The notes below the pieces were generated by a model. That model had not been told where the DNA came from and did not search any database. It saw nothing but the letters and a program-made list of their open reading frames with translations. 64,000 nucleotides of DNA from Burkholderiales bacterium (GTDB taxonomy: Bacteria; Pseudomonadota; Gammaproteobacteria; Burkholderiales; Burkholderiaceae_C), in assembly GCA_016185015.1 (NCBI GenBank), contig JACPOI010000022.1:1-64000 (forward strand), given 5' to 3'. Below are positions 1 through 64,000 of the stretch, piece after piece. Position 1 is the stretch's first letter; each line of letters begins with the position of its first letter. A program made the translations under genes and the position numbers.

Positions 1-204
<204 letters not shown>

Positions 205-287
205 TTTTCAAATCTCCAGAAAGGATGCAAAAAGCAATTACGACTTCAAACACCAAGACACGCCGGCAACGGCCGCGCACCTGAAAG

Positions 288-362
<75 letters not shown>

Positions 363-395
363 AATATTCTTGTCACCACCACCACAAAAGACACA

Positions 396-469
396 TGGAG
401 CGGGAGACGGGAATCGAACCCGCGTCATCAGCTTGGAAGGCTGGGGTTCTACCATTGAACTACTCCCGC
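396..469 (-). tRNA. tRNA-Gly(TCC)
   Basis: A 74-nt minus-strand tRNA with acceptor stem GCGGGAG/CTCCCGC, anticodon TCC in the loop CTTCCAAG, the T-loop GGTTCGATTCCC and an encoded CCA. It is the middle member of the tRNA-tuf transcript. Confidence 0.96.
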
Positions 470-502
470 ATCACCAAAACGCTCGCTCTACATATCTTTC
501 AC

Positions 503-588
503 TGGTGGAGAGGGCTGGATTCGAACCAGCGTACTCGTAAGAGGGCAGATTTACAGTCTGCTGCCATTAACCACTCGGCCACCTCTCC
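503..588 (-). tRNA. tRNA-Tyr(GTA)
   Basis: An 86-nt class II tRNA on the minus strand, with acceptor stem GGAGAGG/CCTCTCC, anticodon GTA in GACTGTAAATC, a long variable arm and an encoded CCA. It is the first gene of the Tyr-Gly-Thr-tuf block. The promoter should lie upstream, in the 64 bp before the end of ung; I could not assign one. Confidence 0.96.
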
Positions 589-652
589 ATTAGGTGAACC
601 TCAGATTATGCCATGAAATTTTGACGGCAGCGAGACCCCGGGCACCCCAGAT

Positions 653-1408
653 TCACCACGAGACCTCGCCCAGCCCCCGTTCCAGCAAAAACGCATTCGC
701 CCGGCTGAAGTGGCCACAGCCCAGAAAGGGCTGCGGGCCGCGGCGAGCCGACAAGGGGGAAGGGTGGTTGGCGCACAGCACAAGATGCGGCCCGCTCCCC
801 GCCTCCAGCCCCGCGGCCGCAGCGGCACGCTGGGCATGGGCTCCCCAGAGCATGAAAACAGCCGGCCGCGAACGCTCGACCACGGCACGAACTAACTTGT
901 CAGTGAGCACTTCCCAGCCTCGGCCGGCATGGCTGGCGGGCTGGCCGTCTTCGACCGTGAGGCAGGTGTTGAGCAGCAAGACCCCCTGCTGCGCCCAACG
1001 CAGCAGGGAGCCATCAGCCGGCGGGCTGGTGGGTTTGAGCGCCGGGTCACGCGCCAGTTCCTGGTGGATGTTGCGCAGGGAGGGGGGCAAGCGCAGACCC
1101 GGCGCCACGGAAAAAGCCAGGCCCTCGGCCGGGCCCGGCCCGTGGTACGGGTCCTGGCCCAGGATCATGACGCGCACATCGGCCAGCGCCGTCAGCTCCA
1201 GCGCACGCAGGGGTCGGGGGGGATAAATGGTGGCGCCAGCCGCCAACCGGGCACCGATGTGTTGGCCCAGCCGCGCCCCGGCTTCGCTGTCAAAAAACCG
1301 GGAGACCAGCGGCTGCCAGTCGGCAGCCACCGGCCAGTGACCCGGCTCCCAAGCCTGGAGGCAGGCCGGCGCGGTCGCGCCCGCCGTGAACAGATCCGGC
1401 TGCGACAC
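653..1408 (-). CDS. ung: Uracil-DNA glycosylase (family 1)
   Basis: This 251-residue enzyme removes uracil from DNA as the first step of base-excision repair. It shows the family 1 water-activating motif GQDPYHGPGPAEGLAFSV (about residues 84-101) with the catalytic Asp, and the DNA-intercalation motif HPSPLSARRG near the C-terminus. The start is GTG, only 5 bp after the trpC stop codon, so ung is probably translated from the end of the trp transcript. The N-terminus is somewhat longer than in the E. coli enzyme, which is normal for Comamonadaceae. No clear Shine-Dalgarno sequence precedes the GTG. Confidence 0.95.
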   Translation of the reverse strand: MSQPDLFTAGATAPACLQAWEPGHWPVAADWQPLVSRFFDSEAGARLGQHIGARLAAGATIYPPRPLRALELTALADVRVMILGQDPYHGPGPAEGLAFSVAPGLRLPPSLRNIHQELARDPALKPTSPPADGSLLRWAQQGVLLLNTCLTVEDGQPASHAGRGWEVLTDKLVRAVVERSRPAVFMLWGAHAQRAAAAAGLEAGSGPHLVLCANHPSPLSARRGPQPFLGCGHFSRANAFLLERGLGEVSW

Positions 1409-1413
1409 GCTCG

Positions 1414-2214
1414 TCAGGCAAACAGTTCGGCCAAGGCCAGGCCCGGATCGGGCGCGCGCATGAAGGCCTCGCCCACCAGGAAGGCATGGACGCCCGCCGT
1501 GCGCATGCGCTGCACATCGGCACGATCCAGGATACCGGACTCCGTCACCAGCAGGCGATCGGCCGGCACACGCTCGCGAAGCGCCAGCGTGGTCTCCAGC
1601 GACACCTCGAAGGTGCGCAGGTTGCGGTTGTTGATGCCTACCAATGGGGTTTTCAGTTTCAGCGCGCGGTCCAGTTCGGCCCCGTCGTGCACCTCGACCA
1701 GCACGGCCATGTCCAGCCCACGCGCGATAGCTTCCAGGTCGGCCATCTGCGCGTCGTCCAGGCAGGCGGCGATCAGCAGGATGCAGTCCGCCCCCATGGC
1801 ACGCGACTCGTAGATCTGGTACGGGTCGACCATGAAGTCCTTGCGCAGCACGGGCAGCTGGCAGGAGGCGCGCGCCTGTTTCAGGTAGTCGGGCTGGCCC
1901 TGGAAGAACTGGCGATCGGTCAGCACCGACAGGCAGGCGGCGCTGGTCTGGCCGTCGCCTTCGGCGTAGCTCTGGGCGATGTCGGCGGGAATGAAGTCCT
2001 CGCGCAACACGCCCTTGCTCGGGCTGGCCTTCTTGACCTCGGCGATCACCGCGGCCTGGCCGGCGGCGATCTTGGCGCGCATGGCGCCGACGAAGTCGCG
2101 GGTGAGCACGCGCGATTCGGCGTCGGCCCGCATGGCTGCCAGCGAGGTCTTCTTCAGGGCCGCGGCCACTTCCTGGCGCTTGACGGCCACGATCTTGTCG
2201 AGGATATCGCTCAT
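1414..2214 (-). CDS. trpC: Indole-3-glycerol phosphate synthase
   Basis: It closes the indole ring from CdRP in tryptophan synthesis. The 266-residue TIM barrel contains the family motifs [14 protein letters not shown] (about 61-74), [37 protein letters not shown] and ESGI near the C-terminus; the catalytic Lys and Glu are present. It is the stand-alone form, not fused to TrpF. Its ATG overlaps the trpD stop codon by 4 bp (ATGA), so the two are translationally coupled in the trpE-G-D-C operon. Confidence 0.97.
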
Positions 2215-3260
2215 GCTGCTTGCCCCAGACGGTGCGCCACGGTCACCAGTTGCTCCAGCTTGGCCTTGGCGGCACCGGAATCGATGACCTCCCGCGCTCG
2301 CGTGATACCCGCGGCCATGCTGGCCACCACATTCGCGGCGTACAACGCCGCCCCGGCATTGAGCAGGACGATGTCACGCGCAGCGCCCGGCTGTTTGTCC
2401 AGCACGCCCATGAGCATGGCGCGCGAGGCCTCGGGTGTGTCCACCTTGAGGGCGCGCGTGCTGGCCATGGTCAGGCCGAAGTCCTCGGGATGGATTTCGT
2501 ACTCGGTGACCTCCCCGTTTTTGAGTTCGCCCACCAGGGTGGCCGCGCCCAGGCTGATCTCGTCCATGCCATCCTTGCCGTAGACCACCACGGCATGTTC
2601 GGTCCCCAGGCGCTGCAGCGCGCGCACCTGGATACCCACCAGATCCGCATGGAACACGCCCATGAGGATATTGGGCGCGCCGGCCGGGTTGGTCAGCGGA
2701 CCCAGGATGTTGAAGAGGGTCTTGATGCCGAGCTCGCGGCGCACCGGCGCCACGTTCTTCATGGCCGGGTGGTGGTTGGGCGCAAACATGAAACCCACCC
2801 CCGTTTCGGCGATGCACCGGGCGATGGCCTCGGGCTGGAGGTTGATGTTCACGCCCAGCGATTCCATCACGTCGGCACTGCCGCTCTTGCTGCTGACGCT
2901 GCGCCCGCCGTGCTTGCTGACCTTGGCGCCGGCGGCTGCCGCCACGAACATGGAGCAGGTGGAGATGTTGAAGGTGTGGGCGCCGTCGCCGCCGGTGCCG
3001 ACGATGTCGACCAGGTGCTTGCGGTCCGCCACATCCACCTTGGTGGAGAACTCGCGCATCACCTGCGCGGCGGCCGTGATCTCGCCGATGGTCTCCTTCT
3101 TCACGCGCAGGCCGGTGATGAGGGCGGCCATCAGCACCGGCGACATCTCGCCACTCATGATGAGCCGCATGATGTGCAGCATCTCGTCATGGAAGATTTC
3201 GCGGTGCTCGATGACGCGTTGCAGCGCCTCCTGCGGTGTGATCTGGTGGGGATGGGGCAT
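2211..3260 (-). CDS. trpD: Anthranilate phosphoribosyltransferase
   Basis: It transfers the phosphoribosyl group of PRPP to anthranilate. The 349-residue protein has the PRPP loop [15 protein letters not shown] (about 86-100), [21 protein letters not shown], the anthranilate-binding stretch [20 protein letters not shown] and the NPAGAP loop. It begins 10 bp after trpG and overlaps trpC by 4 bp. Confidence 0.97.
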
Positions 3261-3270
3261 CTTGTCTTCC

Positions 3271-3861
3271 TCAGGCTTGTTCCAGGAAATTCTTCAGCAT
3301 GGCATGACCATGCTCGGTCAGGATGGATTCGGGGTGGAACTGCACACCTTCGACGGCCAGGGTCTTGTGCTTCACGCCCATGATCTCGCCATCTTCGGTC
3401 CAGGCCGTCACTTTCAGTTCGGGGGGGCAGCTCGCGCGCTCGATGGCCAGCGAGTGGTAACGATTCACGGTGAACTGTTTCGGCAGGCCGGCAAACACGC
3501 CTTCCTGCGTGGTGGTGATGACGCTGGTCTTGCCGTGCATCAGTTGCTGCGCCCGGATGATCTTGCCACCGAAGGCCGCGCCGATGCTCTGGTGCCCCAG
3601 GCAGACGCCCAGGATAGGCAGCTTGCCGGCGAAATGGCGGATCGCCGCCACCGAGATGCCGGCCTCGGCGGGCGAGCAGGGACCGGGCGAGATGACCAGC
3701 CGGTCCAGTTGACCGGCCTTGAGCCTGGCCTCAATCTCGGCCACCGTGATCTCGTCGTTGCGGTGCACCTCGACATCCGCGCCGAGTTCACCGAAGTACT
3801 GCACGAGGTTGTAGGTGAACGAGTCGTAGTTGTCCACCATGAGGAGTTTGATGTTCTTCAT
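3271..3861 (-). CDS. trpG: Anthranilate synthase glutamine amidotransferase subunit
   Basis: The 196-residue class I amidotransferase supplies ammonia to TrpE. It has the N-terminal [20 protein letters not shown] block, the oxyanion loop [13 protein letters not shown], the nucleophile elbow [10 protein letters not shown] (catalytic Cys) and the C-terminal [11 protein letters not shown] with the catalytic His-Glu pair. I start it at the ATG at 3861, giving [11 protein letters not shown]. Longer in-frame extensions run into trpE and lack family similarity. Five bases separate it from trpE. It may also serve folate synthesis, as TrpG does in many bacteria, but no pabB is visible here. Confidence 0.96.
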
Positions 3862-3866
3862 GGTGT

Positions 3867-5363
3867 TCACTCCAGACCCTGCTCGACCAGTTCGCTCGCG
3901 CGCACCAGCGCCCGCGCCTTGTGCTCGGTCTCGCGCCACTCCATCTCGGGCACCGAGTCGGCCACCACGCCGGCTGCCGCCTGCACGTAGAGCGTGTCGT
4001 TCTTGATGATGCCGGTGCGGATCGCGATGGCCACGTCCATGTCGCCGGCATAACTCAGGTAGCCGCAGGCGCCACCATAGAGGCCGCGCTTGCTGGGCTC
4101 GAGCTGGTCGATCAGTTCCATGGCGTGCACCTTGGGGGCACCGGTCAGGGTGCCGGCCGGGAAAGTCGCCTTGAGCACGTCCATCGAACTCATGCCGTCC
4201 TTGAGCAGGCCCTCGACATTGCTCACGATGTGCATCACGTGGCTGTAGCGCTCGACCACGAAGGCTTCGGTCACCTTGACGCTGCCGGTCTTGGCGATGC
4301 GGCCGATGTCGTTGCGCGCGAGATCAATGAGCATCACGTGCTCGGCGCGCTCCTTGGGGTCGCCCACCAGTTCCACTTCGGCCGCCTTGTCCAGCTCGGG
4401 CGTGGCGCCGCGCGGACGCGTGCCGGCCAGCGGGCGGATCGTGACCTTCTGGCCCTCGGGCGTCTGCTCCTGCCGCACCAGGATCTCCGGGGAGGCTCCT
4501 ACCACGTGGAAATCCCCGAAGTGGTAGTAGTACATATAGGGCGAAGGGTTGAGCGAGCGCAGCGCGCGGTACAGCGAGAGCGGCGACTCGGTGTAGCGCT
4601 TGTGCAGGCGCTGGCCCACCTGGACCTGCATGAAGTCGCCCGCGGCGATCAGCTCCTTGGCGCGTTCCACGGCGGCGATGTAGTCGTCCTTGGCGAACTC
4701 GCGGCCGATCTCATGCGAGGGACTGGGCTTGACGGGCGGCGCCTGCACCGAGGTGTTCAGGCGCTCGCGCAGCTCGGCCAGGCGCGCCTGCGCCTTGGCG
4801 TAGGCCTGTGGCTGGCCGGGGTCGGCGTAGACGATGAGGTAGAGCTTGCCCGAGAGGTTGTCGATGACGGCCAGCTCCTCGCACTGCAGGAGCAGGATGT
4901 CGGGGCAGCCCAGGGTGTCGGGCGGGCAGCTCTTGACCAGCTTTTTCTCGATGTGGCGCACCGTGTCATAGCCGAAGTAGCCGGCCAGGCCACCGCAGAA
5001 GCGCGGCAGGCCGGGTTGCAGCGCGACCTTGAAGCGCTGGTGGTACTGGGCCACGAAGTCCAGCGGGTTCAGGCGCGAGGTCTCGACCACGACGTCGTCG
5101 GTCACCACCTCGGTCACGGCCTGCTCGCCAAAGCCGCGCGAGCGCACCAGGGTGCGCGCCGGCAGGCCGATGAAGCTGTAGCGGCCGAAACGCTCGCCGC
5201 CCACCACGGACTCCAGCAGGAAGGTGTTCTTGCCGCCGTCTTGCGCGTGGGCCAGCTTGAGGTAAAGCGAGAGCGGCGTTTCCAGGTCGGCAAACGCCTG
5301 GGCGAGCAGGGGAATGCGGTTGTAGCCCTGGCGGGCCAGTTCGTTGAATTCGGATTCGGTCAT
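3867..5363 (-). CDS. trpE: Anthranilate synthase component I
   Basis: It converts chorismate to anthranilate using ammonia from TrpG. The 498-residue protein begins [20 protein letters not shown] and has the chorismate-binding half with [61 protein letters not shown] and the Gly-rich end [14 protein letters not shown]. The ATG at 5363 was chosen because it matches TrpE starts and has GGAG 13 bp upstream. It is the first gene of trpEGDC; trpF, trpB and trpA are not in this window. Confidence 0.97.
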
Positions 5364-5696
5364 CACAGGAAAACTCCGGTTCGGCGCGGGCCTGCAGCCC
5401 TGGGCGCCAGGCACGTCGTGCCATGTTCATTCGATTCTGGAGCCCCGCCGGACGGGGCGGGGAAGCGGGGCCGGCGGCTTGCCGCCGGTCTCAGTCGCGC
5501 GACCGGGCGCGCGCGGCAGGACAGGTACGCCAGGGCCAGGCTCCCCGGTCGCTGCAACCTGTGCTGATGAGGCGATGAATGAACATGGGGCCAGTTTAGC
5601 AAAGGCGCCCACCCCCAGAAAAACCCTGAATCGGGCCGGAACCGGGGTCTGGGATAATTAGAACGAACGATCGTACTATTTTGGAGGTTCTCGATC
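5364..5696. other. 333-bp divergent promoter region between trpE and the chalcone-isomerase-like gene
   Basis: No gene is supported here. The stretch contains GC-rich inverted repeats, the clearest being CCGGCGGC at 5471-5478 and GCCGCCGG at 5481-5488, which in the trpE transcript could form a leader hairpin. A short minus-strand reading frame upstream of trpE has only one Trp codon, so I do not call an attenuator. The right end carries a -10-like GATAAT at 5653-5658 for the plus-strand gene, followed by the dyad listed separately and a GGAGG ribosome site at 5683-5687. Confidence 0.6.
5659..5678. promoter_or_regulatory. 20-bp operator-like dyad in front of the chalcone-isomerase-like gene
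   Basis: The sequence TAGAACGAACGATCGTACTA is a dyad of the form TAGnACGAnC with matching right half; 16 of 20 positions agree with the reverse complement. It lies directly after a -10-like GATAAT and 4 bp before GGAGG, where a bound protein would block initiation. The shape suits a TetR-type repressor, but that is inference and no such regulator is in the window. Confidence 0.4.
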
Positions 5697-6278
5697 ATGT
5701 GGTCTCCCTTACGTCCTTTCCTGTTCGCCCTGCTGTTCGGCATCGGCCAACAGGTATCCGCTCTGGAAGTCGGCGGCGTCAATTTCGCGCCGCAAGTCGA
5801 AGTCAACGGCAGCAAGCTGGAGCTCAATGGCGCCGGCCTGCGCTACAAGGCGGTCTTCAAGGTCTATGCCGCAGGCCTTTATGTGGGCCGCAAAGCCAGC
5901 TCGCTGGAGGACATCCTCAAGGCTCCCGGCCCCAAGCGCATGAGCATCACCATGCTGCGCGACATCGATGCCGGCGAGCTGGGCAAGCTGTTTTCCCGCG
6001 GCATGGAAGACAACATGGACCGCGCCGCCTTCGTGCAGCTGATCCCCGGCATCATGCGCATGAGCCAGATCTTTTCCGACCACAAGAAACTGATGGCCGG
6101 TGACAGCTTCACCCTGGACTGGATCCCCGGCCAGGGCCTGTACATCGCGGTCAAAGGCAAGGTGCAGGGCGCCCCTTTCAAGGAGCCCGAGTTTTTCGCC
6201 GCCTTGATGGGCATCTGGCTGGGCCGGGTTCCTGCCGACTGGCAGCTCAAGAACGCCCTGCTGGATCTCAAGTCCTGA
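5697..6278 (+). CDS. Secreted chalcone-isomerase-like protein
   Basis: A 193-residue protein with an N-terminal signal peptide (hydrophobic LRPFLFALLFGIGQQ, likely cleaved after VSA at about residue 23). The rest matches the bacterial chalcone-isomerase-like family: VNFAPQVEVNGSKLELNGAGLRYK, VFKVYAAGLYVG, the LRDIDAGEL block and an FxPG-type end FFAALMGIWLGRVP. Bacterial members are usually periplasmic, and their substrate is unknown; the fold is shared with fatty-acid-binding proteins. The stop codon overlaps the end of the convergent GGDEF-EAL gene by 11 bp. GGAGG stands 9 bp before the ATG. Confidence 0.85.
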   Translation: MWSPLRPFLFALLFGIGQQVSALEVGGVNFAPQVEVNGSKLELNGAGLRYKAVFKVYAAGLYVGRKASSLEDILKAPGPKRMSITMLRDIDAGELGKLFSRGMEDNMDRAAFVQLIPGIMRMSQIFSDHKKLMAGDSFTLDWIPGQGLYIAVKGKVQGAPFKEPEFFAALMGIWLGRVPADWQLKNALLDLKS

Positions 6279-9200
6279 TGGCTGGGGGCCTGGCCTGGGC
6301 CCACCGCTCCAGGTCACCGGCGTTGAGGGGGCGGCTGAACAGATAACCCTGGCCCTTGCCGCAGCCCAGATCGGCCATGAGCGCGGCCTGCTCGGTCGTC
6401 TCGATCCCTTCGGCCACCGTCTGCAGGCCCAGCGTGCGCGCCATGTTGATGGTGGCGGCGATCATCACGCGGTGGTAGTTGCTGGTGAGCGCCTGACTCA
6501 CGAAGGAGCGGTCAATCTTGACCTGGTTGACCGGCAGCTCGTGCAGACAGGAGAGGGACGAGTAGCCGGTCCCGAAATCGTCCAGCGAGAGCGAGACACC
6601 GAGCGCGCGGATCTCGCGCAGGATGGCCTGCATGCCCTCGTCCTGGGCGGCCAGGCTTTCCGTCACCTCCAGCATCAGCGCACCCGGCGCCAGCCCGGCG
6701 CTGTACAGCAGCTCCGACAGCTTGGCGGTGAACCCGGCCTGGCGCAGCTGCGCACGCGAGAGGTTGACCGACACCGTCTCGGGGGCCTGCTCACCCAGCA
6801 GGGCGCGCAGGCGCACCAGCTCGTGGCAGGCGGTCTTCAGGACGAACTCGCCCAGACGGCCGATCATGCCCGTGGCTTCGGCCACCGGGATGAAGGTCAG
6901 CGGCGAGACCAGGCCGCGCCGCGGATGCGACCAGCGCGCCAACGCCTCCATACCCACCAGCCGCCCGCTGCCCAGCTCGATCATGGGCTGGTAGACCACG
7001 TGGATCTCGCCCTTGTCGACCGCCTGGCGCAGGTCGTTCTCCAGCTCTGCGTCGTCGTGCACGCGCTTGCGCATGGACGGCTCGAACATCTCGTAGCGCC
7101 CGCGCCCCTGGCGCTTGGCCTCGTACATGGCGATGTCGGCGTCGCGCAGCACACTGTCGGGGTCCTCGGCCATGTGGGCCGTGGTGACGATACCGATGCT
7201 GGCCGTGGAGTTCACGCGATGCGGACCGATCTGGTAAGGCTCGGCCAGCACCTCCAGCAGGCGCGAGGCCACCACCTGCGCGTCCAGGTCGCCACGGATG
7301 TTGTCCAGCAGCACCACGAACTCGTCGCCGCCGATGCGCGCGGCCATCTGGCTGAAATCACTGGTCTGCACGAAGGCGTCGCCGGGGCGCAGGCTGTCCT
7401 CCAGGCGCTTGGCGATCTGGCGCAGCAGCTCGTCGCCGACCGAATGACCCAGCGTGTCGTTGACCTGCTTGAAGCGGTCGAAGTCCATGAAGAGCACGGC
7501 AAAACAATAGCCTGCCTGCTGCCGGCTGCGCTGGATCGAGATCTGGATGCGGTTGAGCAGTTCGACCCGGTTGGGCAGGCGCGTCAGGCTGTCGGTGCGT
7601 GCGCTCTGCCGCAACTGTTCTTCCAGCTCCTTCTGCGCATTGATGTCGTAGCAGATGCCCGCCATGCGCAGGGCCCGCCCGCTGCCGTCGCGCGCCACCA
7701 CCGTGCCGCTGTACAGCGCCCACATCCAGGTGCCGCTGCCATGGCGTATGCGCACCTCCCAGTGCAGGGGCCGGCTTGAGTCGCGCAGGTTCGTGCGGAT
7801 GGCCCAGTCCCAGCCCTCGCGATCATCCGGATGGATCAGGCCGTGGAAGGTCTCCGAGGTCAGCTCCAGCCCCCCCGGCTGGTAGCCAAGGAGCGCCAGC
7901 ATACGGTCGTTGACGTCCATGCGACCGCTAGGAATGTCCCAGTGCCAGACCCCCAGAGAGGCGCTTTCGATGGCCAGCGTGAGCAACTGCTGCTGCTCGC
8001 GCTGCTGCGTCACATCCACCAGGCAGGAGATCACACCGGTCAGGTGCCCGGTGGCATCGTGCACCGGCTCGGTATTGACCATGTGCCAGCGCAGTTCACC
8101 CGCCATGCGCATGTGACCGACCAGTTCGCCGCGCAGGCCCACGCCGGTGCGCAGGGTCCGCACGCTGGGACGGTCCGCGTAGGGATAGGGCGTGAGGTCG
8201 GAGCACACCACCATGTCGTCGTCGGCCAGCCGGTCGCGGCCCAGCAGCTTCTGCTGCGGCAGGGCGAGCATCTCCTGCGCCTGCCGGTTGCACTCGATCA
8301 CCACACCGGCCGCCGACTGCAGCACCACGCCGGCCGGCATGATGTCCAGCAGGGTCTGCATGCGCACGCGCTGGTTGACGGTGTCGGTGATGTCCCTGGC
8401 CATCAGGGTGAAGCCGGTGTGCACGCCCTGGGCGTCATGGATGGGCTGGTAGTCGACATCGAGCCAGACCTCCTCGCCATGGCGCCCGCGGTGCATGACT
8501 TCGACCCGCACGGCCAGCCCCATGTCCAGCTCGGCGAGCAGGCGCGTCATTTCCTCGGGGTCGTTGTATTCATTGATGACCAGCAAGGCGGCATGCCGAT
8601 CCAGGACCTCGTCCCGCTCCCCGCCCTTGCCGCGCAGGAAGGCCTCGTTGCACCAGAGCACACGACGTTCGCGGTCCACCACGGCCACCCAGTTGGAGGT
8701 GCGCTGCGCCACCAGGGCCAGTCGCTGGAGCTCCATCGACTGGTTCAGCAGCACTTCACTCTGGCGCCGCACGAACAGCACCAGCGGCTCGGCCACCGCC
8801 AGGATCAGCAGCAGCAGCGCGCCGAGCATGACGTTGCTGGAAAACTCGATCCGGTCGAGGCTGGCGCGCGAGCGCCGCTGCGCCGCCAGCTGCAGCTCAT
8901 CCACCAGGGTTTGCGTGGTCAGCCAGAAGGACTCCAGCTCGGTCAGCAGGAACTGGGAGGCCGTCAAGCGCTTCCCCAGGTTCTTCTGGTCGAGCAGCCA
9001 CAGCAGGGCCTGGGTGCGATACCAGACCCGCTCTCGCCGCTCCTGCCATTCGAAAATGGCGCTGCGCAGCTGGGGGCGATCGTCGATCTGCCAGACCCCC
9101 TGACGCGACAGCAGCTCATCGAGCAGGGACGCCTGGGTTTGCGTCTGGCTGAGCGTCTCGCCCAGCGCATTCGCGTTTTCCTCTTCGCTGCCCTCGACGT

Positions 9201-9504
9201 GCTGCAGCCGGGTCAGCAACATGATCATGCGCTGGATCTGCGTCCCCTGGGCGGCAGCCACACGGATGATCTCGGCATCGGCCTGCCGGATCTGCTCGGA
9301 CAGCTGCTGCTGGCGCATCTGCCAATAGGTCAGTGCGCCCACCACCACCAGCACCGTGTACAGGGCCAGCCGCACCCAGCGGTGCACCTGCATGCCGCCT
9401 TCGGACTGGCGCCGCCCAGGCAGCCAGTCCAGCACGCGCCGCTTCCCGGCGCCGCGCTTTTCCTGCCGGCCGGCTGCGTTGGACGTGGTGTCGCTGCTAT
9501 TCAT
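6268..9504 (-). CDS. Membrane PAS-GGDEF-EAL protein (c-di-GMP turnover)
   Basis: A 1078-residue signalling protein. A transmembrane helix at about 45-61 and a second at about 226-247 enclose a periplasmic helical sensor region of about 160 residues. Three PAS-like domains follow (about 265-380, 385-500 and 505-630), then a GGDEF domain with intact RIGGDEF (diguanylate cyclase signature) and an EAL domain with MEALARWSHP and DDFGTGYSSL. Both catalytic motifs look intact. The RxxD inhibitory site expected five residues before GGDEF is absent. The net activity cannot be told from sequence. It sits alone, 80 bp after rpe. A c-di-GMP riboswitch lies 31 kb away in the same window. Confidence 0.93.
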   Translation of the reverse strand: MNSSDTTSNAAGRQEKRGAGKRRVLDWLPGRRQSEGGMQVHRWVRLALYTVLVVVGALTYWQMRQQQLSEQIRQADAEIIRVAAAQGTQIQRMIMLLTRLQHVEGSEEENANALGETLSQTQTQASLLDELLSRQGVWQIDDRPQLRSAIFEWQERRERVWYRTQALLWLLDQKNLGKRLTASQFLLTELESFWLTTQTLVDELQLAAQRRSRASLDRIEFSSNVMLGALLLLILAVAEPLVLFVRRQSEVLLNQSMELQRLALVAQRTSNWVAVVDRERRVLWCNEAFLRGKGGERDEVLDRHAALLVINEYNDPEEMTRLLAELDMGLAVRVEVMHRGRHGEEVWLDVDYQPIHDAQGVHTGFTLMARDITDTVNQRVRMQTLLDIMPAGVVLQSAAGVVIECNRQAQEMLALPQQKLLGRDRLADDDMVVCSDLTPYPYADRPSVRTLRTGVGLRGELVGHMRMAGELRWHMVNTEPVHDATGHLTGVISCLVDVTQQREQQQLLTLAIESASLGVWHWDIPSGRMDVNDRMLALLGYQPGGLELTSETFHGLIHPDDREGWDWAIRTNLRDSSRPLHWEVRIRHGSGTWMWALYSGTVVARDGSGRALRMAGICYDINAQKELEEQLRQSARTDSLTRLPNRVELLNRIQISIQRSRQQAGYCFAVLFMDFDRFKQVNDTLGHSVGDELLRQIAKRLEDSLRPGDAFVQTSDFSQMAARIGGDEFVVLLDNIRGDLDAQVVASRLLEVLAEPYQIGPHRVNSTASIGIVTTAHMAEDPDSVLRDADIAMYEAKRQGRGRYEMFEPSMRKRVHDDAELENDLRQAVDKGEIHVVYQPMIELGSGRLVGMEALARWSHPRRGLVSPLTFIPVAEATGMIGRLGEFVLKTACHELVRLRALLGEQAPETVSVNLSRAQLRQAGFTAKLSELLYSAGLAPGALMLEVTESLAAQDEGMQAILREIRALGVSLSLDDFGTGYSSLSCLHELPVNQVKIDRSFVSQALTSNYHRVMIAATINMARTLGLQTVAEGIETTEQAALMADLGCGKGQGYLFSRPLNAGDLERWAQARPPAIRT

Positions 9505-9584
9505 GAACTGGCGCCGATGCTAGCCGTGAAGCGTGCTTCCCGGCGTCATGGCTAACACTTAGAGGAAAGGCGCCCGCCTGCAGC

Positions 9585-10265
9585 TCAGGACAGCGCCTGG
9601 CGCATGGCCTGGATGACGGCGCGGTAGTCCGGCTTGCCGAAGATGGCACTGCCCGCCACGAAGGTGTCGGCACCGGCATCGGCCACGCGGCGGATGTTGT
9701 CGGCCTTGATGCCGCCGTCGACCTCCAGGCGGATGTCCTTGCCCGAGGCCTCGATGCGTTTGCGCGCGGCCTCCACCTTGCGCAAGGCGGAGTCAATGAA
9801 GCCCTGGCCACCGAAGCCCGGGTTGACACTCATGATGAGGATGAGGTCGATGTCCTCGATCACCCAGTCCAGCAAGTCCAGCGGCTGCGCCGGGTTGAAC
9901 ACCAGGCCGGCCTGGCAACCCTTGCCCTTGATGGCCTGCACGCTGCGGTGCACGTGGCCCGACGCGTCCGGGTGGAAGCTGATGAGATCGGCGCCGGCGG
10001 CGGCAAAGGCCTCGGCCAGCGCGTCCACCGGCTGCACCATCAGGTGCACATCGATCGGCACCGCCTTGCCGTCGGGCGTCTTCGCATGCGGCTTGAGCGC
10101 CTGGCACACCATGGGGCCGAAGGTCAGGTTGGGCACGTAGTGGTTGTCCATCACATCGAAGTGGATCCAGTCGGCACCGGCGTCGATCACGTTGCGCACC
10201 TCCTCGCCCAGACGGGCGAAATCGGCCGAGAGGATGGAAGGGGCAATGCGGAAGGTTTTGGACAT
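9585..10265 (-). CDS. rpe: Ribulose-phosphate 3-epimerase
   Basis: It interconverts ribulose-5-phosphate and xylulose-5-phosphate. The 226-residue TIM barrel starts [20 protein letters not shown] and has the metal and catalytic motifs [40 protein letters not shown] and [10 protein letters not shown] followed by VAGSAIF. The start at 10265 was chosen by homology; a longer frame to 10367 would overlap the apaG start. It is divergent from apaG across 95 bp. Confidence 0.97.
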
Positions 10266-10360
10266 GGTCGGTATTTTCACAGGTACGATGCGGGACTGCT
10301 GCTCAGGATCCGTGCCGTGCATGCGCGTCCTGAGTAGCATTTCCTCGACTATATCCATAT

Positions 10361-10753
10361 ATGGCAAAGTACCAGATTCTTGTCGAAGTCCAGCCCCGCC
10401 ATATGCCCGAGCAATCGGCCCCGGCGCAAGGGCTTTACGTCTTCGCCTACACCGTCACCGTGACCAACACCGGAGACATCCCCGCGCAGCTGATCGCACG
10501 CAGCTGGAACGTCAATGATGCCAACGGCCATACGGAGAAGGTGCGCGGTCTGGGCGTGATCGGCCAGCAGCCGCTGCTGCAGCCGGGCGGGACCTTCGAG
10601 TACACCAGCGGCACGCGCCTGCGCACGCCCACCGGCACCATGCACGGTAGCTACTTCTTCGTGGCCGAGGACGGCGAACGCTTCGACGTGGACATCCCCA
10701 TGTTCGTGCTCGACGCGCTGAGTGCCGGCGGCGGTACGCGCACCCTGCACTAG
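10361..10753 (+). CDS. apaG: ApaG protein
   Basis: A 130-residue member of the ApaG/DUF525 family, a fibronectin-III-like beta sandwich. It shows the typical [61 protein letters not shown] and the [10 protein letters not shown] end. The family's role is unsettled: Salmonella CorD affects cobalt resistance and Mg efflux. No Shine-Dalgarno sequence precedes the ATG; instead an AT-rich TATATC lies 6-11 bp upstream, so the transcript may be leaderless. The recombinase-family gene starts 8 bp after its stop codon. Confidence 0.95.
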
Positions 10754-10761
10754 GGCCACCC

Positions 10762-12762
10762 ATGCCGGCCTTTCGTGACCTGCCCAGCCTGCTGGAGGCG
10801 CTGGACCCCGAGGCAACGCTGGTCCAGCGCCATCTCTGGCTCGCCGCCCTGCTGGAGTGGGTGCGCGGCGACCAGAGCGACCCCGCCGTGTCCATCGAGC
10901 GTGTGCGACTGTTGCTGGACCTGCTCGAAGCGCAAGCCCCCCTGCGCGAAAGGCTGCAGGCCTGGTGGCTGGCCTTGCTGGACGGCCTGGACGCCACCAC
11001 GCTGCTGGCCGACCACGGCTTTGCCCAGCGCCCGGCCTTCCTCAGCGAGTTCTTCAGCCGCCTGCTGCGCAAGCTGCTGCCGGCCACGCCGCAGACGCGT
11101 GACGCCTCCGAGCTGTTCCTGCTGCTCTTTCCCCATCCCTATGACAGCCAGTGGCTGGCACAGCTCGATGAGGCCACGGTCGCCCGGCTGGACGCACTGC
11201 TCAGCCCGGCCGACGCGGCGGCACGCTCGCCCTGGGCGCTGGCGCTGGAAGAGTCCATCACCTACTGCATCAGCCAGATCCGGGCCATCGGTTTTGCCCC
11301 CGAACTGCGCCTGCGCATGAGCCCGGCCAGCCAGGAAACGCGTGCCTTCCAGAACCTGGCGGCCGATTTCGACGCCGTGCGCCTGGCCCTGCACCAGGGC
11401 CCGCCCGACGCCGACGCGCTGCTGCAGGCGGTGCAGCGCTTCAAGGAGCGGCTGGAGGCCTGTCGCCTGGCCGCCGCGAGCGTCTACACGCACCTGGACG
11501 AAAACGGCATCTCGGTGGACATGGTGTTTCGTCTGCGCCAGTTGCGTGAACGCGTGCTGCGCGTGCGCGAACTGCTCGACACCCTGCTCTCGCCCACGCC
11601 AGCCCTCAGCACGGCACGGCTGCTGGCCCACCTGACCCAGCTCGGGCAGCAAAGCCGCAGCGTGCGCGCCCTGATCGCCAGCAACTCCTCGCTGCTCGCG
11701 GCCAAGGTGACCGAGCGCAGCGCCGAGACCGGCGAGCACTACATCACGCGCAACCGCAGCGAGTACCGCGACATGCTGCGCAAGGCCGCCGGCGGCGGTG
11801 CCGTGATGTCGATCACCACCCTCGTTAAATTTGCGCTGCTGGGCCTGGGCCTCTCGGCTTTCTGGGGCGGCTTCGCCGCCGGCCTGAACTACGCCTTATG
11901 CTTCGTGCTGATCCAGCTGCTGCACTGGACCGTGGCCACCAAGCAGCCAGCCATGACGGCCCCGGCCATGGCCGCACGCCTCAAGGACCTGAACGCCCCG
12001 GAAGCGGTGGACCAGTTTGTCGACGAGGTCAGCCACCTGGTGCGCTCGCAAGTCGCGGCCGTGGCGGGCAATCTGCTGTTGGTCGTGCCCTGTGTGCTGC
12101 TGCTCAGCGGCGCCTGGTTCCTGCTCACGGGTCGCCCGCCACTGACTGCGCAGGAAGCCGACTACGTCCTGCACTCCCTCACCCTGCTCGGCCCCACGGC
12201 CCTGTTTGCCGCCTTCACGGGCGTGCTGCTGTTTGCCTCCAGCATCCTGGCTGGTTGGGCCGAGAACTGGTTCGTGCTGAACCGGCTCGATTCGGCACTG
12301 CGCTACAACCCGCGCATCACGGCCGTGCTCGGTGAGCAACGGGCGGCGCGCTGGGCACTCTTCCTGCGCAACAACATCTCGGGCCTGGCCGCCAACATCT
12401 CGCTTGGCCTGATGCTCGGCCTGCTGCCGGCTTTCGCCGCCTTCTTCGGCCTGGGGCTGGAGGTGCGGCACGTCACCCTCTCCACCGGCCAGCTGGCGGC
12501 CGCCGGCTTCACGCTGGGCCTGGACGTGCTGGCCCTGCCGGCCCTGTGGTGGTGCCTGGCCGCCGTCCTGGTGACCGGCGCCCTCAATGTCGGCGTGAGT
12601 TTCTATCTCGCTTTCCAGCTGGCACTGCGTGCCCACAACGTCAGCGGCGTGGACCGCGCCCGCATCTATGCAGCGATCCGCTCGCGGCTGCGCCACGCGC
12701 CGCTGGGATTCCTGTGGCCCCCACGCGAGGTGGCCCTTGCGCAGGAGGGCAGCGGTGGGTGA
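10762..12762 (+). CDS. Membrane protein of the Gcr 'site-specific recombinase' family
   Basis: A 666-residue protein. The N-terminal 350 residues are helical and soluble (ERVRLLLDLLEAQAPLRERLQAW, ENGISVDMVFRLRQLRERVLRVRELL). The C-terminal half holds several transmembrane segments, such as LVKFALLGLGLSAFWGGFAAGLNY and LLLVVPCVLLLSGAWFLL. The family conserves NRSEYRDMLRKAAGGG, ALNYALCFVLIQLLHWTVATKQPAMTAP and WAENWFVLNRLDSALRYNP. The recombinase name comes from early Neisseria annotation. I see no tyrosine- or serine-recombinase catalytic motif, so a membrane role is more likely. Its stop codon overlaps the thiL GTG start by 8 bp. Confidence 0.8.
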   Translation: MPAFRDLPSLLEALDPEATLVQRHLWLAALLEWVRGDQSDPAVSIERVRLLLDLLEAQAPLRERLQAWWLALLDGLDATTLLADHGFAQRPAFLSEFFSRLLRKLLPATPQTRDASELFLLLFPHPYDSQWLAQLDEATVARLDALLSPADAAARSPWALALEESITYCISQIRAIGFAPELRLRMSPASQETRAFQNLAADFDAVRLALHQGPPDADALLQAVQRFKERLEACRLAAASVYTHLDENGISVDMVFRLRQLRERVLRVRELLDTLLSPTPALSTARLLAHLTQLGQQSRSVRALIASNSSLLAAKVTERSAETGEHYITRNRSEYRDMLRKAAGGGAVMSITTLVKFALLGLGLSAFWGGFAAGLNYALCFVLIQLLHWTVATKQPAMTAPAMAARLKDLNAPEAVDQFVDEVSHLVRSQVAAVAGNLLLVVPCVLLLSGAWFLLTGRPPLTAQEADYVLHSLTLLGPTALFAAFTGVLLFASSILAGWAENWFVLNRLDSALRYNPRITAVLGEQRAARWALFLRNNISGLAANISLGLMLGLLPAFAAFFGLGLEVRHVTLSTGQLAAAGFTLGLDVLALPALWWCLAAVLVTGALNVGVSFYLAFQLALRAHNVSGVDRARIYAAIRSRLRHAPLGFLWPPREVALAQEGSGG

Positions 12763-13735
12763 ATTCGACCTGATCGCACGCTATTTCCAGCGTCCGCAAC
12801 GCCCCTACACCGGCGCCGTGCGGCTGGGCGTGGGCGACGACTGCGCCTTGCTACAACCGGCACCCGGCACACAACTCGCCATCTCCAGCGACATGCTGGT
12901 CGAGGGTCGGCATTTTTTTGCCGACGTCGACCCGGCCACGCTGGGCCACAAGGCCCTGGCCGTGAACCTCAGCGACCTGGCCGCCTGCGGCGCCCGCCCC
13001 CTGGCCTTCACGCTGGCCCTGTCCCTGCCGCAGGCCGACGAGGCCTGGCTGGCCCCCTTCGCGCGCGGCCTGTTCGCACTGGCCGATGCGCACGATTGCC
13101 AGCTCATCGGTGGCGACACCACACGCGGTCCGCTCAACATCTGCATCACGATCTTCGGTGAAGTGCCCGTGACCGACAGCGGCAGCCGCGCGCTACTGCG
13201 CTCGGGCGCGCGGCCTGGCGACGAACTCTGGGTCAGCGGCACGCTGGGCGATGCGCGGCTGGCGCTCGAAGCCCTGCAGGGCCGGCGCACGCTGCCGCCC
13301 CCCCTGCTGCAGGCCGCGCGTATACGACTGGAGCAGCCGACACCGCGCGTGACGCTGGGACTGGCCCTGCGCGGTGTGGCCAGCGCGGCGCTCGACGTCA
13401 GCGACGGCCTGCTCGGCGACCTGGGCCACATCCTGCGGGCTTCGGGCTGTGGCGCCTGCATCGACACCTCACTCGCCGCGCCCTTGCTGGCAACCCAGGG
13501 GCTGGCGCTGGGTGCGGAAGAACGCCTGAGCCTGGTGCTGGCCGGCGGCGACGACTACGAACTGCTGTTCACGGCCCCGGCGTCACACGCTGAGGCTGTC
13601 GTTGCTGCGGGCCGGGCCAGCGGCACCCCGGTTACACGCATCGGCCGCATCGAGGCCGCGCCCGGCCTGCGCCTGGTCGACGCGCAGGGCCGGCCGGTGC
13701 CCGGCCGTTACGCCTCGTTCGACCACTTCGCCTGA
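12755..13735 (+). CDS. thiL: Thiamine-monophosphate kinase
   Basis: It phosphorylates thiamine monophosphate to the diphosphate cofactor. The 326-residue ATP-dependent kinase (PurM/AIR synthase fold) has the start GEFDLIARYF, GVGDDCALL, SSDMLVEGRHFF, the LGHKALAVNLSDLAACGARP metal and ATP loop, IGGDTTRGP, SDGLLGDLGHIL and GGDDYELLFTAP. I choose the GTG at 12755: it has a strong AGGAGGG six bases upstream, and the following residues begin the family alignment. It overlaps the preceding gene by 8 bp. The thiL-pgpA-pncC order is common in betaproteobacteria. Confidence 0.95.
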   Translation: MGEFDLIARYFQRPQRPYTGAVRLGVGDDCALLQPAPGTQLAISSDMLVEGRHFFADVDPATLGHKALAVNLSDLAACGARPLAFTLALSLPQADEAWLAPFARGLFALADAHDCQLIGGDTTRGPLNICITIFGEVPVTDSGSRALLRSGARPGDELWVSGTLGDARLALEALQGRRTLPPPLLQAARIRLEQPTPRVTLGLALRGVASAALDVSDGLLGDLGHILRASGCGACIDTSLAAPLLATQGLALGAEERLSLVLAGGDDYELLFTAPASHAEAVVAAGRASGTPVTRIGRIEAAPGLRLVDAQGRPVPGRYASFDHFA

Positions 13736-13757
13736 AGCGCTCCACCATAATCCCGGC

Positions 13758-14306
13758 ATGAACGCCCCCAGCCCCCTGCGTCCGCCCATGACCCGGCCCA
13801 CCGGCCGCTTCATGCTGGCGCACCCTGCCCACGCCATCGCCCTGGGTTTCGGCTCGGGCCTGAGCCCCAAGGCCGCGGGCACCGTGGGCACGTTGTGGGC
13901 CTGGGCCGCTTTCCTGGTGCTGCAGCCATGGATGAACGAAGCCCGCTGGGGCCTGCTGCTGCTGGTCGCGCTGCCCCTGGGCTGGTGGGCCTGCAGCGTC
14001 ACCGCGCGCAACCTGCAGGCGGGTGACCCCGGCTGCATCGTCTGGGACGAGATCCTCGCCTTCTGGCTGGTGTTGTGGCTCATCATGCCCACGGGCTGGC
14101 CCGAACAGTTGCTGGCCTTCGCGCTGTTCCGCTATTTCGACGCCGCCAAGCCCGGCCCGGTGGGCTGGGCCGACCGCCTCTACCACGACATGGACCCCAG
14201 CCACACCCGCCACGGCTGGGCCAAGGCCGGCTGGGGCATCATGCTCGACGATCTGGTCGCCGCCTTCTGCACCCTGCTGCTGATCGCGCTGTGGCGCAGT
14301 TTCTGA
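13758..14306 (+). CDS. pgpA: Phosphatidylglycerophosphatase A
   Basis: It dephosphorylates phosphatidylglycerol phosphate in phospholipid synthesis. The 182-residue inner-membrane protein has the family motifs GFGSGLSPKAAGTVGTL, DPGCIVWDEILAFWLVLW, RYFDAAKPGPVGWADR and GIMLDDLVAA, with several membrane helices. The ATG at 13758 lies 22 bp after the thiL stop codon. Its TGA stop shares a base with the next ATG (TGATG). Confidence 0.95.
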   Translation: MNAPSPLRPPMTRPTGRFMLAHPAHAIALGFGSGLSPKAAGTVGTLWAWAAFLVLQPWMNEARWGLLLLVALPLGWWACSVTARNLQAGDPGCIVWDEILAFWLVLWLIMPTGWPEQLLAFALFRYFDAAKPGPVGWADRLYHDMDPSHTRHGWAKAGWGIMLDDLVAAFCTLLLIALWRSF

Positions 14307-14788
14307 TGAGCCCGCCCACCGCACCCCTGGTCGAACGCCTGGCCACACAGCTGCAGCAGCGGCACTGGATGCTGGCCACGGCCGAGAGCTGCACGGGCGG
14401 CCTGATCGCCGCGGCCTGTACCGAGCTGAGCGGCTCCAGCAACTGGTTCGAGCGCGGTTTCGTCAGCTACTCCAACACGGCCAAGAACGAGCTGCTGGGT
14501 GTGGAGGCTGCGCAGATCGAACGGCACGGCGCCGTCAGCGAGGAGGTGGCGCGCGCCATGGCCGCCGGTGCGCTGGCACATTCGCGGGCCCAGGTGGCCG
14601 TGGCCGTCACCGGCGTGGCCGGCCCCACCGGAGGCACACCCGACAAGCCCGTTGGTCTGGTCTGGTTCGGTTACGCCCTGCCAGGGCAACGGCTGACCGA
14701 GAAGATGAACTTCCCCGGCGACCGCGCTGCGGTGCGCGCCGCCACCGTGCACCATGCCCTGTCCCGCCTGCTGGAGTTGATGCGATGA
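14306..14788 (+). CDS. pncC: Nicotinamide-nucleotide amidohydrolase (CinA C-terminal domain type)
   Basis: A 160-residue stand-alone CinA C-terminal domain, as in E. coli PncC, which deamidates NMN to NaMN in pyridine nucleotide recycling. Motifs are LATAESCTGGLIAAACTELSGSS, FVSYSNTAKNELLGV, HGAVSEEVARAMA and VAVTGVAGPTGGTPDKPVGLVW. Translation is coupled to pgpA by a 1-bp overlap and to the next hydrolase by a 4-bp ATGA overlap. Confidence 0.93.
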   Translation: MSPPTAPLVERLATQLQQRHWMLATAESCTGGLIAAACTELSGSSNWFERGFVSYSNTAKNELLGVEAAQIERHGAVSEEVARAMAAGALAHSRAQVAVAVTGVAGPTGGTPDKPVGLVWFGYALPGQRLTEKMNFPGDRAAVRAATVHHALSRLLELMR

Positions 14789-15684
14789 ACTGGTTTGAAG
14801 GTTTCGAGACCCGCCGCTTCGAGGTCAACGGGGTGCAGATCCAGGCCCGTGTGCCAGCTACACCACGCGGTGGCAAGCCCGCCCTGCTGCTGGTGCATGG
14901 CTTCCCGCAAACCCACGCCTTGTGGCAGCGCGTGGCGCAGCAGCTGAAAAACGACTACTGGCTCGTGCTGCCCGACCTGCGCGGCTACGGCGATTCGTCC
15001 CAACCCGCCGGCCTGCCCGACCATGGCAACTACAGCAAGCGCACCATGGCGCAGGACCTGGTGGATGTGATGGACCAGCTGGAGTGCCCACGTTTCTTCC
15101 TCGCCGGCCATGACCGCGGTGGCCGTGTCGCCGCACGTCTGGCTCTGGACCATCCCGAGAAGGTGGCGAAGCTCTGCGTGATCGACATCGCCCCCACGCT
15201 GGACATGTACGCGGCGACGGACATGGACTTCGCGCGCGCCTACTACCACTGGTTCCATCTGATCCAGCCCTGGCCCCTGCCCGAACGCATGATCGGCGCC
15301 GACGCCAGGACCTATCTGCACGCCAAGCTGGGCGGCTGGGGCAGCGCGGGGCTGGGCTACATCGAGCCGCAGGCGCTGGCCGAGTACGAACGCTGCTTCT
15401 GCAGACCCGAAGCCATCCACGGCGCCTGCGAGGACTACCGCGCCAGCGCCGGCATCGACCTGGAGCACGACCGCACCAGTCGCGCGCAAGGCCGGAAGAT
15501 CGCCTGCGACACGTTGGTGCTGTGGGGCGAGCGTGGCGTGGTGCACAAGCTCTTCAAGCCGCTGGAACTCTGGCAGGCCCAATGCAGCGCCACCGTGAGC
15601 GGCCAGCTGCTGCCAGCCGGCCACTTCATCCCTGAAGAATTGCCGGCCGAGACCGCCCGCGCGCTGCAGGCATTTTTCAGCTGA
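14785..15684 (+). CDS. Alpha/beta hydrolase, fluoroacetate/haloacetate dehalogenase type
   Basis: A 299-residue alpha/beta hydrolase. The nucleophile elbow is GHDRGGR (Asp110, Arg111, Arg114), the oxyanion region is HGFPQTHALW, the acid is likely Asp134 and the base His280 in AGHF. Residues His155 and Trp156 (YYHWF) and Tyr218 (EDYRA) occupy the places of the halide-binding His-Trp-Tyr trio of characterised fluoroacetate dehalogenases, with the same spacing from the nucleophile (+45, +46, +108). That trio separates C-F bond hydrolases from other haloalkane dehalogenases and from epoxide hydrolases, which use Asp but lack it. Activity is inferred. It is the last gene of the thiL-pgpA-pncC operon and overlaps convergent osmC-like coding by 8 bp. 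Confidence 0.82.
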   Translation: MNWFEGFETRRFEVNGVQIQARVPATPRGGKPALLLVHGFPQTHALWQRVAQQLKNDYWLVLPDLRGYGDSSQPAGLPDHGNYSKRTMAQDLVDVMDQLECPRFFLAGHDRGGRVAARLALDHPEKVAKLCVIDIAPTLDMYAATDMDFARAYYHWFHLIQPWPLPERMIGADARTYLHAKLGGWGSAGLGYIEPQALAEYERCFCRPEAIHGACEDYRASAGIDLEHDRTSRAQGRKIACDTLVLWGERGVVHKLFKPLELWQAQCSATVSGQLLPAGHFIPEELPAETARALQAFFS

Positions 15685-16255
15685 GGTCGGCACCGTGAAA
15701 TACGGTCTGCACGGTCGGCGGCTGGCGCAAGGTCTGCAGCACGACGCAGCAGCGCTCCGCGCCCATGCGCAGCTTGGCCAGCAGTTCCGGTGGCGTCCCC
15801 TCCTTCGCGCTCAGGTGCACGTCACAACGCAGGGCCTGGAAACCCACCGGCACCTGCGGGTCCATGCCCAGGGCACCACGCACATCGACCTCGGCCGTGA
15901 CCTCCACGGTCAATGAGGCCAGCTCCACGCCCAGCAGGTTGGCCACCATGCGGATCGAGGAGTCCTGGCAGGCCGCCAGGGCCGCGCACATGATGTCGCC
16001 AGGGCACGGCGCATCGTGCAAACCACCGACGGCACCGTGCACGCCCACGGGCAGCTGAACACCAGAACCTTGCTTGGGCTCCACGATGAAGTGCAGGGGA
16101 TCGCGCGGATCGCTGCTGCGGGTGCTCGCATAGTCGGTGACCCGGGCCGCCTCGGGTTCGGTCTTGTAGCGGGCCCGCAAGGGGCGCTGACGTTCCTGAA
16201 TGCTGACGGTTTCCATCATGGACGCTTTGGTGGGGGTGGGCAGGGCCAGGTTCAT
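15677..16255 (-). CDS. OsmC family protein
   Basis: A 192-residue OsmC/Ohr-fold protein. The usual pair of redox cysteines is seen as Cys96 within AALAACQDSSIRMVANLLG and a Cys-Cys near ERCCVVLQTLRQ. Family members reduce organic hydroperoxides, but many OsmC-like proteins of this shape remain uncharacterised. It diverges from the winged-helix/TPR regulator across 121 bp. It is convergent with the dehalogenase-like gene and shares 8 bp with its end. Confidence 0.85.
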   Translation of the reverse strand: MNLALPTPTKASMMETVSIQERQRPLRARYKTEPEAARVTDYASTRSSDPRDPLHFIVEPKQGSGVQLPVGVHGAVGGLHDAPCPGDIMCAALAACQDSSIRMVANLLGVELASLTVEVTAEVDVRGALGMDPQVPVGFQALRCDVHLSAKEGTPPELLAKLRMGAERCCVVLQTLRQPPTVQTVFHGADLS

Positions 16256-16376
16256 TGCATTTCCTCAGGTGTGTGGACGATGGCTTGACTGTCGTCCTCC
16301 AGCCCCGGGTCTGTCCTTTAATGCTCTGAAAGATTTCCTAAATCCTGCTAAAAAGGTAGTCCTCCGGGAGCTCCTC

Positions 16377-17882
16377 TTGCATTCCTACCGTTTTGCCCAG
16401 TGTGAGGTCCGTCCGGCGGACCGTGTCCTGCTGCTGGACGGCGTGCCGGCCACTCTGGGCGCGCGCGCATTCGACCTGCTGCTCTGCCTGCTCGAAAGCC
16501 ACCCGCACATGCTGAGCAAGGAAGATGCCTTGAACCGCGTCTGGCCCGGGCTGGTGGTGGAAGAGAACAACCTCTCCGTGCAAGTTTCAGCCCTGCGCAA
16601 GCTGCTGGGCAGCCAGGCCATCTCGACCGTGGCTGGCCGCGGCTACCGCTTCTCGCTCGAGCTGCAGCCGCCTGCCGTCGCCGTGACACCTTCCGTGGCA
16701 CAGGGCCAGCCCACGATTGCCGTGCTGCCCTTCAGCATGCGCTCGGAGGACCGTCGGGTCCAGCTGCTGGCCGACGGCCTGGCCGAGGATGTGATTGCCT
16801 TGCTGGCCCGCGTACCGGGTTTCCTGCTGATCTCCCACGCTTCATCCTTTGCCTTCCGGAACCAGCCGGCCACGCTGTCAGAAATTGCCCGGCAACTCGG
16901 CGTGCGCTACGTGGTGGAGGGCAGCGTGCGGGTACTGGACGCCACGTTGCGCGTCTCGACGCAGCTGACCGAAGCGGCCAGCGGGCACGTGCTGTGGAGC
17001 GGACAGTTCGAAAGTGCAGCGGACGCCACCGGGGACCTGCAGGACGCGATCGCGCGCGGCATCATCTCGCAGCTGGAGCCCGAGCTCACACGCGCCGAGA
17101 TGGCGCACATCCGCCGCCAGCGGCCCGAGAACCTGGATGCCTGGGCCCACTACCGCCAGGCCATCGGCGCCATCACCCTCAAGGGCTGGGGCCAGGCCTC
17201 ACTGGACGAAGCCCGCCAGCAGTTGCACAGAAGCGTGGCCTTGGACCCTGCCTTCGGCTTGGGGCACGCCCACTACGCGCTGCTGACCGCATTGGCCCGC
17301 AACCTCGGCATGCTGCCTGATGCGGCGCAAGCTGAGAGCGAGGTGCTGCAAGCCGCCGAGCGCGCCATCGCGCTCGACGAGGGCAGTGCCGAAGTCCTGG
17401 GCTACACCGGTTGTGCCCTGTGCGACATCGGGCGGCATGAGCGCGGCAGCGCCATCCTGCTGCAGGCCCTGGACATCGATCCCAGCAACGCCCAGGCCCA
17501 TGTGGCGCTGGGCGCCGCGCAGGCGATGCAAGGCCAGCTGGGGGAAGGGATCGCACGCATGCGCCTGGGCATGAAGATCAGCCCACGGGACCGGCGCCTG
17601 GGATTCTGGGGCTGGGCGCTGGGGTACTTTCTGCTGCGGGCCGGGAACAACGAAGAGGCCCTGAGCGAAGCGCGCACCTCGGTCCGGCGGGATCCGACCT
17701 TCTATCTGGCGCGCGTGCTGGAAGCCGCCACCCTGGATCGCCTGGGCCTCGAAGACGAGGCCCGCCAGGCGCTGGCAGCGGCTCGAAAACTGCGGGTGCC
17801 CCTCAGTCTGCAGGAAATCACTCTGACGCACGGCAAGCGCATCAGCGAGCGACTGGCCCGGTACTGGGGCGCCGCGACCTGA
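16377..17882 (+). CDS. Winged-helix regulator with TPR repeats (CadC/TolB-like)
   Basis: A 501-residue regulator. An OmpR/CadC-type winged helix lies at about residues 1-95, with the recognition region LSKEDALNRVWPGLVVEENNLSVQVSALRKLLG and the wing GRGYRF. A TolB-N-like segment follows at about 110-230 (IAVLPFSMRSEDRRVQLLADGLAEDVIALLAR, ARQLGVRYVVEGSVR), then TPR repeats to the C-terminus. No transmembrane helix is seen. I place the start at the TTG at 16377, preceded by GGGAG at 16366-16370; no in-frame ATG exists between the divergent gene and the DNA-binding domain. The target is unknown; the divergent OsmC-like gene is a candidate. Confidence 0.8.
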   Translation: MHSYRFAQCEVRPADRVLLLDGVPATLGARAFDLLLCLLESHPHMLSKEDALNRVWPGLVVEENNLSVQVSALRKLLGSQAISTVAGRGYRFSLELQPPAVAVTPSVAQGQPTIAVLPFSMRSEDRRVQLLADGLAEDVIALLARVPGFLLISHASSFAFRNQPATLSEIARQLGVRYVVEGSVRVLDATLRVSTQLTEAASGHVLWSGQFESAADATGDLQDAIARGIISQLEPELTRAEMAHIRRQRPENLDAWAHYRQAIGAITLKGWGQASLDEARQQLHRSVALDPAFGLGHAHYALLTALARNLGMLPDAAQAESEVLQAAERAIALDEGSAEVLGYTGCALCDIGRHERGSAILLQALDIDPSNAQAHVALGAAQAMQGQLGEGIARMRLGMKISPRDRRLGFWGWALGYFLLRAGNNEEALSEARTSVRRDPTFYLARVLEAATLDRLGLEDEARQALAAARKLRVPLSLQEITLTHGKRISERLARYWGAAT

Positions 17883-17902
17883 GCCAGGTGCCTCAGGTCG
17901 CG
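17873..17902. terminator. Bidirectional hairpin between two convergent genes
   Basis: An 11-bp perfect stem, CGCGACCTGAG at 17873-17883 and CTCAGGTCGCG at 17892-17902, with an 8-base loop. It covers both stop codons, of the TPR regulator and the YecA-like gene. There is no T-tract, so it would act as a weak terminator or as an RNA 3'-end stabiliser. Confidence 0.6.
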
Positions 17903-18684
17903 CCGTGGCACTTCTTGTATTTCTTGCCGCTGCCGCAGTAACAAAGGTCGTTGCGCCCGGGCGTGGCTTCCTTGCGCACGGTCTCCACGCGCGGACCGAT
18001 GCTGCGCCAGAGTTCGCGCAGGTCGTAGACGGCCCAGATCGCATCGCCAAAGGCATTGAGGCGCTCCACGCTGACCGAGGGCGGCGTATCGTCGCCGAAC
18101 GGTGAAATCTCGGGCTCGCCGGTGTCATCCTCGGTCATGGTCACGATGGTTTCCAGGGCCTCGTCCAGCCACTGTGCGGCCTCCTTGTCGCGCGGGGGGG
18201 CCCACTCCTCGGGCCAGTTCTCCACGGCAAACATGAAACCCAGGGCCCAGACCTGGGCGAAAGCCGGCACCTCCTCGCCGAGTTCCGCACGCTCGGCGTC
18301 GGGCAGCGCGGCGATCGCGCCGCGCACGTCCATCACCTCGGGCTGGTAGGCCGCCTCGTCTTCCAGGTTCTCCACGTCGGCGTCGAGCGCCGCCGCCACC
18401 TCCTGCCAGCGTCGCATCCACAGCGTCAGAAAGCGCTCACGCTGCGTCGCATCGGCAAAAGGCGCCAGGGCAGCGGCATCGTCCAGGCCCAGCAGCACGG
18501 GCAGATATTCCTCTGGCGACATGGGGCGACGCCCGCAGATCAGTGCGGCCATGAAGCCTTCGCAGAATTCCCATTGCGGGATTTCCTCGTCGCGCGTGCG
18601 CAGGTCGTCGAGGATGGCGTCGAGCTCGTCGAAATCCTCGGGCTGCAGCAGCTCGCCGGGGGTGGGGGTGTCGGATGTCGTCAT
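17893..18684 (-). CDS. YecA/UPF0149 family protein with C-terminal SEC-C zinc motif
   Basis: A 263-residue acidic protein. The N-terminal two thirds match the UPF0149/YecA domain (WEFCEGFMAALICGRRPMSPEEYLP, VWALGFMFAVENWPEEWAP). The last 25 residues form a SEC-C zinc-binding motif, GRNDLCYCGSGKKYKKCHG, like the tail of SecA. E. coli YecA binds the ribosome and metal, but the function of the family is still poorly defined. The PIN-domain gene lies 22 bp upstream, so it may share its transcript. Confidence 0.88.
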   Translation of the reverse strand: MTTSDTPTPGELLQPEDFDELDAILDDLRTRDEEIPQWEFCEGFMAALICGRRPMSPEEYLPVLLGLDDAAALAPFADATQRERFLTLWMRRWQEVAAALDADVENLEDEAAYQPEVMDVRGAIAALPDAERAELGEEVPAFAQVWALGFMFAVENWPEEWAPPRDKEAAQWLDEALETIVTMTEDDTGEPEISPFGDDTPPSVSVERLNAFGDAIWAVYDLRELWRSIGPRVETVRKEATPGRNDLCYCGSGKKYKKCHGAT

Positions 18685-18706
18685 GGTCGTTCCCGAGAAG
18701 TGATGA

Positions 18707-19120
18707 TCAGTGGGTCGCGGGGGCCAGGGCCGGGGCGGTGCTCACCCCCAGCGGCAGCAGGCGTCGCTTAAGGCGCAACACGGCGTGGTCCTTGCTGAGC
18801 AGCCGCGCACGGTGCGCCACGGCCAGGTCGATGAACTTCTGGTCGTCCGGGTCCTTGCAGACGCAAGACACCCGCGGGGCCGTCTCGACGATCTGCACCT
18901 GCCGGTCGAAAGCGGCCAGCACGTCGTCGGCGCCGAGCTGGTAGTAGGCCAGGCGCGACGCGATGTGCGGGTAGGCCAGCACCCGTGCGAGTTCCTCGCG
19001 CATGGCCTGCGTGGCGATCCACTGCAGCTGACGCGCAGCAAGCGCATCCTTCAGCGGCGGCGTGGCCGGGTCGTCGAAGACCAGCAGGTCCAGCACGATG
19101 TTGGTGTCCAGCACGATCAT
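18707..19120 (-). CDS. PIN-domain protein (COG1569 toxin-like family)
   Basis: A 137-residue PIN-domain putative ribonuclease. Acidic residues expected at the metal site are present: LDTNIVLDLL (Asp5), REELARVL and DPDDQKFIDLAV, followed by LLSKDHAVL. The start MIVLDTN at 19120 fits the family and overlaps the rlmL-like stop codon by 4 bp (ATGA). COG1569 proteins are called toxins by homology, yet no antitoxin-like small gene is next to it: its neighbours are an rRNA methyltransferase and a YecA protein. Confidence 0.88.
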   Translation of the reverse strand: MIVLDTNIVLDLLVFDDPATPPLKDALAARQLQWIATQAMREELARVLAYPHIASRLAYYQLGADDVLAAFDRQVQIVETAPRVSCVCKDPDDQKFIDLAVAHRARLLSKDHAVLRLKRRLLPLGVSTAPALAPATH

Positions 19121-20376
19121 GGCTCGACCGACTTCTCGCGTGCCGAACCCTTGATCATCTCGAACTTGAACAGCCGGCACTCCAGCGGGCCGTTCCACAT
19201 CGGGACGCGGCGCGATTCCTTCAGGCGCATCTTGCTGGGCAGCTTGAGGTCGGGCGTGAGCACCCAGGCGGTCCAGCCGCTGTAGTTCTTTTTCCAGTGG
19301 CTGGCCAGCTTGCTGAAGAAGTCATGGTCATCACCGGCGCGGTCGGCCTCGGGCAGCTCGCGCGCGCCAAAACGCGCGGCGCCGGCGAAGCCGCCCGCCT
19401 CGATGCGTTCGCCATAGGGCGGGTTGACCAGCATCACACCCGGTGCGGCGCAGGGCGGCAGGCGCTGCAGGGCGTCACCGCCACGGAACTCGATCACGTC
19501 GGCCACCCCGGCGCGCTCGGCATTGCGCTGGGCGAAGTCCACCATGCGGTGCGACACGTCGCTGCCGTAGATCAGCGCGGCCTGGCCCGGCTCGGGCTTG
19601 ACCACCGCCTGCGCGGCATCGGTCTTCATGGCGGCCCATTCGGCGGCGCGGAAGGGCCGGTATTTCTCGAACGCAAAACGGCGCAGGGAGCCGGCCGCGA
19701 TGTTGCAGGCAATCTGCGCCGCCTCGATGGCGATGGTGCCGCTGCCGCAGCAGGGGTCGTAGAGCGGCGTCAGGTCACCGTCCGCGTTGCCCTCGGCCCA
19801 GCCGCTGGCGGCGATCATGGCAGCCGCCAGGGTTTCCTTCAGGGGTGCATCGCCCTTGTCCTCGCGCCAGCCGCGCTTGAACAGCGGCTCACCCGAGGTG
19901 TCGATGTAGAGCGAACAGCTGTCGGTGGTCAGGTGGGCGTAGATGCGCACATCGGGCCATTGGGTGTCCACATCGGGGCGCACGCCACCCGAGGTCTCGC
20001 GGAAATGGTCACAGACCGCGTCCTTGACCTTCAGCGCCGCGAAGTTGAGGCTGGTCAGCGGGCTGTGCTGCGCCGTGATCTCGACCTTGATGCTCTCCTT
20101 GGGCGTGAACCAGTGCTCCCAGGGCACCGCCATGGCGGCGCGGTACAGGTCCTGCTCGTTGCGGTACTCGGTGTACGACACCAGCACCAGCACACGCTGC
20201 GCCAGGCGGCTGTAGAGGTTGAGCAGCATGGCGTGCGCAAACGAAGTGCGCACCGCCACGCCGCCACGCTGCTTGGTGATGCAGCCCGGGGGCAGCGCCG
20301 TGATCCGCAGGATCTCGGCGGCCAGATAGTCCTCCACGCCGGCGGCGCAGGGGAGAAAAAGAGTGAGTTGGTTCAC
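19117..20376 (-). CDS. rlmL: THUMP-domain RNA methyltransferase (RlmL-like, 23S rRNA m2G)
   Basis: A 419-residue protein. An N-terminal ferredoxin-like/THUMP region (LPCAAGVEDYLAAEI, RGGVAVRT) is followed by the RlmL-type methyltransferase domain with YIDTSGEPLFKRGWRED, the SAM-binding DPCCGSGTIAIEAAQIA and the catalytic NPPYGER. By homology it makes m2G2445 in 23S rRNA. It corresponds to the N-terminal half of the fused E. coli RlmKL; the RlmK half is missing. It begins 1 bp after the rpoN stop codon, so it is probably cotranscribed with rpoN. Confidence 0.9.
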   Translation of the reverse strand: MNQLTLFLPCAAGVEDYLAAEILRITALPPGCITKQRGGVAVRTSFAHAMLLNLYSRLAQRVLVLVSYTEYRNEQDLYRAAMAVPWEHWFTPKESIKVEITAQHSPLTSLNFAALKVKDAVCDHFRETSGGVRPDVDTQWPDVRIYAHLTTDSCSLYIDTSGEPLFKRGWREDKGDAPLKETLAAAMIAASGWAEGNADGDLTPLYDPCCGSGTIAIEAAQIACNIAAGSLRRFAFEKYRPFRAAEWAAMKTDAAQAVVKPEPGQAALIYGSDVSHRMVDFAQRNAERAGVADVIEFRGGDALQRLPPCAAPGVMLVNPPYGERIEAGGFAGAARFGARELPEADRAGDDHDFFSKLASHWKKNYSGWTAWVLTPDLKLPSKMRLKESRRVPMWNGPLECRLFKFEMIKGSAREKSVEP

Positions 20377-20377
20377 G

Positions 20378-21949
20378 TCAGAGTGCCTTGCGCAGGTTGG
20401 CGGGGGCTATTTTCAAGGCCTCGCGGTATTTGGCCACGGTGCGACGCGCGCACTCGATGCCCTGCTCCTTGAGCATCTCGGAGAGCTGGCTGTCGGACAG
20501 GGGCTTCTTGGCATTTTCGGCGTTGACAAACTGCTTGATCAGCGCGCGCACCGCCGTGCTGGAGGCGTTGCCGCCCGATTCGGTGCCCAGGCCCGAGCCG
20601 AAGAAGTACTTGAGCTCGTAGGTGCCGAAGGGCGTGGACATGTACTTGGCCGTGGTCACGCGGCTGATGGTGGACTCGTGCAGGCCCAGCTCGTCGGCGA
20701 TCTCGCGCAGCACCAGCGGGCGCATGGCCAGCTCGCCGTGCATGAAGAAGTTCTTCTGCCGCTCGACGATGGCGCTGGAGACGCGCAGGATGGTGTCGAA
20801 GCGCTGCTGGATGTTCTTGATGAACCAGCGCGCCTCCTGCAGGCGCTGCTGCAGCGCGGCGTAGTTGTCGCCCTCGCGGCCGCCAGCCTTGTGGCCCTTG
20901 AGCGCGTTGGCATAGATATCGTGCACGCGCAGCCGCGGCATGATGTCGGGGTTGAGCTGCACGCGAAAGCGGGTCTGCGCGCCGCTGCCGCTGCGCAGCA
21001 CCAGCACGTCGGGCACGATCACGTTGCGCTCGACGTTCACGAAGCGCCGGCCGGGCTTGGGCTCCAGTCGCGCCACCAGGCCCAGGGCCTCGCGCGTCAG
21101 CGCCTCGCTGCCGCCGCAGAGCTGGGCCAGTTTCCTGAGGTCGCGCCGCGCCAGCAGTTCGGGCGGCTGCTCGATCATGCGCAGGGCCTGCGCCACCACC
21201 GCCGGCTCCGGCAAGGACGCCGCACCCCGCATCGCGTCGGCCTGCAAGGCCAGCAACTGCAGGCGCAGGCATTCGGCCATGTTGCGCGCGCCCACGCCCG
21301 TGGGCTCCAGGCTTTGCAACAGGCGCAGCGCCAGCGCGAAGTGCGCGATCATCGCCTCCTCGTGCTCCGGATCCTCCCCGGTCAGGCTGCGCGCCAGCTC
21401 CTCGATCGGGTCCTCCAGGTAACCGTCTTCGTTGAGCGACTCGATCAGGAACTGCAGCGCCGCGCTGTCTTCGGCACTCAGGCGCAGGGACAGGGCCTGG
21501 CGCTTGAGAAAGTCCTGCAGCGACTCCTGGCTGCGCGCCAGCTCGGTGGCATCGGCTTCGTCATCCTCGCGCGCGCCATTGCGCGCCGGGGCGTCGCCGC
21601 CCCACTCGCTGTCGTCGGGCGACATGTCCACGCTGCCGTCGCCTTCCCAGCTGCCCTCGCTCTCCAGGCTGGTCACCGCGGCGGTTTCGTCCGGTCCCTC
21701 GCTGGCCGGGGTGCTGCTGTATTCGTAGTCGGCCTCGTCCTGAGCCACGGGCGTATCGGCGCGCTCCAGGCCATGGGCCTCGCGCTCGACGCTGTCGTCG
21801 GCACGCTCCAGAACGGGGTTTTCGTCGAGCAGCTGCTCGACTTCCTGGTTGAGCTCCAGCGTGGAGAGCTGCAGGAGGCGGATGGACTGCTGCAGCTGGG
21901 GCGTGAGCGCCAGATGCTGGGAGACCCGCAGCGACAGTCCCTGTTTCAT
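20378..21949 (-). CDS. rpoN: RNA polymerase sigma-54 factor
   Basis: A 523-residue sigma-54. Region I is glutamine- and leucine-rich (LRVSQHLALTPQLQQSIRLLQLSTLEL). An acidic region II (about 60-135) precedes the core-binding domain, then the helix-turn-helix (ESTISRVTTAKYMSTPFGTYELKYFF) and the RpoN box ARRTVAKYRE near residues 500-510. It directs transcription of nitrogen, flagellar and other enhancer-dependent genes. It follows lptB by 30 bp, as in most proteobacteria, but hpf-ptsN is replaced downstream by rlmL. Confidence 0.97.
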   Translation of the reverse strand: MKQGLSLRVSQHLALTPQLQQSIRLLQLSTLELNQEVEQLLDENPVLERADDSVEREAHGLERADTPVAQDEADYEYSSTPASEGPDETAAVTSLESEGSWEGDGSVDMSPDDSEWGGDAPARNGAREDDEADATELARSQESLQDFLKRQALSLRLSAEDSAALQFLIESLNEDGYLEDPIEELARSLTGEDPEHEEAMIAHFALALRLLQSLEPTGVGARNMAECLRLQLLALQADAMRGAASLPEPAVVAQALRMIEQPPELLARRDLRKLAQLCGGSEALTREALGLVARLEPKPGRRFVNVERNVIVPDVLVLRSGSGAQTRFRVQLNPDIMPRLRVHDIYANALKGHKAGGREGDNYAALQQRLQEARWFIKNIQQRFDTILRVSSAIVERQKNFFMHGELAMRPLVLREIADELGLHESTISRVTTAKYMSTPFGTYELKYFFGSGLGTESGGNASSTAVRALIKQFVNAENAKKPLSDSQLSEMLKEQGIECARRTVAKYREALKIAPANLRKAL

Positions 21950-21979
21950 ATTGCTAGCCGATGTGCAGGGAAAAACCCT

Positions 21980-22813
21980 TCACATCTTGAAGTGCTCGCC
22001 CAGGTAAACCCGGCGCACGTCGGCGTTGTTGACGATCTCGGCCGGTGTGCCCTGGGCCAGCACACGGCCTTCGCTGATGATGTAGGCGTGGTCGCAAATG
22101 CCCAGGGTCTCACGCACGTTGTGGTCGGTGATCAGCACGCCGATGCCGCGCGCTTTCAGGAAGCTGATGATGCGCTGGATCTCGATCACCGCGATCGGAT
22201 CGATGCCGGCGAAGGGCTCGTCCAGCAGGATGAAACGCGGCTGCGTGGCCAGGGCGCGCGCGATCTCCACACGGCGGCGCTCGCCACCCGACAGCGCGAG
22301 TGCGGGCGAGGCGCGCAGATGCTCCACCCGCAGGTCCTGCAGCAGCGCGGTGAGCTGCTGCTCGATCTGGTCCTAGCGCAGGGGCTTGCCGTCCGCGTCT
22401 TGCTGCAGCTCGAGCACGGCGCGCACGTTGTCCTCGACGTTGAGCTTGCGGAAGATCGATGCCTCCTGCGGCAGGTAGCTCAGGCCCAGGCGCGCGCGCT
22501 GGTGGATGGGCATGTGCGCGACCGCATCGTCGTCGATCAGGATCTCGCCGGCGCTAGCGCGCACCAGGCCCACGATCATGTAGAAGGACGTGGTCTTGCC
22601 CGCGCCGTTCGGGCCCAGCAGCCCCACCACCTCGCCCTTGCGAACGGTCAGCGAGACGTCCTTGACGACCTCGCGGCTGCCGTAGAACTTCTTGAGGTGG
22701 CGTGCTTCCAGGCGGCTCGGTTCGCCGCCGGGCAGCGTGTCCTGGGCGAGAGCCGAGTCGGGCTGGGAATCGGGCGGCAGGGTGCCGGCGGCCGTCTGCA
22801 GGCTGTCGCTCAA
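21980..22813 (-). pseudogene. lptB: LPS export ABC ATPase LptB, interrupted by an in-frame TAG
   Basis: The frame from ATG 22813 to the stop at 21980 encodes a complete LptB except for a TAG codon at 22373-22375 after residue 146. Before it are Walker [10 protein letters not shown] and the Q-loop [13 protein letters not shown]. After it, in the same frame, are the signature LSGGERRR, Walker [17 protein letters not shown] and the switch ITDHNV. The local reading is GKPLR-stop-DQIE. LptB powers LPS transport and is normally essential, so a base error, a very recent mutation or readthrough must be considered. A GTG at 22327 could restart only the C-terminal half. The ATG overlaps lptA by 4 bp; the 37-residue N-terminal extension is longer than in E. 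coli. Confidence 0.9.
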
Positions 22814-23409
22814 TTGCGCCCTCCGCCCAGGGTGTTGTCGGAGCGCAAGGGCGCGCTGGCGCGGGGGGCCGGTGGCGCGGCCGTCTCGTTGCGCGGCGTC
22901 AGGGTGGCGCGCACACGCTCACCGCCCTTTTGCGGGCTGCCGTCCACCGTGAAAACGTCGGTCAGGCTGTTGTACTGGATGATGGTCCCCGTCACCACGT
23001 CGGCCACCTGGGTGCCGCGCAGGCGGCGCAGGCGGGCGTCCTTGATGAGTTTGAACACGTCGGCGCGGCCGTCGTATTCGATGGTCTCGCTCTCGCCCTC
23101 GATGTATTCGTTCTCGCCGTCGCGTTTCTGGCGGAAGAAGGCGCGCTGGCCCGGCTCGGCCGTCACCACGCCGAACTGGTAACCCTGCGGGTCCTGGCGC
23201 ACTTCGATGCGTGTGCCCTTGATGATGATGGAGCCCCGGGTCAGCACCACATTGCCGCTGAAGACGCTGATCTGCTTGAGGTCGTCATAACGCAGCGCAT
23301 CGGCCTCGATGTTCATCGGCTTCTTGGCATCGGCCGTCTCGGCACCAGCCACGCCCGCTGTCAAGGCGCAGGCCGCGCACAGCAGGCAGTGGAGGAGGGG
23401 GAATTTCAT
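22810..23409 (-). CDS. lptA: LPS transport periplasmic protein LptA
   Basis: A 199-residue OstA-fold protein that bridges inner and outer membranes for LPS transport. The signal peptide [23 protein letters not shown] sets the start at 23409; the frame remains open further upstream but has no signal there. The domain shows [38 protein letters not shown] and the repeated [15 protein letters not shown]. It is the first gene of the lptA-lptB-rpoN run here; kdsC and lptC, its usual upstream partners, are absent and gshB diverges instead. Confidence 0.93.
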
Positions 23410-23596
23410 AAAGGCACGAATCTTGCTCTTTGGGTCTTGGGCATTGTAATCGGGTCGGGCGGCTGGTCCAGTCCTTGCTTTTGCCTGTTTTCTGGCGGGC
23501 CACCCGCCCCGCGTCGATGGGCCTGCGCCCCTGCGCCTTCTGGTTTCATGAGAGACTTCCCGGCTCCTCCCCCTCGCCACGCCGCGACCGCCCGCC

Positions 23597-24559
23597 ATGA
23601 ACCTGCTTTTTGTCGCCGACCCGCTGGAATCCTTCAAGACCTACAAGGACAGCACCTTTGCCATGATGCGCGAGGCGCAGCGCCGCGGCCACACGCTGGC
23701 GGCCTGTGAGCCGCGCCACCTGAGCTGGCAGGTCACCACCGGCGTGCAGGCCCATGTGCGTCGCATCCGCCTAACCGGCCACGAAGAACACTGGTTCCAC
23801 GAAGCGCCACTAGCGCCGGCCCAGCGCCTGGCTGCACTGCGCGACTTCGACGCCATCGTCATGCGCAAGGACCCGCCCTTCGACAGCGAGTTCTTCTACG
23901 CGACCCACCTGCTCGAGCAGGCCGAACGCGAAGGCGCGCGGGTCTTCAACAAGCCGCGCGCCCTGCGTGACCACCCGGAAAAGCTTGCCATTCTCGAGTT
24001 CCCGCAGTTCACCACGCCCACCCTGGTCACGCGCGAAGCGCAGGCCGTGCGCGACTTCCACGCCCAGCACCGCGACATCATCCTGAAGCCGCTGGACGGC
24101 ATGGGCGGCATGGGCATCTTCCGGGTGAAGGACGAAGGCCTGAATCTGGGCGCCATCATTGAAACCCTGAACCGCGACGGCGCGCAGACCCTGATGGTGC
24201 AGAAGTTCCTGCCGGCCATCGCCCAGGGCGACAAGCGCATCCTGGTCATCGGCGGCAAGCCCGTGCCCTATGCGCTGGCGCGCATCCCGCAGGGGGGCGA
24301 GGTGCGCGGCAACCTGGCGGCTGGCGGCAAGGGCGTGGCCCAGGCCCTGAGCCCGCGCGACCGCGAGATCGCCGAGGCCATCGGCCCCGTGCTGGCCGCA
24401 CGCGGCATGCTGCTCATCGGCCTGGACGTGATCGGCGACTGTCTCACCGAGATCAACGTCACCAGCCCCACCTGTTTCCAGGAAATCACCGACCAGGCCG
24501 GCTTCGACGTGGCGGCCATGTTCGTCGACGCGCTCGAAGCGGCGATGACGGTGCGCTGA
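23597..24559 (+). CDS. gshB: Glutathione synthetase
   Basis: It joins gamma-glutamylcysteine to glycine. The 320-residue ATP-grasp protein shows MNLLFVADPLESFKTYKDSTFAMMREAQ, VMRKDPPFDSEFFYATHLLEQAE, ILKPLDGMGGMGIFRV (ATP loop), GDKRILVIGGKPVPYALARIP and DVIGDCLTEINVTSPT with metal ligands. It is a stand-alone gene, divergent from lptA and convergent with the amidotransferase gene 9 bp beyond. gshA is not in the window. Confidence 0.97.
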   Translation: MNLLFVADPLESFKTYKDSTFAMMREAQRRGHTLAACEPRHLSWQVTTGVQAHVRRIRLTGHEEHWFHEAPLAPAQRLAALRDFDAIVMRKDPPFDSEFFYATHLLEQAEREGARVFNKPRALRDHPEKLAILEFPQFTTPTLVTREAQAVRDFHAQHRDIILKPLDGMGGMGIFRVKDEGLNLGAIIETLNRDGAQTLMVQKFLPAIAQGDKRILVIGGKPVPYALARIPQGGEVRGNLAAGGKGVAQALSPRDREIAEAIGPVLAARGMLLIGLDVIGDCLTEINVTSPTCFQEITDQAGFDVAAMFVDALEAAMTVR

Positions 24560-24568
24560 AGACCCGCG

Positions 24569-25333
24569 CTAGGCCACCGGCGCACCGTTCACGAAGACCC
24601 GCAACTCGCCCGGCGCAAACGGCGTCCAGACCTCGTTGGTGGTCAGCGGCGCCGTCACCACCACCGCCACACGGTCGCCAGGGGCAGCCTGCTCGGCGAA
24701 GTTCACGCTCAGGTCTTCGTCGCGCAGCGTGGCGCTGCCGAAAGGATGCTGGCGTACCACGTGGTACAGGTTGGTGGAGGCATGCGCCCACAGCGCCTCG
24801 CCATTGCTCAGCAGGAAATTGAAGGTGCCGTGTTGCGAGATCTGCGGCACCAGTTCGCGCAGCGTCAGCGTGAGCTCCGCAATGCTGGGCACGCTGGCAT
24901 GCGACTTGGCCAGTTCCTGCAGCAGCCAGCAGAAGGCGCGCTCGCTGTCGGTGTGGCCCACCGGGCGAAAGCTCCCGTGCAGGCGCGGCGCGTAGTCCTT
25001 GAGGTCGCCGTTGTGCGCGAACACCCAGTAGCGCCCCCAGAGCTCGCGCACGAAGGGGTGACAGTTCTCCAGCGTCACCTCGCCCTGGGTGGCCTTGCGG
25101 ATGTGCGAGATGACATTGCGGCTCTTGATGGGGTAGTGGCGGATCAGCTCGGCCACCGGCGACTCGGCGGCCGATTGGTGGTCGACGAAATGGCGCAGGC
25201 CCTTGTCCTCGAAGAAGGCGATGCCCCAGCCGTCGCCGTGGTGGTCGGTGCGCCCGCCGCGCTCGGCAAAACCGGCGAAGCTGAACATCACATCGGTCGG
25301 CACATTGCAGTTCATGCCCAGCAGCTGGCACAT
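24569..25333 (-). CDS. Class II glutamine amidotransferase (YafJ-like)
   Basis: A 254-residue Ntn-hydrolase. The start MCQLLGMNCN places the catalytic Cys at position 2 after Met removal, which is why I choose 25333 rather than an upstream codon. Further motifs are RGGRTDHHGDGWGIAFFED, SRNVISHIRKATQGEVTLENCHPF and FAHNGDLKDYAP, with SERAFCWLLQEL. This stand-alone family includes E. coli YafJ; the amide acceptor is unknown in general, though related EgtC acts in ergothioneine synthesis. It lies 4 bp upstream of the MFS gene end and may share that transcript. Confidence 0.88.
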   Translation of the reverse strand: MCQLLGMNCNVPTDVMFSFAGFAERGGRTDHHGDGWGIAFFEDKGLRHFVDHQSAAESPVAELIRHYPIKSRNVISHIRKATQGEVTLENCHPFVRELWGRYWVFAHNGDLKDYAPRLHGSFRPVGHTDSERAFCWLLQELAKSHASVPSIAELTLTLRELVPQISQHGTFNFLLSNGEALWAHASTNLYHVVRQHPFGSATLRDEDLSVNFAEQAAPGDRVAVVVTAPLTTNEVWTPFAPGELRVFVNGAPVA

Positions 25334-25337
25334 GGTT

Positions 25338-26798
25338 CTATGTCTCCAATCGCGCAGGCGCACGCATCTGCCAGGCCGCCAGCATGGCCAGCGCGCAGAC
25401 CCCCGCCAGCATGACGAAGGTTTCGTCGAAGGCGGCGAGCCGCGCCAGGCTGCTGTCGGGCCGCACCAGGCTGTCGCCGTGCGCGGCGATGCGCCACTCC
25501 AGCACGATGCCGCACAGGCTCACGCCCACCGCGCCGCCCAGCATGCGCAGGAAATTGATGGCGCTGGACGCCTGCGAGATCAGCCGCGGCTCCAGGCCCG
25601 CCATGGCGCCGTTGTTCAGCGACGGCAGGATGAAACCCAGGCCGACGCGGCCCAGCACCACCCAGGCCACCAGCAGCCACAGCGTGGCGTGCAGGCTGAT
25701 CGTCACCATCAGCGCGAACGAAGCGGCCAGCAGCGCCAGGCCCAGGCAGATCAGCACGCGGATCGGCCAGTGGTCCGACAGGCGCCCGGCCAGCGGGATG
25801 GTGACAGCCAGCACCAGGCCGGCCGGCAGCATGATGGTGCCCACGTGGGAGGCCGAGAGCTGCTGCGCCATCTGGATGTACAGCGGCAGCAGGTAGGTGG
25901 AGCCGAACAGGGCCGTGCCGTAGATGAAGGCCACCAGGCTGCCCATGGCAAAGGATCGGAAGGCGAACAGGTCCGGGTGCATGAGCGGCATGTCGCCGCG
26001 ATGCGCCTGCTTCCGCTGCCACCCGATGAAACCCACCGTGCAGGCCAGCGCCACACCCAGCAGCACCCAGGCCTGTGTGGTCGTTGCGCCGTGCAGTTCG
26101 ACCATGCCGTTGAGCAGGCACAACGTGCCCACCGTGGCCAGCAACAGGCCGGCCCAGTCCAGCCGGTTGCCCTGGCGGTCTGCCGCGGCGCCACCGGGTG
26201 CGGTGACCGGCACATAGCGGTAGGCCAGCCAGATCGAGGCCAGGCAGAAAGGCACGACCATGAAGAAGATCGAACGCCAGCCGAACCAGTCGACCAGCAG
26301 GCCGCCGATGCTGGGGCCCAGTGCCGGGGCCAGCACCACGCCCATGCCAAAGATGCCGCCAGCGCGGCCGCGCTCGTGCGGCTGGAAGGCCCGCATGATG
26401 ATGATGGCCGGGATGGGCTGCACCACGCCCGCGGCCAGGCCCTCGACCACGCGCGCGCCCAGCACCACCTCGAAGTTGCCGGCCAGCCCGCCCACCACGC
26501 CACCCACCATCAGCATCAACATGGACACCGCGTAGGTGCGGCGGTAACCGAAGCTTGCCAGCAACCAGGGCGTGCACAGCATGGCCACGGTGGTGGCCAC
26601 CATGAAACTGGAGGTGGCCCACTGCGCGCGCTCCTGGCCCAGCGTGAACTGGTGGCTCATGTCGGGAATGGCCACGTTGATGATGGTGGACGACATGATG
26701 GAGGCCATGGTGCCCACCATCACCGCCAGCAACAACAGCCAGCGGTAACGCTCACCGTAGCGCGCCTGCATCTCGGGCAGGGTGGCCGGGTGTTTCAA
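25338..26798 (-). CDS. MFS drug:H+ antiporter, DHA2 (EmrB/QacA) family
   Basis: A 486-residue multi-pass inner-membrane exporter. It has the DHA2 start RYRWLLLLAVMVGTMASIMSSTIINVAIP, WATSSFMVATTVAMLC, motif A-like ASFGYRRTYAVSM and the motif C region GMGVVLAPALGPSIGGLL. A TTG at 26798 with GGAG seven bases upstream overlaps the preceding stop codon (TTGA); the first ATG is at 26771 and would remove nine residues. Substrates are probably lipophilic drugs or metabolites. No EmrA-like adaptor is present. Confidence 0.88.
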   Translation of the reverse strand: MKHPATLPEMQARYGERYRWLLLLAVMVGTMASIMSSTIINVAIPDMSHQFTLGQERAQWATSSFMVATTVAMLCTPWLLASFGYRRTYAVSMLMLMVGGVVGGLAGNFEVVLGARVVEGLAAGVVQPIPAIIIMRAFQPHERGRAGGIFGMGVVLAPALGPSIGGLLVDWFGWRSIFFMVVPFCLASIWLAYRYVPVTAPGGAAADRQGNRLDWAGLLLATVGTLCLLNGMVELHGATTTQAWVLLGVALACTVGFIGWQRKQAHRGDMPLMHPDLFAFRSFAMGSLVAFIYGTALFGSTYLLPLYIQMAQQLSASHVGTIMLPAGLVLAVTIPLAGRLSDHWPIRVLICLGLALLAASFALMVTISLHATLWLLVAWVVLGRVGLGFILPSLNNGAMAGLEPRLISQASSAINFLRMLGGAVGVSLCGIVLEWRIAAHGDSLVRPDSSLARLAAFDETFVMLAGVCALAMLAAWQMRAPARLET

Positions 26799-27925
26799 AC
26801 GTGCGCTCCGGCGGGGGCGCAGCGCAGGCTGACGCGGCTTACATGGCCCAGGCCCGCCAGCGCGGCCTGCAGTTCGCGCTGCAGGCGCTGCAGCTCGGCT
26901 GCGCTGACGTGCGCAGCCAGCTCGGCCTCCACCTCCAGCCCGCTGTCCAGGTAATGCAGGCGCAGCAGGGCCGGGCGGCCCAGCGCGTCCAGCGCCAGTG
27001 CCTGCACTTGCGCGCGCGGCGGCAGCGCCAGCACGCGCGCGAGGTGGCGCACCGTGCCAGGGTCGATGTGCACGGTGCATTCGGCCACGCGGTGCGCGGC
27101 CTTGACCTGCGCGGCGATCTGCTCGGCAATGTAGTGCCCCTCGGACACCGAAAGATGCGTGTCCACCTCGACGTGCATGTCGATCACGGCCCAGTCGCCC
27201 ATGCGGCGGGTGCGCAGGTTGTGCACATCCAGTACGCCGTCAACGGCGCGCGCCGTGCCGTGGATGCGTGCGATCTCCTCGGGGTCGAGCGCATGGTCGG
27301 TCAGGCTGTGGAAGGCGTCGACCGAGAAGCCCCAGCCCGCCTTGACGATCATGAAGCCCACGATGACAGCCGCCACCGCGTCCATGCTGTGGTAACCCAG
27401 CAGGTTGGCCGCGATGCCCACCGCCACCACCAGCGACGAGGCGGCATCGGCGCGCGCGTGCCAGGCGTTGGCGATCAGCATGGAGCTCTTGAGCCGCTCG
27501 CCGATGCGCCGCATGTAGCGGAACAACCCCTCCTTGGCCACCAGCGTGACGAGGGCCGCCACCAGGGCCATCGGATGCACGGCGTCCAGGTTCTGCCCGT
27601 CGTGCAGCTTGACCCCGGCCGTCCACACCATGCCCACACCGGTGGCCAGCAGGATCAGGCCGATGGCCAGCGAGGCGGCCGTCTCGAAGCGTGCATGGCC
27701 GTAGGGGTGTTCCGCATCGGCCTCGGCGTGCGAGTGGCGCGCAGCAAACAGCACCACGCCATCGGCCACCAGGTCGGACAGGGAATGCAGGCCGTCGGCG
27801 ATCAGGGCCTGCGAGCGCGCAAACACGCCGATCGCCACCTGGGCACTGGCCAGGAACAGGTTGACCCAGACGCTGATCCAGGTCGAGCGCTGGGCCTGGC
27901 GTTGTTCTTCATGGCTGCGGGTCAT
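26795..27925 (-). CDS. Cation diffusion facilitator family metal transporter
   Basis: A 376-residue CDF transporter with about six membrane helices. Metal-site motifs are LIADGLHSLSDLVADG (DxxxD), HPYGHARFET and ANAWHARADAASS (HxxxD). The long C-terminal cytoplasmic domain (about 210-376) has the CDF regulatory fold VHNLRTRRMGDWAVIDMHVEVD and VTVHIDP-like ECTVHIDPG. The family exports Zn, Fe, Mn or Co by proton antiport; the metal cannot be decided. It is the first gene of a tight run with the MFS and amidotransferase genes. Confidence 0.9.
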   Translation of the reverse strand: MTRSHEEQRQAQRSTWISVWVNLFLASAQVAIGVFARSQALIADGLHSLSDLVADGVVLFAARHSHAEADAEHPYGHARFETAASLAIGLILLATGVGMVWTAGVKLHDGQNLDAVHPMALVAALVTLVAKEGLFRYMRRIGERLKSSMLIANAWHARADAASSLVVAVGIAANLLGYHSMDAVAAVIVGFMIVKAGWGFSVDAFHSLTDHALDPEEIARIHGTARAVDGVLDVHNLRTRRMGDWAVIDMHVEVDTHLSVSEGHYIAEQIAAQVKAAHRVAECTVHIDPGTVRHLARVLALPPRAQVQALALDALGRPALLRLHYLDSGLEVEAELAAHVSAAELQRLQRELQAALAGLGHVSRVSLRCAPAGAHV

Positions 27926-27976
27926 GGCAGGGCAGGTCCGTGGGGGTGGGAGCCTGATGCTAGCAGGCAGGCCGCC

Positions 27977-28195
27977 TCAGCGCGGGACGGCGCCCGCGCA
28001 GGCCGCGCAGATGCAGGCCTGGCGCTGCGCCTGCGCCGGCACACGCGCCAGCAACTCCGGCGTGAAGGTCACCGTGGTGCACCAGCAGAGCGGCTGGGGC
28101 TGGCCGGTGGCCCGCTCGATCTCGTTGGCGCAACCATTGGGCTGGCCGCACAAGGGGCAGCGGCAAGGGTCGATGGCAGCTTGGGGGGTCTCCAT
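27977..28195 (-). CDS. Small cysteine-rich CWC protein
   Basis: A 72-residue protein with ten cysteines, arranged CRCPLCGQPNGC, CWC and CICAACAG, the pattern of the cysteine-rich CWC family. It probably binds zinc or another metal. Its function is unknown. It sits 51 bp upstream of the CDF metal transporter, which makes a link to metal handling possible but unproven. Confidence 0.8.
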   Translation of the reverse strand: METPQAAIDPCRCPLCGQPNGCANEIERATGQPQPLCWCTTVTFTPELLARVPAQAQRQACICAACAGAVPR

Positions 28196-28269
28196 GGCCT
28201 GCAGTTTAGCCAGTGGCCCAACCGCCTCCCTCGTTTAGACTTCACCGTCCCAACGCTTTCGGCTCCACC

Positions 28270-29793
28270 GTGTCCCTCACCGCCCGCCCCTCCACCCTGC
28301 TGACCCTGCTCCTGCTGGGCCACAGCCTGCTGCACTTCGTGCTGGGCTGGGTGCTGGGCCTGTCGGGCGACGAGGCGCATTACGCGCTCTACGGTGCCAA
28401 CCTGGCGCTCAGTTATTACGACCACCCGCCCCTGGTGGGCTGGATACAGTGGCCGCTGGTGGCGCTGAATGCACCGGAGGGCTTGCTGCGCCTCGTCCCC
28501 GAAGCGCTCTGGGTGCTGACCGCACTCTTCATCCATGACACCGCGCGCCGCCTGCACGCCCTGCTGGTGCCGGCCGCCGGCAGCGCCGACGCCGCCGGCC
28601 TGTGGGCCGTGCTGGCCTACAGCCTGGCGCCGGTGCTGCACATCCTGGGCATCGGCCTGCTGCCCGACACGCTGCTGATGCTGTTCACCGCCGCCATCCT
28701 CTGGCAGACCCTGCGCCTGCTGGACGAGAGCGTCGCGCAGCGCCTGCCCGAATGGCTGCTGCTGGGCGCATTGCTCGGGCTGGCCGGCCTCTCCAAATAC
28801 ACCGCCATCTTCGCCGCGCTGCCGGTGCTGGCCTGCCTGCTGTCGGCCCACGGTCTGCGCCTGCTCAGGCAAGCCGGTCCGTGGATCGCCCTGTTGCTGG
28901 CCGTGGTGGTGGTACTGCCGGTCTTTGTGTGGAACGCGCAGCACGAATGGATCTCCTTTGCCTACCAGCTCAAGCACGGCAAGGGCAGCCACTGGCAACT
29001 GGGCCAGGTGCTGGTCTTCCTGCTGGCGCAAGCCCTGCTCTACCCGCTACTGGTCTGGGGCATCTTCGGCCTGCGCCACAAGGTGCTGGGCGGCTTCGAG
29101 CTGGACCGCGCCCAGGCCTGGTTGCTGGCCTTCTTCGCCCTGCCCTTCGCTGTGCTGGCCTATCTCTCGGGCGGCGGCTCCAGCCTGCCGCACTGGACGG
29201 CACCGGCCTGGGTGGCCCTGGCGCCCTTTGCCGGCCTGGGCCTGGCCGCGCTGTGGGCGGGCGGGCGGCACACACTGATCTGGGTGCTGGGCAGCCTGCA
29301 GGCCGTGTTCACCGTGGGCATGTACGTGCTCATGCTGCTGGCCGGCCCGCCCTGGATCGCTGGCGAGCCACCCGGCAGCAAGGAGCCGGAGATGCTCAAC
29401 CCCTTCACCGACTTCTACGGCTGGGACGAGGCCGGCGCGCGCGCGCAGGAACTCGCGCGCGAGTACAACATCGCCCACCTGGCCGTGCAGAACTGGACCC
29501 TGGCCAGCCGCTACGCCTGGTACGCCCGTCCCATGCCGGTGCACGTGCTGGCGCCGGACTTCGACCAGTTCTCGCTGTGGACCGGGCCCCTGCCCCTGGG
29601 CGCCAGCGCCGTGCTGCTGGACTGGTCGCAGATGGCGCACGCGCTGCCCGTGGGCGAGGGCCTGTTCGAGCGCTGCGAGCTGGCCGACACCCTGCCCGTG
29701 CAGCATGCCGGGCGCACCATTTCGCACTTCCGTCTGTATCTTTGCCACGTCTGGGCCGGCCGCCCCGCGCCGCGCCGCCAGGACGCCTCCTGA
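28270..29793 (+). CDS. Membrane glycosyltransferase, GT39/ArnT type
   Basis: A 507-residue integral-membrane glycosyltransferase with about 10-12 helices. The first periplasmic loop holds the catalytic LSGDEAHYALYGANLALSYYDHPPLVGW, with the Asp-Glu pair typical of the PMT_2/ArnT superfamily and the Tyr-Asp-His-Pro-Pro second motif. Such enzymes transfer a sugar from an undecaprenyl-phosphate donor to lipids or glycans. I start at the GTG at 28270, in front of a hydrophobic helix; another GTG at 28213 would add an unlikely 19 residues. The PAP2 phosphatase follows after 6 bp and probably works on the same lipid carrier. Confidence 0.85.
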   Translation: MSLTARPSTLLTLLLLGHSLLHFVLGWVLGLSGDEAHYALYGANLALSYYDHPPLVGWIQWPLVALNAPEGLLRLVPEALWVLTALFIHDTARRLHALLVPAAGSADAAGLWAVLAYSLAPVLHILGIGLLPDTLLMLFTAAILWQTLRLLDESVAQRLPEWLLLGALLGLAGLSKYTAIFAALPVLACLLSAHGLRLLRQAGPWIALLLAVVVVLPVFVWNAQHEWISFAYQLKHGKGSHWQLGQVLVFLLAQALLYPLLVWGIFGLRHKVLGGFELDRAQAWLLAFFALPFAVLAYLSGGGSSLPHWTAPAWVALAPFAGLGLAALWAGGRHTLIWVLGSLQAVFTVGMYVLMLLAGPPWIAGEPPGSKEPEMLNPFTDFYGWDEAGARAQELAREYNIAHLAVQNWTLASRYAWYARPMPVHVLAPDFDQFSLWTGPLPLGASAVLLDWSQMAHALPVGEGLFERCELADTLPVQHAGRTISHFRLYLCHVWAGRPAPRRQDAS

Positions 29794-29799
29794 ATTTCC

Positions 29800-30588
29800 A
29801 TGAACGACGCTGTACCCGACCGCCGCATCGCCCCCTGGCACTGGACCCTTCCCTTCATCGTGGCCGCGTTGACCGCGCCGCTCTGGTTGGGCTGGTACGA
29901 ACCCGGCGTGTTCCGCGCGCTCAACCGCGCCTTCATGGTGCTGCCTGACGGCTTCTGGGCCCTGCTCTCGCTCTTCGGCACCGGCTGGGCCATCTACGCC
30001 GCCACCGCGCCCGCGCTGTGGCGCGCACCGCGCATCGTCCTGGCCTGGATCTGCGCCGCGCCGCTGGCCGGCGTGCTCACGCGCGTGGGCAAGAACCTGG
30101 CCGACAACCCGCGTCCGCTGGAAGTGCTGGGCCTGGAAGGCATCCACGTCATCGGTGAGCCGCTGTTCATCGCCGCCATGCCCTCGGGGCATGCCCTCAC
30201 GGCCTTCGCCGGTGCCGCCGCCATCTATTTCGCCATGGCACCCCGGCAACGCCTGCGCTGGCTGTGGCTTTTTGTCCTGGCCTTCGGCGTGGCCTGCTCG
30301 CGCATCGCCGTGGGCGCGCACTGGCCGGCCGACGTGTCGGTGGGCGCCGCAGCCGGCGTGCTCAGCGGACTGACGGGCGCCTGGCTGGCCGGGCGCATTC
30401 CCGAACGCCACCTGCGGCCGCAGGCCTGGCTGATGCGCGGTGTGGCCCTGCTCGGCCTCTACAGCCTTTACGTGCTGTGGACCGACGAGATGGGCTTTGC
30501 CATCAACCTGCCCTGGCAGTACGCGCTGGGGGCCTTCCTGGCCGCCTGCCTGGCGCTGTTTGCCGCGCGCAGCCTGCGCACGAACTGA
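29800..30588 (+). CDS. PAP2-family membrane phosphatase
   Basis: A 262-residue membrane protein with the three PAP2 signature motifs: KNLADNPRP (KxxxxxxRP), MPSGHA and SRIAVGAHWPADV (SRxxxxxHxxxD). Candidate substrates are undecaprenyl diphosphate, PGP or lipid A phosphates. It lies 6 bp after the GT39 gene, so a role in recycling or dephosphorylating the lipid carrier used by that enzyme is a reasonable guess. Confidence 0.9.
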   Translation: MNDAVPDRRIAPWHWTLPFIVAALTAPLWLGWYEPGVFRALNRAFMVLPDGFWALLSLFGTGWAIYAATAPALWRAPRIVLAWICAAPLAGVLTRVGKNLADNPRPLEVLGLEGIHVIGEPLFIAAMPSGHALTAFAGAAAIYFAMAPRQRLRWLWLFVLAFGVACSRIAVGAHWPADVSVGAAAGVLSGLTGAWLAGRIPERHLRPQAWLMRGVALLGLYSLYVLWTDEMGFAINLPWQYALGAFLAACLALFAARSLRTN

Positions 30589-30608
30589 AACCCGAAGGAA
30601 ACACGCCC

Positions 30609-31292
30609 ATGCTGCTGTATGACCTGGTGAATGCGAAGCGCGCCCACTTCAGCCCCAACAGCTGGCGTGTGCGTCTGGCCTTGCTGCACAAGGGCCTGGC
30701 CTTCGAAGTGCGCGACGTGCTGTTCGGCGACATCCCCAGCATCAGCGCTGGCGGCGACAAGCTCACCATCCCCACCCTGGGCCACGCGGGCCAGCTCGTC
30801 ACCGACAGCTGGGCCATCGTGCAGCACCTGGACACGGCCTTTCCCGACACCCCGCGCCTCATCCCTGACGGCGCCGAGGGCCACGTGCTCAAGTTCTTCC
30901 AGTACTGGGTACAGACCACGGTCCACGGCGGCATTGCACGCCTGATCCTCAAGGACCTGCACGACAGCCTGGACCCGGCCGATCAGGCCTACTTCCGCGC
31001 TTCGCGCGAGAAGATGTACAAGACCACACTGGAAGACCTGCAAGCCGGCCGCGAGGAGCGCGTCGACGCCTTCCGCAAGTCGCTGCAGCCCCTGCGCCAG
31101 GCCCTGGGCCACGGGCCCTACATCTGCGGCGAGCAGCCCGGTTATGCCGACTACCTGGCCTTCGGCGGTTTCATGTGGGCTCGCGTGAGCAGCCCCTTCC
31201 CGCTGCTGCTGGCCGACGATCCGGTCCACGCCTGGCGTGAACGTTGCCTGGATCTTTACGCCGGCGCGGCGCGCCGGGAAACCGCCGCCTAG
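30609..31292 (+). CDS. Glutathione S-transferase family protein (LigE/LigF-like)
   Basis: A 227-residue GST. The N-terminal thioredoxin fold has LYDLVNAKRAHFSPNSWRVRLAL with a Ser in the usual catalytic position, IPTLGHAGQLVTDSWAIVQHLD (cis-Pro and glutathione Ser/Asp) and a C-terminal all-helical domain ending GEQPGYADYLAFGGFMW. The N-terminal pattern resembles beta-etherase and fungal-type GSTs. Start is the ATG at 30609 with AAGGAA upstream. It follows PAP2 by 20 bp. The substrate is unknown. Confidence 0.85.
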   Translation: MLLYDLVNAKRAHFSPNSWRVRLALLHKGLAFEVRDVLFGDIPSISAGGDKLTIPTLGHAGQLVTDSWAIVQHLDTAFPDTPRLIPDGAEGHVLKFFQYWVQTTVHGGIARLILKDLHDSLDPADQAYFRASREKMYKTTLEDLQAGREERVDAFRKSLQPLRQALGHGPYICGEQPGYADYLAFGGFMWARVSSPFPLLLADDPVHAWRERCLDLYAGAARRETAA

Positions 31293-31328
31293 GGCGGGTC
31301 GCACTCATTTCTCGCGGGTGAAAGGGCC

Positions 31329-32318
31329 CTAGATCGAGTAGGTCTCGTAGGTGGCGGGATGGAAGAGTTCTTCCACCGCCACCAGGCGCTGCGACAGACC
31401 CTGCGCGTGGTGATGCCGCACAAAGGTCTCCAGCGTCTTGCGCGCGGCCGGCACGCCGTAGGACCAGTAGTCCTCGCCCAGGGACTCGCGCGCCGCTTTC
31501 AGCTGCTCTTCCACGAAGGGCAGGGTCACCTTGGTGGCCGAGGTGTCCGACAGCTGCTCCAGCGCATGGGCCTTAGCCGCCGTGAAGGCTTTCACCACCG
31601 CCGCCGGCAGCCAGGGATGGGCCTGGGCCAGTTCCTTGCGGATGCCCACCACATGCATGATGGGGAAGACGCCGGTGCGGCGGTAGTAGTCCTTGGCCTC
31701 GGCCGTCGGGTCGTCAAACAGCCAGCCGATGTTGGGATTGCGCAGGGCGACGCGGTTGGGCGGGCGCGGACCGATGAAGCCGTCGATCTCGCCGCGGTCC
31801 AGCAACTCCGAAATGGTCGTGCCCTCGGGCGCGGCCTCCACCTGCACGCCCGGGGGCAGCTGCAGCGCGATCTTCTCGGGCCGCCCAGGCGTGTCGATGC
31901 CGCCGCGCACCCAGCTGATGTCTTCGGGCCGCACGCCGTAGTCATCCTGCAGGATGGCACGCGCCCACACATTGGCCGTGAGCTGGTACTCGGGCAGGCC
32001 CACGCGCCGGCCCTTGAGGTCGGCCGGCCTTTTGATGCGATCCTTGCGCACGTAGATCGAGGTGTGACGGAAGGCGCGGGAGAGGAAGACCGGCACGGCG
32101 ATGTACGGACAGTCGCCTTGTGAGTGTTTCACCAGGTAGCTGGAGAAGGACAGCTCGGCGATGTCAAAGTCGCGACTGCGCATGGCGCGGAAGAACATCT
32201 CCTCCGGGTTGAGCAGCATGTAGACCGGGTCGACCCCGTCGATCTGCACGCGGCCGTCGTAGAGCGCGCGGGTGCGGTCGTAGTCGCCCATGGCGACCGA
32301 GAGTTGTAGCTTGGACAT
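31329..32318 (-). CDS. 4,5-dihydroxyphthalate decarboxylase-like / SBP-fold protein
   Basis: A 329-residue protein of the Pht5-like family, which shares the periplasmic-binding-protein fold. It shows LSVAMGDYDRTRALYDGRVQIDGV, FDIAELSFSSYLVKHSQGDCPYIAVPVFLSRAFRHTSIYVRKD, RRVGLPEYQLTANVWARAIL and IMHVVGIRKELAQAHPW. There is no signal peptide, which favours a cytoplasmic enzyme over a binding protein. Pht5 removes one carboxyl from 4,5-dihydroxyphthalate to give protocatechuate. The real substrate may differ. It is the second gene of a minus-strand pair with a Bug-type binding protein, opposite a Rieske oxygenase operon. Confidence 0.82.
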   Translation of the reverse strand: MSKLQLSVAMGDYDRTRALYDGRVQIDGVDPVYMLLNPEEMFFRAMRSRDFDIAELSFSSYLVKHSQGDCPYIAVPVFLSRAFRHTSIYVRKDRIKRPADLKGRRVGLPEYQLTANVWARAILQDDYGVRPEDISWVRGGIDTPGRPEKIALQLPPGVQVEAAPEGTTISELLDRGEIDGFIGPRPPNRVALRNPNIGWLFDDPTAEAKDYYRRTGVFPIMHVVGIRKELAQAHPWLPAAVVKAFTAAKAHALEQLSDTSATKVTLPFVEEQLKAARESLGEDYWSYGVPAARKTLETFVRHHHAQGLSQRLVAVEELFHPATYETYSI

Positions 32319-32333
32319 GCTGCGGTGCGCGCC

Positions 32334-33305
32334 TTAGTCGGGTTTCTTGATGGACTGCACCAGGGGCGTCCAGCGCTCGATCTCGCTGCCCACATAGCGC
32401 GTGAAGGTGGCAGCATCCCAGTCCTGGGTTTCCATGCTCTCGAAGGCCAGTTGCTTTTGCGCCGCCTCGGACTGCAGGCCCCGGCGCACCTCCTCGTTGA
32501 TGCGCGCCACCAGAGCCGCCGGCATGCCGGGCGGACCCGACAGCGCGAACCAGGTGATGGAGGTCAGGCCGGGGTACCCCAGCTCGGCGAAGGTAGGTAC
32601 GTTCGGGATCTCGGCCAGGCGTTTGGACGCCGTGGTGGCCAGGGCCCTGAGGCGGCCGTTCTTGACGAAGGCATTGGCCGAGGAATAGGTCATCACTGCG
32701 GCCTGGATCTGCCCGCTGAGCAGGTCGGTGACGGCCGGGCCCGCGCCCTTGTAGCTGATGTGGGTCTGCGCATACTGGGCCTGCTTGGCCAGCAGCTCGC
32801 CGACCAGGTGGCCGTGCGTGCCCTGGCCGGGAGAGCCCCAGCTCAGGCCGGTCTTGAGCTGCCTGGCATAGGCGATGAACTCCGGCACGGTGGTCGCCGG
32901 CACCGAGGGGTGCACCACCAGCGCCAGGGGCGGGCCGCCCAGCATCGCAATGTGGGTGAAGTCGCTCATGGGGTTGAAGGTCTTGGCCTCCACCGGCGCG
33001 ATGACGTGCGAGCCAATGCCCGAGACCACCAGGGTGTAGCCGTCGGGCGGCAGCTTGGCCACCTGGCCCGAACCGATGGTGCCGCCGCCGCCAGCCTTGT
33101 TCTCGACGATGAAGGTCTGCTTGAGCTGCAACTGCAACTGCTGCGCGATCATGCGGCCCAGGGTGTCGGAGGAGCCGCCCGGGGCGTAGGGCACGACGAT
33201 GCGCACCGGCCGCCCGGGCCAGTCGGCGCCGGGCTGCGGTCCTTGCGCGAGCACGGCGCTCGCGAAGCCGGCGAGCGCGGCGGCGAGGAAAATTTTCCGC
33301 CTCAT
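32334..33305 (-). CDS. Tripartite tricarboxylate transporter (Bug-type) binding protein
   Basis: A 323-residue periplasmic binding protein. The signal peptide is MRRKIFLAAALAGFASAVLA. The mature part has the TctC/Bug signature PVRIVVPYAPGGSSDTLGRMIAQQL, VENKAGGGGTIGSGQVAKLPPDGYTL and GPAVTDLLSGQIQA. Bug proteins bind carboxylates such as aromatic acids. No TctA/TctB membrane genes are adjacent, as is usual in Burkholderiales. It ends 15 bp before the decarboxylase-like gene and diverges from the Rieske gene, so it probably captures the same aromatic acid. Confidence 0.92.
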   Translation of the reverse strand: MRRKIFLAAALAGFASAVLAQGPQPGADWPGRPVRIVVPYAPGGSSDTLGRMIAQQLQLQLKQTFIVENKAGGGGTIGSGQVAKLPPDGYTLVVSGIGSHVIAPVEAKTFNPMSDFTHIAMLGGPPLALVVHPSVPATTVPEFIAYARQLKTGLSWGSPGQGTHGHLVGELLAKQAQYAQTHISYKGAGPAVTDLLSGQIQAAVMTYSSANAFVKNGRLRALATTASKRLAEIPNVPTFAELGYPGLTSITWFALSGPPGMPAALVARINEEVRRGLQSEAAQKQLAFESMETQDWDAATFTRYVGSEIERWTPLVQSIKKPD

Positions 33306-33354
33306 GGGGTCTCCTGTTTTTGTTGCGGGGGCCAGTGGGCTCATGCTATCTTTG

Positions 33355-33389
33355 TTCCCTTCAAAGGAAAACCATTCCTCCATGCGGAA
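33355..33389. promoter_or_regulatory. Two tandem TTCC-N7-GGAA dyads in the divergent promoter gap
   Basis: TTCC at 33355-33358 with GGAA at 33366-33369, and TTCC at 33375-33378 with GGAA at 33386-33389, form two identical 15-bp dyads exactly 20 bp apart. They lie between the Bug-type gene (start 33305) and the Rieske gene (start 33402), just before its AGGAG. IclR-family operators are often 15-bp dyads of this kind, and an IclR gene is inside the operon. Binding by that regulator is inference. Confidence 0.55.
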
Positions 33390-33401
33390 CAGGAGAACGC
33401 G

Positions 33402-34688
33402 ATGTTGAACAAGGAACAAAACGAGCTGGTCACCCGCACCAACGCCGACACCCCCATGGGCAAGCTCTTCCGGCGCTACTGGCAGCCGGCCCTGCTGTCG
33501 GAAGAATTGCCCACCCCCGACTGCCCGCCGGTGCGCCTGAAACTGCTGGGTGAACGGCTCATTGCCATCCGCGACACCCAGGGCCGCCTGGGCGTGATGG
33601 ACGAGTTCTGCGCGCACCGCGGCGTCTCGCTCTGGTTCGGCCGCAATGAAGAGAACGGCCTGCGCTGCCCCTACCACGGCTGGAAATACGACATCCACGG
33701 CAACTGCACCGAGGTGCCCTCGGAGCCCGAAGGCAGCCGCTACTGCGAGAAGATCAAGCTCAAGTCCTACCCGCTGGTCGAGCGCGGCGGTGTGATCTGG
33801 ATCTACATGGGCCCGCCCGAGCTGCAGCCCCCGCCGCCCGAGTGGGAGTTCGCCACCGTGCCGCTGAGCCACAGCTTCACTTCCAAGCGCCTGCAGGAAT
33901 GCAACTGGCTGCAGGCCCTGGAGGGCGGCATCGACTCCAGCCACGTGTCCTTCCTGCACCGCGGCGGCCTGAGCAACGACCCGCTGTTCAAGGGCGCCAA
34001 GGGCAACGAATACAACATGAAGGACCTCAAGCCGCAGTTCGAGGTGGTGGACACCGAAGGCGGCCTGCTCATCGGCGTGCGCCGCAAGGCCGAGCCCGGC
34101 CAACTGTACTGGCGCATCACGCCCTGGATCATGCCCTCCTTCACCATGATCGCACCGCGCGGCGACCACCCGGTGCACGGCCATTTCTGGGTGCCCATTG
34201 ACGACGAGAACTGCTGGGCCTGGAGCTTCGACTACCACGCCACCCGCCCGCTGACAGAGAAGGAGCGCCAGGCCATGCAGGCCGGCCACGGCATCCACTG
34301 CAAGTACGAACCGGGCAGCTATGTGCCGCTGGCCAACCAGCGCAACGACTACCTGATGGACCGCGAGAAGCAGCGCCGTGGTGAGCTCTACAGCGGGGTC
34401 GAGGGCATCGCCATCCAGGACGCCTCGCTGCAGGAAAGCATGGGGCCGATCGCCGACCGCACGCGCGAGCACCTCACCGGCACCGACCGCGGCATTGTGC
34501 AGGCGCGCCGCCGCCTCATGGCCGCGGCCACCGCCCTGGCCGAGAAGGGCACGCCCCCGCCCGGCACCGAACCGCATGTGCAGAAGATCCGCTCGGCCGC
34601 CATCGTGCTCCCCGAGGGCCAGCCCTTCCACGAGGCGGCCAAGGACGCGCTGCGCGCCGCGCCCAACACGCCGCACGCTTCGGTATGA
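33402..34688 (+). CDS. Rieske aromatic ring-hydroxylating oxygenase, phthalate 4,5-dioxygenase family
   Basis: A 428-residue terminal oxygenase. The N-terminal TPMGKLFRRYWQPALLSEELPTPDCPPVRLKLLGE is typical of the phthalate/3-chlorobenzoate oxygenase group. The Rieske 2Fe-2S motif is CAHRGVSLWF plus CPYHGWKYD (CxH-x16-CxxH, about residues 70-95), and the mononuclear iron site is GGIDSSHVSFLHRG. The enzyme needs a reductase such as the FMN/2Fe-2S type used by this group; none is encoded nearby. AGGAG lies six bases before the ATG. It is the first gene of a six-gene operon. The substrate is probably an aromatic acid but is not determined. Confidence 0.9.
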   Translation: MLNKEQNELVTRTNADTPMGKLFRRYWQPALLSEELPTPDCPPVRLKLLGERLIAIRDTQGRLGVMDEFCAHRGVSLWFGRNEENGLRCPYHGWKYDIHGNCTEVPSEPEGSRYCEKIKLKSYPLVERGGVIWIYMGPPELQPPPPEWEFATVPLSHSFTSKRLQECNWLQALEGGIDSSHVSFLHRGGLSNDPLFKGAKGNEYNMKDLKPQFEVVDTEGGLLIGVRRKAEPGQLYWRITPWIMPSFTMIAPRGDHPVHGHFWVPIDDENCWAWSFDYHATRPLTEKERQAMQAGHGIHCKYEPGSYVPLANQRNDYLMDREKQRRGELYSGVEGIAIQDASLQESMGPIADRTREHLTGTDRGIVQARRRLMAAATALAEKGTPPPGTEPHVQKIRSAAIVLPEGQPFHEAAKDALRAAPNTPHASV

Positions 34689-34713
34689 CCGGCACCACAC
34701 CCGGGAGCGCCGC

Positions 34714-35811
34714 ATGAAGGCGGCCGTCGCCGTGGCCGCCGGCGTCACCGAAATCCGTGAGCTGGATCTGCCCGCGCCGGACGCCGCCAGCGGCCTGCTG
34801 CGCGTGGCCTGTACCGGCGTCTGCGGCAGCGACTGGGGCTATTACCAGAACCTGCCCACCGCGCGCGGCCCGTTGATCCTGGGCCACGAGACCGTGGGCC
34901 ATGTAGAGCAGATCGGCGCGCTGGCCGCACGCCACTGGAACGTGAAGGAGGGTGACCTGGTCGCGCTGGAGGAGTACCTGCCCTGCGGCCACTGCGAGTA
35001 CTGCCGCTCGGGCGAATTCCGCCTGTGCAACGCCACCGACTGGCGCCTGGGCGGCCTGCGCTACGGCGCCACGGCACTGTCGGTGGCGCCCGGCCTGTGG
35101 GGCGGTTTTGCGCAGCAGCAGCTCCTACATCTCAACACCGTCTTCCACCACGTGCCCCAGGGCGTGTCGGCACGCCATGCGGCCCTGGCCCTGCCCCTGT
35201 CCAACGGCATCGAGTGGACTTATCTGCAAGGCGGTGCCGGCCCCGGGCAGACCGTCGTGATCCAGGGGCCCGGCCAGCAGGGCCTGGCCTGCGTGGTGGC
35301 CGCGCGCGAGGCGGGGGCCGAGCAGATCATCCTCACCGGCCTGGGCCACGAGACCGACCGCCAGCGCCTGGCCCTGGCGCGCGAGCTGGGCGCGCACCAC
35401 ACCATCGACATCGAGGCGCAGGACCTGCTGGAGACCGTGGCCGACCTCACCGGCGGGCGCATGGCCGATCTGGTGATCGACTGCGCGGCCGGCGGGCCGG
35501 CGTCGGTGGTGAGTGCCATCGAGTTGGCGCGCAAGCGCGGCCGGGTCATCCTGGGCGGGCAGAAACGGCAGAAAATCCCGGCCTTCGACAGCGACCGCAT
35601 CATCGCCAACTTCCTCACCGTCAAGGGCATGCGCGGGCATTCATATGAATCGGTGGAGCTGGCGCTGCAGCTGATCGCGGGCAACCGCCACAACGTGACG
35701 GCCATGAGCACCCACAGCTTCGGCCTGCACGAAACCAACCTGGCCCTGCGCTCGCTGGTGGGCGAAGGCGTAGCCGGCCCCATCCACATGACCATCGAGC
35801 CCGACCGTTGA
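34714..35811 (+). CDS. Zinc-dependent medium-chain alcohol dehydrogenase
   Basis: A 365-residue MDR oxidoreductase. Catalytic zinc residues are CGSDWGYY (Cys) and GHETVGHVEQIG (His-Glu); the structural zinc site is LPCGHCEYCRSGEFRLC with four Cys. The Rossmann loop is VVIQGPGQQGLACVVAAREAGA. It is 25 bp downstream of the Rieske oxygenase, which suggests it oxidises an alcohol or diol made by that enzyme. The stop TGA overlaps the TTG start of the IclR gene. Confidence 0.9.
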   Translation: MKAAVAVAAGVTEIRELDLPAPDAASGLLRVACTGVCGSDWGYYQNLPTARGPLILGHETVGHVEQIGALAARHWNVKEGDLVALEEYLPCGHCEYCRSGEFRLCNATDWRLGGLRYGATALSVAPGLWGGFAQQQLLHLNTVFHHVPQGVSARHAALALPLSNGIEWTYLQGGAGPGQTVVIQGPGQQGLACVVAAREAGAEQIILTGLGHETDRQRLALARELGAHHTIDIEAQDLLETVADLTGGRMADLVIDCAAGGPASVVSAIELARKRGRVILGGQKRQKIPAFDSDRIIANFLTVKGMRGHSYESVELALQLIAGNRHNVTAMSTHSFGLHETNLALRSLVGEGVAGPIHMTIEPDR

Positions 35812-36599
35812 GCCACGCGGACCTACCCTCGCCGCCGCGCCGCCTGTCCTCGGTGGGCGGTGCGCTGCGCCTGCTCAAGACTTTCACTGCGGAGGAGCCG
35901 GAGCTGGGCATCACCGCCCTGGCCAAGCGCCTGGGCGTGGCCAAGAGCACGGCGCACCGGCTGGCCAGCACCCTGGTGGCCGAAGGTTTCCTGGAGCAGA
36001 ACCCTGTGGACGGACGCTACCGCCTGGGCCTGCTGCTGTTCTCGCTGGGCGCGCAGGTACGCCGGCGCATGGATGTGTCGGAGCTGGCGGTGCCGCATCT
36101 GCACGCGCTGCGCGACCAGAGCGGCGAGACCGTGCACCTGGCGGTTCTGCACGACACGGAAATCCTCTACCTGCGCAACATCGACAGCCCGCACGCCATC
36201 CGCACGCGCTCCTACCTGGGCGTGCGCATGCCGGCCTACTGCACCAGCGAAGGCCGCGCCCTGCTGGCCTACAGCGCGCCGCTGGTGGTGGCCCATGTGC
36301 TGCGCGCCCGGCTGCAGCCCCGCACCGCGCGCACCCTGACCGACAAGGCACAGCTCACGCAGCTGCTGGCCCAGGTGCGCCAGAGCGGCTACGCCCTGGA
36401 CGATGAAGAGTCCGAGGACGGCATGCGCGGCGTGGCCGCGCCCATCTTCGATGCCAATGGTGCGGTCGTGGCCGCCGTGGGCCTGGCCGGGCCGGCGCAG
36501 CGGGTCTCCAAGACCAGCCTGCGCAAATTCGCCAGCCTGGTGGTGCAGGCCGGCCAGGCCATCTCGGCACGCCTGGGCTATCAACCCGAGCCCTCATGA
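35808..36599 (+). CDS. IclR-family transcriptional regulator
   Basis: A 263-residue regulator with an N-terminal winged helix (LSSVGGALRLLKTFTAEEPELGITALAKRLGVAKSTAHRLASTLVAEGFLEQ) and an IclR effector domain from about residue 85 (AVLHDTEILYLRNIDS, YCTSEGRALLAYS, SEDGMRGVAAPIFDANGAVVAAVGLAGP). The start is the TTG at 35808, sharing TTGA with the preceding stop codon; its own stop overlaps the next ATG by 4 bp. It lies inside the operon rather than next to the promoter, implying autoregulation with the catabolic genes. Confidence 0.92.
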   Translation: MSHADLPSPPRRLSSVGGALRLLKTFTAEEPELGITALAKRLGVAKSTAHRLASTLVAEGFLEQNPVDGRYRLGLLLFSLGAQVRRRMDVSELAVPHLHALRDQSGETVHLAVLHDTEILYLRNIDSPHAIRTRSYLGVRMPAYCTSEGRALLAYSAPLVVAHVLRARLQPRTARTLTDKAQLTQLLAQVRQSGYALDDEESEDGMRGVAAPIFDANGAVVAAVGLAGPAQRVSKTSLRKFASLVVQAGQAISARLGYQPEPS

Positions 36600-37504
36600 A
36601 CAGCCGGCGCACGCCCGTCTGGCTGCTCACCGGCTACCTGGGCAGCGGCAAGACCACCTTGCTGCGGCAGTGGCTGCGCGAGCCGGCGCTGGCCGATGCG
36701 GCCCTGGTGGTCAACGAGATCGGCGAGGTGGGCTTTGACGACCGCCTGCTGGCCAGCGCGGTGGACAGCGCGCGGTTGCTGGCCAACAGCTGCATCTGCT
36801 GCAGCGGCCTGCCGGGCCTCGAAGAAGCGCTCACCGAACTCTGGTGGGACCGCCTGCAGCGCAGGCGTCCCGCATTTTCCAGCGTGGTGATCGAAACCAC
36901 CGGGCTGGCCGACCCCGGGCCCGTCATCGCCGCGTTCGAGACCACGCCCTTCCTGCGCGAGCGCTACCAGCTGGCAGGCGTGCTGGCCTGCGCCAGTGCC
37001 AGCGCTGGCACCGCCCTGCTCGCCGCCCAGCGCGAGGCGCGCGCACAGATCGAGGCGGCCGACGCGGTCATCCTCACCAAGACCGACCAGGCATCGGCCC
37101 TGGCCCTGCAGGCCGAGGTGCGGCGCTTGAACCCGCGCGCGCAGATGGCGCTGTCCGCCCAGGCCTCACTGACCTGGATGCAACTGCGCGCCTTGCTGCA
37201 AGACGACCGCCCCATGGCGCCCGTGGCTGCCGCGCACGCCCACGCCCACCACCACGCCGCCGCCGCGGCCTTCATCGCGCTGCCCGAGCCCCTTGCGTCG
37301 GCGGCCCTGCAGGCCCGCGTAGCGGACTTGCGCGGCCCCGACCTGCTGCGTCTCAAGGGCGTGGTGGCGCTGACAGGCGGCGCGCTGCACACGGTGCAAT
37401 GGGCCCTGGGCGACGCGGACCTCAACCTCACACCCTTTGTCGGCACGGCGCCAGCCCTGGGCCTGACCTGCATCCGCGCGCAGGGGGCGACGGCACCCGC
37501 CTGA
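36596..37504 (+). CDS. COG0523 (CobW/YjiA-type) metallochaperone GTPase
   Basis: A 302-residue P-loop GTPase. Walker A is GYLGSGKTTLL, the metal motif CxCC is NSCICCSGLPG, switch/Walker B is IETTGLADPGP and the base motif TKTD. A His-rich stretch AHAHAHHHAA (about 213-222) precedes a short C-terminal CobW_C domain. COG0523 proteins deliver or sense metals (Zn, Co, Fe) or help metalloenzyme maturation. In this operon, the Zn dehydrogenase and the Rieske/Fe oxygenase are plausible clients. Overlaps IclR by ATGA. Confidence 0.88.
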   Translation: MNSRRTPVWLLTGYLGSGKTTLLRQWLREPALADAALVVNEIGEVGFDDRLLASAVDSARLLANSCICCSGLPGLEEALTELWWDRLQRRRPAFSSVVIETTGLADPGPVIAAFETTPFLRERYQLAGVLACASASAGTALLAAQREARAQIEAADAVILTKTDQASALALQAEVRRLNPRAQMALSAQASLTWMQLRALLQDDRPMAPVAAAHAHAHHHAAAAAFIALPEPLASAALQARVADLRGPDLLRLKGVVALTGGALHTVQWALGDADLNLTPFVGTAPALGLTCIRAQGATAPA

Positions 37505-37527
37505 GTGGCTTGCGGGAGAATGCAGCC

Positions 37528-39162
37528 ATGCGATCTTTCTTCCGCCCCCGGCCTTTGAGCGCGGCGCCTGCGCCGGGCGGCGAACCCGCCCTGTCGGCAC
37601 TGGCCCCGCTGCGCCTGCCGGTGTTCCGCATGCTGTGGGCCACCTGGCTGACCGCCAACGTCTGCATGTGGATGAACGATGTGGCAGCCGCGTGGATGAT
37701 GACCTCGCTGACCACGACCCCCATCTGGGTGGCCCTGGTGCAGACTGCCTCGACCCTGCCCGTGTTCCTGCTGGGCCTGCCCAGCGGGGCCATGGCCGAC
37801 ATCCTGGACCGCCGGCGTTATTTCATCCTGACCCAGTTCTGGGTGGCCGGCGTGGCCCTGCTGATGTGCGTGACCATCCTGGCGGGCTGGATGTCGCCGG
37901 CCCTGCTGCTGGCGCTGACCTTTGCCAACGGCATCGGCCTGGCCATGCGCTGGCCGGTCTTTGCGGCCATCGTGCCCGAGCTGGTGCCGCGCACGCAGCT
38001 GCCGGCGGCCCTGGCGCTCAATGGCGCGGCCATGAACGGCTCGCGCATCATCGGCCCGCTGGTGGCGGGCGCCCTGATCGCCAGCGCCGGCACCCTCTAC
38101 GTCTTCCTGCTCAATGCCGCGCTTTCGGTGATCGCCGGATTCACCATCATGCGCTGGCGCCGCGAGCACAAACCCCATCCCCTGGGCCGCGAGAAACTCT
38201 TCAGCGCCATGCGGGTGGGCCTGCAGTTCGTCGCGCATTCGGCGCGCCTGCGCGTCGTGCTGCTGCGCATCGCCCTGTTCTACAGCCACTGCACGGCGGT
38301 GCTGGCCCTGTTGCCCCTGGTGGCGCGCGGCCTGCCCGACGGCGGCGCCGGTACCTTCACCCTGCTGCTGGCCGCCATGGGCTCGGGCGCTGTCGTCGCC
38401 GTGCTCTTCCTGCCGCGCATGCGCCAGGCCATGAACCTCGACCAGCGCGTGGTCTTCGGCACCGTGCTGCAGGCCGCGTCGATGGCCGTGATCGCCTTCG
38501 CACCCAATATCTACCTGGCCGTGCCCACCATGTTCCTGGGTGGCGTGGCCTGGATCACGGTGGCCAATTCCCTGAGCGTGTCAGCCCAGATGGCGCTGCC
38601 CAACTGGGTGCGCGCCCGGGGCATGTCCATGTACCAGATGGCGCTCATGGGCTCGGGCGCCATCGGCGCTGCCGTCTGGGGACAGGTGGCCACCTGGAGC
38701 AGCGTGCAGACCAGCCTGCTGGTGGCGGCCATCTCGGCCGTGCTCACTCTGTTCCTGGCCCGGCGCTACTGGGCGGGCCATCACGGCGAGGAAGACCTGA
38801 CGCCGGCGAACGAGTACACGCAGCCGGTGGTCAGCACGCCGCCGGCCTCCGGCCACATCCTGGTCACGATCGAGTACCGCATCGATCCCGCGCAAGCCGA
38901 AGCGTTCAAGGCGGTGCTGCAGGAAAACCGGCACAGCCGCCTGCGCCGCGGCGCACTCCATTGGGAGCTGCTGCAGGACCTGAGCCAGCCGGGCGTTTAT
39001 ATCGAGCACATCGTCGACGAATCCTGGACCGATCACCTGCGCCGTTTCGAGCGCATGACGGCCGATGACGTCGCGCTGCGCGAACGCGCGCGGGCTTTTC
39101 ACATCGGTGACACCCCGCTGGTCGTGAAGCGCTTCGTGATCGACAGCACGGTGCGCAACTGA
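37528..39162 (+). CDS. MFS transporter of the DitE/EntS-like (MFS_3) family with C-terminal soluble domain
   Basis: A 544-residue protein with 12 predicted helices, including FRMLWATWLTANVCMWMNDVAAAWMM and GAMADILDRRRYFILTQFWVAG. Unusually for MFS but normally for this family, about 110 C-terminal residues are soluble (HILVTIEYRIDPAQAEAFKAVL, VYIEHIVDESWTDHLRRFERM), resembling a ferredoxin-like ABM/dimeric barrel domain. Such transporters are found in aromatic and resin-acid catabolic clusters. It begins 23 bp after the GTPase gene. Confidence 0.85.
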   Translation: MRSFFRPRPLSAAPAPGGEPALSALAPLRLPVFRMLWATWLTANVCMWMNDVAAAWMMTSLTTTPIWVALVQTASTLPVFLLGLPSGAMADILDRRRYFILTQFWVAGVALLMCVTILAGWMSPALLLALTFANGIGLAMRWPVFAAIVPELVPRTQLPAALALNGAAMNGSRIIGPLVAGALIASAGTLYVFLLNAALSVIAGFTIMRWRREHKPHPLGREKLFSAMRVGLQFVAHSARLRVVLLRIALFYSHCTAVLALLPLVARGLPDGGAGTFTLLLAAMGSGAVVAVLFLPRMRQAMNLDQRVVFGTVLQAASMAVIAFAPNIYLAVPTMFLGGVAWITVANSLSVSAQMALPNWVRARGMSMYQMALMGSGAIGAAVWGQVATWSSVQTSLLVAAISAVLTLFLARRYWAGHHGEEDLTPANEYTQPVVSTPPASGHILVTIEYRIDPAQAEAFKAVLQENRHSRLRRGALHWELLQDLSQPGVYIEHIVDESWTDHLRRFERMTADDVALRERARAFHIGDTPLVVKRFVIDSTVRN

Positions 39163-39169
39163 AGCGGCC

Positions 39170-39907
39170 ATGAGCGAACTGCTGCCCATGCTGCTGATCT
39201 GCGCCGTCGGCCTGGGCGCGGGCGTGCTGGGCGGGGTGATCGGCTTCGGCACCACCATCCTGCTGATGCCGCCGCTGGTGTATTTCTACGGCCCCATGAC
39301 GGCCGTGCCCGTGATTGCGCTGGTGGCCATCGTGGCCAACCTGGCGCGCGTGGGCCTGTGGTGGCGCAGCATCGACTGGAAACTCTGCGGCGTCTACGCG
39401 GCCACCTCCGTGCCCGCCGTGGTGCTGGGCGCCAACACCCTGGTGCAGTTCAACCCGCGCCTGATCGAGCTCATCCTCGGCAGCTTCCTGCTGCTCATGA
39501 TCCCGGTGCGGCGCTGGCTGCGCCGCATGGAATGGAAACCCCACCTCGGCCACATGGCGCTGGTGGGCGCGGTCATCGGCTACCTCACGGGCATCGTCGC
39601 CTCCACCGGTGCGATCAACACCCCTTTCTTCCTGGCCTACGGCCTGGTGAAAGGCGCCTACATCGGCACCGAGGCCGCCAGTTCACTGGCGGTCTTCCTG
39701 GCCAAGGGCGCGACCTTCCACACGCTGGGCGTGATCGACCACCGCGCCATCGGCCAGGGCCTGCTGATCGGCGTCTTCGTGCTCATCGGCTCAACCCTGT
39801 CCAAGCGCCTGGTGCTGCACCTGCCCGAGCACCGCTTCCTGCAGCTCATGGAAGCCGTGATGCTGGTGTCCGGGTTGGCCATCCTGTGGATGGCCTGGCC
39901 GGGCTAG
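39170..39907 (+). CDS. TauE/SafE family permease
   Basis: A 245-residue membrane protein with about eight helices. The N-terminal GLGAGVLGGVIGFGTTILLMPPLVYFYGP and mid-protein GYLTGIVASTGAINTPFFLAYGLVKG are the two TauE repeat signatures. Family members export or import sulfonates, sulfite or other organic anions. It starts 7 bp after the MFS gene and ends the operon. No terminator hairpin with a T-run is evident after it. Confidence 0.88.
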   Translation: MSELLPMLLICAVGLGAGVLGGVIGFGTTILLMPPLVYFYGPMTAVPVIALVAIVANLARVGLWWRSIDWKLCGVYAATSVPAVVLGANTLVQFNPRLIELILGSFLLLMIPVRRWLRRMEWKPHLGHMALVGAVIGYLTGIVASTGAINTPFFLAYGLVKGAYIGTEAASSLAVFLAKGATFHTLGVIDHRAIGQGLLIGVFVLIGSTLSKRLVLHLPEHRFLQLMEAVMLVSGLAILWMAWPG

Positions 39908-40024
39908 GACGAGCCAGGACTATCAAGAAGCCCGTTCGATAGTTAGTATTCGCCCCCGTGCACACCGCGGCCAACCCTGAAGGTTTTGAGCCCAAAAGTA
40001 CCCGTACTGGTTTATATTCATGCC
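39908..40024. other. Intergenic segment upstream of the riboswitch
   Basis: No gene is supported. The stretch should hold the promoter for the riboswitch transcript. AT-rich TTTATATTC at 40011-40019 is the likeliest -10 region, but no convincing -35 can be named. The whole gap up to the first downstream gene (39908-40228) is 321 bp; the remainder is the aptamer and hairpins listed separately. Confidence 0.4.
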
Positions 40025-40115
40025 TGACATTTACCTTTGGCACACCCGTACGAAAGTCGGGGTCGCAAAGCCTCCGGTCTAAAGCCCACTGGGCACGATA
40101 GCGGGGTTGCCGTCA
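40025..40115 (+). promoter_or_regulatory. Cyclic di-GMP-I (GEMM) riboswitch aptamer
   Basis: The RNA has the conserved core of class I c-di-GMP riboswitches in order: GGCACACCC at 40039, the GAAA tetraloop at 40052-40055, GGGGTCGCAAAGCCTCCGG at 40059-40077, TCTAA at 40078, hairpin GCCC-ACT-GGGC at 40084-40094, GATAGCGGGGTTGCC ending at 40111. It matches the Vc2-type pattern nearly base for base, including the tetraloop receptor and the GCGGGGTT(A/G)CC end. TGAC at 40025-40028 and GTCA at 40112-40115 could add to the closing stem. It lies 117 bp upstream of a four-gene operon on the same strand. Confidence 0.88.
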
Positions 40116-40116
40116 A

Positions 40117-40180
40117 GACAGTCTGTATCAGACCGGCGCTTGTCGCAAACAGAAACGCCGCCTGCGTGTTTCTGTGTTTT
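40117..40180 (+). terminator. Probable riboswitch expression platform with terminator hairpin
   Basis: Directly after the aptamer come a hairpin GTCTG-TAT-CAGAC at 40121-40133 and a second with arms ACAGAAAC at 40149-40156 and GTTTCTGT at 40168-40175, followed by GTTTT at 40176-40180. The second looks like an intrinsic terminator, though its loop is 11 bases and the T-run short. Ligand-controlled termination before the downstream operon is the likely mechanism; whether c-di-GMP turns expression on or off is not visible. Confidence 0.55.
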
Positions 40181-40228
40181 GCCACCTCCCACTTTTGCCA
40201 GCGTGCCAGCCTTTGAATGGAAGCACGC

Positions 40229-40444
40229 ATGGAAGACCCGCAAGCAGAGTTCGCCCACCGCCCGCCGGCCACCGACGCAGAGACGGCATGGCGTGACACC
40301 CTGGCCGCCATGAGCGCGGTGTTGCAGGACTGCCTGGCCCCTCGCACCGCGCCGTCGCGCGAGATCGAGCGGGCCGAAGAAGCCCTGCGCGAATACACCC
40401 GGCGGGTACGGCAACAGAAGCAGCTGGCCGAGGCCGCGTTGTGA
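40229..40444 (+). CDS. Small unknown protein, first gene after the c-di-GMP riboswitch
   Basis: A 71-residue acidic/basic helical protein (MEDPQAEFAHRPPATDAE, then AWRDTLAAMSAVLQDCLAP and REIERAEEALREYTRRVRQQKQLAE). No family is recognised. I start at the ATG at 40229, with GGAAG five bases upstream; an in-frame ATG at 40217 lacks a ribosome site. It has no signal peptide or membrane helix, and its C-terminal half may form a coiled coil. The stop overlaps the next GTG (GTGA). Confidence 0.65.
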   Translation: MEDPQAEFAHRPPATDAETAWRDTLAAMSAVLQDCLAPRTAPSREIERAEEALREYTRRVRQQKQLAEAAL

Positions 40445-40686
40445 ACCCGTCCGACGCCATGGCAGAGCCCCAGCAGGAAGCCGCCACGGCGAAAACCCGT
40501 GCGGTGCGCGGGCGCATGTCGCCCGCCCTGCCGGGCTCGCTCGACCCGCAACGTGACAAGCAGCGTTTTTGCATCGGCGAGTGCCAGGCCGACCGGCCCG
40601 AAGTCGGTGGCGTGGAAACCTCGCCCGGCCGTTTCCGCTGCGCCAATTGCTGGGCCGCCTTCCAGGCCCGGATGAAATTTCGCTGA
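40441..40686 (+). CDS. Small unknown protein with four-cysteine motif
   Basis: An 81-residue protein starting at a GTG that overlaps the previous stop codon by 4 bp. The N-terminal half is low complexity. The C-terminal half has FCIGECQADRP and RFRCANCWAAF: two pairs of cysteines about 27 residues apart that could bind one zinc ion. It is not recognised as a named family. Its coupling to the preceding gene supports real coding. Confidence 0.65.
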   Translation: MNPSDAMAEPQQEAATAKTRAVRGRMSPALPGSLDPQRDKQRFCIGECQADRPEVGGVETSPGRFRCANCWAAFQARMKFR

Positions 40687-40727
40687 GACCGCACCTGCCT
40701 CCCCGACATCACCACCTGAGTACCACC

Positions 40728-41306
40728 ATGCTGCCCCAGATCAAGACCCTGCTCGGCCAGAAGACCGCCGCCCCAGCCCAGCGCGAAACCCGTGCGGAAC
40801 GCATGCCAGCCGACGAGGGCATGCGCTATCGACGCGAGATGCTCTACCAGTCCATCCGCGAAAGCATGCTGGCCATGGAAGTGCTCTCCAACATGTACAA
40901 GTTCAAGGTGGTGAACGTCGACCAGCAGCACGAGGTCTTCATTGCCATGATCGAGGTGAGCAAGCTGTTCGAGGCCAAGTGGAACGGCACAGCCGCCAGC
41001 TTCGCCCAGGCGGAGCAGCGCATGATGACCGGCGCCATGAACCGCGCGGGCGTCACGCTGCAGGGCGTCTTCTGGCGCGTCGACGAATCGGTCGACGCCT
41101 TCGCCATGCCGGCCCGGGCCGGCGACGGCGCCGAGCAGGCACGGGCCGCCACAGCCATGCGCACACGTGAAGTCCCGGGTGACGTCTCCCACGCCCGGGT
41201 GCGCCTGGCGCGCCGCAGCGCAGAGACGCCCGCCGAACCGGCCGGCAGCGCCCCTGCCGCCAGCGGGAAAAGCGACATCGGCAGCACCCAGTACGGGCAA
41301 CTCTGA
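40728..41306 (+). CDS. Unknown 192-residue protein in the riboswitch operon
   Basis: No known domain is recognised. The central region (about residues 35-120) is well ordered and helical: MRYRREMLYQSIRESMLAMEVLSNMYKFKVVNVDQQHEVFIAMIEVSKLFEAKW is longer than shown in most databases' short motifs, with a repeated pattern of charged helices. The C-terminal 60 residues are Ala/Pro/Arg-rich and probably disordered. There is no signal peptide. It starts 41 bp after the previous gene and ends 8 bp before the HDOD gene, so it belongs to the same transcript. Confidence 0.68.
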   Translation: MLPQIKTLLGQKTAAPAQRETRAERMPADEGMRYRREMLYQSIRESMLAMEVLSNMYKFKVVNVDQQHEVFIAMIEVSKLFEAKWNGTAASFAQAEQRMMTGAMNRAGVTLQGVFWRVDESVDAFAMPARAGDGAEQARAATAMRTREVPGDVSHARVRLARRSAETPAEPAGSAPAASGKSDIGSTQYGQL

Positions 41307-41314
41307 AACACCCC

Positions 41315-42139
41315 ATGGAACTTGCCAGCCTGCTCCACTCCCCCGCCGCGCTTCCGAGCATTCCTCGCGTGATCGCGCTGCTGCTGGCCGAACTCGACCG
41401 GGACGAACCCGACCTCTTCCAGATCAACCGGCTCCTGGGCCAGGACCCCGTGCTGACCACGCGCGTGCTGCAACTCGTCGGCACGGCCTACCATCAACTG
41501 CAAAAGCCGATCACCAGCGTGAGCGAGGCGATGGCCCTGGTGGGCCTGCAGCAGGTGCGCGAGCTGGCCTATGCCGCGGCCGCCACGAGCGCCTTCCGCC
41601 AGGTCGGCAACGTGGACATGCCGCGCTTCTGGCGCTACAGCCTGAACGTGGCCAAACTCACGCGGCACCTCGCCAAGGACGCCCGCCATCCGGTGTCGCC
41701 GTTCACGGCCGGGCTGCTGCACGGCCTGGGCATGCTGGTCATGCACCTGGGCATGCCCCGGCAGATGGAGGAACTCGACCGTCGTATGCCCCTGTACGCT
41801 CCGCAGCGACACAGCGCCGAATACGAACAGGTTGGCTACAACTACGCCCAGGTCGGAGCCGACCTGGCCCGCGCCTGGCAGCTGCCGCAGGTCTTGGTGG
41901 ACATCCTGGAACACCAGGACGCGCCCTTCGAGCGCGACAACTATGAGCCCCTCAGCGGCATCCTGCACCTGGCCGTATGGCGCTGCCGCGCCATGGAGAT
42001 GGGCTACACCGACGAGGATCTGGCGGAGACCTTTCCCGAGACCACGGCCCTGGCCCTGCAGCTGGACCTGCACGACGTGCTGGACCGCGACCCCATCGCC
42101 TGGACCACGGCGCAGGAAGTGGCCGCCCTGACCGGCTAG
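41315..42139 (+). CDS. HDOD-domain signalling protein
   Basis: A 274-residue protein filled by an HDOD domain, a degenerate HD fold common in signal transduction. It shows LPSIPRVIALLLAELDRDEPDLFQINRLLGQDPVLTTRVLQLVG, KPITSVSEAMALVGLQQVRELA and FTAGLLHGLGMLVMHLGMP, followed by LPQVLVDILEHQDAPFERDNYEPL. HDOD proteins often act with c-di-GMP networks in motility and biofilm control. As the fourth gene after the GEMM riboswitch it could feed back into that network. Confidence 0.88.
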   Translation: MELASLLHSPAALPSIPRVIALLLAELDRDEPDLFQINRLLGQDPVLTTRVLQLVGTAYHQLQKPITSVSEAMALVGLQQVRELAYAAAATSAFRQVGNVDMPRFWRYSLNVAKLTRHLAKDARHPVSPFTAGLLHGLGMLVMHLGMPRQMEELDRRMPLYAPQRHSAEYEQVGYNYAQVGADLARAWQLPQVLVDILEHQDAPFERDNYEPLSGILHLAVWRCRAMEMGYTDEDLAETFPETTALALQLDLHDVLDRDPIAWTTAQEVAALTG

Positions 42140-42174
42140 GCGGGCGCACGCCTTTCCTCGCGGGCCCGCGCCTG

Positions 42175-42192
42175 AGGTATCGTTTGATACCT
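42175..42192. promoter_or_regulatory. 18-bp perfect dyad upstream of the DUF1304 gene
   Basis: AGGTATC at 42175-42181 and GATACCT at 42186-42192 form a perfect 7-bp dyad with a 4-base spacer GTTT, 25 bp before the DUF1304 ATG. The position suggests an operator for that gene; an RNA hairpin is also possible. The regulator is unknown. Confidence 0.45.
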
Positions 42193-42217
42193 GCGCACCC
42201 CACCCGAAGGAAACGCC

Positions 42218-42574
42218 ATGTCCGTCCTTGCCGCCATCGTCATCGTCCTCGTCGCCCTGCTGCACATCTGGTTCCTCGTGCTGGAAATGTTCCTCTGGGA
42301 CAAGCCGGCCGGCCTGAAGGCCTTCGGCCAGACACTGGAGAAGGCCCAGGCCTCCAAGGTGCTGGCCGCCAACCAGGGCCTGTACAACGGCTTTCTGGCC
42401 GCCGGCCTGCTCTGGGGGCTGAGCCTGGGCGCCGCGGGCACGCACATCCAGGTCTTCTTCCTGCTCTGTGTGGCGGTGGCCGGCCTCTACGGCGCAGCCA
42501 CCGCCAGCCGCAAGATCCTCTTCGTCCAGGCCTTGCCGGCTGCGCTGGGGCTGGTGCTGCTGATGCTGTCGTAG
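42218..42574 (+). CDS. DUF1304 family membrane protein
   Basis: A 118-residue protein with four predicted helices. The family block ALLHIWFLVLEMFLWDKPAGLKAFG and ANQGLYNGFLAAGLLWGL is clear. Function is unknown. AAGGAA precedes the ATG by eight bases. A perfect dyad stands upstream. Confidence 0.88.
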   Translation: MSVLAAIVIVLVALLHIWFLVLEMFLWDKPAGLKAFGQTLEKAQASKVLAANQGLYNGFLAAGLLWGLSLGAAGTHIQVFFLLCVAVAGLYGAATASRKILFVQALPAALGLVLLMLS

Positions 42575-42601
42575 CCCCAAGCCGGCTGCCACCCCCCGCA
42601 C

Positions 42602-43105
42602 ATGGACATCGTCTCGCACGGGCTCTGGGGCGGCCTGGCGCTGGGCCGGACCAGCCGGCGCAGCTTCTGGACCGCCTTCGGCTTCGGCACCGTGCCTGAC
42701 CTCTTTTCCTTCGGCCTGGTCTTCGCCAACGGCCTGTGGGTCCATGGCCTGGATTTTTTCAACGGCCTGGGCCACCCGCCAGACCCCACGCTCATCCCGG
42801 CCTATGTGTACAGCCTCTACAACGCCACGCACAGCCTGGTGGTGTTCGCCCTCGTGTTCGGCCTGGTCTGGCTGCTGCGCGGCAAGCCCCTGATGGAACT
42901 GGGCGCCTGGGGCCTGCACATCGCGGTGGACATCTTCACGCACAGCGAAGCGTTCTTTCCCACGCCCTTCCTGTGGCCGCTCTCGGACCTGCGGGTCGAC
43001 GGGGTACCGTGGAGCGACCCGCGCATCTTCTTCAGCAACGTGCTGCTGCTGGCCGTGCTGTATGCCTGGTTCTTCCTCCAACGGAAAAGGAAAAAGCCGG
43101 CCTGA
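42602..43105 (+). CDS. YdjM-like membrane-bound metal-dependent hydrolase family protein
   Basis: A 167-residue membrane protein. It begins MDIVSHGLWGGLALGR with a His and continues with GFGTVPDLFSFG, YNATHSLVVFALVFGLVW and GAWGLHIAVDIFTHSEAFFPTPFLWPLSD. The spaced His/Asp residues fit the YdjM/LexA-regulated hydrolase superfamily and could hold metal. The substrate is unknown. It starts 27 bp after DUF1304. Confidence 0.78.
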   Translation: MDIVSHGLWGGLALGRTSRRSFWTAFGFGTVPDLFSFGLVFANGLWVHGLDFFNGLGHPPDPTLIPAYVYSLYNATHSLVVFALVFGLVWLLRGKPLMELGAWGLHIAVDIFTHSEAFFPTPFLWPLSDLRVDGVPWSDPRIFFSNVLLLAVLYAWFFLQRKRKKPA

Positions 43106-43214
43106 CACCAGTGCGCGCTACAGGGGGAACGACACGCGGTCGTTACCACAACTTACAGACGGCAAGCACCACTTCATCAAGAATGGTCGTCCCCGTCTTC
43201 TCCCCCTCCTCCCC

Positions 43215-45569
43215 ATGAGCAAGCCCGGCAAGAAAGCGCCCCCTGCACCTGCCGCCGTCCCCGCGCCGGCGGGCTCGCTCAAGCTGGCCTTCCTGGGCTG
43301 GTACGGGGTGATCGGCGTCACCCTGGCCTACATCACCCCGGTCAAGCTGCCCTTTGCCGAGGGCTACGCCAAGGAGCACTGGCGGCACGCGCTGGGCAGC
43401 CTGGTGCTGATGCTGATACTGATCGGCGGCATCGTGAGCCTGGCCTTCCATCTGCTCGACGCCAACGACTTCAAGTCGCAGATCGTCGACTACGTCAAGA
43501 CCCACAAGCAGCGCGACCTGGTGCTCGAAGGCGACATCCGCGTGACCTGGTTCCCGCAGCTGGGCCTGGAGACCGGCAAGCTCAGCCTGAGCCAGCGCAA
43601 CAGCAGTCTCAAGTTCGCCTCGGTGGAGAACGCGCGGCTCTACGTCGCCTGGTGGCCGCTGTTCACCAAGCAGGTGCAGGTGGAACGCGTCGTGCTCGAC
43701 GGCGTGCACGCCAACCTGCTGCGCCACCCCGACGGCAGCACCAATTTCGACGACCTGCTGCAACCGGCCGACTGGATGGGCGAACTCCAGTTCGCGGTGG
43801 AGAAGGTGCGTGTGCTCGATTCCACGCTCAACCTCCATGACGAGGCCTCGGGCCAGGCCTATTTCGTGCACGAGCTGAACCTGGAAACCGGCCGCCTGGC
43901 CGACGCCACGTCCGGGCAGGTACAGGCCAGCCTGCGCCTGCAGTCGGCGCAACCGCCGCTGGACCTGCAGCTGCGTCTGAACGCGCAGATGCTTTATGAC
44001 CACGCCGCGCATCGCTACGAGCTGTCCCAGATGGAAGGCCATGCGCAGGGCGAGGCCGGCGCTTTCAACGAACTGCTGCTGGACTGGCGCGGCCGGCTCA
44101 CGGCCTGGCCGGACCAGCACCGGCTGGTGCTGGAGCCTTTCAGCGCCGCGGCGCGCGGCCGGCTGGCGCAAGACCCTTTCGAAGGCAAGCTGGCCATTGC
44201 GCGCGTGCAGCTCACGCGCGACCTCTGGCAGGCCAGCGCCCTTGCCCTGGAAGGTCGCATCACGCGCGAACCGTCCGTGCTGGCCGTCACGCTGCAGATA
44301 CCGACCATCGAAGCGGGCGCCAAGGCCTGGAAGAGCGCCGATATGTTGGGCAGCATCGAACTCAAACACGCGGGCGGCGTGCTGCAGGGACGTGGCAACA
44401 GCCCCTTGCTCTATGACAGCGAGAAACGCCAGCTGCAACTCGAAGCCCTCAACACCAGCTGGACCGTCAGCCACCCCCTGCTGGCCGCGCGCCTGCAGGC
44501 CACGGCCAGCGGCAAGTTGCTGGCCGCCCTGGCCACACAGGAGCTGACGCTGGACGTGAAAGCTGGCGTGGACGACAGCCGGCTCAGCGGCCGCGTGCAG
44601 CTGCAGGACTTCAAGGCGCCGGCCTGGAGCTTCGACCTCGCGGCCAGTGCGCTGGACCTGGACCGCTACCTGGTCAGCGACTGGACGCGCCGCCTGCAGG
44701 AAAGCACACAAGCGCAGGACTTCGACCGGCTCAAGACACTGAACCTGCGTGGCAAGCTGCGCGGCGAGTCCCTGCGCGTGGCGCGCCTGCAGGCCGGTGC
44801 ATTCGCCGCCGAGCTGCGCGCCGCCTCCGGCACGCTCAGCTTGGAGCCCATCACCGCGCAGCTGTATGGCGGCACCCTGCAAGGTGGTTGGACCCTGAGC
44901 GCCGGCGAGGCGCCTTTACTCAGCGTGCGCCAGAAACTCTTGGGCGTGCAGATCGACACGCTGCTGGCCGACCTGAGCGGCGGCGAGTCCCATCTCAGCG
45001 GCAAGGGCAACCTGGTGGCCGACCTGAGCGCGCAGGGCGCCACGCTGCAAACGCTGCGCCAGTCGCTCACGGGCACGGCCAGCCTGGCGCTCACGCGCGG
45101 CACGCTGGCCGGCGTCGACCTGCCCGAGGCCCTGCTCGCGGGCAAGGACCAGCTGGGCCTGGGCGGGGCCGAGCGTCGCGACAGCGTGCGCCTGACCGAG
45201 AACACCGCCTACAACGAATTCAAGGCCAGCCTGGTCGTGACGCAAGGCAAGGCGCGCAGCGAAGACCTGCTGTGGAAGTCGCCGCTCTTCACAGGCAAGG
45301 GCGAAGCAGACCTGGACCTCGACACCCTGCAACTGGATGGCTGGCTCGATGCCACGGTGACGCCGGGTCTCAAGCGTGCCAGCGCAGGCGAGTTGGCTGA
45401 ACTCGCGGGCATCAACATCCCCATGCGCATCAACGGCCCCCTGACCACGGCCACGCTCAGCTACAGCCTGGGCGAGGCCAGCGGCGGCGGCCTGGGCCGG
45501 CTGGCGCGGCTCAACCAGGCGCGCCAAGCCGCCAGCCTGACCGTAGCCGCCCCGGCCGGCGCCCGATAG
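43215..45569 (+). CDS. AsmA family envelope protein
   Basis: A 784-residue inner-membrane-anchored periplasmic protein. A Pro/Ala-rich cytoplasmic head is followed by a transmembrane helix at about 60-80 (LGSLVLMLILIGGIVSLAFHLL). The AsmA N-terminal block LVLEGDIRVTWFPQLGLETGKLSLSQRN and VQVERVVLDGVHANLLRHPDGSTNFDDLL are typical, as is the C-terminal SLTGTASLALTRGTLAGVDLPEAL. AsmA-like proteins form bridge-like structures in lipid transport to the outer membrane. The ATG at 43215 is used because upstream residues show no family match. Confidence 0.88.
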   Translation: MSKPGKKAPPAPAAVPAPAGSLKLAFLGWYGVIGVTLAYITPVKLPFAEGYAKEHWRHALGSLVLMLILIGGIVSLAFHLLDANDFKSQIVDYVKTHKQRDLVLEGDIRVTWFPQLGLETGKLSLSQRNSSLKFASVENARLYVAWWPLFTKQVQVERVVLDGVHANLLRHPDGSTNFDDLLQPADWMGELQFAVEKVRVLDSTLNLHDEASGQAYFVHELNLETGRLADATSGQVQASLRLQSAQPPLDLQLRLNAQMLYDHAAHRYELSQMEGHAQGEAGAFNELLLDWRGRLTAWPDQHRLVLEPFSAAARGRLAQDPFEGKLAIARVQLTRDLWQASALALEGRITREPSVLAVTLQIPTIEAGAKAWKSADMLGSIELKHAGGVLQGRGNSPLLYDSEKRQLQLEALNTSWTVSHPLLAARLQATASGKLLAALATQELTLDVKAGVDDSRLSGRVQLQDFKAPAWSFDLAASALDLDRYLVSDWTRRLQESTQAQDFDRLKTLNLRGKLRGESLRVARLQAGAFAAELRAASGTLSLEPITAQLYGGTLQGGWTLSAGEAPLLSVRQKLLGVQIDTLLADLSGGESHLSGKGNLVADLSAQGATLQTLRQSLTGTASLALTRGTLAGVDLPEALLAGKDQLGLGGAERRDSVRLTENTAYNEFKASLVVTQGKARSEDLLWKSPLFTGKGEADLDLDTLQLDGWLDATVTPGLKRASAGELAELAGINIPMRINGPLTTATLSYSLGEASGGGLGRLARLNQARQAASLTVAAPAGAR

Positions 45570-45639
45570 ACCGTCGCAGCCGCGACAAGGGTCGGTACCG
45601 ACCCTCACTACATTGGCAGGCTTCACCACGGGAGCTGCC

Positions 45640-46059
45640 ATGACCCCCCAAGCCACCCTGGCGCAACTGCGCGCCATCAACCAGCAGGCCGCCTTCAACC
45701 GCTGGGCAGGCATCGAAGTCACACACGCCGAAACCGGCGCCGCCGAGATCAGCATGCCCTGGCGCGCGGAGATCGGGCAGTACGCCGGCTTCCTGCATGC
45801 GGGCCTGATCGGCGCGCTCATCGACACCGCCTGCGGCTTTGCTGCGGCCACCGTCGCCGGGCGTGTGCTGGCTGTGCACTACAGCGTGAACTGCCTGCGC
45901 CCGGCAGTGGGCGAGCGCTTCATCGCGCGGGCCCGCGTGGTCAAACCTGGCAAGACCCAGGTCTTCACGACCTGCGAGCTGTATGCGGCTCAGAACGGCG
46001 AAGAGAAACTCGTGGCCACGGGCGAGACCCTGCTCACGCCGGTCGGCGACGCCGGCTGA
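45640..46059 (+). CDS. PaaI-type hotdog thioesterase
   Basis: A 139-residue hotdog-fold protein with the PaaI/4HBT pattern FNRWAGIEVTHAETGAAEISMPWR, QYAGFLHAGLIGALIDTACGFAA, AVHYSVNCLRPAVGERFIARARVV and a C-terminal ATGETLLTPVG. It probably hydrolyses a short or aromatic acyl-CoA. The ATG at 45640 has GGGAG five bases upstream. Confidence 0.86.
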   Translation: MTPQATLAQLRAINQQAAFNRWAGIEVTHAETGAAEISMPWRAEIGQYAGFLHAGLIGALIDTACGFAAATVAGRVLAVHYSVNCLRPAVGERFIARARVVKPGKTQVFTTCELYAAQNGEEKLVATGETLLTPVGDAG

Positions 46060-46103
46060 GACCCATCTTGCGCCTGGATCTGGCGCCGGGGAGAATGCGC
46101 TCC

Positions 46104-46379
46104 ATGCAAAGCAAGACTTTCACGATCGGCCGCTTCCGCCGAGCGGACTACGACGTCGCTACCCAGCAGTTGGACCTGCACCGTGACGACAAGACCGTAT
46201 TCGCCTACACGCACGTGCCGCAGGAAGTCTTTCGCCGGCTGTGCAGCGCGCCGAACCCGACAACCTATTGGGAGGACCGGATTGCGGAGGAGTATCCGAA
46301 GGGGGTGCCGATGAGCAAAGGTGCAGGCGCGGACGATACGGCGCAGAAGTTTCAGGACCTGTTTGGCGGCGGAGAGTGA
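46104..46379 (+). CDS. Small KTSC-like domain protein
   Basis: A 91-residue protein with IGRFRRADYDVATQQLDLHRDDKTVFAYTHVPQEVFRRLCSAPNPTTYWEDRIAEEYP: the pattern strand-turn-strand then VPxxVxxxLxxA resembles the KTSC domain found in phage and bacterial proteins. The function is unknown. An in-frame ATG at 46095 is an alternative start, but the GGGGAG ribosome site is spaced better for 46104. Confidence 0.65.
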   Translation: MQSKTFTIGRFRRADYDVATQQLDLHRDDKTVFAYTHVPQEVFRRLCSAPNPTTYWEDRIAEEYPKGVPMSKGAGADDTAQKFQDLFGGGE

Positions 46380-46406
46380 CCCGGTCGATGGCGATGGAGG
46401 GCGTGA

Positions 46407-47015
46407 TCAGCGGCCGCCCGCGCGCTCGAGCTCGAACAGCGGCACCTCGGCCTGGTGGCTCAGCCAGAGGCCTCCGCCCAACTCCGTGAACCCGTCCGAC
46501 AGGCCGCGCCGGTACAGCCGGGCGGGGTGACGGAACAGGCGCGGGTCGGTCAACGTCGCGTCAATGGTTTCACGGTCGTAGTCCTCGGCCACCGCGGCTT
46601 CCACGTACAGGGCGCCCCGGCTCAGTGTGGCCAGGTTGCGCAGCGCCCGCTTCAGATCGACCTCGCTCAGGTAGGGCAGCACGCCCTGGCAGATCACCAG
46701 GTCGAAGGGCTCGGCGCACCGATAGTCCACCACCGATCCGCGCTCCCATCCGTAGCGCGTGCAGAGGTAGTCGCTGACCTCCACGCCGTGGTAGCTGACG
46801 CCGGGAAAGTGTGGCGCCAGCAGCTCGCGCCACAGGCCGATGCCGCAGCCCACATCCAGCACCCGCCGCACGGGCACGCGCAGGTACTTGAGGTAACTGC
46901 ACACGAAGGCGCTCAAGCGCGCCATATGTGCGGGGTCGAGCCCGCTGGTCTTCTTGTCGAAGTAGTAGCGCTGGTAGTAGGCTTCGTCGAACCACTGGTC
47001 ACTGGCAGATTGCAC
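46407..47015 (-). CDS. Class I SAM-dependent methyltransferase
   Basis: A 202-residue methyltransferase. Motif I is VLDVGCGIGLWRELL (SAM binding), followed by YHGVEVSDYLCTRYGWE and FDLVICQGVLPYLSEVDL. A GTG start at 47015 preceded by GGAA is used; no in-frame ATG fits. The substrate is unknown. It is convergent with the KTSC-like gene and 99 bp downstream of the sirtuin gene. Confidence 0.8.
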   Translation of the reverse strand: MQSASDQWFDEAYYQRYYFDKKTSGLDPAHMARLSAFVCSYLKYLRVPVRRVLDVGCGIGLWRELLAPHFPGVSYHGVEVSDYLCTRYGWERGSVVDYRCAEPFDLVICQGVLPYLSEVDLKRALRNLATLSRGALYVEAAVAEDYDRETIDATLTDPRLFRHPARLYRRGLSDGFTELGGGLWLSHQAEVPLFELERAGGR

Positions 47016-47114
47016 GATGGTTCCTTTTCTCTGCGGCGTTCGGCACGGGGAGTCATCGTGGAGTATGGCGCAGGGCGCCGGCAGGTTCAGGTGCGCTGGA
47101 CGAACCTGCAGCGC

Positions 47115-47939
47115 CTATGCAGCCAGCTCCGCTGCCAGTGCCTCGATGGCTGCACCCACTTCTGCTTCCAGCTTGAGCGACAACACCGGATCGGCCCGTG
47201 TCCTTCCCCGGTTCACCGCGGCCACTGGCCTGCCCGCCGCCACCGCCTCCTCCACAAAGCGGTAACCCGAATACACCATCAGCGAGGAGCCCGCCACAAG
47301 CACGGCATCGGCCTGGGCCAGTGCAGCGCGCACGTCGGCCACGCGCTCGCGCGGCACGCTTTCACCAAAGAACACCACATCCGGCTTGAGCAGGCCGCCG
47401 CACTGCGGGCAAACGGGCACGTGGAAGGAAGCAAAGTCGAGCGACTCCAGATCTGCATCGCCATCTGGCAGGCTGCGCGCATCGAGCGCCAGCCAGTCCG
47501 GGTTGCGCGCCATCAGCGCCTCCTGCAAATCACGACGCGGTGAACGCGCGCCGCAACCCAGACAGCACACCGTGTCGATGCGGCCATGCAGGTCCACCAC
47601 CGCAGCACTGCCCGCGGCCTGGTGCAAACCGTCAACGTTCTGCGTGACAAGCTGCACGATGCGGCCCGCGCGCTCCAGCTGCGCCAGCGCGTGGTGCGCG
47701 GCCGTGGGCAAGGCACCGGCCATGGTGCGCCAGCCCAGCATGCTGCGGGCCCAGTAGCGCCGCCGCGCCAGCGCACTTTCCACGAAAAGCTGATAACGCA
47801 TGGGCTCGCGGCGTTTCCAGGCGCCGTTTTCGTCACGGTAATCGGGAATGCCGGCGGCGGTGCTGCAGCCGGCGCCAGTAATGACCAGCAGGCGCGGGTG
47901 CTGGGTCACGAAATCGATCAGGGGTTGCAGGCCGTCCAT
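47115..47939 (-). CDS. NAD-dependent protein deacylase, class II sirtuin
   Basis: A 274-residue Sir2-family protein. NAD-binding motif GAGCSTAAGIPDYRD, TQNVDGLHQAAG, catalytic His in VDLHGRID, four zinc cysteines in VCCLGCGAR and PVCPQCGGLLKPDVVFFGE, and GSSLMVYSGYRF. The insert between the zinc pairs and the KPDVVFFGE motif are typical of class II (SIRT4-like) sirtuins. Likely removes acyl groups from lysines, or has lipoamidase or ADP-ribosyl activity. Confidence 0.92.
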   Translation of the reverse strand: MDGLQPLIDFVTQHPRLLVITGAGCSTAAGIPDYRDENGAWKRREPMRYQLFVESALARRRYWARSMLGWRTMAGALPTAAHHALAQLERAGRIVQLVTQNVDGLHQAAGSAAVVDLHGRIDTVCCLGCGARSPRRDLQEALMARNPDWLALDARSLPDGDADLESLDFASFHVPVCPQCGGLLKPDVVFFGESVPRERVADVRAALAQADAVLVAGSSLMVYSGYRFVEEAVAAGRPVAAVNRGRTRADPVLSLKLEAEVGAAIEALAAELAA

Positions 47940-48193
47940 GGGCGGATTGTGCGGTGTGGGTAAAGCAGGCCGGGAAATTCGTGTGACTTATTTCACACCA
48001 GCGCCGGCCCGGCGGATGGCACCGTGAATTAATCGACATAAACGAATGCGGCGAGTGTCACGCGCTGTTGCGCTTTTTTACAAACGACTTAGTCTCACTA
48101 CACGACGAAGTTGCAGCGAGAAATGGACGGCCAAACCCACAAGGGGCCCCTGGTTCTTCGGCGTGACTACACAACACACCAAGGAGTTTCACC

Positions 48194-48511
48194 ATGAAAA
48201 AGATCGCAGTTTCCCTGGCCCTCAGCGCCATCGCCTTTGCCGCACAAGCCCAGAGCATGGACGCCCCCGGCTCCGCCGTGTCCCGCTTCGTGGACCAGCC
48301 TTACAACTGCGCGCAGATGCTGGGCGGCGGCAATGACGGCGACACCTTGTCCACCAGCTACAACGTCGCGCTGGACGCCTCCCTCCAGGAAATCAAGGCG
48401 CCGGTGGACCAGGCCTTCGCCCTCCTGAACGCACGCTGCGCACAGCGCGTCATCAGCGAACGCCAGTCGCAGGGTGTGGCCCGCGTGAGCGAGTTGAGCC
48501 TCGCGCGCTGA
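48194..48511 (+). CDS. Small secreted protein of unknown function
   Basis: A 105-residue protein with a clean signal peptide, MKKIAVSLALSAIAFAAQAQ. The mature part of about 85 residues has two cysteines (YNCAQMLGG and LNARCAQRV) that could form a disulfide. No known domain is recognised. AAGGAG precedes the ATG. A strong terminator follows 50 bp after the stop codon. The 254-bp upstream gap holds no gene; I cannot assign a promoter there. Confidence 0.75.
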   Translation: MKKIAVSLALSAIAFAAQAQSMDAPGSAVSRFVDQPYNCAQMLGGGNDGDTLSTSYNVALDASLQEIKAPVDQAFALLNARCAQRVISERQSQGVARVSELSLAR

Positions 48512-48528
48512 ACGCCTGCCCCCGGTTT

Positions 48529-48586
48529 GAGGTTGATGCGAGGAGCGTCAACCCCCAATGAAAACGGCACCTGACGGTGCCGTTTT
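48529..48586 (+). terminator. Hairpin and intrinsic terminator after the secreted protein gene
   Basis: AAAACGGCACC at 48561-48571 and GGTGCCGTTTT at 48576-48586 form an 11-bp stem with a TGAC loop and T/A ends, so it can stop transcription from both sides (this gene and convergent glcB). A preceding weaker hairpin, GGTTGATGC with GCGTCAACC, spans 48529-48553. Confidence 0.88.
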
Positions 48587-48665
48587 CATTTTGCAAAGCC
48601 GGATTCTGGCTTGGCGGGGCGGCTTCAACCGCTGGTCAAGCCTGCGCTTGACCCCCGCACACGGG

Positions 48666-50882
48666 TCAGTGTGCGGCTTTCACTTTCAGGCGCCAGGCGT
48701 GCAGCAGCGGCTCGGTGTAGCCGCTGGGCTGCTCCAGGCCCTTGAAGACCAGGTCGGTGGCGGCCTTGTAGGCCATGGAGGTGGCGAAGTTGCCGGCCAT
48801 CTTCTGGTACAGCGGGTCACCGGCGTTCTGCTGGTCCACCACGGCGGCCATGCGCTCGAAGGTGGCGCGCACCTGCGCTTCGTTAGTGATGCCGTGCAGC
48901 AGCCAGTTGGCCATGTGCTGGCTGGAGATGCGCAGCGTGGCGCGGTCTTCCATCAGGCCCACGTTGTGGATGTCGGGCACCTTGGAGCAGCCCACGCCCT
49001 GGTCGATCCAGCGCACCACATAGCCCAGGATACCCTGTGCGTTGTTGTCCAGCTCCTGCTGGATTTCCTCAGGTGTCCACTTCGGCTTGCTGGCGACGGG
49101 GATGGTCAGCAGACCGGTGAGCAGCTTCTCTTCGGTGGCCTTGAAGTTCTTGGCGGTGGCCTGCTGCTCCAGCGTGTCCTGGATCTCGGCCACGTTGACC
49201 TGGTGGTAGTGCAGGGCGTGCAGGGTGGCCGCGGTGGGCGAGGGCACCCAGGCGGTGTTGGCACCAGCCAGCGGGTGCACCACCTTTTGCTTGAGCATGG
49301 CGGCCATCAGGTCGGGCATGGCCCACATGCCCTTGCCGATCTGGGCGCGGCCCTTGAGGCCGCAGGCCAGGCCTTCGAGCACATTGCTCTGCTCGTAGGC
49401 GGCAATCCACTCGGTACCCTTCATGTCGGCCTTGCGGATCATGGGGCCGGCGTACATGGCGGTGTGCATCTCGTCGCCGGTGCGGTCCAGGAAGCCGGTG
49501 TTGATGAAGGCCACGCGGCTCTTGGCGGCGGCGATACAGGCCTTGAGGTTCACGCTGGTGCGGCGCTCTTCGTCCATGATGCCCAGCTTGACGGTGTTCT
49601 CGGCCAGGCCCAGCATCTGCTCGACGCGGGCGAACAGTTCGGAGGCAAAGCCCACCTCGGCCGGGCCGTGCATCTTGGGCTTGACGATGTAGATGGAGCC
49701 GGTGCGCGAGTTGCGCACGCCGTTCTGCGTCAGGCCCTTGAGGTCGTGCAGGGCGATGGTGGTGGTGATGACGGCGTCCATGATGCCTTCATGGATCTCG
49801 CTGCCGTCGCCGTAGAGGATGGCCGGGTTGGTCATCAGGTGGCCAACGTTGCGCACGAACAGCAGCGAGCGGCCATGCAGACGGATCTCTTCGCCGTTGG
49901 CGCCCTTGTAGATGCGGTCGGCGTTGAGGCGGCGCACAAAGGTCTTGCCGCCCTTGCTCACCTCTTCGGTCAGCGTGCCCTTGAGGATGCCCAGCCAGTT
50001 GTCATAGGCCAGCACCTTGTCGTCGGCGTCGACCACGGCCACGGAGTCTTCCAGGTCCAGGATGGTGGAGAGCGCGGCCTCGACCAGCAGGTCGCTCACG
50101 CCGGCAGCGTCGCTGCGGCCGATGGGTGTGCTGCGGTCGAACTGGATCTCGATGTGGATGCCGTTGTTGCGCAGCAGCACGGCCGAGGGCGCCACCGCGC
50201 TGCCCTGGTAACCCACGAACTTGTGCGCGTCGACCAGGCAGTATTTGCTGCCGTCTTTCAGCGCCACCTTCAGCTTGCCACCTTCGACGGTGTAAGCGGT
50301 GGCGTTCAGATGCGAGCCCTTGACCAGCGGGGCCACACGGTCCAGCACGTGGCGCGCGTATTCGATGACCTTGGCGCCGCGTTTCGGGTTGTAGCTCTTG
50401 CCGTCGGGGCCGGCCTTGGTGGCGCCGCCGTCTTCGGGCAGGGCATCGGTGCCGTAGAGCGCGTCGTACAGCGAACCCCAGCGCGCGTTGGCGGCGTTGA
50501 GCGCGTAGCGCGCGTTCAGGATGGGCACCACCAGCTGCGGGCCGGCCTGCACGGCCAGCTCGGCGTCCACGTTGGCGGTGTCGCTGTGCACTTCGGCAGG
50601 CACCGGGGCCAGGTAACCCGTCTTCTCCAGGAAGGCGCGGTAGGCCTTCATGTCCTTGATGGGGCCGGGGTGGGCCTTGTGCCAGGCATCCATCTCCAGC
50701 TGCAGGCGGTCGCGCTCGGCCAGCAGGGCGGCGTTCTTGGGGCCCAGGTCGTGGGCGATGGCGTCGAAGCCCTTCCAGAAATCCGCGCTGCTGATGCCGG
50801 TGCCCGGCAGCACCTTGTCTTCAATGAAGCGGTACAGCTGGGTGGCGACTTGCAGCCGGTGGGTTTTGGTGCGTTGCGTCAT
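48666..50882 (-). CDS. glcB: Malate synthase G
   Basis: It condenses glyoxylate with acetyl-CoA to malate. The 738-residue single-chain enzyme starts [22 protein letters not shown] and has [34 protein letters not shown]-type core (catalytic Arg), [49 protein letters not shown] and the catalytic Asp region. GAGGAG precedes the ATG. The haloacid dehalogenase gene lies 45 bp upstream on the same strand, so the two probably form an operon that handles two-carbon acids. Confidence 0.96.
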
Positions 50883-50927
50883 GGTCTTAACTCCTCAAGC
50901 TTGAAAAATCGTGTGCGGGCGTCGGCG

Positions 50928-51638
50928 TCATTCCGCGGGGAAGAAGCCGAGCACGTCGTTGAGCGTGTTGCCGGTGCGCGTGGGCTGGGTGCCCAGTTCC
51001 TCGAAAGGCAGCGCATAGCGGTTAACCCACAGGGTCCGGTAGCCGTACCAGGTGGCGGCCAGTGCGTCCCAGCTGTTGCTGCTGACGAAGACGATCTGCG
51101 TGGCACGCAGGCCGGTCGCCTGCTCGCCCAGCGCGTACGCCTCGGGGTGGGTCTTGTACTTGCGCACCGCGTCCACGCTGATGACGTGGTCCATCAGGCC
51201 TTCGAGGCCCGCGCTGCGCACGGCGATGCCCAGCATCTCGGGGTCGCCGTTGGAAAGAATGCCGGTCGTGATGCCGCGTGCCTTGAGCGCCTGCAGCACG
51301 TCCCGGTTCTCGGGGAAGGCGCTCAGGTGGCGGTACTGGTTCATCAGCTGCAACTCGGCCTCGGGCGTAAGCGTGAGCTTGAGGCGCTTGCAGGCGTAAC
51401 GCAGGCCGGCCTGCGTGAGCTGCCAGAAGGGCTGGTAGTGCGTGCCGTGGTTGCTGGTGGTGACCAGACGCGTGTATTCGATCTGCTTGTCGCGCCAGAG
51501 CTGGCCCAGGGCCTGGCCCTGGCCGGGGAACAGCTGCTCTGCCACCAAGCCGACGCTGTAGACGTCGAACAAGGTGCCATAGGCGTCAAACAGCACGGCT
51601 TTCGGCTGTGACGTGGCAGAGGCGCGGACTTTTTCCAT
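50928..51638 (-). CDS. L-2-haloacid dehalogenase (HAD type II)
   Basis: A 236-residue HAD hydrolase. All residues used by L-2-haloacid dehalogenases can be placed: nucleophile Asp18 in FDAYGTLFD, the Arg in LWRDKQIEY, SNGD, Lys and Tyr spaced six apart in KTHPEAY, and SSNSWD with Ser, Asn and Asp. It replaces the halogen of short 2-haloacids with hydroxyl; chloroacetate would give glycolate. The downstream malate synthase G would use the glyoxylate from glycolate oxidation. A LysR gene diverges from it. Confidence 0.9.
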   Translation of the reverse strand: MEKVRASATSQPKAVLFDAYGTLFDVYSVGLVAEQLFPGQGQALGQLWRDKQIEYTRLVTTSNHGTHYQPFWQLTQAGLRYACKRLKLTLTPEAELQLMNQYRHLSAFPENRDVLQALKARGITTGILSNGDPEMLGIAVRSAGLEGLMDHVISVDAVRKYKTHPEAYALGEQATGLRATQIVFVSSNSWDALAATWYGYRTLWVNRYALPFEELGTQPTRTGNTLNDVLGFFPAE

Positions 51639-51653
51639 GCCTCCACTTTATTT

Positions 51654-51710
51654 GATACTTTCAAAACCATTAATAGCAAAATAATGCGTAAATTGCGAAC
51701 AAAAAGTATC
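51654..51710. promoter_or_regulatory. AT-rich divergent promoter region with GATACTTT/AAAGTATC inverted repeat
   Basis: GATACTTT at 51654-51661 and AAAGTATC at 51703-51710 are perfect inverted repeats 41 bp apart in an unusually AT-rich stretch between the dehalogenase gene and the LysR gene. LysR-type regulators bind separated sites of this kind; assignment to the neighbouring LysR protein is inference. Confidence 0.45.
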
Positions 51711-51827
51711 GAATCAACTTTTTGGGGCCCAGAAGGCCAGGAACGGCATAATCAGGGCGGTCGACGATGGAAACACAACAATCGACGCCTTCTTTCATGA
51801 TCTGTCGTTTTTTGACAGCCAATTTTG

Positions 51828-52739
51828 ATGAACATGCCCTTTGATCTGGTCGATCTGCGCCTCATGGTGCGCATCGCCGAAGCCGACAGCCTGACCAAAG
51901 GCGCCGAGGCGGCCCATATGTCGGCCCCCGCAGCCAGCACCCGCATCAAGAACATCGAGGAAAGCCTGGGCGTCAAGCTGCTGCACCGCAGCTCCCAGGG
52001 CGTGACGCTCACGCCGCCGGGCCAGGCCTTTGTGCACCATGCCCGCCTGGTGCTGGGCCAGTTGGAACACCTGCGCACCGACCTGCAGGAGTACGCGCGC
52101 GGCATCCGCGGCCATTTGCGCGTGCACGCCAACACCACGGCCCTGGGCGAGTTCCTGCCGCCGGTGCTGCGCTCTTACCTGCTGGCCCACCCGGACGTGA
52201 ACGTGGACCTGCAGGAGCGCCTGAGCCACGACATCGTGCGCGCGGTGTCGGAGGGGCAGACCGACATCGGCATCGTGGCCGGCCTGGTGCGCACCGAGAA
52301 CCTGCAGGTGCTGCCCTACCGGCGCGACCGCCTGGTGCTGGTGGTGCCGCGCGGCCATGCGCTGGCCGGCGCCAGCGCCGTGAGCTTTGCCGACACGCTG
52401 GACTTCGACCACGTGGGCCTGCACGAGAGCAGCGCCATCCGCGCCTTCCTGCAGCAGATCTGCGAAGGGCTGCACCGCCCCATGCAGCAACGCATCCAGG
52501 TCAGCAACTTCGAGGCGGCCTGCCGCATGGTGGAGGCCGCGGTGGGCGTGGCCATCCTGCCCGGCTCGGCCGCGCACCGCCACGCCCAGACCATGGCCAT
52601 CAGCATCGTGCCCCTGGCCGACCCCTGGGCCGAACGCGCCATGCAGATCGTGGTGCGCAGCCTGGACGCGCTGCCGGCCTACGCGCGGGAGCTGGTGGAT
52701 TTGCTGGTGGAGGATGCGAAACAGGGCGGTGGCGGATAG
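51828..52739 (+). CDS. LysR-family transcriptional regulator
   Basis: A 303-residue LysR protein. Helix-turn-helix at about 5-65 (LVDLRLMVRIAEADSLTKGAEAAHMSAPAASTRIKNIEESLGVKLLHRSSQGVTLTPPG), then an effector domain from about 90. It diverges from the haloacid dehalogenase-glcB genes and is likely their regulator. ATG codons at 51828 and 51834 are both possible starts. Confidence 0.92.
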   Translation: MNMPFDLVDLRLMVRIAEADSLTKGAEAAHMSAPAASTRIKNIEESLGVKLLHRSSQGVTLTPPGQAFVHHARLVLGQLEHLRTDLQEYARGIRGHLRVHANTTALGEFLPPVLRSYLLAHPDVNVDLQERLSHDIVRAVSEGQTDIGIVAGLVRTENLQVLPYRRDRLVLVVPRGHALAGASAVSFADTLDFDHVGLHESSAIRAFLQQICEGLHRPMQQRIQVSNFEAACRMVEAAVGVAILPGSAAHRHAQTMAISIVPLADPWAERAMQIVVRSLDALPAYARELVDLLVEDAKQGGGG

Positions 52740-52879
52740 GAAGCGCGCGTGGGCGAGACGGCCAAAGCCGTACGCTTCGTTACCGCTGATACGGATTCGC
52801 GCTTGTCTGCGCGGTAGCCCGTCCGGACAATCGACCACTCCCGCATTGCACACGAGCGCCTAGGTGCGCCGACCACCCC

Positions 52880-53080
52880 ATGCACCACAACCTGCTGTTC
52901 CGCTTCAAGATCTCGCTGCTGGCCGTCTTTGTCCTGTTCACTTTGCTGGGCCTGGCGGCGCCCAGCATGAAGGCGCTGCTCATCGGCCTGCTGGCCCTGG
53001 GTGCGTCGCTGGTGATAGCCATCGCCAACTTCGTGATGGCCGAGCAGCAGGTGAAACGCGAACTCCACTCATCCTTCTGA
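52880..53080 (+). CDS. Small two-helix membrane protein
   Basis: A 66-residue protein made of two hydrophobic helices (ISLLAVFVLFTLLGLAAP and ALLIGLLALGASLVIAIANFVMA) and a charged tail EQQVKRELHSSF. No family is recognised. No ribosome site is evident, so coding is likely but not certain. Confidence 0.5.
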   Translation: MHHNLLFRFKISLLAVFVLFTLLGLAAPSMKALLIGLLALGASLVIAIANFVMAEQQVKRELHSSF

Positions 53081-53088
53081 GGAGCGAC

Positions 53089-53907
53089 TCAGCCCCTGAC
53101 CGGGGTGTAGGCGCTGCGGTTGGCATCCAGCCACTGGCGTGAGGCCTGCGCATCATGCTGCGCCGGGTGGAAATCGGCGCGCAGGTAGTCGCGCCAGGGC
53201 TTGAAGGTGCAGCGCACCAGGCCCTGCTTGCCAAAGAGAAAACTAACCGCGCTGGTCCAGGTCGACCAGCGCCACAGCGTCTTGTCGCGCCGCAGGTTGA
53301 GCGCGGTCTGGCGCAGCAGGTCGCCGAGGAAGAACATCGTTGCGCGACGAAACCATGTGATGCGCCAGGCTTCGTTGCCCCCCAATGCTTTGTAAAGGCC
53401 GAAGGCCGTGCAACGGTGCTCAGCCTCCTCGGCGCTGTGCCACAACCACAGGGTGGCCAGCCGGCGGTCTGTGCTGCCGAGCACCTCGGGGTGCTTGAGC
53501 AGCCAGTCGGCAAAGATGGCCGTGAAATGTTCGTTGGCTGCGGTGATGGCCAGCGGATGCCGCGGGTCCAGGTCTTCCAGCTGCTTGAGACGCTGCTGCG
53601 CGCGCGGGCCCCAGCGGTTCTCCAGGCCCTGCTTGCCCAGTTGCTGGTTGTACAGCTCGTGCAGGCGACGGTGGGTGGCTTCCTGGCCCACGAAACCCTG
53701 CACCTCCGCCTTGAACTGGGCCTGCAGATCGCCAGGAAGGGCCTGGTAGCCCTGGCGCACGGCATCGATGAAGAATTGCTCCCCCACGGGGAAGCTCATG
53801 GACAGGGCGTTGAAGAAGGCAGTGCGGAACGGATCGTCGGCGCACCAGTGACGCGCCATCGGGGCGTCCATGTCGACGAGGAGGCGGCGGACAACGAGAT
53901 CGGTCAT
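53089..53907 (-). CDS. Predicted metal-dependent hydrolase (COG3687)
   Basis: A 272-residue protein of the COG3687 family. It has SFPVGEQFFIDAVR, GQEATHRRLHELYN, ANEHFTAIFADWLL and HSAEEAEHRCTAFGLY. The regularly spaced Glu and ExxH residues resemble a ferritin-like di-iron site, so it may be a di-iron protein rather than a hydrolase. The function is unknown. It is convergent with the small membrane protein gene. Confidence 0.82.
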   Translation of the reverse strand: MTDLVVRRLLVDMDAPMARHWCADDPFRTAFFNALSMSFPVGEQFFIDAVRQGYQALPGDLQAQFKAEVQGFVGQEATHRRLHELYNQQLGKQGLENRWGPRAQQRLKQLEDLDPRHPLAITAANEHFTAIFADWLLKHPEVLGSTDRRLATLWLWHSAEEAEHRCTAFGLYKALGGNEAWRITWFRRATMFFLGDLLRQTALNLRRDKTLWRWSTWTSAVSFLFGKQGLVRCTFKPWRDYLRADFHPAQHDAQASRQWLDANRSAYTPVRG

Positions 53908-53980
53908 GGTGTGGCGGGCTGATGAACAGGGAATCCAGGGGCGATGCTACTCCTGCCGCAAGGCCCGGCGGGCATCCATG

Positions 53981-54008
53981 CAAAACGCCGGGCGAACCCG
54001 GCGTTTTG
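53981..54008. terminator. Intrinsic terminator after the Bug-type binding protein gene
   Basis: CAAAACGCCGGG, a CGAA loop and CCCGGCGTTTTG form a 12-bp stem. Read on the minus strand it ends the 54-59.8 kb catabolic transcript 20 bp after the last stop codon; A and T flanks would let it work in both directions. Confidence 0.88.
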
Positions 54009-54028
54009 CGTGGCACATGCCGTAGCGA

Positions 54029-55015
54029 TCAGTCGGCGAACTGGCCGGCAGCGCGGATGGCCTTGCCCCACTTGTCGACTTCAGCCGTCAGCCAGGCACG
54101 CTGGCCTTCGGAGGACTGGCGGCCCACCGGGGGAATCTCACCGCCGAGGTCGGCCATGCGGCTCACGAACGCCGGGTCCTTGAGGGCGACACGCAGGGCG
54201 TCGCCAAACTTCTGCACCACGGCCGCGGGCGTGCCCTTGGGCGCGTAGACACCGTGCCAGACGATGACCTCGAAGTCCTTGAGGCCGCCTTCATCCAGCG
54301 TGGGAGCATCGGGCAGGGCCTTGATGCGCTGCTTGGTGGTCACACCGTACATCTTGACGGTACCGGCCTTGATGTGCGGCACGGTGTTGGTGGTCTGGTC
54401 GCACAACAGGTCGACCTGGCCGCCCAGCAGCGCATTGAGTGCGGGGCCCGTGCCCGAGAAAGGCACCGTGGTCACCGTCACGCCCAGGGCCTGCTGGAAC
54501 AGCGTGCCGCAGAGGTGCGAGACCGCGCCCAGACCGGCGTTGGCCAGGTTGACCTTGTCGGCATTGGCCTTGATGTAGCTCATCAGCTCGCCCAGGTTCT
54601 TGGCAGCCATGTCCTTGCGCGCGATCATGGTCATGGGCACGTCGACGACGTTGCCCACGTGCTCAAAATCGGTCACGGGGTTGTAGGCCAGCTTGCGGTA
54701 CAGGGCCGGCGCGGTGGCCATGCCGTTGTGGTGGATCAGGAAGGTGTAACCGTCCGGCGCGGCCTTCATCACGAGGCTGGCGGCAATGGTGCCGCCCGCG
54801 CCGACCTTGTTTTCGACCACCACGCTCTGGCCCAGGGACTTGGTCATGGTGGCGGCCAGGGTGCGCGCCACGATGTCGGTGGGGCCACCGGCCGAGAAGG
54901 GAACGACCAGGCTGATCGGCTTGGCCGGGTAGGCCTGGGCCTGGGCCAGGCTGCTGCCCAGGGCCAGGGTGGAAGCCACGGCGGCGGCGGTGAAAATTCT
55001 GCGGTTCAGGTTCAT
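54029..55015 (-). CDS. Tripartite tricarboxylate transporter (Bug-type) binding protein
   Basis: A 328-residue periplasmic binding protein with signal peptide MNLNRRIFTAAAVASTLALG through AQA. Signature motifs are PISLVVPFSAGGPTDIVARTLAATM, VENKVGAGGTIAASLVMKAAPDGYTFL and GPALNALLGGQVDLLCDQ. It lies 162 bp after the MmgE/PrpD gene on the same strand and probably captures the acid degraded by the upstream enzymes. The start is ATG 55015, set by the signal peptide. Confidence 0.92.
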   Translation of the reverse strand: MNLNRRIFTAAAVASTLALGSSLAQAQAYPAKPISLVVPFSAGGPTDIVARTLAATMTKSLGQSVVVENKVGAGGTIAASLVMKAAPDGYTFLIHHNGMATAPALYRKLAYNPVTDFEHVGNVVDVPMTMIARKDMAAKNLGELMSYIKANADKVNLANAGLGAVSHLCGTLFQQALGVTVTTVPFSGTGPALNALLGGQVDLLCDQTTNTVPHIKAGTVKMYGVTTKQRIKALPDAPTLDEGGLKDFEVIVWHGVYAPKGTPAAVVQKFGDALRVALKDPAFVSRMADLGGEIPPVGRQSSEGQRAWLTAEVDKWGKAIRAAGQFAD

Positions 55016-55117
55016 GGTGTGTCGTCCTCGTAGCTTGGATGAATGGGGAACTCCCTTTTCCTTCTTATGGTGCCTATGCTCGTTCAGATACGGCGTGCGA
55101 ACAAGCCGGGACATCCC

Positions 55118-55145
55118 TAAGAGCCTATTCACGATCCCTAAGGCC
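55118..55145. repeat. Short relic related to the ends of the 59.9-kb inverted-repeat element
   Basis: TAAGAGCCTATTCACG at 55118-55133 matches the end sequence TAAGAGCCTGCTCACG of the element at 59852-60125 in all but two positions, and GATCCCTAAGG follows as a near copy of the bases flanking that element. It lies in the 162-bp gap between the Bug-type gene and MmgE/PrpD. Confidence 0.5.
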
Positions 55146-55177
55146 CATGGGTCCTGGGGATTTGCCACGCCGGTGCG

Positions 55178-56533
55178 TCAGGACAGCAGCCGGCCCACCT
55201 GTGGTGCAGCGGCGATGGCCCAGAGCCGGGCCATGGCGGCGCGCATCTCGGTTTCACTCGCGCCGCCGTGGTACAGGGCCAGGCGCAGGGCCTTGTCTTC
55301 GAGTTCGGGGCGGCTCAGCGTGTTGCCTGGGTCGCCCTTGGGCTCGTCCACACGACCGTGCAGCAGGCGGCCATCGACCGTTTCCACGCGGACCTTGCCG
55401 ATCCAGCGCGCGGGGTAGGCAGCATCCACCTCGGGGTCGAGTTCCATGACAACCTTGTCGTGGAAGGCCGTCACCTCACCGGACTTGAAACTGGCGTCGA
55501 ATTCACTCAGGCCCGCGCGGCCCAGCACGGCCACCAGCCCCAGCACCGTGCCCATGGAGAACTTGCTCTGGTGCACGGTCTGCGGATCGGTCACCGGGCC
55601 CAGCACGTCAATGGCCCCCTGGTGCACCAGAGCGATCACACGCTTGACGTCGGCGGCCTTGAGCTGGTGGTCGCGCAAGACCTGCTGCAGCGCGTCGGCC
55701 GCCGGGTGCGTGTGGCGGCAGGAGGCGTGGAACTTGAAGGAGGTTTCGGCCGTGGCCCAGCGCGTGCCCAGGCCATCAGTGAGCTTGCTGATCTCCGCGT
55801 CGCTGGACATGCCGGCCGCCAGGCCTTGCGGGCCTTCGAGGATGCGGCGTGCGCCGGTGAATCCTTTTTGCGCAAGGTAGGCCGCGGTGAGGCCCGCGCC
55901 GGCCGCATGCGCGGTGTGCAGCTGCTTGGAGTCCGCCGCGTCGCGCAGGAATTCCCACAGGCCGGCCGACTGCGTGCCGGCCGAACCGAAGGCGTTCAGC
56001 ATCTGCTCCGGGTTCAGCTTGAGCAGATGCCCGACCGCCGCGGCGGCGGCCAACGTGCCGGCCGTGCCCGTGGTGTGAAAGACCTTGTAGTGCGAACGCC
56101 CGAGGAACTCACCCACACGGATGCCCACCTCGTAACCCGCCACGCAGGCCGTGAGCAACTCTTTGCCACTGCGGCCCAGGGCCTGCGCCACCGCCAGTGC
56201 GGGCGGGAACACGACCGTGGCCGGGTGAAAGACCGAGCCGTTGTGCACATCGTCCTGCTCGGCCACGTGCGAGGCGGCGGCATTGGCCATGGCGGCCAGC
56301 AGGGGGCTGCTGCTGCGCCGGTGGATCAGGATTTCGCTCGGACCGTCGCTGGGCCCCATGCTTTCGACGAAGCTGGCCAGGATCTCGACGGCGCGCGCGT
56401 TCTTGCCGGCGAGCGCGGAACCGAACCAGTCGAGCAGCAGATCTTCGGTGCGGCGGATCACCGGCGCAGGGATGGCGTCGAATGTCAGGTTTGCGGCGAA
56501 TTCGGCGAGGACTGCGGAGCTTGGGGTCGTCAT
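55178..56533 (-). CDS. MmgE/PrpD family protein
   Basis: A 451-residue protein of the MmgE/PrpD superfamily (2-methylcitrate dehydratase, iminodisuccinate epimerase and cis-aconitate decarboxylase relatives). It has DLLLDWFGSALAG, AANAAASHVAEQDDVHNGSVFHPATVVFPPALAVAQ, TGTAGTLAAAAAVGHLL and KFHASCRHTHPAADALQQV. A homologous gene sits in the itaconate operon of Pseudomonas aeruginosa. It starts 3 bp after the CoA-transferase gene. Confidence 0.9.
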   Translation of the reverse strand: MTTPSSAVLAEFAANLTFDAIPAPVIRRTEDLLLDWFGSALAGKNARAVEILASFVESMGPSDGPSEILIHRRSSSPLLAAMANAAASHVAEQDDVHNGSVFHPATVVFPPALAVAQALGRSGKELLTACVAGYEVGIRVGEFLGRSHYKVFHTTGTAGTLAAAAAVGHLLKLNPEQMLNAFGSAGTQSAGLWEFLRDAADSKQLHTAHAAGAGLTAAYLAQKGFTGARRILEGPQGLAAGMSSDAEISKLTDGLGTRWATAETSFKFHASCRHTHPAADALQQVLRDHQLKAADVKRVIALVHQGAIDVLGPVTDPQTVHQSKFSMGTVLGLVAVLGRAGLSEFDASFKSGEVTAFHDKVVMELDPEVDAAYPARWIGKVRVETVDGRLLHGRVDEPKGDPGNTLSRPELEDKALRLALYHGGASETEMRAAMARLWAIAAAPQVGRLLS

Positions 56534-56536
56534 GGT

Positions 56537-57721
56537 TCAGATCGCCTTGTCGTTCTTGAGGTGTTCGATGTCCGCAGCGCTCAGGCCCAGCTCACGCAGG
56601 ATGGCCTCGCTGTGCTGGCCCACGGCGGGGATGGCGTCCATGCGCACATGGGCTTCATCGGGTGCGCCGGGCGGCAGCAGGGCGGGCACCGGGCCAACGG
56701 GGGTGCTGACCTCGGTCCAGCGCTGGCGCGCGGCCAGCTGCGGGTGCGCCCACAGGTCGGCCATGGTGTTGACCTGGGCGTTGGCGATGCCGGCCGCTTC
56801 CAGTCGTTCGATCACCTGGGCTGCGCTGAGCTTGCCGAAGGCGGTTTCGATCAGCGCCTTGACTTCGGCGCGCGCGGCCGAACGCTTGGCGTTGGCGTCG
56901 AAGCGTGCGTCCTTGGCCAGTGCGGGCTGCTGCAGGACCTGCTCGCAGAACACGGCCCACTCGCGCTCGTTCTGCAGGCCCAGCATCACGCTCTTGCCGT
57001 CGCCGGCCACAAAGGGGCCGTAAGGGTAGATGGTGGCGTGCGAGGCGCCGGCGCGCGGCGGCGGTGCGGCGCCGTCATACGCGTAGTACATGGGGAAACT
57101 CATCCACTCGGCCATGCTCTCCAGCATGGAGACGTCGATGCGCCGGCCCAGGCCGGTGCGGCTGCGCTGCAGCAGGGCGGTGAGGATGTTGGTGTAGGCG
57201 TACATGCCGGCGGCGATGTCGGCGATGGAGCAACCGGCCTTGGCAGGCTCGTCGGGCGAGCCCGTCACCGAAAGAAAACCTGCCTCGCTCTGGATCAGCA
57301 GGTCGTAGGCCTTCTTGTCGCGGTAGGGGCCGCTGTCGCCATAGCCCGAGATGTCGCAGACGATGAGCCTGGGGTACTTCTCGTGCAGGGCCTCGAAGGA
57401 TAGGCCCATGCGCGCGGCGGCACCGGGTGCAAGGTTCTGCACCAGCACATCGGCGCCGCCGAGCAGCTTGTCCATGATCTCGCCTGCCCTGGCGTGCTTG
57501 AGATCGAGTGCCAGGCTTTCCTTGGAGCGGTTGGTCCAGGTGAAGTGCGAGGACAAGCCGTTCACGCGGCTGTCGTAACCCCGCGCGAAGTCGCCGCTGC
57601 CCGGGCGTTCGACCTTGATGACCCGCGCACCCTGGTCGGCCAGCTGGCGCGAACAGAAAGGCGCCGCGATGGCGTGCTCGAGGGTGACGACGGTGATGCC
57701 TTCCAGTGGTTTCATCGTCAT
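56537..57721 (-). CDS. Class III CoA-transferase (CaiB/BaiF; itaconate/mesaconate CoA-transferase candidate)
   Basis: A 394-residue family III CoA-transferase. It has PLEGITVVTLEHAIAAPFCSRQLADQGARVIKVERPGSGDFARGYD, NRSKESLALDLKHARA, VQNLAPGAAARMGLSFE, ISGYGDSGPYRDKKAYDLLIQSEAG (catalytic Asp) and GLGRRIDVSMLESMAEW. In the Pseudomonas itaconate operon the equivalent enzyme forms itaconyl-CoA from succinyl-CoA; a mesaconyl-CoA or citramalate transferase is an alternative. It lies 4 bp after the acyl-CoA dehydrogenase gene. Confidence 0.88.
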   Translation of the reverse strand: MTMKPLEGITVVTLEHAIAAPFCSRQLADQGARVIKVERPGSGDFARGYDSRVNGLSSHFTWTNRSKESLALDLKHARAGEIMDKLLGGADVLVQNLAPGAAARMGLSFEALHEKYPRLIVCDISGYGDSGPYRDKKAYDLLIQSEAGFLSVTGSPDEPAKAGCSIADIAAGMYAYTNILTALLQRSRTGLGRRIDVSMLESMAEWMSFPMYYAYDGAAPPPRAGASHATIYPYGPFVAGDGKSVMLGLQNEREWAVFCEQVLQQPALAKDARFDANAKRSAARAEVKALIETAFGKLSAAQVIERLEAAGIANAQVNTMADLWAHPQLAARQRWTEVSTPVGPVPALLPPGAPDEAHVRMDAIPAVGQHSEAILRELGLSAADIEHLKNDKAI

Positions 57722-57725
57722 CGCC

Positions 57726-58883
57726 TCAGAAGCTGCGCGGCAGGCCGAGGATGTGCTCGGCCACGTAGGAAAAGATCATGTTCGTGGAAATCGGCGCCAC
57801 CTGGTAGAGGCGCGTCTCGCGGAACTTGCGCTCGATATCGTATTCGCAGGCGAAGCCGAAGCCGCCATGCGTCTGCAGGCACACATTGGCCGCTTCCCAG
57901 CTGGCCTTGGCCGCCAGGTACTTGGCCATGTTCGCTTCGGCGCCGGCGTTCTGGTGGGCATCGATCTTTTCACAGGCCTTCCAGCGCATCAGGTTGGCCG
58001 CCTCCAGTTCGATGAAGGCCTCGGCAATGGGGAACTGCACGCCCTGGTTCTGGCCAATGGGGCGGCCGAACACCACGCGGTCCTTGGCGTAGCGGCTGGC
58101 GCGGTCGATGAACCAGTAGCCGTCGCCGATGCACTCGGCAGCGATCAGCGTGCGCTCGGCGTTCAGGCCGTCGAGCAGGGTCTTGAAGCCCTTGCCCTCC
58201 TCGCCGAGCAGGTTTTCCTCGGGGATCTCCAGGTTGTCGAAGAACAGCTCGTTGGTCTCGTGGTTGACCATGTTGAGGATGGGGCGCACCGTGAGACCGT
58301 TGCCGACGGCCTGGTGCAGGTCGATCAGGAAGCAGGACAGGCCCTCGGAGCGCTTTTGCACCTGGTCCGCCGGTGTGGTGCGTGCCAGCAGGATCATGAG
58401 GTCGCTGTGCTGGATGCGCGAGATCCAGACCTTCTGGCCGTTGATGACCCAGCGGCCATCCTTGCGCACGGCCGTGGTCTTGAGCTTGGTGGTGTCGCTG
58501 CCGGTGGTGGGCTCGGTCACGCCCATGGACTGGATGCGCAGCTCGCCGGCGGCGATCTTGGGCAGGAACTGCTCTTTCTGCTTCTGGGAGCCGCTGCGCA
58601 CGATGGCGTTCATCACATACATCTGGCCATGGCAGGCGCCGGAGTTGCCACCCGAGCGGTTGATCTCCTCCATGATGACGGAGGCCTCGGCCATGGACAG
58701 GCCCGAGCCGCCGTATTCCTGCGGGATGAGCGCAGCCATCCAACCGGCTTTCGTCAGCGCGTCGACGAAAGCTTCGGGATAGCCGCGCTGCTCATCGATC
58801 TTGCGGTGGTATTCATCGGGGAACTGGGCGCAGAGGGCGCGCACCGCGTCGCGGATGTCCTGGTAGGCGTCGGTCTTGTGCAT
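57726..58883 (-). CDS. Acyl-CoA dehydrogenase
   Basis: A 385-residue FAD enzyme. The N-terminal helices hold EYGGSGLSMAEASVIMEEINRSGG. The middle has GVTEPTTGSDTTKLKTTA and WVINGQKVWIS, and the C-terminal part has QTHGGFGFACEYDIERKFRETRLYQVAPISTNMI. The catalytic base should be a Glu in the later helices. Its role beside the CoA-transferase is not known; the itaconate operon of P. aeruginosa also has one. Confidence 0.93.
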   Translation of the reverse strand: MHKTDAYQDIRDAVRALCAQFPDEYHRKIDEQRGYPEAFVDALTKAGWMAALIPQEYGGSGLSMAEASVIMEEINRSGGNSGACHGQMYVMNAIVRSGSQKQKEQFLPKIAAGELRIQSMGVTEPTTGSDTTKLKTTAVRKDGRWVINGQKVWISRIQHSDLMILLARTTPADQVQKRSEGLSCFLIDLHQAVGNGLTVRPILNMVNHETNELFFDNLEIPEENLLGEEGKGFKTLLDGLNAERTLIAAECIGDGYWFIDRASRYAKDRVVFGRPIGQNQGVQFPIAEAFIELEAANLMRWKACEKIDAHQNAGAEANMAKYLAAKASWEAANVCLQTHGGFGFACEYDIERKFRETRLYQVAPISTNMIFSYVAEHILGLPRSF

Positions 58884-58899
58884 GTCGTGTGTTCTTGTC

Positions 58900-59769
58900 T
58901 TATGCGATCTCGGCCGTACCTTGCATGGTCAGCCAGCCTTCGTGGTCACGACCCCAGAGGGATACCGTCTTGCCTTCGACCTTGCCGCAGACCGTGAAGG
59001 GATGGATGTCGAAGGTGGGGCGCACGGCCTTGAAGCTGAAGCGCCTGACTTTCGCATCGGGCAGGTGGCGGCGCAACAGGTCCAGCAGCAGGGTGGCGAT
59101 CAGCGGGCCGTGCACGATGAGGCCGGGGTAGCCCTCCACACCGGTGACGTAGCTGCGGTCATAGTGGATGCGGTGGCCGTTGAAGGTGAGCGCCGAGTAA
59201 CGGAACAGCAGCACGGGGTCGGGCACGATCTCGCGGCTGAACTGCTCGTCACGCGGCGCGGGCGTGGGGGCCGGTTGCGGGGCGCCAGGCTGGGGCGCGT
59301 CGCGGTAGACGATGTCGTGCTCTTCGCTCAGCGCCAGGCCTTGGGCGTTGCTGAATTCATGGCGCACGCAGACGAAGACCAGGGCGCCGCTGCGGCCCTC
59401 TTTCACCGTCACGTCCTTGATGGTCGACACGCGTGTCACACGCTCGCCCACGCGCAGCGGCTGCAGGAACTCCAGCCGTCCGCCAGCCCACATGCGCCGC
59501 GGCAGCGGCACCGGCGGCAGGAAACCGCCGCGTTTGGCATGGCCGTCCTCGCCGATCTCGCTGTGGCGCGTCAGCGGCGTGAAGTAAAGCCAGTGCCACA
59601 GGGGCGGCAGCGCGGTGCCGGGCACGGGGGCCGGATCCTCACGGTCCAGCGTGGCCGAGAGGGCGGCCACCGGCGTGGCGGTGAGCTGGTCTTCGCGGGA
59701 TTCGCTCAGGCCGATCCAGTCGCGCAAGGTCTCCAGCGCCAGGGTGGGGGTGGAAGCGGGGGTGTTCAT
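58900..59769 (-). CDS. MaoC-like FAS1-type dehydratase/hydratase (itaconyl- or mesaconyl-CoA hydratase candidate)
   Basis: A 289-residue double-hotdog hydratase. The N-terminal half has PLPRRMWAGGRLEFLQPLRVGERVTRVSTI; the C-terminal half has FRYSALTFNGHRIHYDRSYVTGVEGYPGLIVHGPLIATLLL, where the Asp/His pair of the hydratase site can be placed (HYD and VHG). This architecture belongs to mesaconyl-C4-CoA hydratase and to itaconyl-CoA hydratase. It is the first gene of the 54-59.8 kb operon. Confidence 0.85.
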   Translation of the reverse strand: MNTPASTPTLALETLRDWIGLSESREDQLTATPVAALSATLDREDPAPVPGTALPPLWHWLYFTPLTRHSEIGEDGHAKRGGFLPPVPLPRRMWAGGRLEFLQPLRVGERVTRVSTIKDVTVKEGRSGALVFVCVRHEFSNAQGLALSEEHDIVYRDAPQPGAPQPAPTPAPRDEQFSREIVPDPVLLFRYSALTFNGHRIHYDRSYVTGVEGYPGLIVHGPLIATLLLDLLRRHLPDAKVRRFSFKAVRPTFDIHPFTVCGKVEGKTVSLWGRDHEGWLTMQGTAEIA

Positions 59770-59851
59770 GGGCGCAGATCATGCGCCTGCCACCGGCCGG
59801 GCGCCATTTGCATTTGCGCAAGGGCATGTTAGGCGGGCCTTAACGCGATCC

Positions 59852-60125
59852 TTAGAGCCTGCTCACGGTATCGCAGGGGTCGCGTTGGGGTGCAATCGGG
59901 ATGAGTTGGCCGCGAAGATCACGCCGCATGGGCTCATGCCCATGCAAGGGATTTGGTGGACAAATCGCCCGATTTCGCCCCAACCCGAAGGGCAAGCGCC
60001 TTGCCGGGCGGTCTGCGGCGTTGCAAAGCCTCGCCGGGCATTGAGCCCGGCATCGTTTTGCGCCTTGCATCCCATCCCGGCAAGGTGCTTGCGCGGCCCC
60101 TGCGATACCGTGAGCAGGCTCTTAA
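59852..60125. repeat. 270-bp element with 25-bp perfect inverted ends (MITE-like)
   Basis: Positions 59855-59879 and 60097-60121 are exact reverse complements over 25 bases; the first 20 are GAGCCTGCTCACGGTATCGC. Similarity continues inwards more weakly, for example GGGATG near both ends, and TTA/TAA flank each side. Inside is a hairpin GCCGGGC-ATTGA-GCCCGGC followed by ATCGTTTT. The right end abuts the stop codon of the diguanylate cyclase gene. No transposase is encoded. Small open frames inside are not supported as genes. It fills the whole 352-bp gap. Confidence 0.8.
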
Positions 60126-61393
60126 AGCGGGCTGAACTGGGTCTGCCCGGGCTCGTAGGCCAGCACGCGGTTGCGCCCGGCGGTCTTGGCGGCGTAGAGC
60201 GCCTTGTCGGCGCGCTGGGTCAGGGTTTCGGCCGTTTCGCCGGGCGCCAGCTGGGCCACCCCGACCGAAACGGTGATGCCGAAGTGGCGCCCGCCCTCGC
60301 CCGTGAACGCCAGGTCGGCGATGGCCAGGCGCACGCGTTCGCCGGCCTCCACGGCCTGCGACAGGGGCGTAGCCGGCAGCAGCACGATGAACTCTTCCCC
60401 ACCCCAGCGGCCGAAGATGTCGCTGCCACGCAGCGTTTCCTGGGCCCGAGTCGCCAGGCGCCGCAGCACTTCGTCACCCACCGCGTGGCCGTGCGTGTCA
60501 TTGACGCGCTTGAAGAAATCGATATCGAGCAGGAGGATGGAGAAGTCCTCGGGCTGGCGCTCCCAGGCCTTGACCTGGCGGCGCAATTCGGCCTCGATGT
60601 GGCCGCGGCGGAAGGCGCCGGTCAGGCCGTCGCGGATGGCCAGTTCGCCGAGCTTGCGGTTGCTGAGCTCCAGCTCCTGGGTGCGGCTGCGCAGCAACTC
60701 ATGCATCTGCAGTTCATGCTGGATGTTCTGGTGCAGCTGGTCCAGCAGCTTGCGCTGGGTCAGGCGCGCACGTACCCATTCGCGCGTGCGCCGGTGCTCG
60801 CCCCGGCTGCGCACCAGCAGCATGACCGCATAGACCACGAAAGCCCAGTTCACCACCGGCAGCTCCTGGACAAAACCCGGGTAGTGCCGGTGCAGTTGCC
60901 ACACCGTGCCGGCCACGATGGCGGTCATGAAGCTGGCGTAGAGCCGCATCTCGATGCCCAGCGCACTCAGCAGGAAGGCCACGAGGGCCACGATGAAGAT
61001 CAGGCGCAGGAAGAACAGCGCATCGACCTGACCCGTGCCTACCATGGTGATGCTGCCGACCCAGACGGCGGCCAGGCCGATGGAGCCCAGCCACTCCAGG
61101 CCGAACCACAGCCGCCCGTGCACGATCTGGGTCCGCGGCAGGACCGACAGGAAAACATGGGCCAGCACGACGCGAAAGGCGAGCACCAGCAGGGCACAGC
61201 CGGCCCACAGCAGCAACTGCCCGAGCGGCTGGGCCGTCCAGTGCGACCAGACGATCAGGAATACCGGCAGGAAACCCACCAGCGCCGATTCACGCGTGCG
61301 CGCGAAGAGCTCGCGCATCATGCGCGTCTGGATGGCCTCTTCCTCCAGCCTGGGCAGGCTTTCGGGGTAGATCGAGGCAGGTGAGGTGTTCAC
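60122..61393 (-). CDS. Membrane diguanylate cyclase
   Basis: A 423-residue protein with six predicted helices (about 35-200, including LVGFLPVFLIVWSHW and LIFIVALVAFLLSALGIEM), a coiled-coil linker (LLRSRTQELELSNRKLGELAIRDGLT) and a GGDEF domain with active-site GGEEF. The inhibitory I-site RGSD stands exactly five residues before GGEEF, so product inhibition is expected. It makes c-di-GMP, the ligand of the riboswitch at 40.0 kb. Divergent from the LysR gene. Confidence 0.93.
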   Translation of the reverse strand: MNTSPASIYPESLPRLEEEAIQTRMMRELFARTRESALVGFLPVFLIVWSHWTAQPLGQLLLWAGCALLVLAFRVVLAHVFLSVLPRTQIVHGRLWFGLEWLGSIGLAAVWVGSITMVGTGQVDALFFLRLIFIVALVAFLLSALGIEMRLYASFMTAIVAGTVWQLHRHYPGFVQELPVVNWAFVVYAVMLLVRSRGEHRRTREWVRARLTQRKLLDQLHQNIQHELQMHELLRSRTQELELSNRKLGELAIRDGLTGAFRRGHIEAELRRQVKAWERQPEDFSILLLDIDFFKRVNDTHGHAVGDEVLRRLATRAQETLRGSDIFGRWGGEEFIVLLPATPLSQAVEAGERVRLAIADLAFTGEGGRHFGITVSVGVAQLAPGETAETLTQRADKALYAAKTAGRNRVLAYEPGQTQFSPL

Positions 61394-61487
61394 GGGTGCC
61401 GCAGAAGTTGTTCCCGGATTTTCTCAAAAATGAACAAATCCGTCTTGTTTTTCTTTAATTAGACGCACGCAGAGACATAATTGACCG

Positions 61488-62411
61488 ATGGACAAGCTCA
61501 AGCAAATGGAGTCCTTCGTCTCGGTGGCCACCCGCGGCAGCCTGACTGCGGCCGCCCATGCCGAGGGCGTGGCCCCCGCCATCATGGGCCGGCGGCTGGA
61601 CGCGCTGGAGGAGCGCCTGGGCGTGAAACTGCTGGTGCGCACCACGCGGCGCATCAGCCTGACCCACGAGGGCAGCGCCTTCCTGGAAGATTGCCAGCGC
61701 TTGCTCACCGACGTAGCCAATGCTGAAGCCAGCGTCTCGGCCGGCGGTGTCAAGGCCAGCGGCCACCTGCGGATCACGGCACCGGCCGGTTTCGGCCGCC
61801 GCCATGTGGCGCCCCTGATCCCGAAATTCCGCGAACTGCATGCCGATGTGACGATTTCCCTGAACCTCAGCGACCGCGTGGTGGACATCGCTGGTGAGGG
61901 ATATGACTGCGCGGTGCGCGTGGGCGACATGCCGGACTCGTCCCTGGTCAGCGTGCGCATGGCCGACAACCGGCGCCTGTGCGTGGCCACCCCCGATTTT
62001 CTCAAGCGCCATGGCACGCCCCTGATGCCACAGGACCTGACCCGTTTCGACTGCCTGGTGCTGTCCAGCGACGCGTCCCAGACCCGTGGGTGGGCATTCA
62101 GTATTCCTAAGGAGGGTGCCCGGGAAGTCATGCACCTGCGTCCCAGCGGCCCCATGGACTGCTCGGACGGCCAGGTGCTGCACAACTGGTGCCTGGCCGG
62201 CCATGGCATCGCCTGGCGCAGCTCCTGGGAGGTGGAAGAGGAGATCGCCGAAGGCCGCCTGGTGGCCGTGCTGGAGGAGTTCGCTGCACCGCCCAACGGC
62301 ATCTATGCGGTGTTCCCACAGCGCAAGCACCTGCCGCTGCGGGTGCGGCTGTGGGTGGACTTTCTCAAGCACCACTACGGCCAGCCCGGCTTCTGGCAGG
62401 TCCGCCGCTGA
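61488..62411 (+). CDS. LysR-family transcriptional regulator
   Basis: A 307-residue LysR protein of the AaeR/DmlR-like group: helix-turn-helix MESFVSVATRGSLTAAAHAEGVAPAIMGRRLDALEERLGVKLLVRTTRR, then an effector domain with FGRRHVAPLIPKF and RVGDMPDSSLVSVRMA. No catabolic operon adjoins it on its own strand. Divergent from the diguanylate cyclase across 94 bp, so that gene is a possible target. Confidence 0.9.
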   Translation: MDKLKQMESFVSVATRGSLTAAAHAEGVAPAIMGRRLDALEERLGVKLLVRTTRRISLTHEGSAFLEDCQRLLTDVANAEASVSAGGVKASGHLRITAPAGFGRRHVAPLIPKFRELHADVTISLNLSDRVVDIAGEGYDCAVRVGDMPDSSLVSVRMADNRRLCVATPDFLKRHGTPLMPQDLTRFDCLVLSSDASQTRGWAFSIPKEGAREVMHLRPSGPMDCSDGQVLHNWCLAGHGIAWRSSWEVEEEIAEGRLVAVLEEFAAPPNGIYAVFPQRKHLPLRVRLWVDFLKHHYGQPGFWQVRR

Positions 62412-62437
62412 GGCGACGGACCTGCGCCCGGCCCATG

Positions 62438-62476
62438 AAAAAACCCCGCGAGCGGTACGCCGCGCGGGGGTTTTTT
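62438..62476. terminator. Bidirectional intrinsic terminator
   Basis: AAAAAACCCCGCG at 62438-62450 and CGCGGGGGTTTTTT at 62463-62476 form a strong stem with A/T tails. It can end both the LysR gene and the convergent psiF-like gene. Confidence 0.92.
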
Positions 62477-62492
62477 CGAGCAGCGCTGCTGC

Positions 62493-62795
62493 TTATTTAT
62501 TGCTCAGGCACTGGCTCATGAACTTCTTGCGATCGTCGCCGGTCTTGCCGGTGGCGTCGGCATTGCACTTCTTCATGCGCTCCTGCTGGGGCGTGGCCTT
62601 GGCGGCAGCCGGCTTGGCCTTGAGGCACTCGCTCATGAAGGCCTTGCGCTCGTCGCCCTTCTTGTCGCCGGCCTCCTTGTTGCACATGCCCATCTTGTTC
62701 TGCTGGGCGGTGGGGGCCTTCTTCTCTTCATCGGCGTGCGCGACGCCCAGGCTCAGGGACAGGCCGAGGGCGAGCAGGGAAAGCAGTTTTTTCAT
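62493..62795 (-). CDS. psiF: PsiF repeat protein
   Basis: A 100-residue secreted protein. Signal peptide MKKLLSLLALGLSLSLGVAHA is followed by two PsiF repeats of about 30 residues, each with a spaced cysteine pair: MGMCNKEAGDKKGDERKAFMSECL and MKKCNADATGKTGDDRKKFMSQCL. In E. coli psiF is phosphate-starvation-induced; its function is unknown. No pho box could be assigned here. Confidence 0.92.
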   Translation of the reverse strand: MKKLLSLLALGLSLSLGVAHADEEKKAPTAQQNKMGMCNKEAGDKKGDERKAFMSECLKAKPAAAKATPQQERMKKCNADATGKTGDDRKKFMSQCLSNK

Positions 62796-62951
62796 GGTGT
62801 CTCCTCCAGGTTATGAACAGTTGGGGTGGGTGAATCGCAACCCGATTCCAGCATACAACGGGACAGCCGGCAATCCTGCTGACAAACGGTTACCCCGGGA
62901 TGGGCGGCGCATCGGCAGGCGACACAGCCCCGGTCAGTAGAATCAGGCCCC

Positions 62952-64000
62952 ATGTTGACTGTCAAAAACGAACTGCTCCAGACCCTCGGCATCGTGCTGG
63001 AGCAGTTGCTGCCCGGCACCGGCGCGCGCGCGGCCTTTGAATCCCCCAAGGTGGCCGAACACGGCGACCTGGCCACCACGGCGGCCATGCAGCTGGCCAA
63101 GCCCCTGAAACAGCCCCCGCGCCAGGTGGCCGAGAGCCTGCGCAGTGCGCTGCTGGCCACCCCGGCCTTCTCGACCTGGGTCGAGGCGGTGGAGATCGCC
63201 GGACCCGGCTTCATCAACATCCGTCTCAAGCCTGCCGCCAAGCAGCAGGTGGTGCGCGAGGTGCTGTCGCAAGGCCGGCACTACGGTGAGCAAAAGGCCA
63301 AGGGCCGGCGCATGATGGTCGAGTTCGTGTCGGCCAACCCCACGGGTCCGCTGCACGTGGGTCACGGCCGCCAGGGCGCCCTGGGCGACGCGATCTGCAA
63401 CCTGTTCCAGACCCAGGGCTGGGAGGTCTGCCGCGAGTTCTATTACAACGACGCCGGCGTGCAGATCGGCACCCTCGCCAACAGCGTGCAGCTGCGCGCC
63501 AAGGGCTTCAAGCCGGGCGATGCCGAGTGGCCGGAAGCGGCCTACAACGGCGACTACATCGCCGACATCGCGGCCGACTTCATGGCGAAGAAGACGGTCA
63601 AGTCCGATGACCGGGAATTCACCGGCAGCGGTGATGTGAACGACCTGGACGGCATGCGCCTGTTTGCCGTGGCCTACCTGCGCCACGAGCAGGACCTGGA
63701 CCTCAAGGCCTTCGCGGTGAAGTTCGACAACTACTACCTCGAGTCCAGCCTGTACACCAGCGGCAAGGTCGACGCTGCGGTGCAGAAACTGCGCGAGGCC
63801 GGCAAGACCTACGAGCAGGACGGCGCCCTGTGGCTCAAGACCACCGAGTACGGCGACGACAAGGACCGCGTCATGCGCAAGGGCGACGGCACCTACACCT
63901 ACTTCGTGCCGGACGTGGCCTACCACATCACCAAGTTCGAGCGCGGCTTCGAGAAGGTCGTGAACATCCAGGGCACGGACCACCACGGCACCATCGCGCG
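62952..64000 (+). CDS. argS: Arginyl-tRNA synthetase, N-terminal part (runs off the window)
   Basis: The first 349 residues of a class I synthetase. An N-terminal tRNA-recognition domain ([35 protein letters not shown]) is followed by the catalytic core with [24 protein letters not shown] (HIGH motif as HVGH), [17 protein letters not shown], and [32 protein letters not shown]. The KMSKR region lies beyond the window. Start is ATG 62952. Confidence 0.97.

Follow-up and report, generated by a model that had tools for sequence, protein, structure and literature searches.

Where a gene lies behind a c-di-GMP riboswitch, its signal can be named even before its function is known, which makes such genes a quick route to new c-di-GMP physiology. 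The locus studied here raises a simple question: which genes stand behind a c-di-GMP-I leader found in a 64,000-nucleotide stretch of a Burkholderiales genome (the window), and do they form an undescribed output module of c-di-GMP, as a sequence-only reading had proposed?

Table 1. Features of the riboswitch-led locus, in window coordinates
Feature	Position	Strand	Basis or remark
Candidate -10 element of a promoter, GGTTTATATTC (40009-40019), and zone of transcription start	40009..40028	+	inferred
c-di-GMP-I (GEMM-I) riboswitch aptamer, C/U subtype	40029..40114	+	Rfam RF01051 and homologous leaders
Hairpin followed by four Us, possibly a weak terminator	40149..40180	+	kept in three species; scanner negative
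3' arm of the hairpin, complementary to the ORF1 start region	40163..40172 with 40220..40229	+	
Segment complementary to the aptamer 5' half, possible anti-aptamer strand	40177..40209	+	duplex energy against shuffles
ORF1 Shine-Dalgarno-like GGAAG and start codon	40219..40231	+	sequence; conserved in three species
ORF1, 71 aa, ATG at 40229	40229..40444	+	similar to part of GGEEF diguanylate cyclases
ORF2, 81 aa, GTG start, four-Cys zinc-ribbon-like	40441..40686	+	
ORF3, 192 aa, predicted alpha-beta-beta-alpha-beta core, C-terminal TQYGxL	40728..41306	+	
HDOD-domain protein, 274 aa	41315..42139	+	PF08668

A full-length aptamer in front of four coding genes

The leader had been read as a class I (GEMM) aptamer, and the check proposed with that reading, a scan with the GEMM-I covariance model, bears it out: Rfam RF01051 (cmscan) scores 62.7 bits, above its gathering score of 35 (E 6.9e-10), and is covered over positions 1-87 of 87, so that the aptamer is not truncated; both the GAAA tetraloop and the GCAAAG core are present. 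The specificity position, which we take to be G20, is a G, the first of GGCA, and presumably of the type that binds c-di-GMP and not cGAMP. The residue numbers in the accessible part of PMC3764141 are consistent with this numbering. By its sequence the switch is an ordinary member of the known c-di-GMP-I riboswitch class and a predicted sensor. It shares with the class the full-length match, the tetraloop and the core, and differs from it in a target operon outside the usual kinds. A second c-di-GMP-I aptamer is found in the same genome (C33:205685-205768, 64.3 bits).

The four co-directional genes behind the aptamer are joined by a GTGA overlap and short gaps, just as they had been described: the start of ORF2 overlaps the stop of ORF1 as GTGA, 41 bases separate ORF2 from ORF3 and 8 bases separate ORF3 from the HDOD gene. 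An alternative in-frame ATG of ORF1, upstream at 40217, would give a protein of 75 aa. Pairwise dN/dS is 0.28 for ORF1, 0.40-0.41 for ORF2, 0.13-0.14 for ORF3 and 0.11-0.14 for the HDOD gene (0.09-0.15 for the neighbouring TauE gene); these values, from 0.11 to 0.41, support all four ORFs as coding genes. Against the Pfam and NCBIfam cut-offs, ORF1, ORF2 and ORF3 belong to no family, which agrees with the statement that the first three products were of no recognised kind. A phage or defence origin was considered and rejected: none of the four proteins has a PADLOC match, and just two weak PHROG matches appear, both for ORF2 (E 0.026 and 0.031).

One lineage, one empty site

The module, from the aptamer to the HDOD gene, is present in three genomes: that of the window, that of Curvibacter sp. 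PAE-UM (G205) and G211. All three display the order TauE, aptamer, ORF1, ORF2, ORF3, HDOD, DUF1304, and the proteins of G205 and G211 are close to those of the window (tblastn identity 85-88% for ORF1, 80-84% for ORF2, 86-88% for ORF3 and 94-95% for the HDOD protein). ORF2 is carried by these 3 of the 26 genomes of the genus and is missing from the other 23; of the 26 assemblies, 15 reach 90% completeness or more with contamination of no more than 5%. A DUF1304 gene is present in 15 of the 26 genomes, 12 of which lack the module. Among these 12, the sister genome G219 has an empty site: its TauE homologue (89%) stands directly before DUF1304 (94%) with nothing between, and this assembly, which is 85% complete, gives no GEMM match. 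In the other 11, neither TauE nor the module appears within the 1.5 kb viewed. The simplest reading would be a gain of the module as one unit, loss in G219 being the alternative.

NCBI assigns Curvibacter to Comamonadaceae, and the family sampled here is presumably Comamonadaceae with its close relatives. GEMM-I aptamers were found in 58 of 200 sampled genomes of the family, at 95 sites, and in 9 of the 26 genus genomes; with 16 sites from the further genus genomes the set amounts to 111 sites, and the module stands at 3 of them. It had been suggested to look for the small genes beside GEMM aptamers of other Burkholderiales, and the outcome goes against the idea: tblastn of the four proteins gives matches at the three module sites and none in the 108 other downstream stretches, 29 of which are only about 1.5 kb long (30 of the 111 with the window's own). 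A recurrent GEMM partnership is thus rejected. Likewise, among the fetched ORF3 and HDOD loci (the 30 best of each, mostly with 1.5 kb flanks, plus 17 wider ones) both proteins stand together only at the loci of the window and of PAE-UM.

The proposal of an undescribed output module therefore keeps its aptamer, its products of no family and a block maintained in three species, but it does not recur at GEMM sites, so that the term rests on one lineage. It is further weakened by the paralogues of ORF3 and of the HDOD protein, two further copies of each, on other contigs of the window's genome. This is not a widespread new output system. The two GGDEF proteins invoked in its favour do exist in the window, both on the minus strand (6271-9504, with PAS, GGDEF and EAL; 60125-61393, with GGDEF), but at about 31 kb and 18 kb from the operon they say little about it.

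Aptamer subtypes and their targets

The aptamers of the family can be sorted by two facing positions of the 3x3 internal loop adjoining the GC pairs of the first helix, as given by the structure line of the Rfam alignment; we take these to be positions 24 and 43 in Vc2 numbering. A simple pattern reads 99 of the 111 aptamers and leaves 12 unread: 40 are A/A, 55 are C/U and 4 show other combinations, some of them perhaps misreads. Fisher's test on the 2x2 core of 98 sequences gives p 7e-24, but these sequences are related; both subtypes coexist in 13 genomes. S8 protease genes are the targets of 18 of 37 A/A aptamers versus 2 of 51 C/U ones (p 8e-7), and FliE genes of 0 of 37 versus 12 of 51 (p 1e-3); left out of these counts are 3 A/A and 4 C/U sites (the three of the module, one that was masked and three lacking a usable gene). 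For the first genes behind all the other GEMM sites in family and genus (n=104), a Pfam tally covering the first 25 of 52 families counts 21 S8 proteases, 12 FliE, 7 HAMP, 5 MCP and 3 two-partner secretion proteins, among others. As the aptamer of the module is of the C/U type, which also heads flagellar and chemotaxis genes in the family, its subtype speaks mildly for a role of the operon in motility or signalling.

The products: two small proteins

Pfam detects no GGDEF domain in ORF1, which shares just a linker-like segment with diguanylate cyclases. When 399 genomes were searched with a profile built from ORF1 only, two others matched, with per-genome E values of 4.5e-6 and 2e-4 (about 0.002 and 0.08 once multiplied by 399), both times inside a GGEEF protein adjoining a gene read as EAL, in two species of one genus. 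In the reverse direction, a profile of ten cyclase N-regions with no ORF1 row places the three ORF1 orthologues at the top of the 6291 ORFs that the window and the fetched loci contain (E 4.4e-4, 4.7e-4 and 7.2e-4; the next is at 0.062). This reverse test is not fully independent and leans towards ORF1, because 8 of the 10 cyclases came from a profile (A6) that contained ORF1 together with cyclase rows. ORF1 aligns to the segment W..V...LS.T.Q..L....APS.E of GGEEF cyclases of the PTPENYARAY type (loci L217, L218 and L221-L228) and differs from them by its 71 residues and the lack of a GGDEF domain. On this modest similarity, ORF1 is probably related to a segment of diguanylate cyclases. An origin of ORF1 within its own genome was tried and discarded: the cyclase of the PTPENYARAY family present there (G000:C2:76881) has no similarity to ORF1.

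ORF2 keeps its cysteines 44, 48, 67 and 70 invariant in the three species. Its profile matches 6 further genomes, all weakly, among the same 399, a sample in which neither G205 nor G211 is among the matches of the ORF1 and ORF2 profiles. Three of the matching loci were viewed: two, from one genus (L209 and L211), hold short CxCC..CAxCW proteins beside a gene reading as thiolase, and the third (L215) is unconvincing. The short proteins of this other genus look related to ORF2. The best match to a DksA-like zinc finger, phrog_54, is weak (E 0.026).

The products: ORF3 and the HDOD protein

The lone Pfam match of ORF3 has an E of 0.3. Of 200 genomes sampled from the family, the window's own included, 71 have ORF3-like proteins (E 0.001). 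The 42 members collected share the core RRExLYxxxRExM...VLSxxYKFKVxxxD...VYWR, and 31 of them have TQYG near the C-terminus. AlphaFold, given three sequences, predicts a helix-strand-strand-helix-strand arrangement (block pLDDT 61-85 over residues 21-120, mean 61.1). This model matches no PDB structure at E 0.001, the best being a cation-transporter C-terminal domain at E 0.024, and the best hit of a sequence search of the PDB has an E of 0.71; with such values we draw no function from the fold. The neighbours of the ORF3 relatives (by eye mnmE, coaD, accA-tilS and others) show no common theme.

For the fourth gene, the HDOD assignment is certain: PF08668 scores 146.2 bits against a cut-off of 22.9 (E 1.1e-42) over positions 1-196 of 196. 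The HDIG model reaches only 16.6 bits, under its cut-off of 27.6, and by eye LLHGLG stands where the metal-binding HD motif is expected; judged by this model and this motif, the protein would not be an HD-GYP or HD phosphodiesterase. Relatives exist in 66 of 200 genomes of the family, its own included (E 1e-30). In the accessible part of PMC6543031, SadB of Pseudomonas fluorescens is a carrier of an HDOD domain that binds c-di-GMP, and SadB, GsmR and HdpA are HDOD proteins with motility or attachment roles. The window protein resembles these three by its HDOD domain; SadB also has a YbaK-like domain, whereas HDOD is the only Pfam match of the window protein to exceed its cut-off.

How the leader could act

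The candidate -10 region is common to the window and G211 and is not found in G205; the scanner detects no sigma-70 consensus promoter. Between the aptamer and ORF1, ACAGAAAC (40149-40156) pairs with GTTTCTGT (40168-40175), and inner G-U and C-G pairs read from the sequence bring the stem to 10 pairs over 40149-40175. All 10 pairs exist in G211 and 9 of them in G205: one pair is A-U in the window, G-C in G211 and an A-C mismatch in G205, and another is G-U in the window versus G-C in both relatives. The stem announced by the earlier reading is thus real, but it is terminator-like only loosely. A strict terminator scan calls none, as only GTTTTGCC, four Us, comes after the stem.

Control of termination and control of translation are about equally plausible for this leader. 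The hairpin could act as an intrinsic terminator, a ligand-stabilised P1 altering the read-through; this is a serious though uncertain candidate. The position of the stem is kept in the three species and the tail that follows it, TGTTTTG, is identical; moreover the lowest-energy fold of the G205 and G211 leaders at 150-160 nt holds P1 and the hairpin together. Besides the negative scan and the short U tract, it has against it that P1 is absent from the lowest-energy fold of the window leader at 150 nt, and that no antiterminator is found in all three leaders, the AGACCGG/CCGGUCU pairing being lost in G211. Hardly less likely is a translational or mixed switch: the 3' arm of the hairpin or GCGUGC (40201-40206) would capture the ORF1 start, and in the alternate state the 5' half of the aptamer would pair with the segment behind the hairpin. 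The energy of the arm-to-RBS duplex is reached by few shuffles in the window (7 of 500) and G205 (11 of 500), but by 87 of 500, not significant, in G211; that of the aptamer/post-hairpin duplex, which all three leaders form in their lowest-energy fold at 190 nt, is reached by 30, 0 and 2 of 500 (window, G205 and G211). The pairing of GCGUGC with the RBS is weak (45, 63 and 346 of 500, in the same order). All these targeted results get little weight, because the regions were chosen after the fold had been seen. Taken whole, the 120-nt downstream stretch pairs with the aptamer at z -0.98 in the window and -1.34 and -2.56 in the other two, values not outstanding among the 111 leaders, and the fold of the 212-nt leader is unremarkable too (z -1.54, 12 of 200 shuffles as good). 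An anti-aptamer design general to GEMM leaders was rejected, the mean z over the 111 being -0.22.

A precedent for RBS trapping is Bc1 of Bacillus thuringiensis, which, according to the available part of PMC11218506, controls mcpE and carries two terminators, each with a run of Us, which c-di-GMP unfolds while the RBS becomes trapped. Bc1 shows that a c-di-GMP-I leader can unite terminators and RBS capture. The window leader is like Bc1 in the hairpin lying between aptamer and RBS and, as we infer, in the capture of the RBS by the leader; it is unlike Bc1 in that its single hairpin is followed by four Us and its operon is unrelated. In vivo, Bc1 hardly responds (same source), and 17 of the 26 genus genomes, many of them incomplete, have no GEMM match, which would suit an inert aptamer with an operon expressed regardless of c-di-GMP. 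We consider this improbable in view of the full-length match to the Rfam model, and of an aptamer that stays near-identical in the three species despite the diverged promoter region of G205.

A probable place for the operon in the c-di-GMP network

Our best explanation, to which we give a probability of roughly 0.6, is that the c-di-GMP-I riboswitch heads one transcript carrying ORF1, ORF2, ORF3 and the HDOD gene, a block that the ancestor of three Curvibacter-like species would have gained as a unit, between its genes for a TauE-type permease and for DUF1304. Binding of c-di-GMP to the aptamer would refold the leader and alter either the passage of the hairpin or the access to the ribosome-binding site of ORF1, and the expression of the four genes would follow the c-di-GMP level, with either sign; we infer the response to the ligand. 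The products (a small relative of a cyclase segment, a zinc-ribbon-like protein, likewise small, one copy of a conserved protein and a presumably non-catalytic HDOD scaffold) would most likely work within the c-di-GMP network. As far as their sequences go, the cyclase resemblance of ORF1 and the HDOD protein fit such a role, and the operon is lineage-specific and probably signalling-related. A bolder form seems to us unlikely: a self-contained feedback cassette, acquired as a unit, in which the riboswitch would gate a stand-alone copy of a regulatory cyclase segment (ORF1) together with HDOD and ORF3 adaptors binding cyclases or partners, and so retune c-di-GMP. If true, it would be an RNA-gated cyclase-modulator operon.

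GEMM control of genes of unknown function is already on record, 114 being counted in the available part of PMC3766115. The literature searched, with most subscription journals outside, contains in its accessible parts no description of the operon, of the A/A and C/U subtypes or of ORF3; what it has on a c-di-GMP riboswitch together with HDOD concerns a Vibrio phosphodiesterase, what it has on Curvibacter and riboswitches is unrelated to the operon, and a search for c-di-GMP riboswitches with Comamonadaceae, Burkholderiales or Acidovorax found nothing.

The operon thus places three small uncharacterised proteins behind a clear aptamer, one of them resembling a stretch of diguanylate cyclases in sequence, and the relative with the empty site is a natural control. 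Beyond this lineage, ORF3 is an entry to an unnamed protein family spread over more than a third of the family genomes sampled.

Subtypes of the GEMM-I aptamer and their targets

The c-di-GMP-I riboswitch (GEMM-I) sample comprised 111 sites drawn from the family and the genus, the aptamer of the window included. Two opposed positions of the internal loop covary: among the 99 aptamers read, whose sequences are related, 40 carry A/A and 55 carry C/U, the latter being the form in the window. The regulons of the two subtypes differ over the family and genus sites: S8 proteases go with A/A (18 of 37, versus 2 of 51 for C/U), and FliE goes with C/U (12 of 51, versus 0 of 37 for A/A).

Other loci

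In the same genome, the second GEMM-I aptamer is followed by a G+C-rich hairpin with the tail ATTTTTGTT, and the ORF behind it appears by eye to encode a single membrane protein whose family is not known; a protein resembling it also follows a GEMM in Curvibacter sp. PAE-UM (locus L192). About 1.5 kb downstream of this second GEMM, a further ORF seems, again by eye, to join a reverse transcriptase-like domain (YADDL) to a trypsin-like protease domain.

ORF3, the third gene of the window operon, belongs to a widespread, unnamed family, in which TQYG lies close to the C-terminus in 31 of the 42 members collected; one copy in the same genome follows what looks like an mnmE gene.

Coordinates of the features (L003 and L160, fetched loci; C33, a contig of the same genome)
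Feature	Location	Strand	Size (residues)	Match
GEMM-I aptamer	window 40029-40114	+
SpecificRecomb-matching protein	window 10762-12762	+	666	PF10136, E 1.3e-221
CWC protein, cysteine-rich	window 27977-28195	-	72	PF14375, E 1.3e-13
Second GEMM-I locus	L003:5686-6877 (C33:205685)
Reverse transcriptase/protease-like ORF	L003:7300-9093 (C33)		597
ORF3 family member	L160:3954-4658
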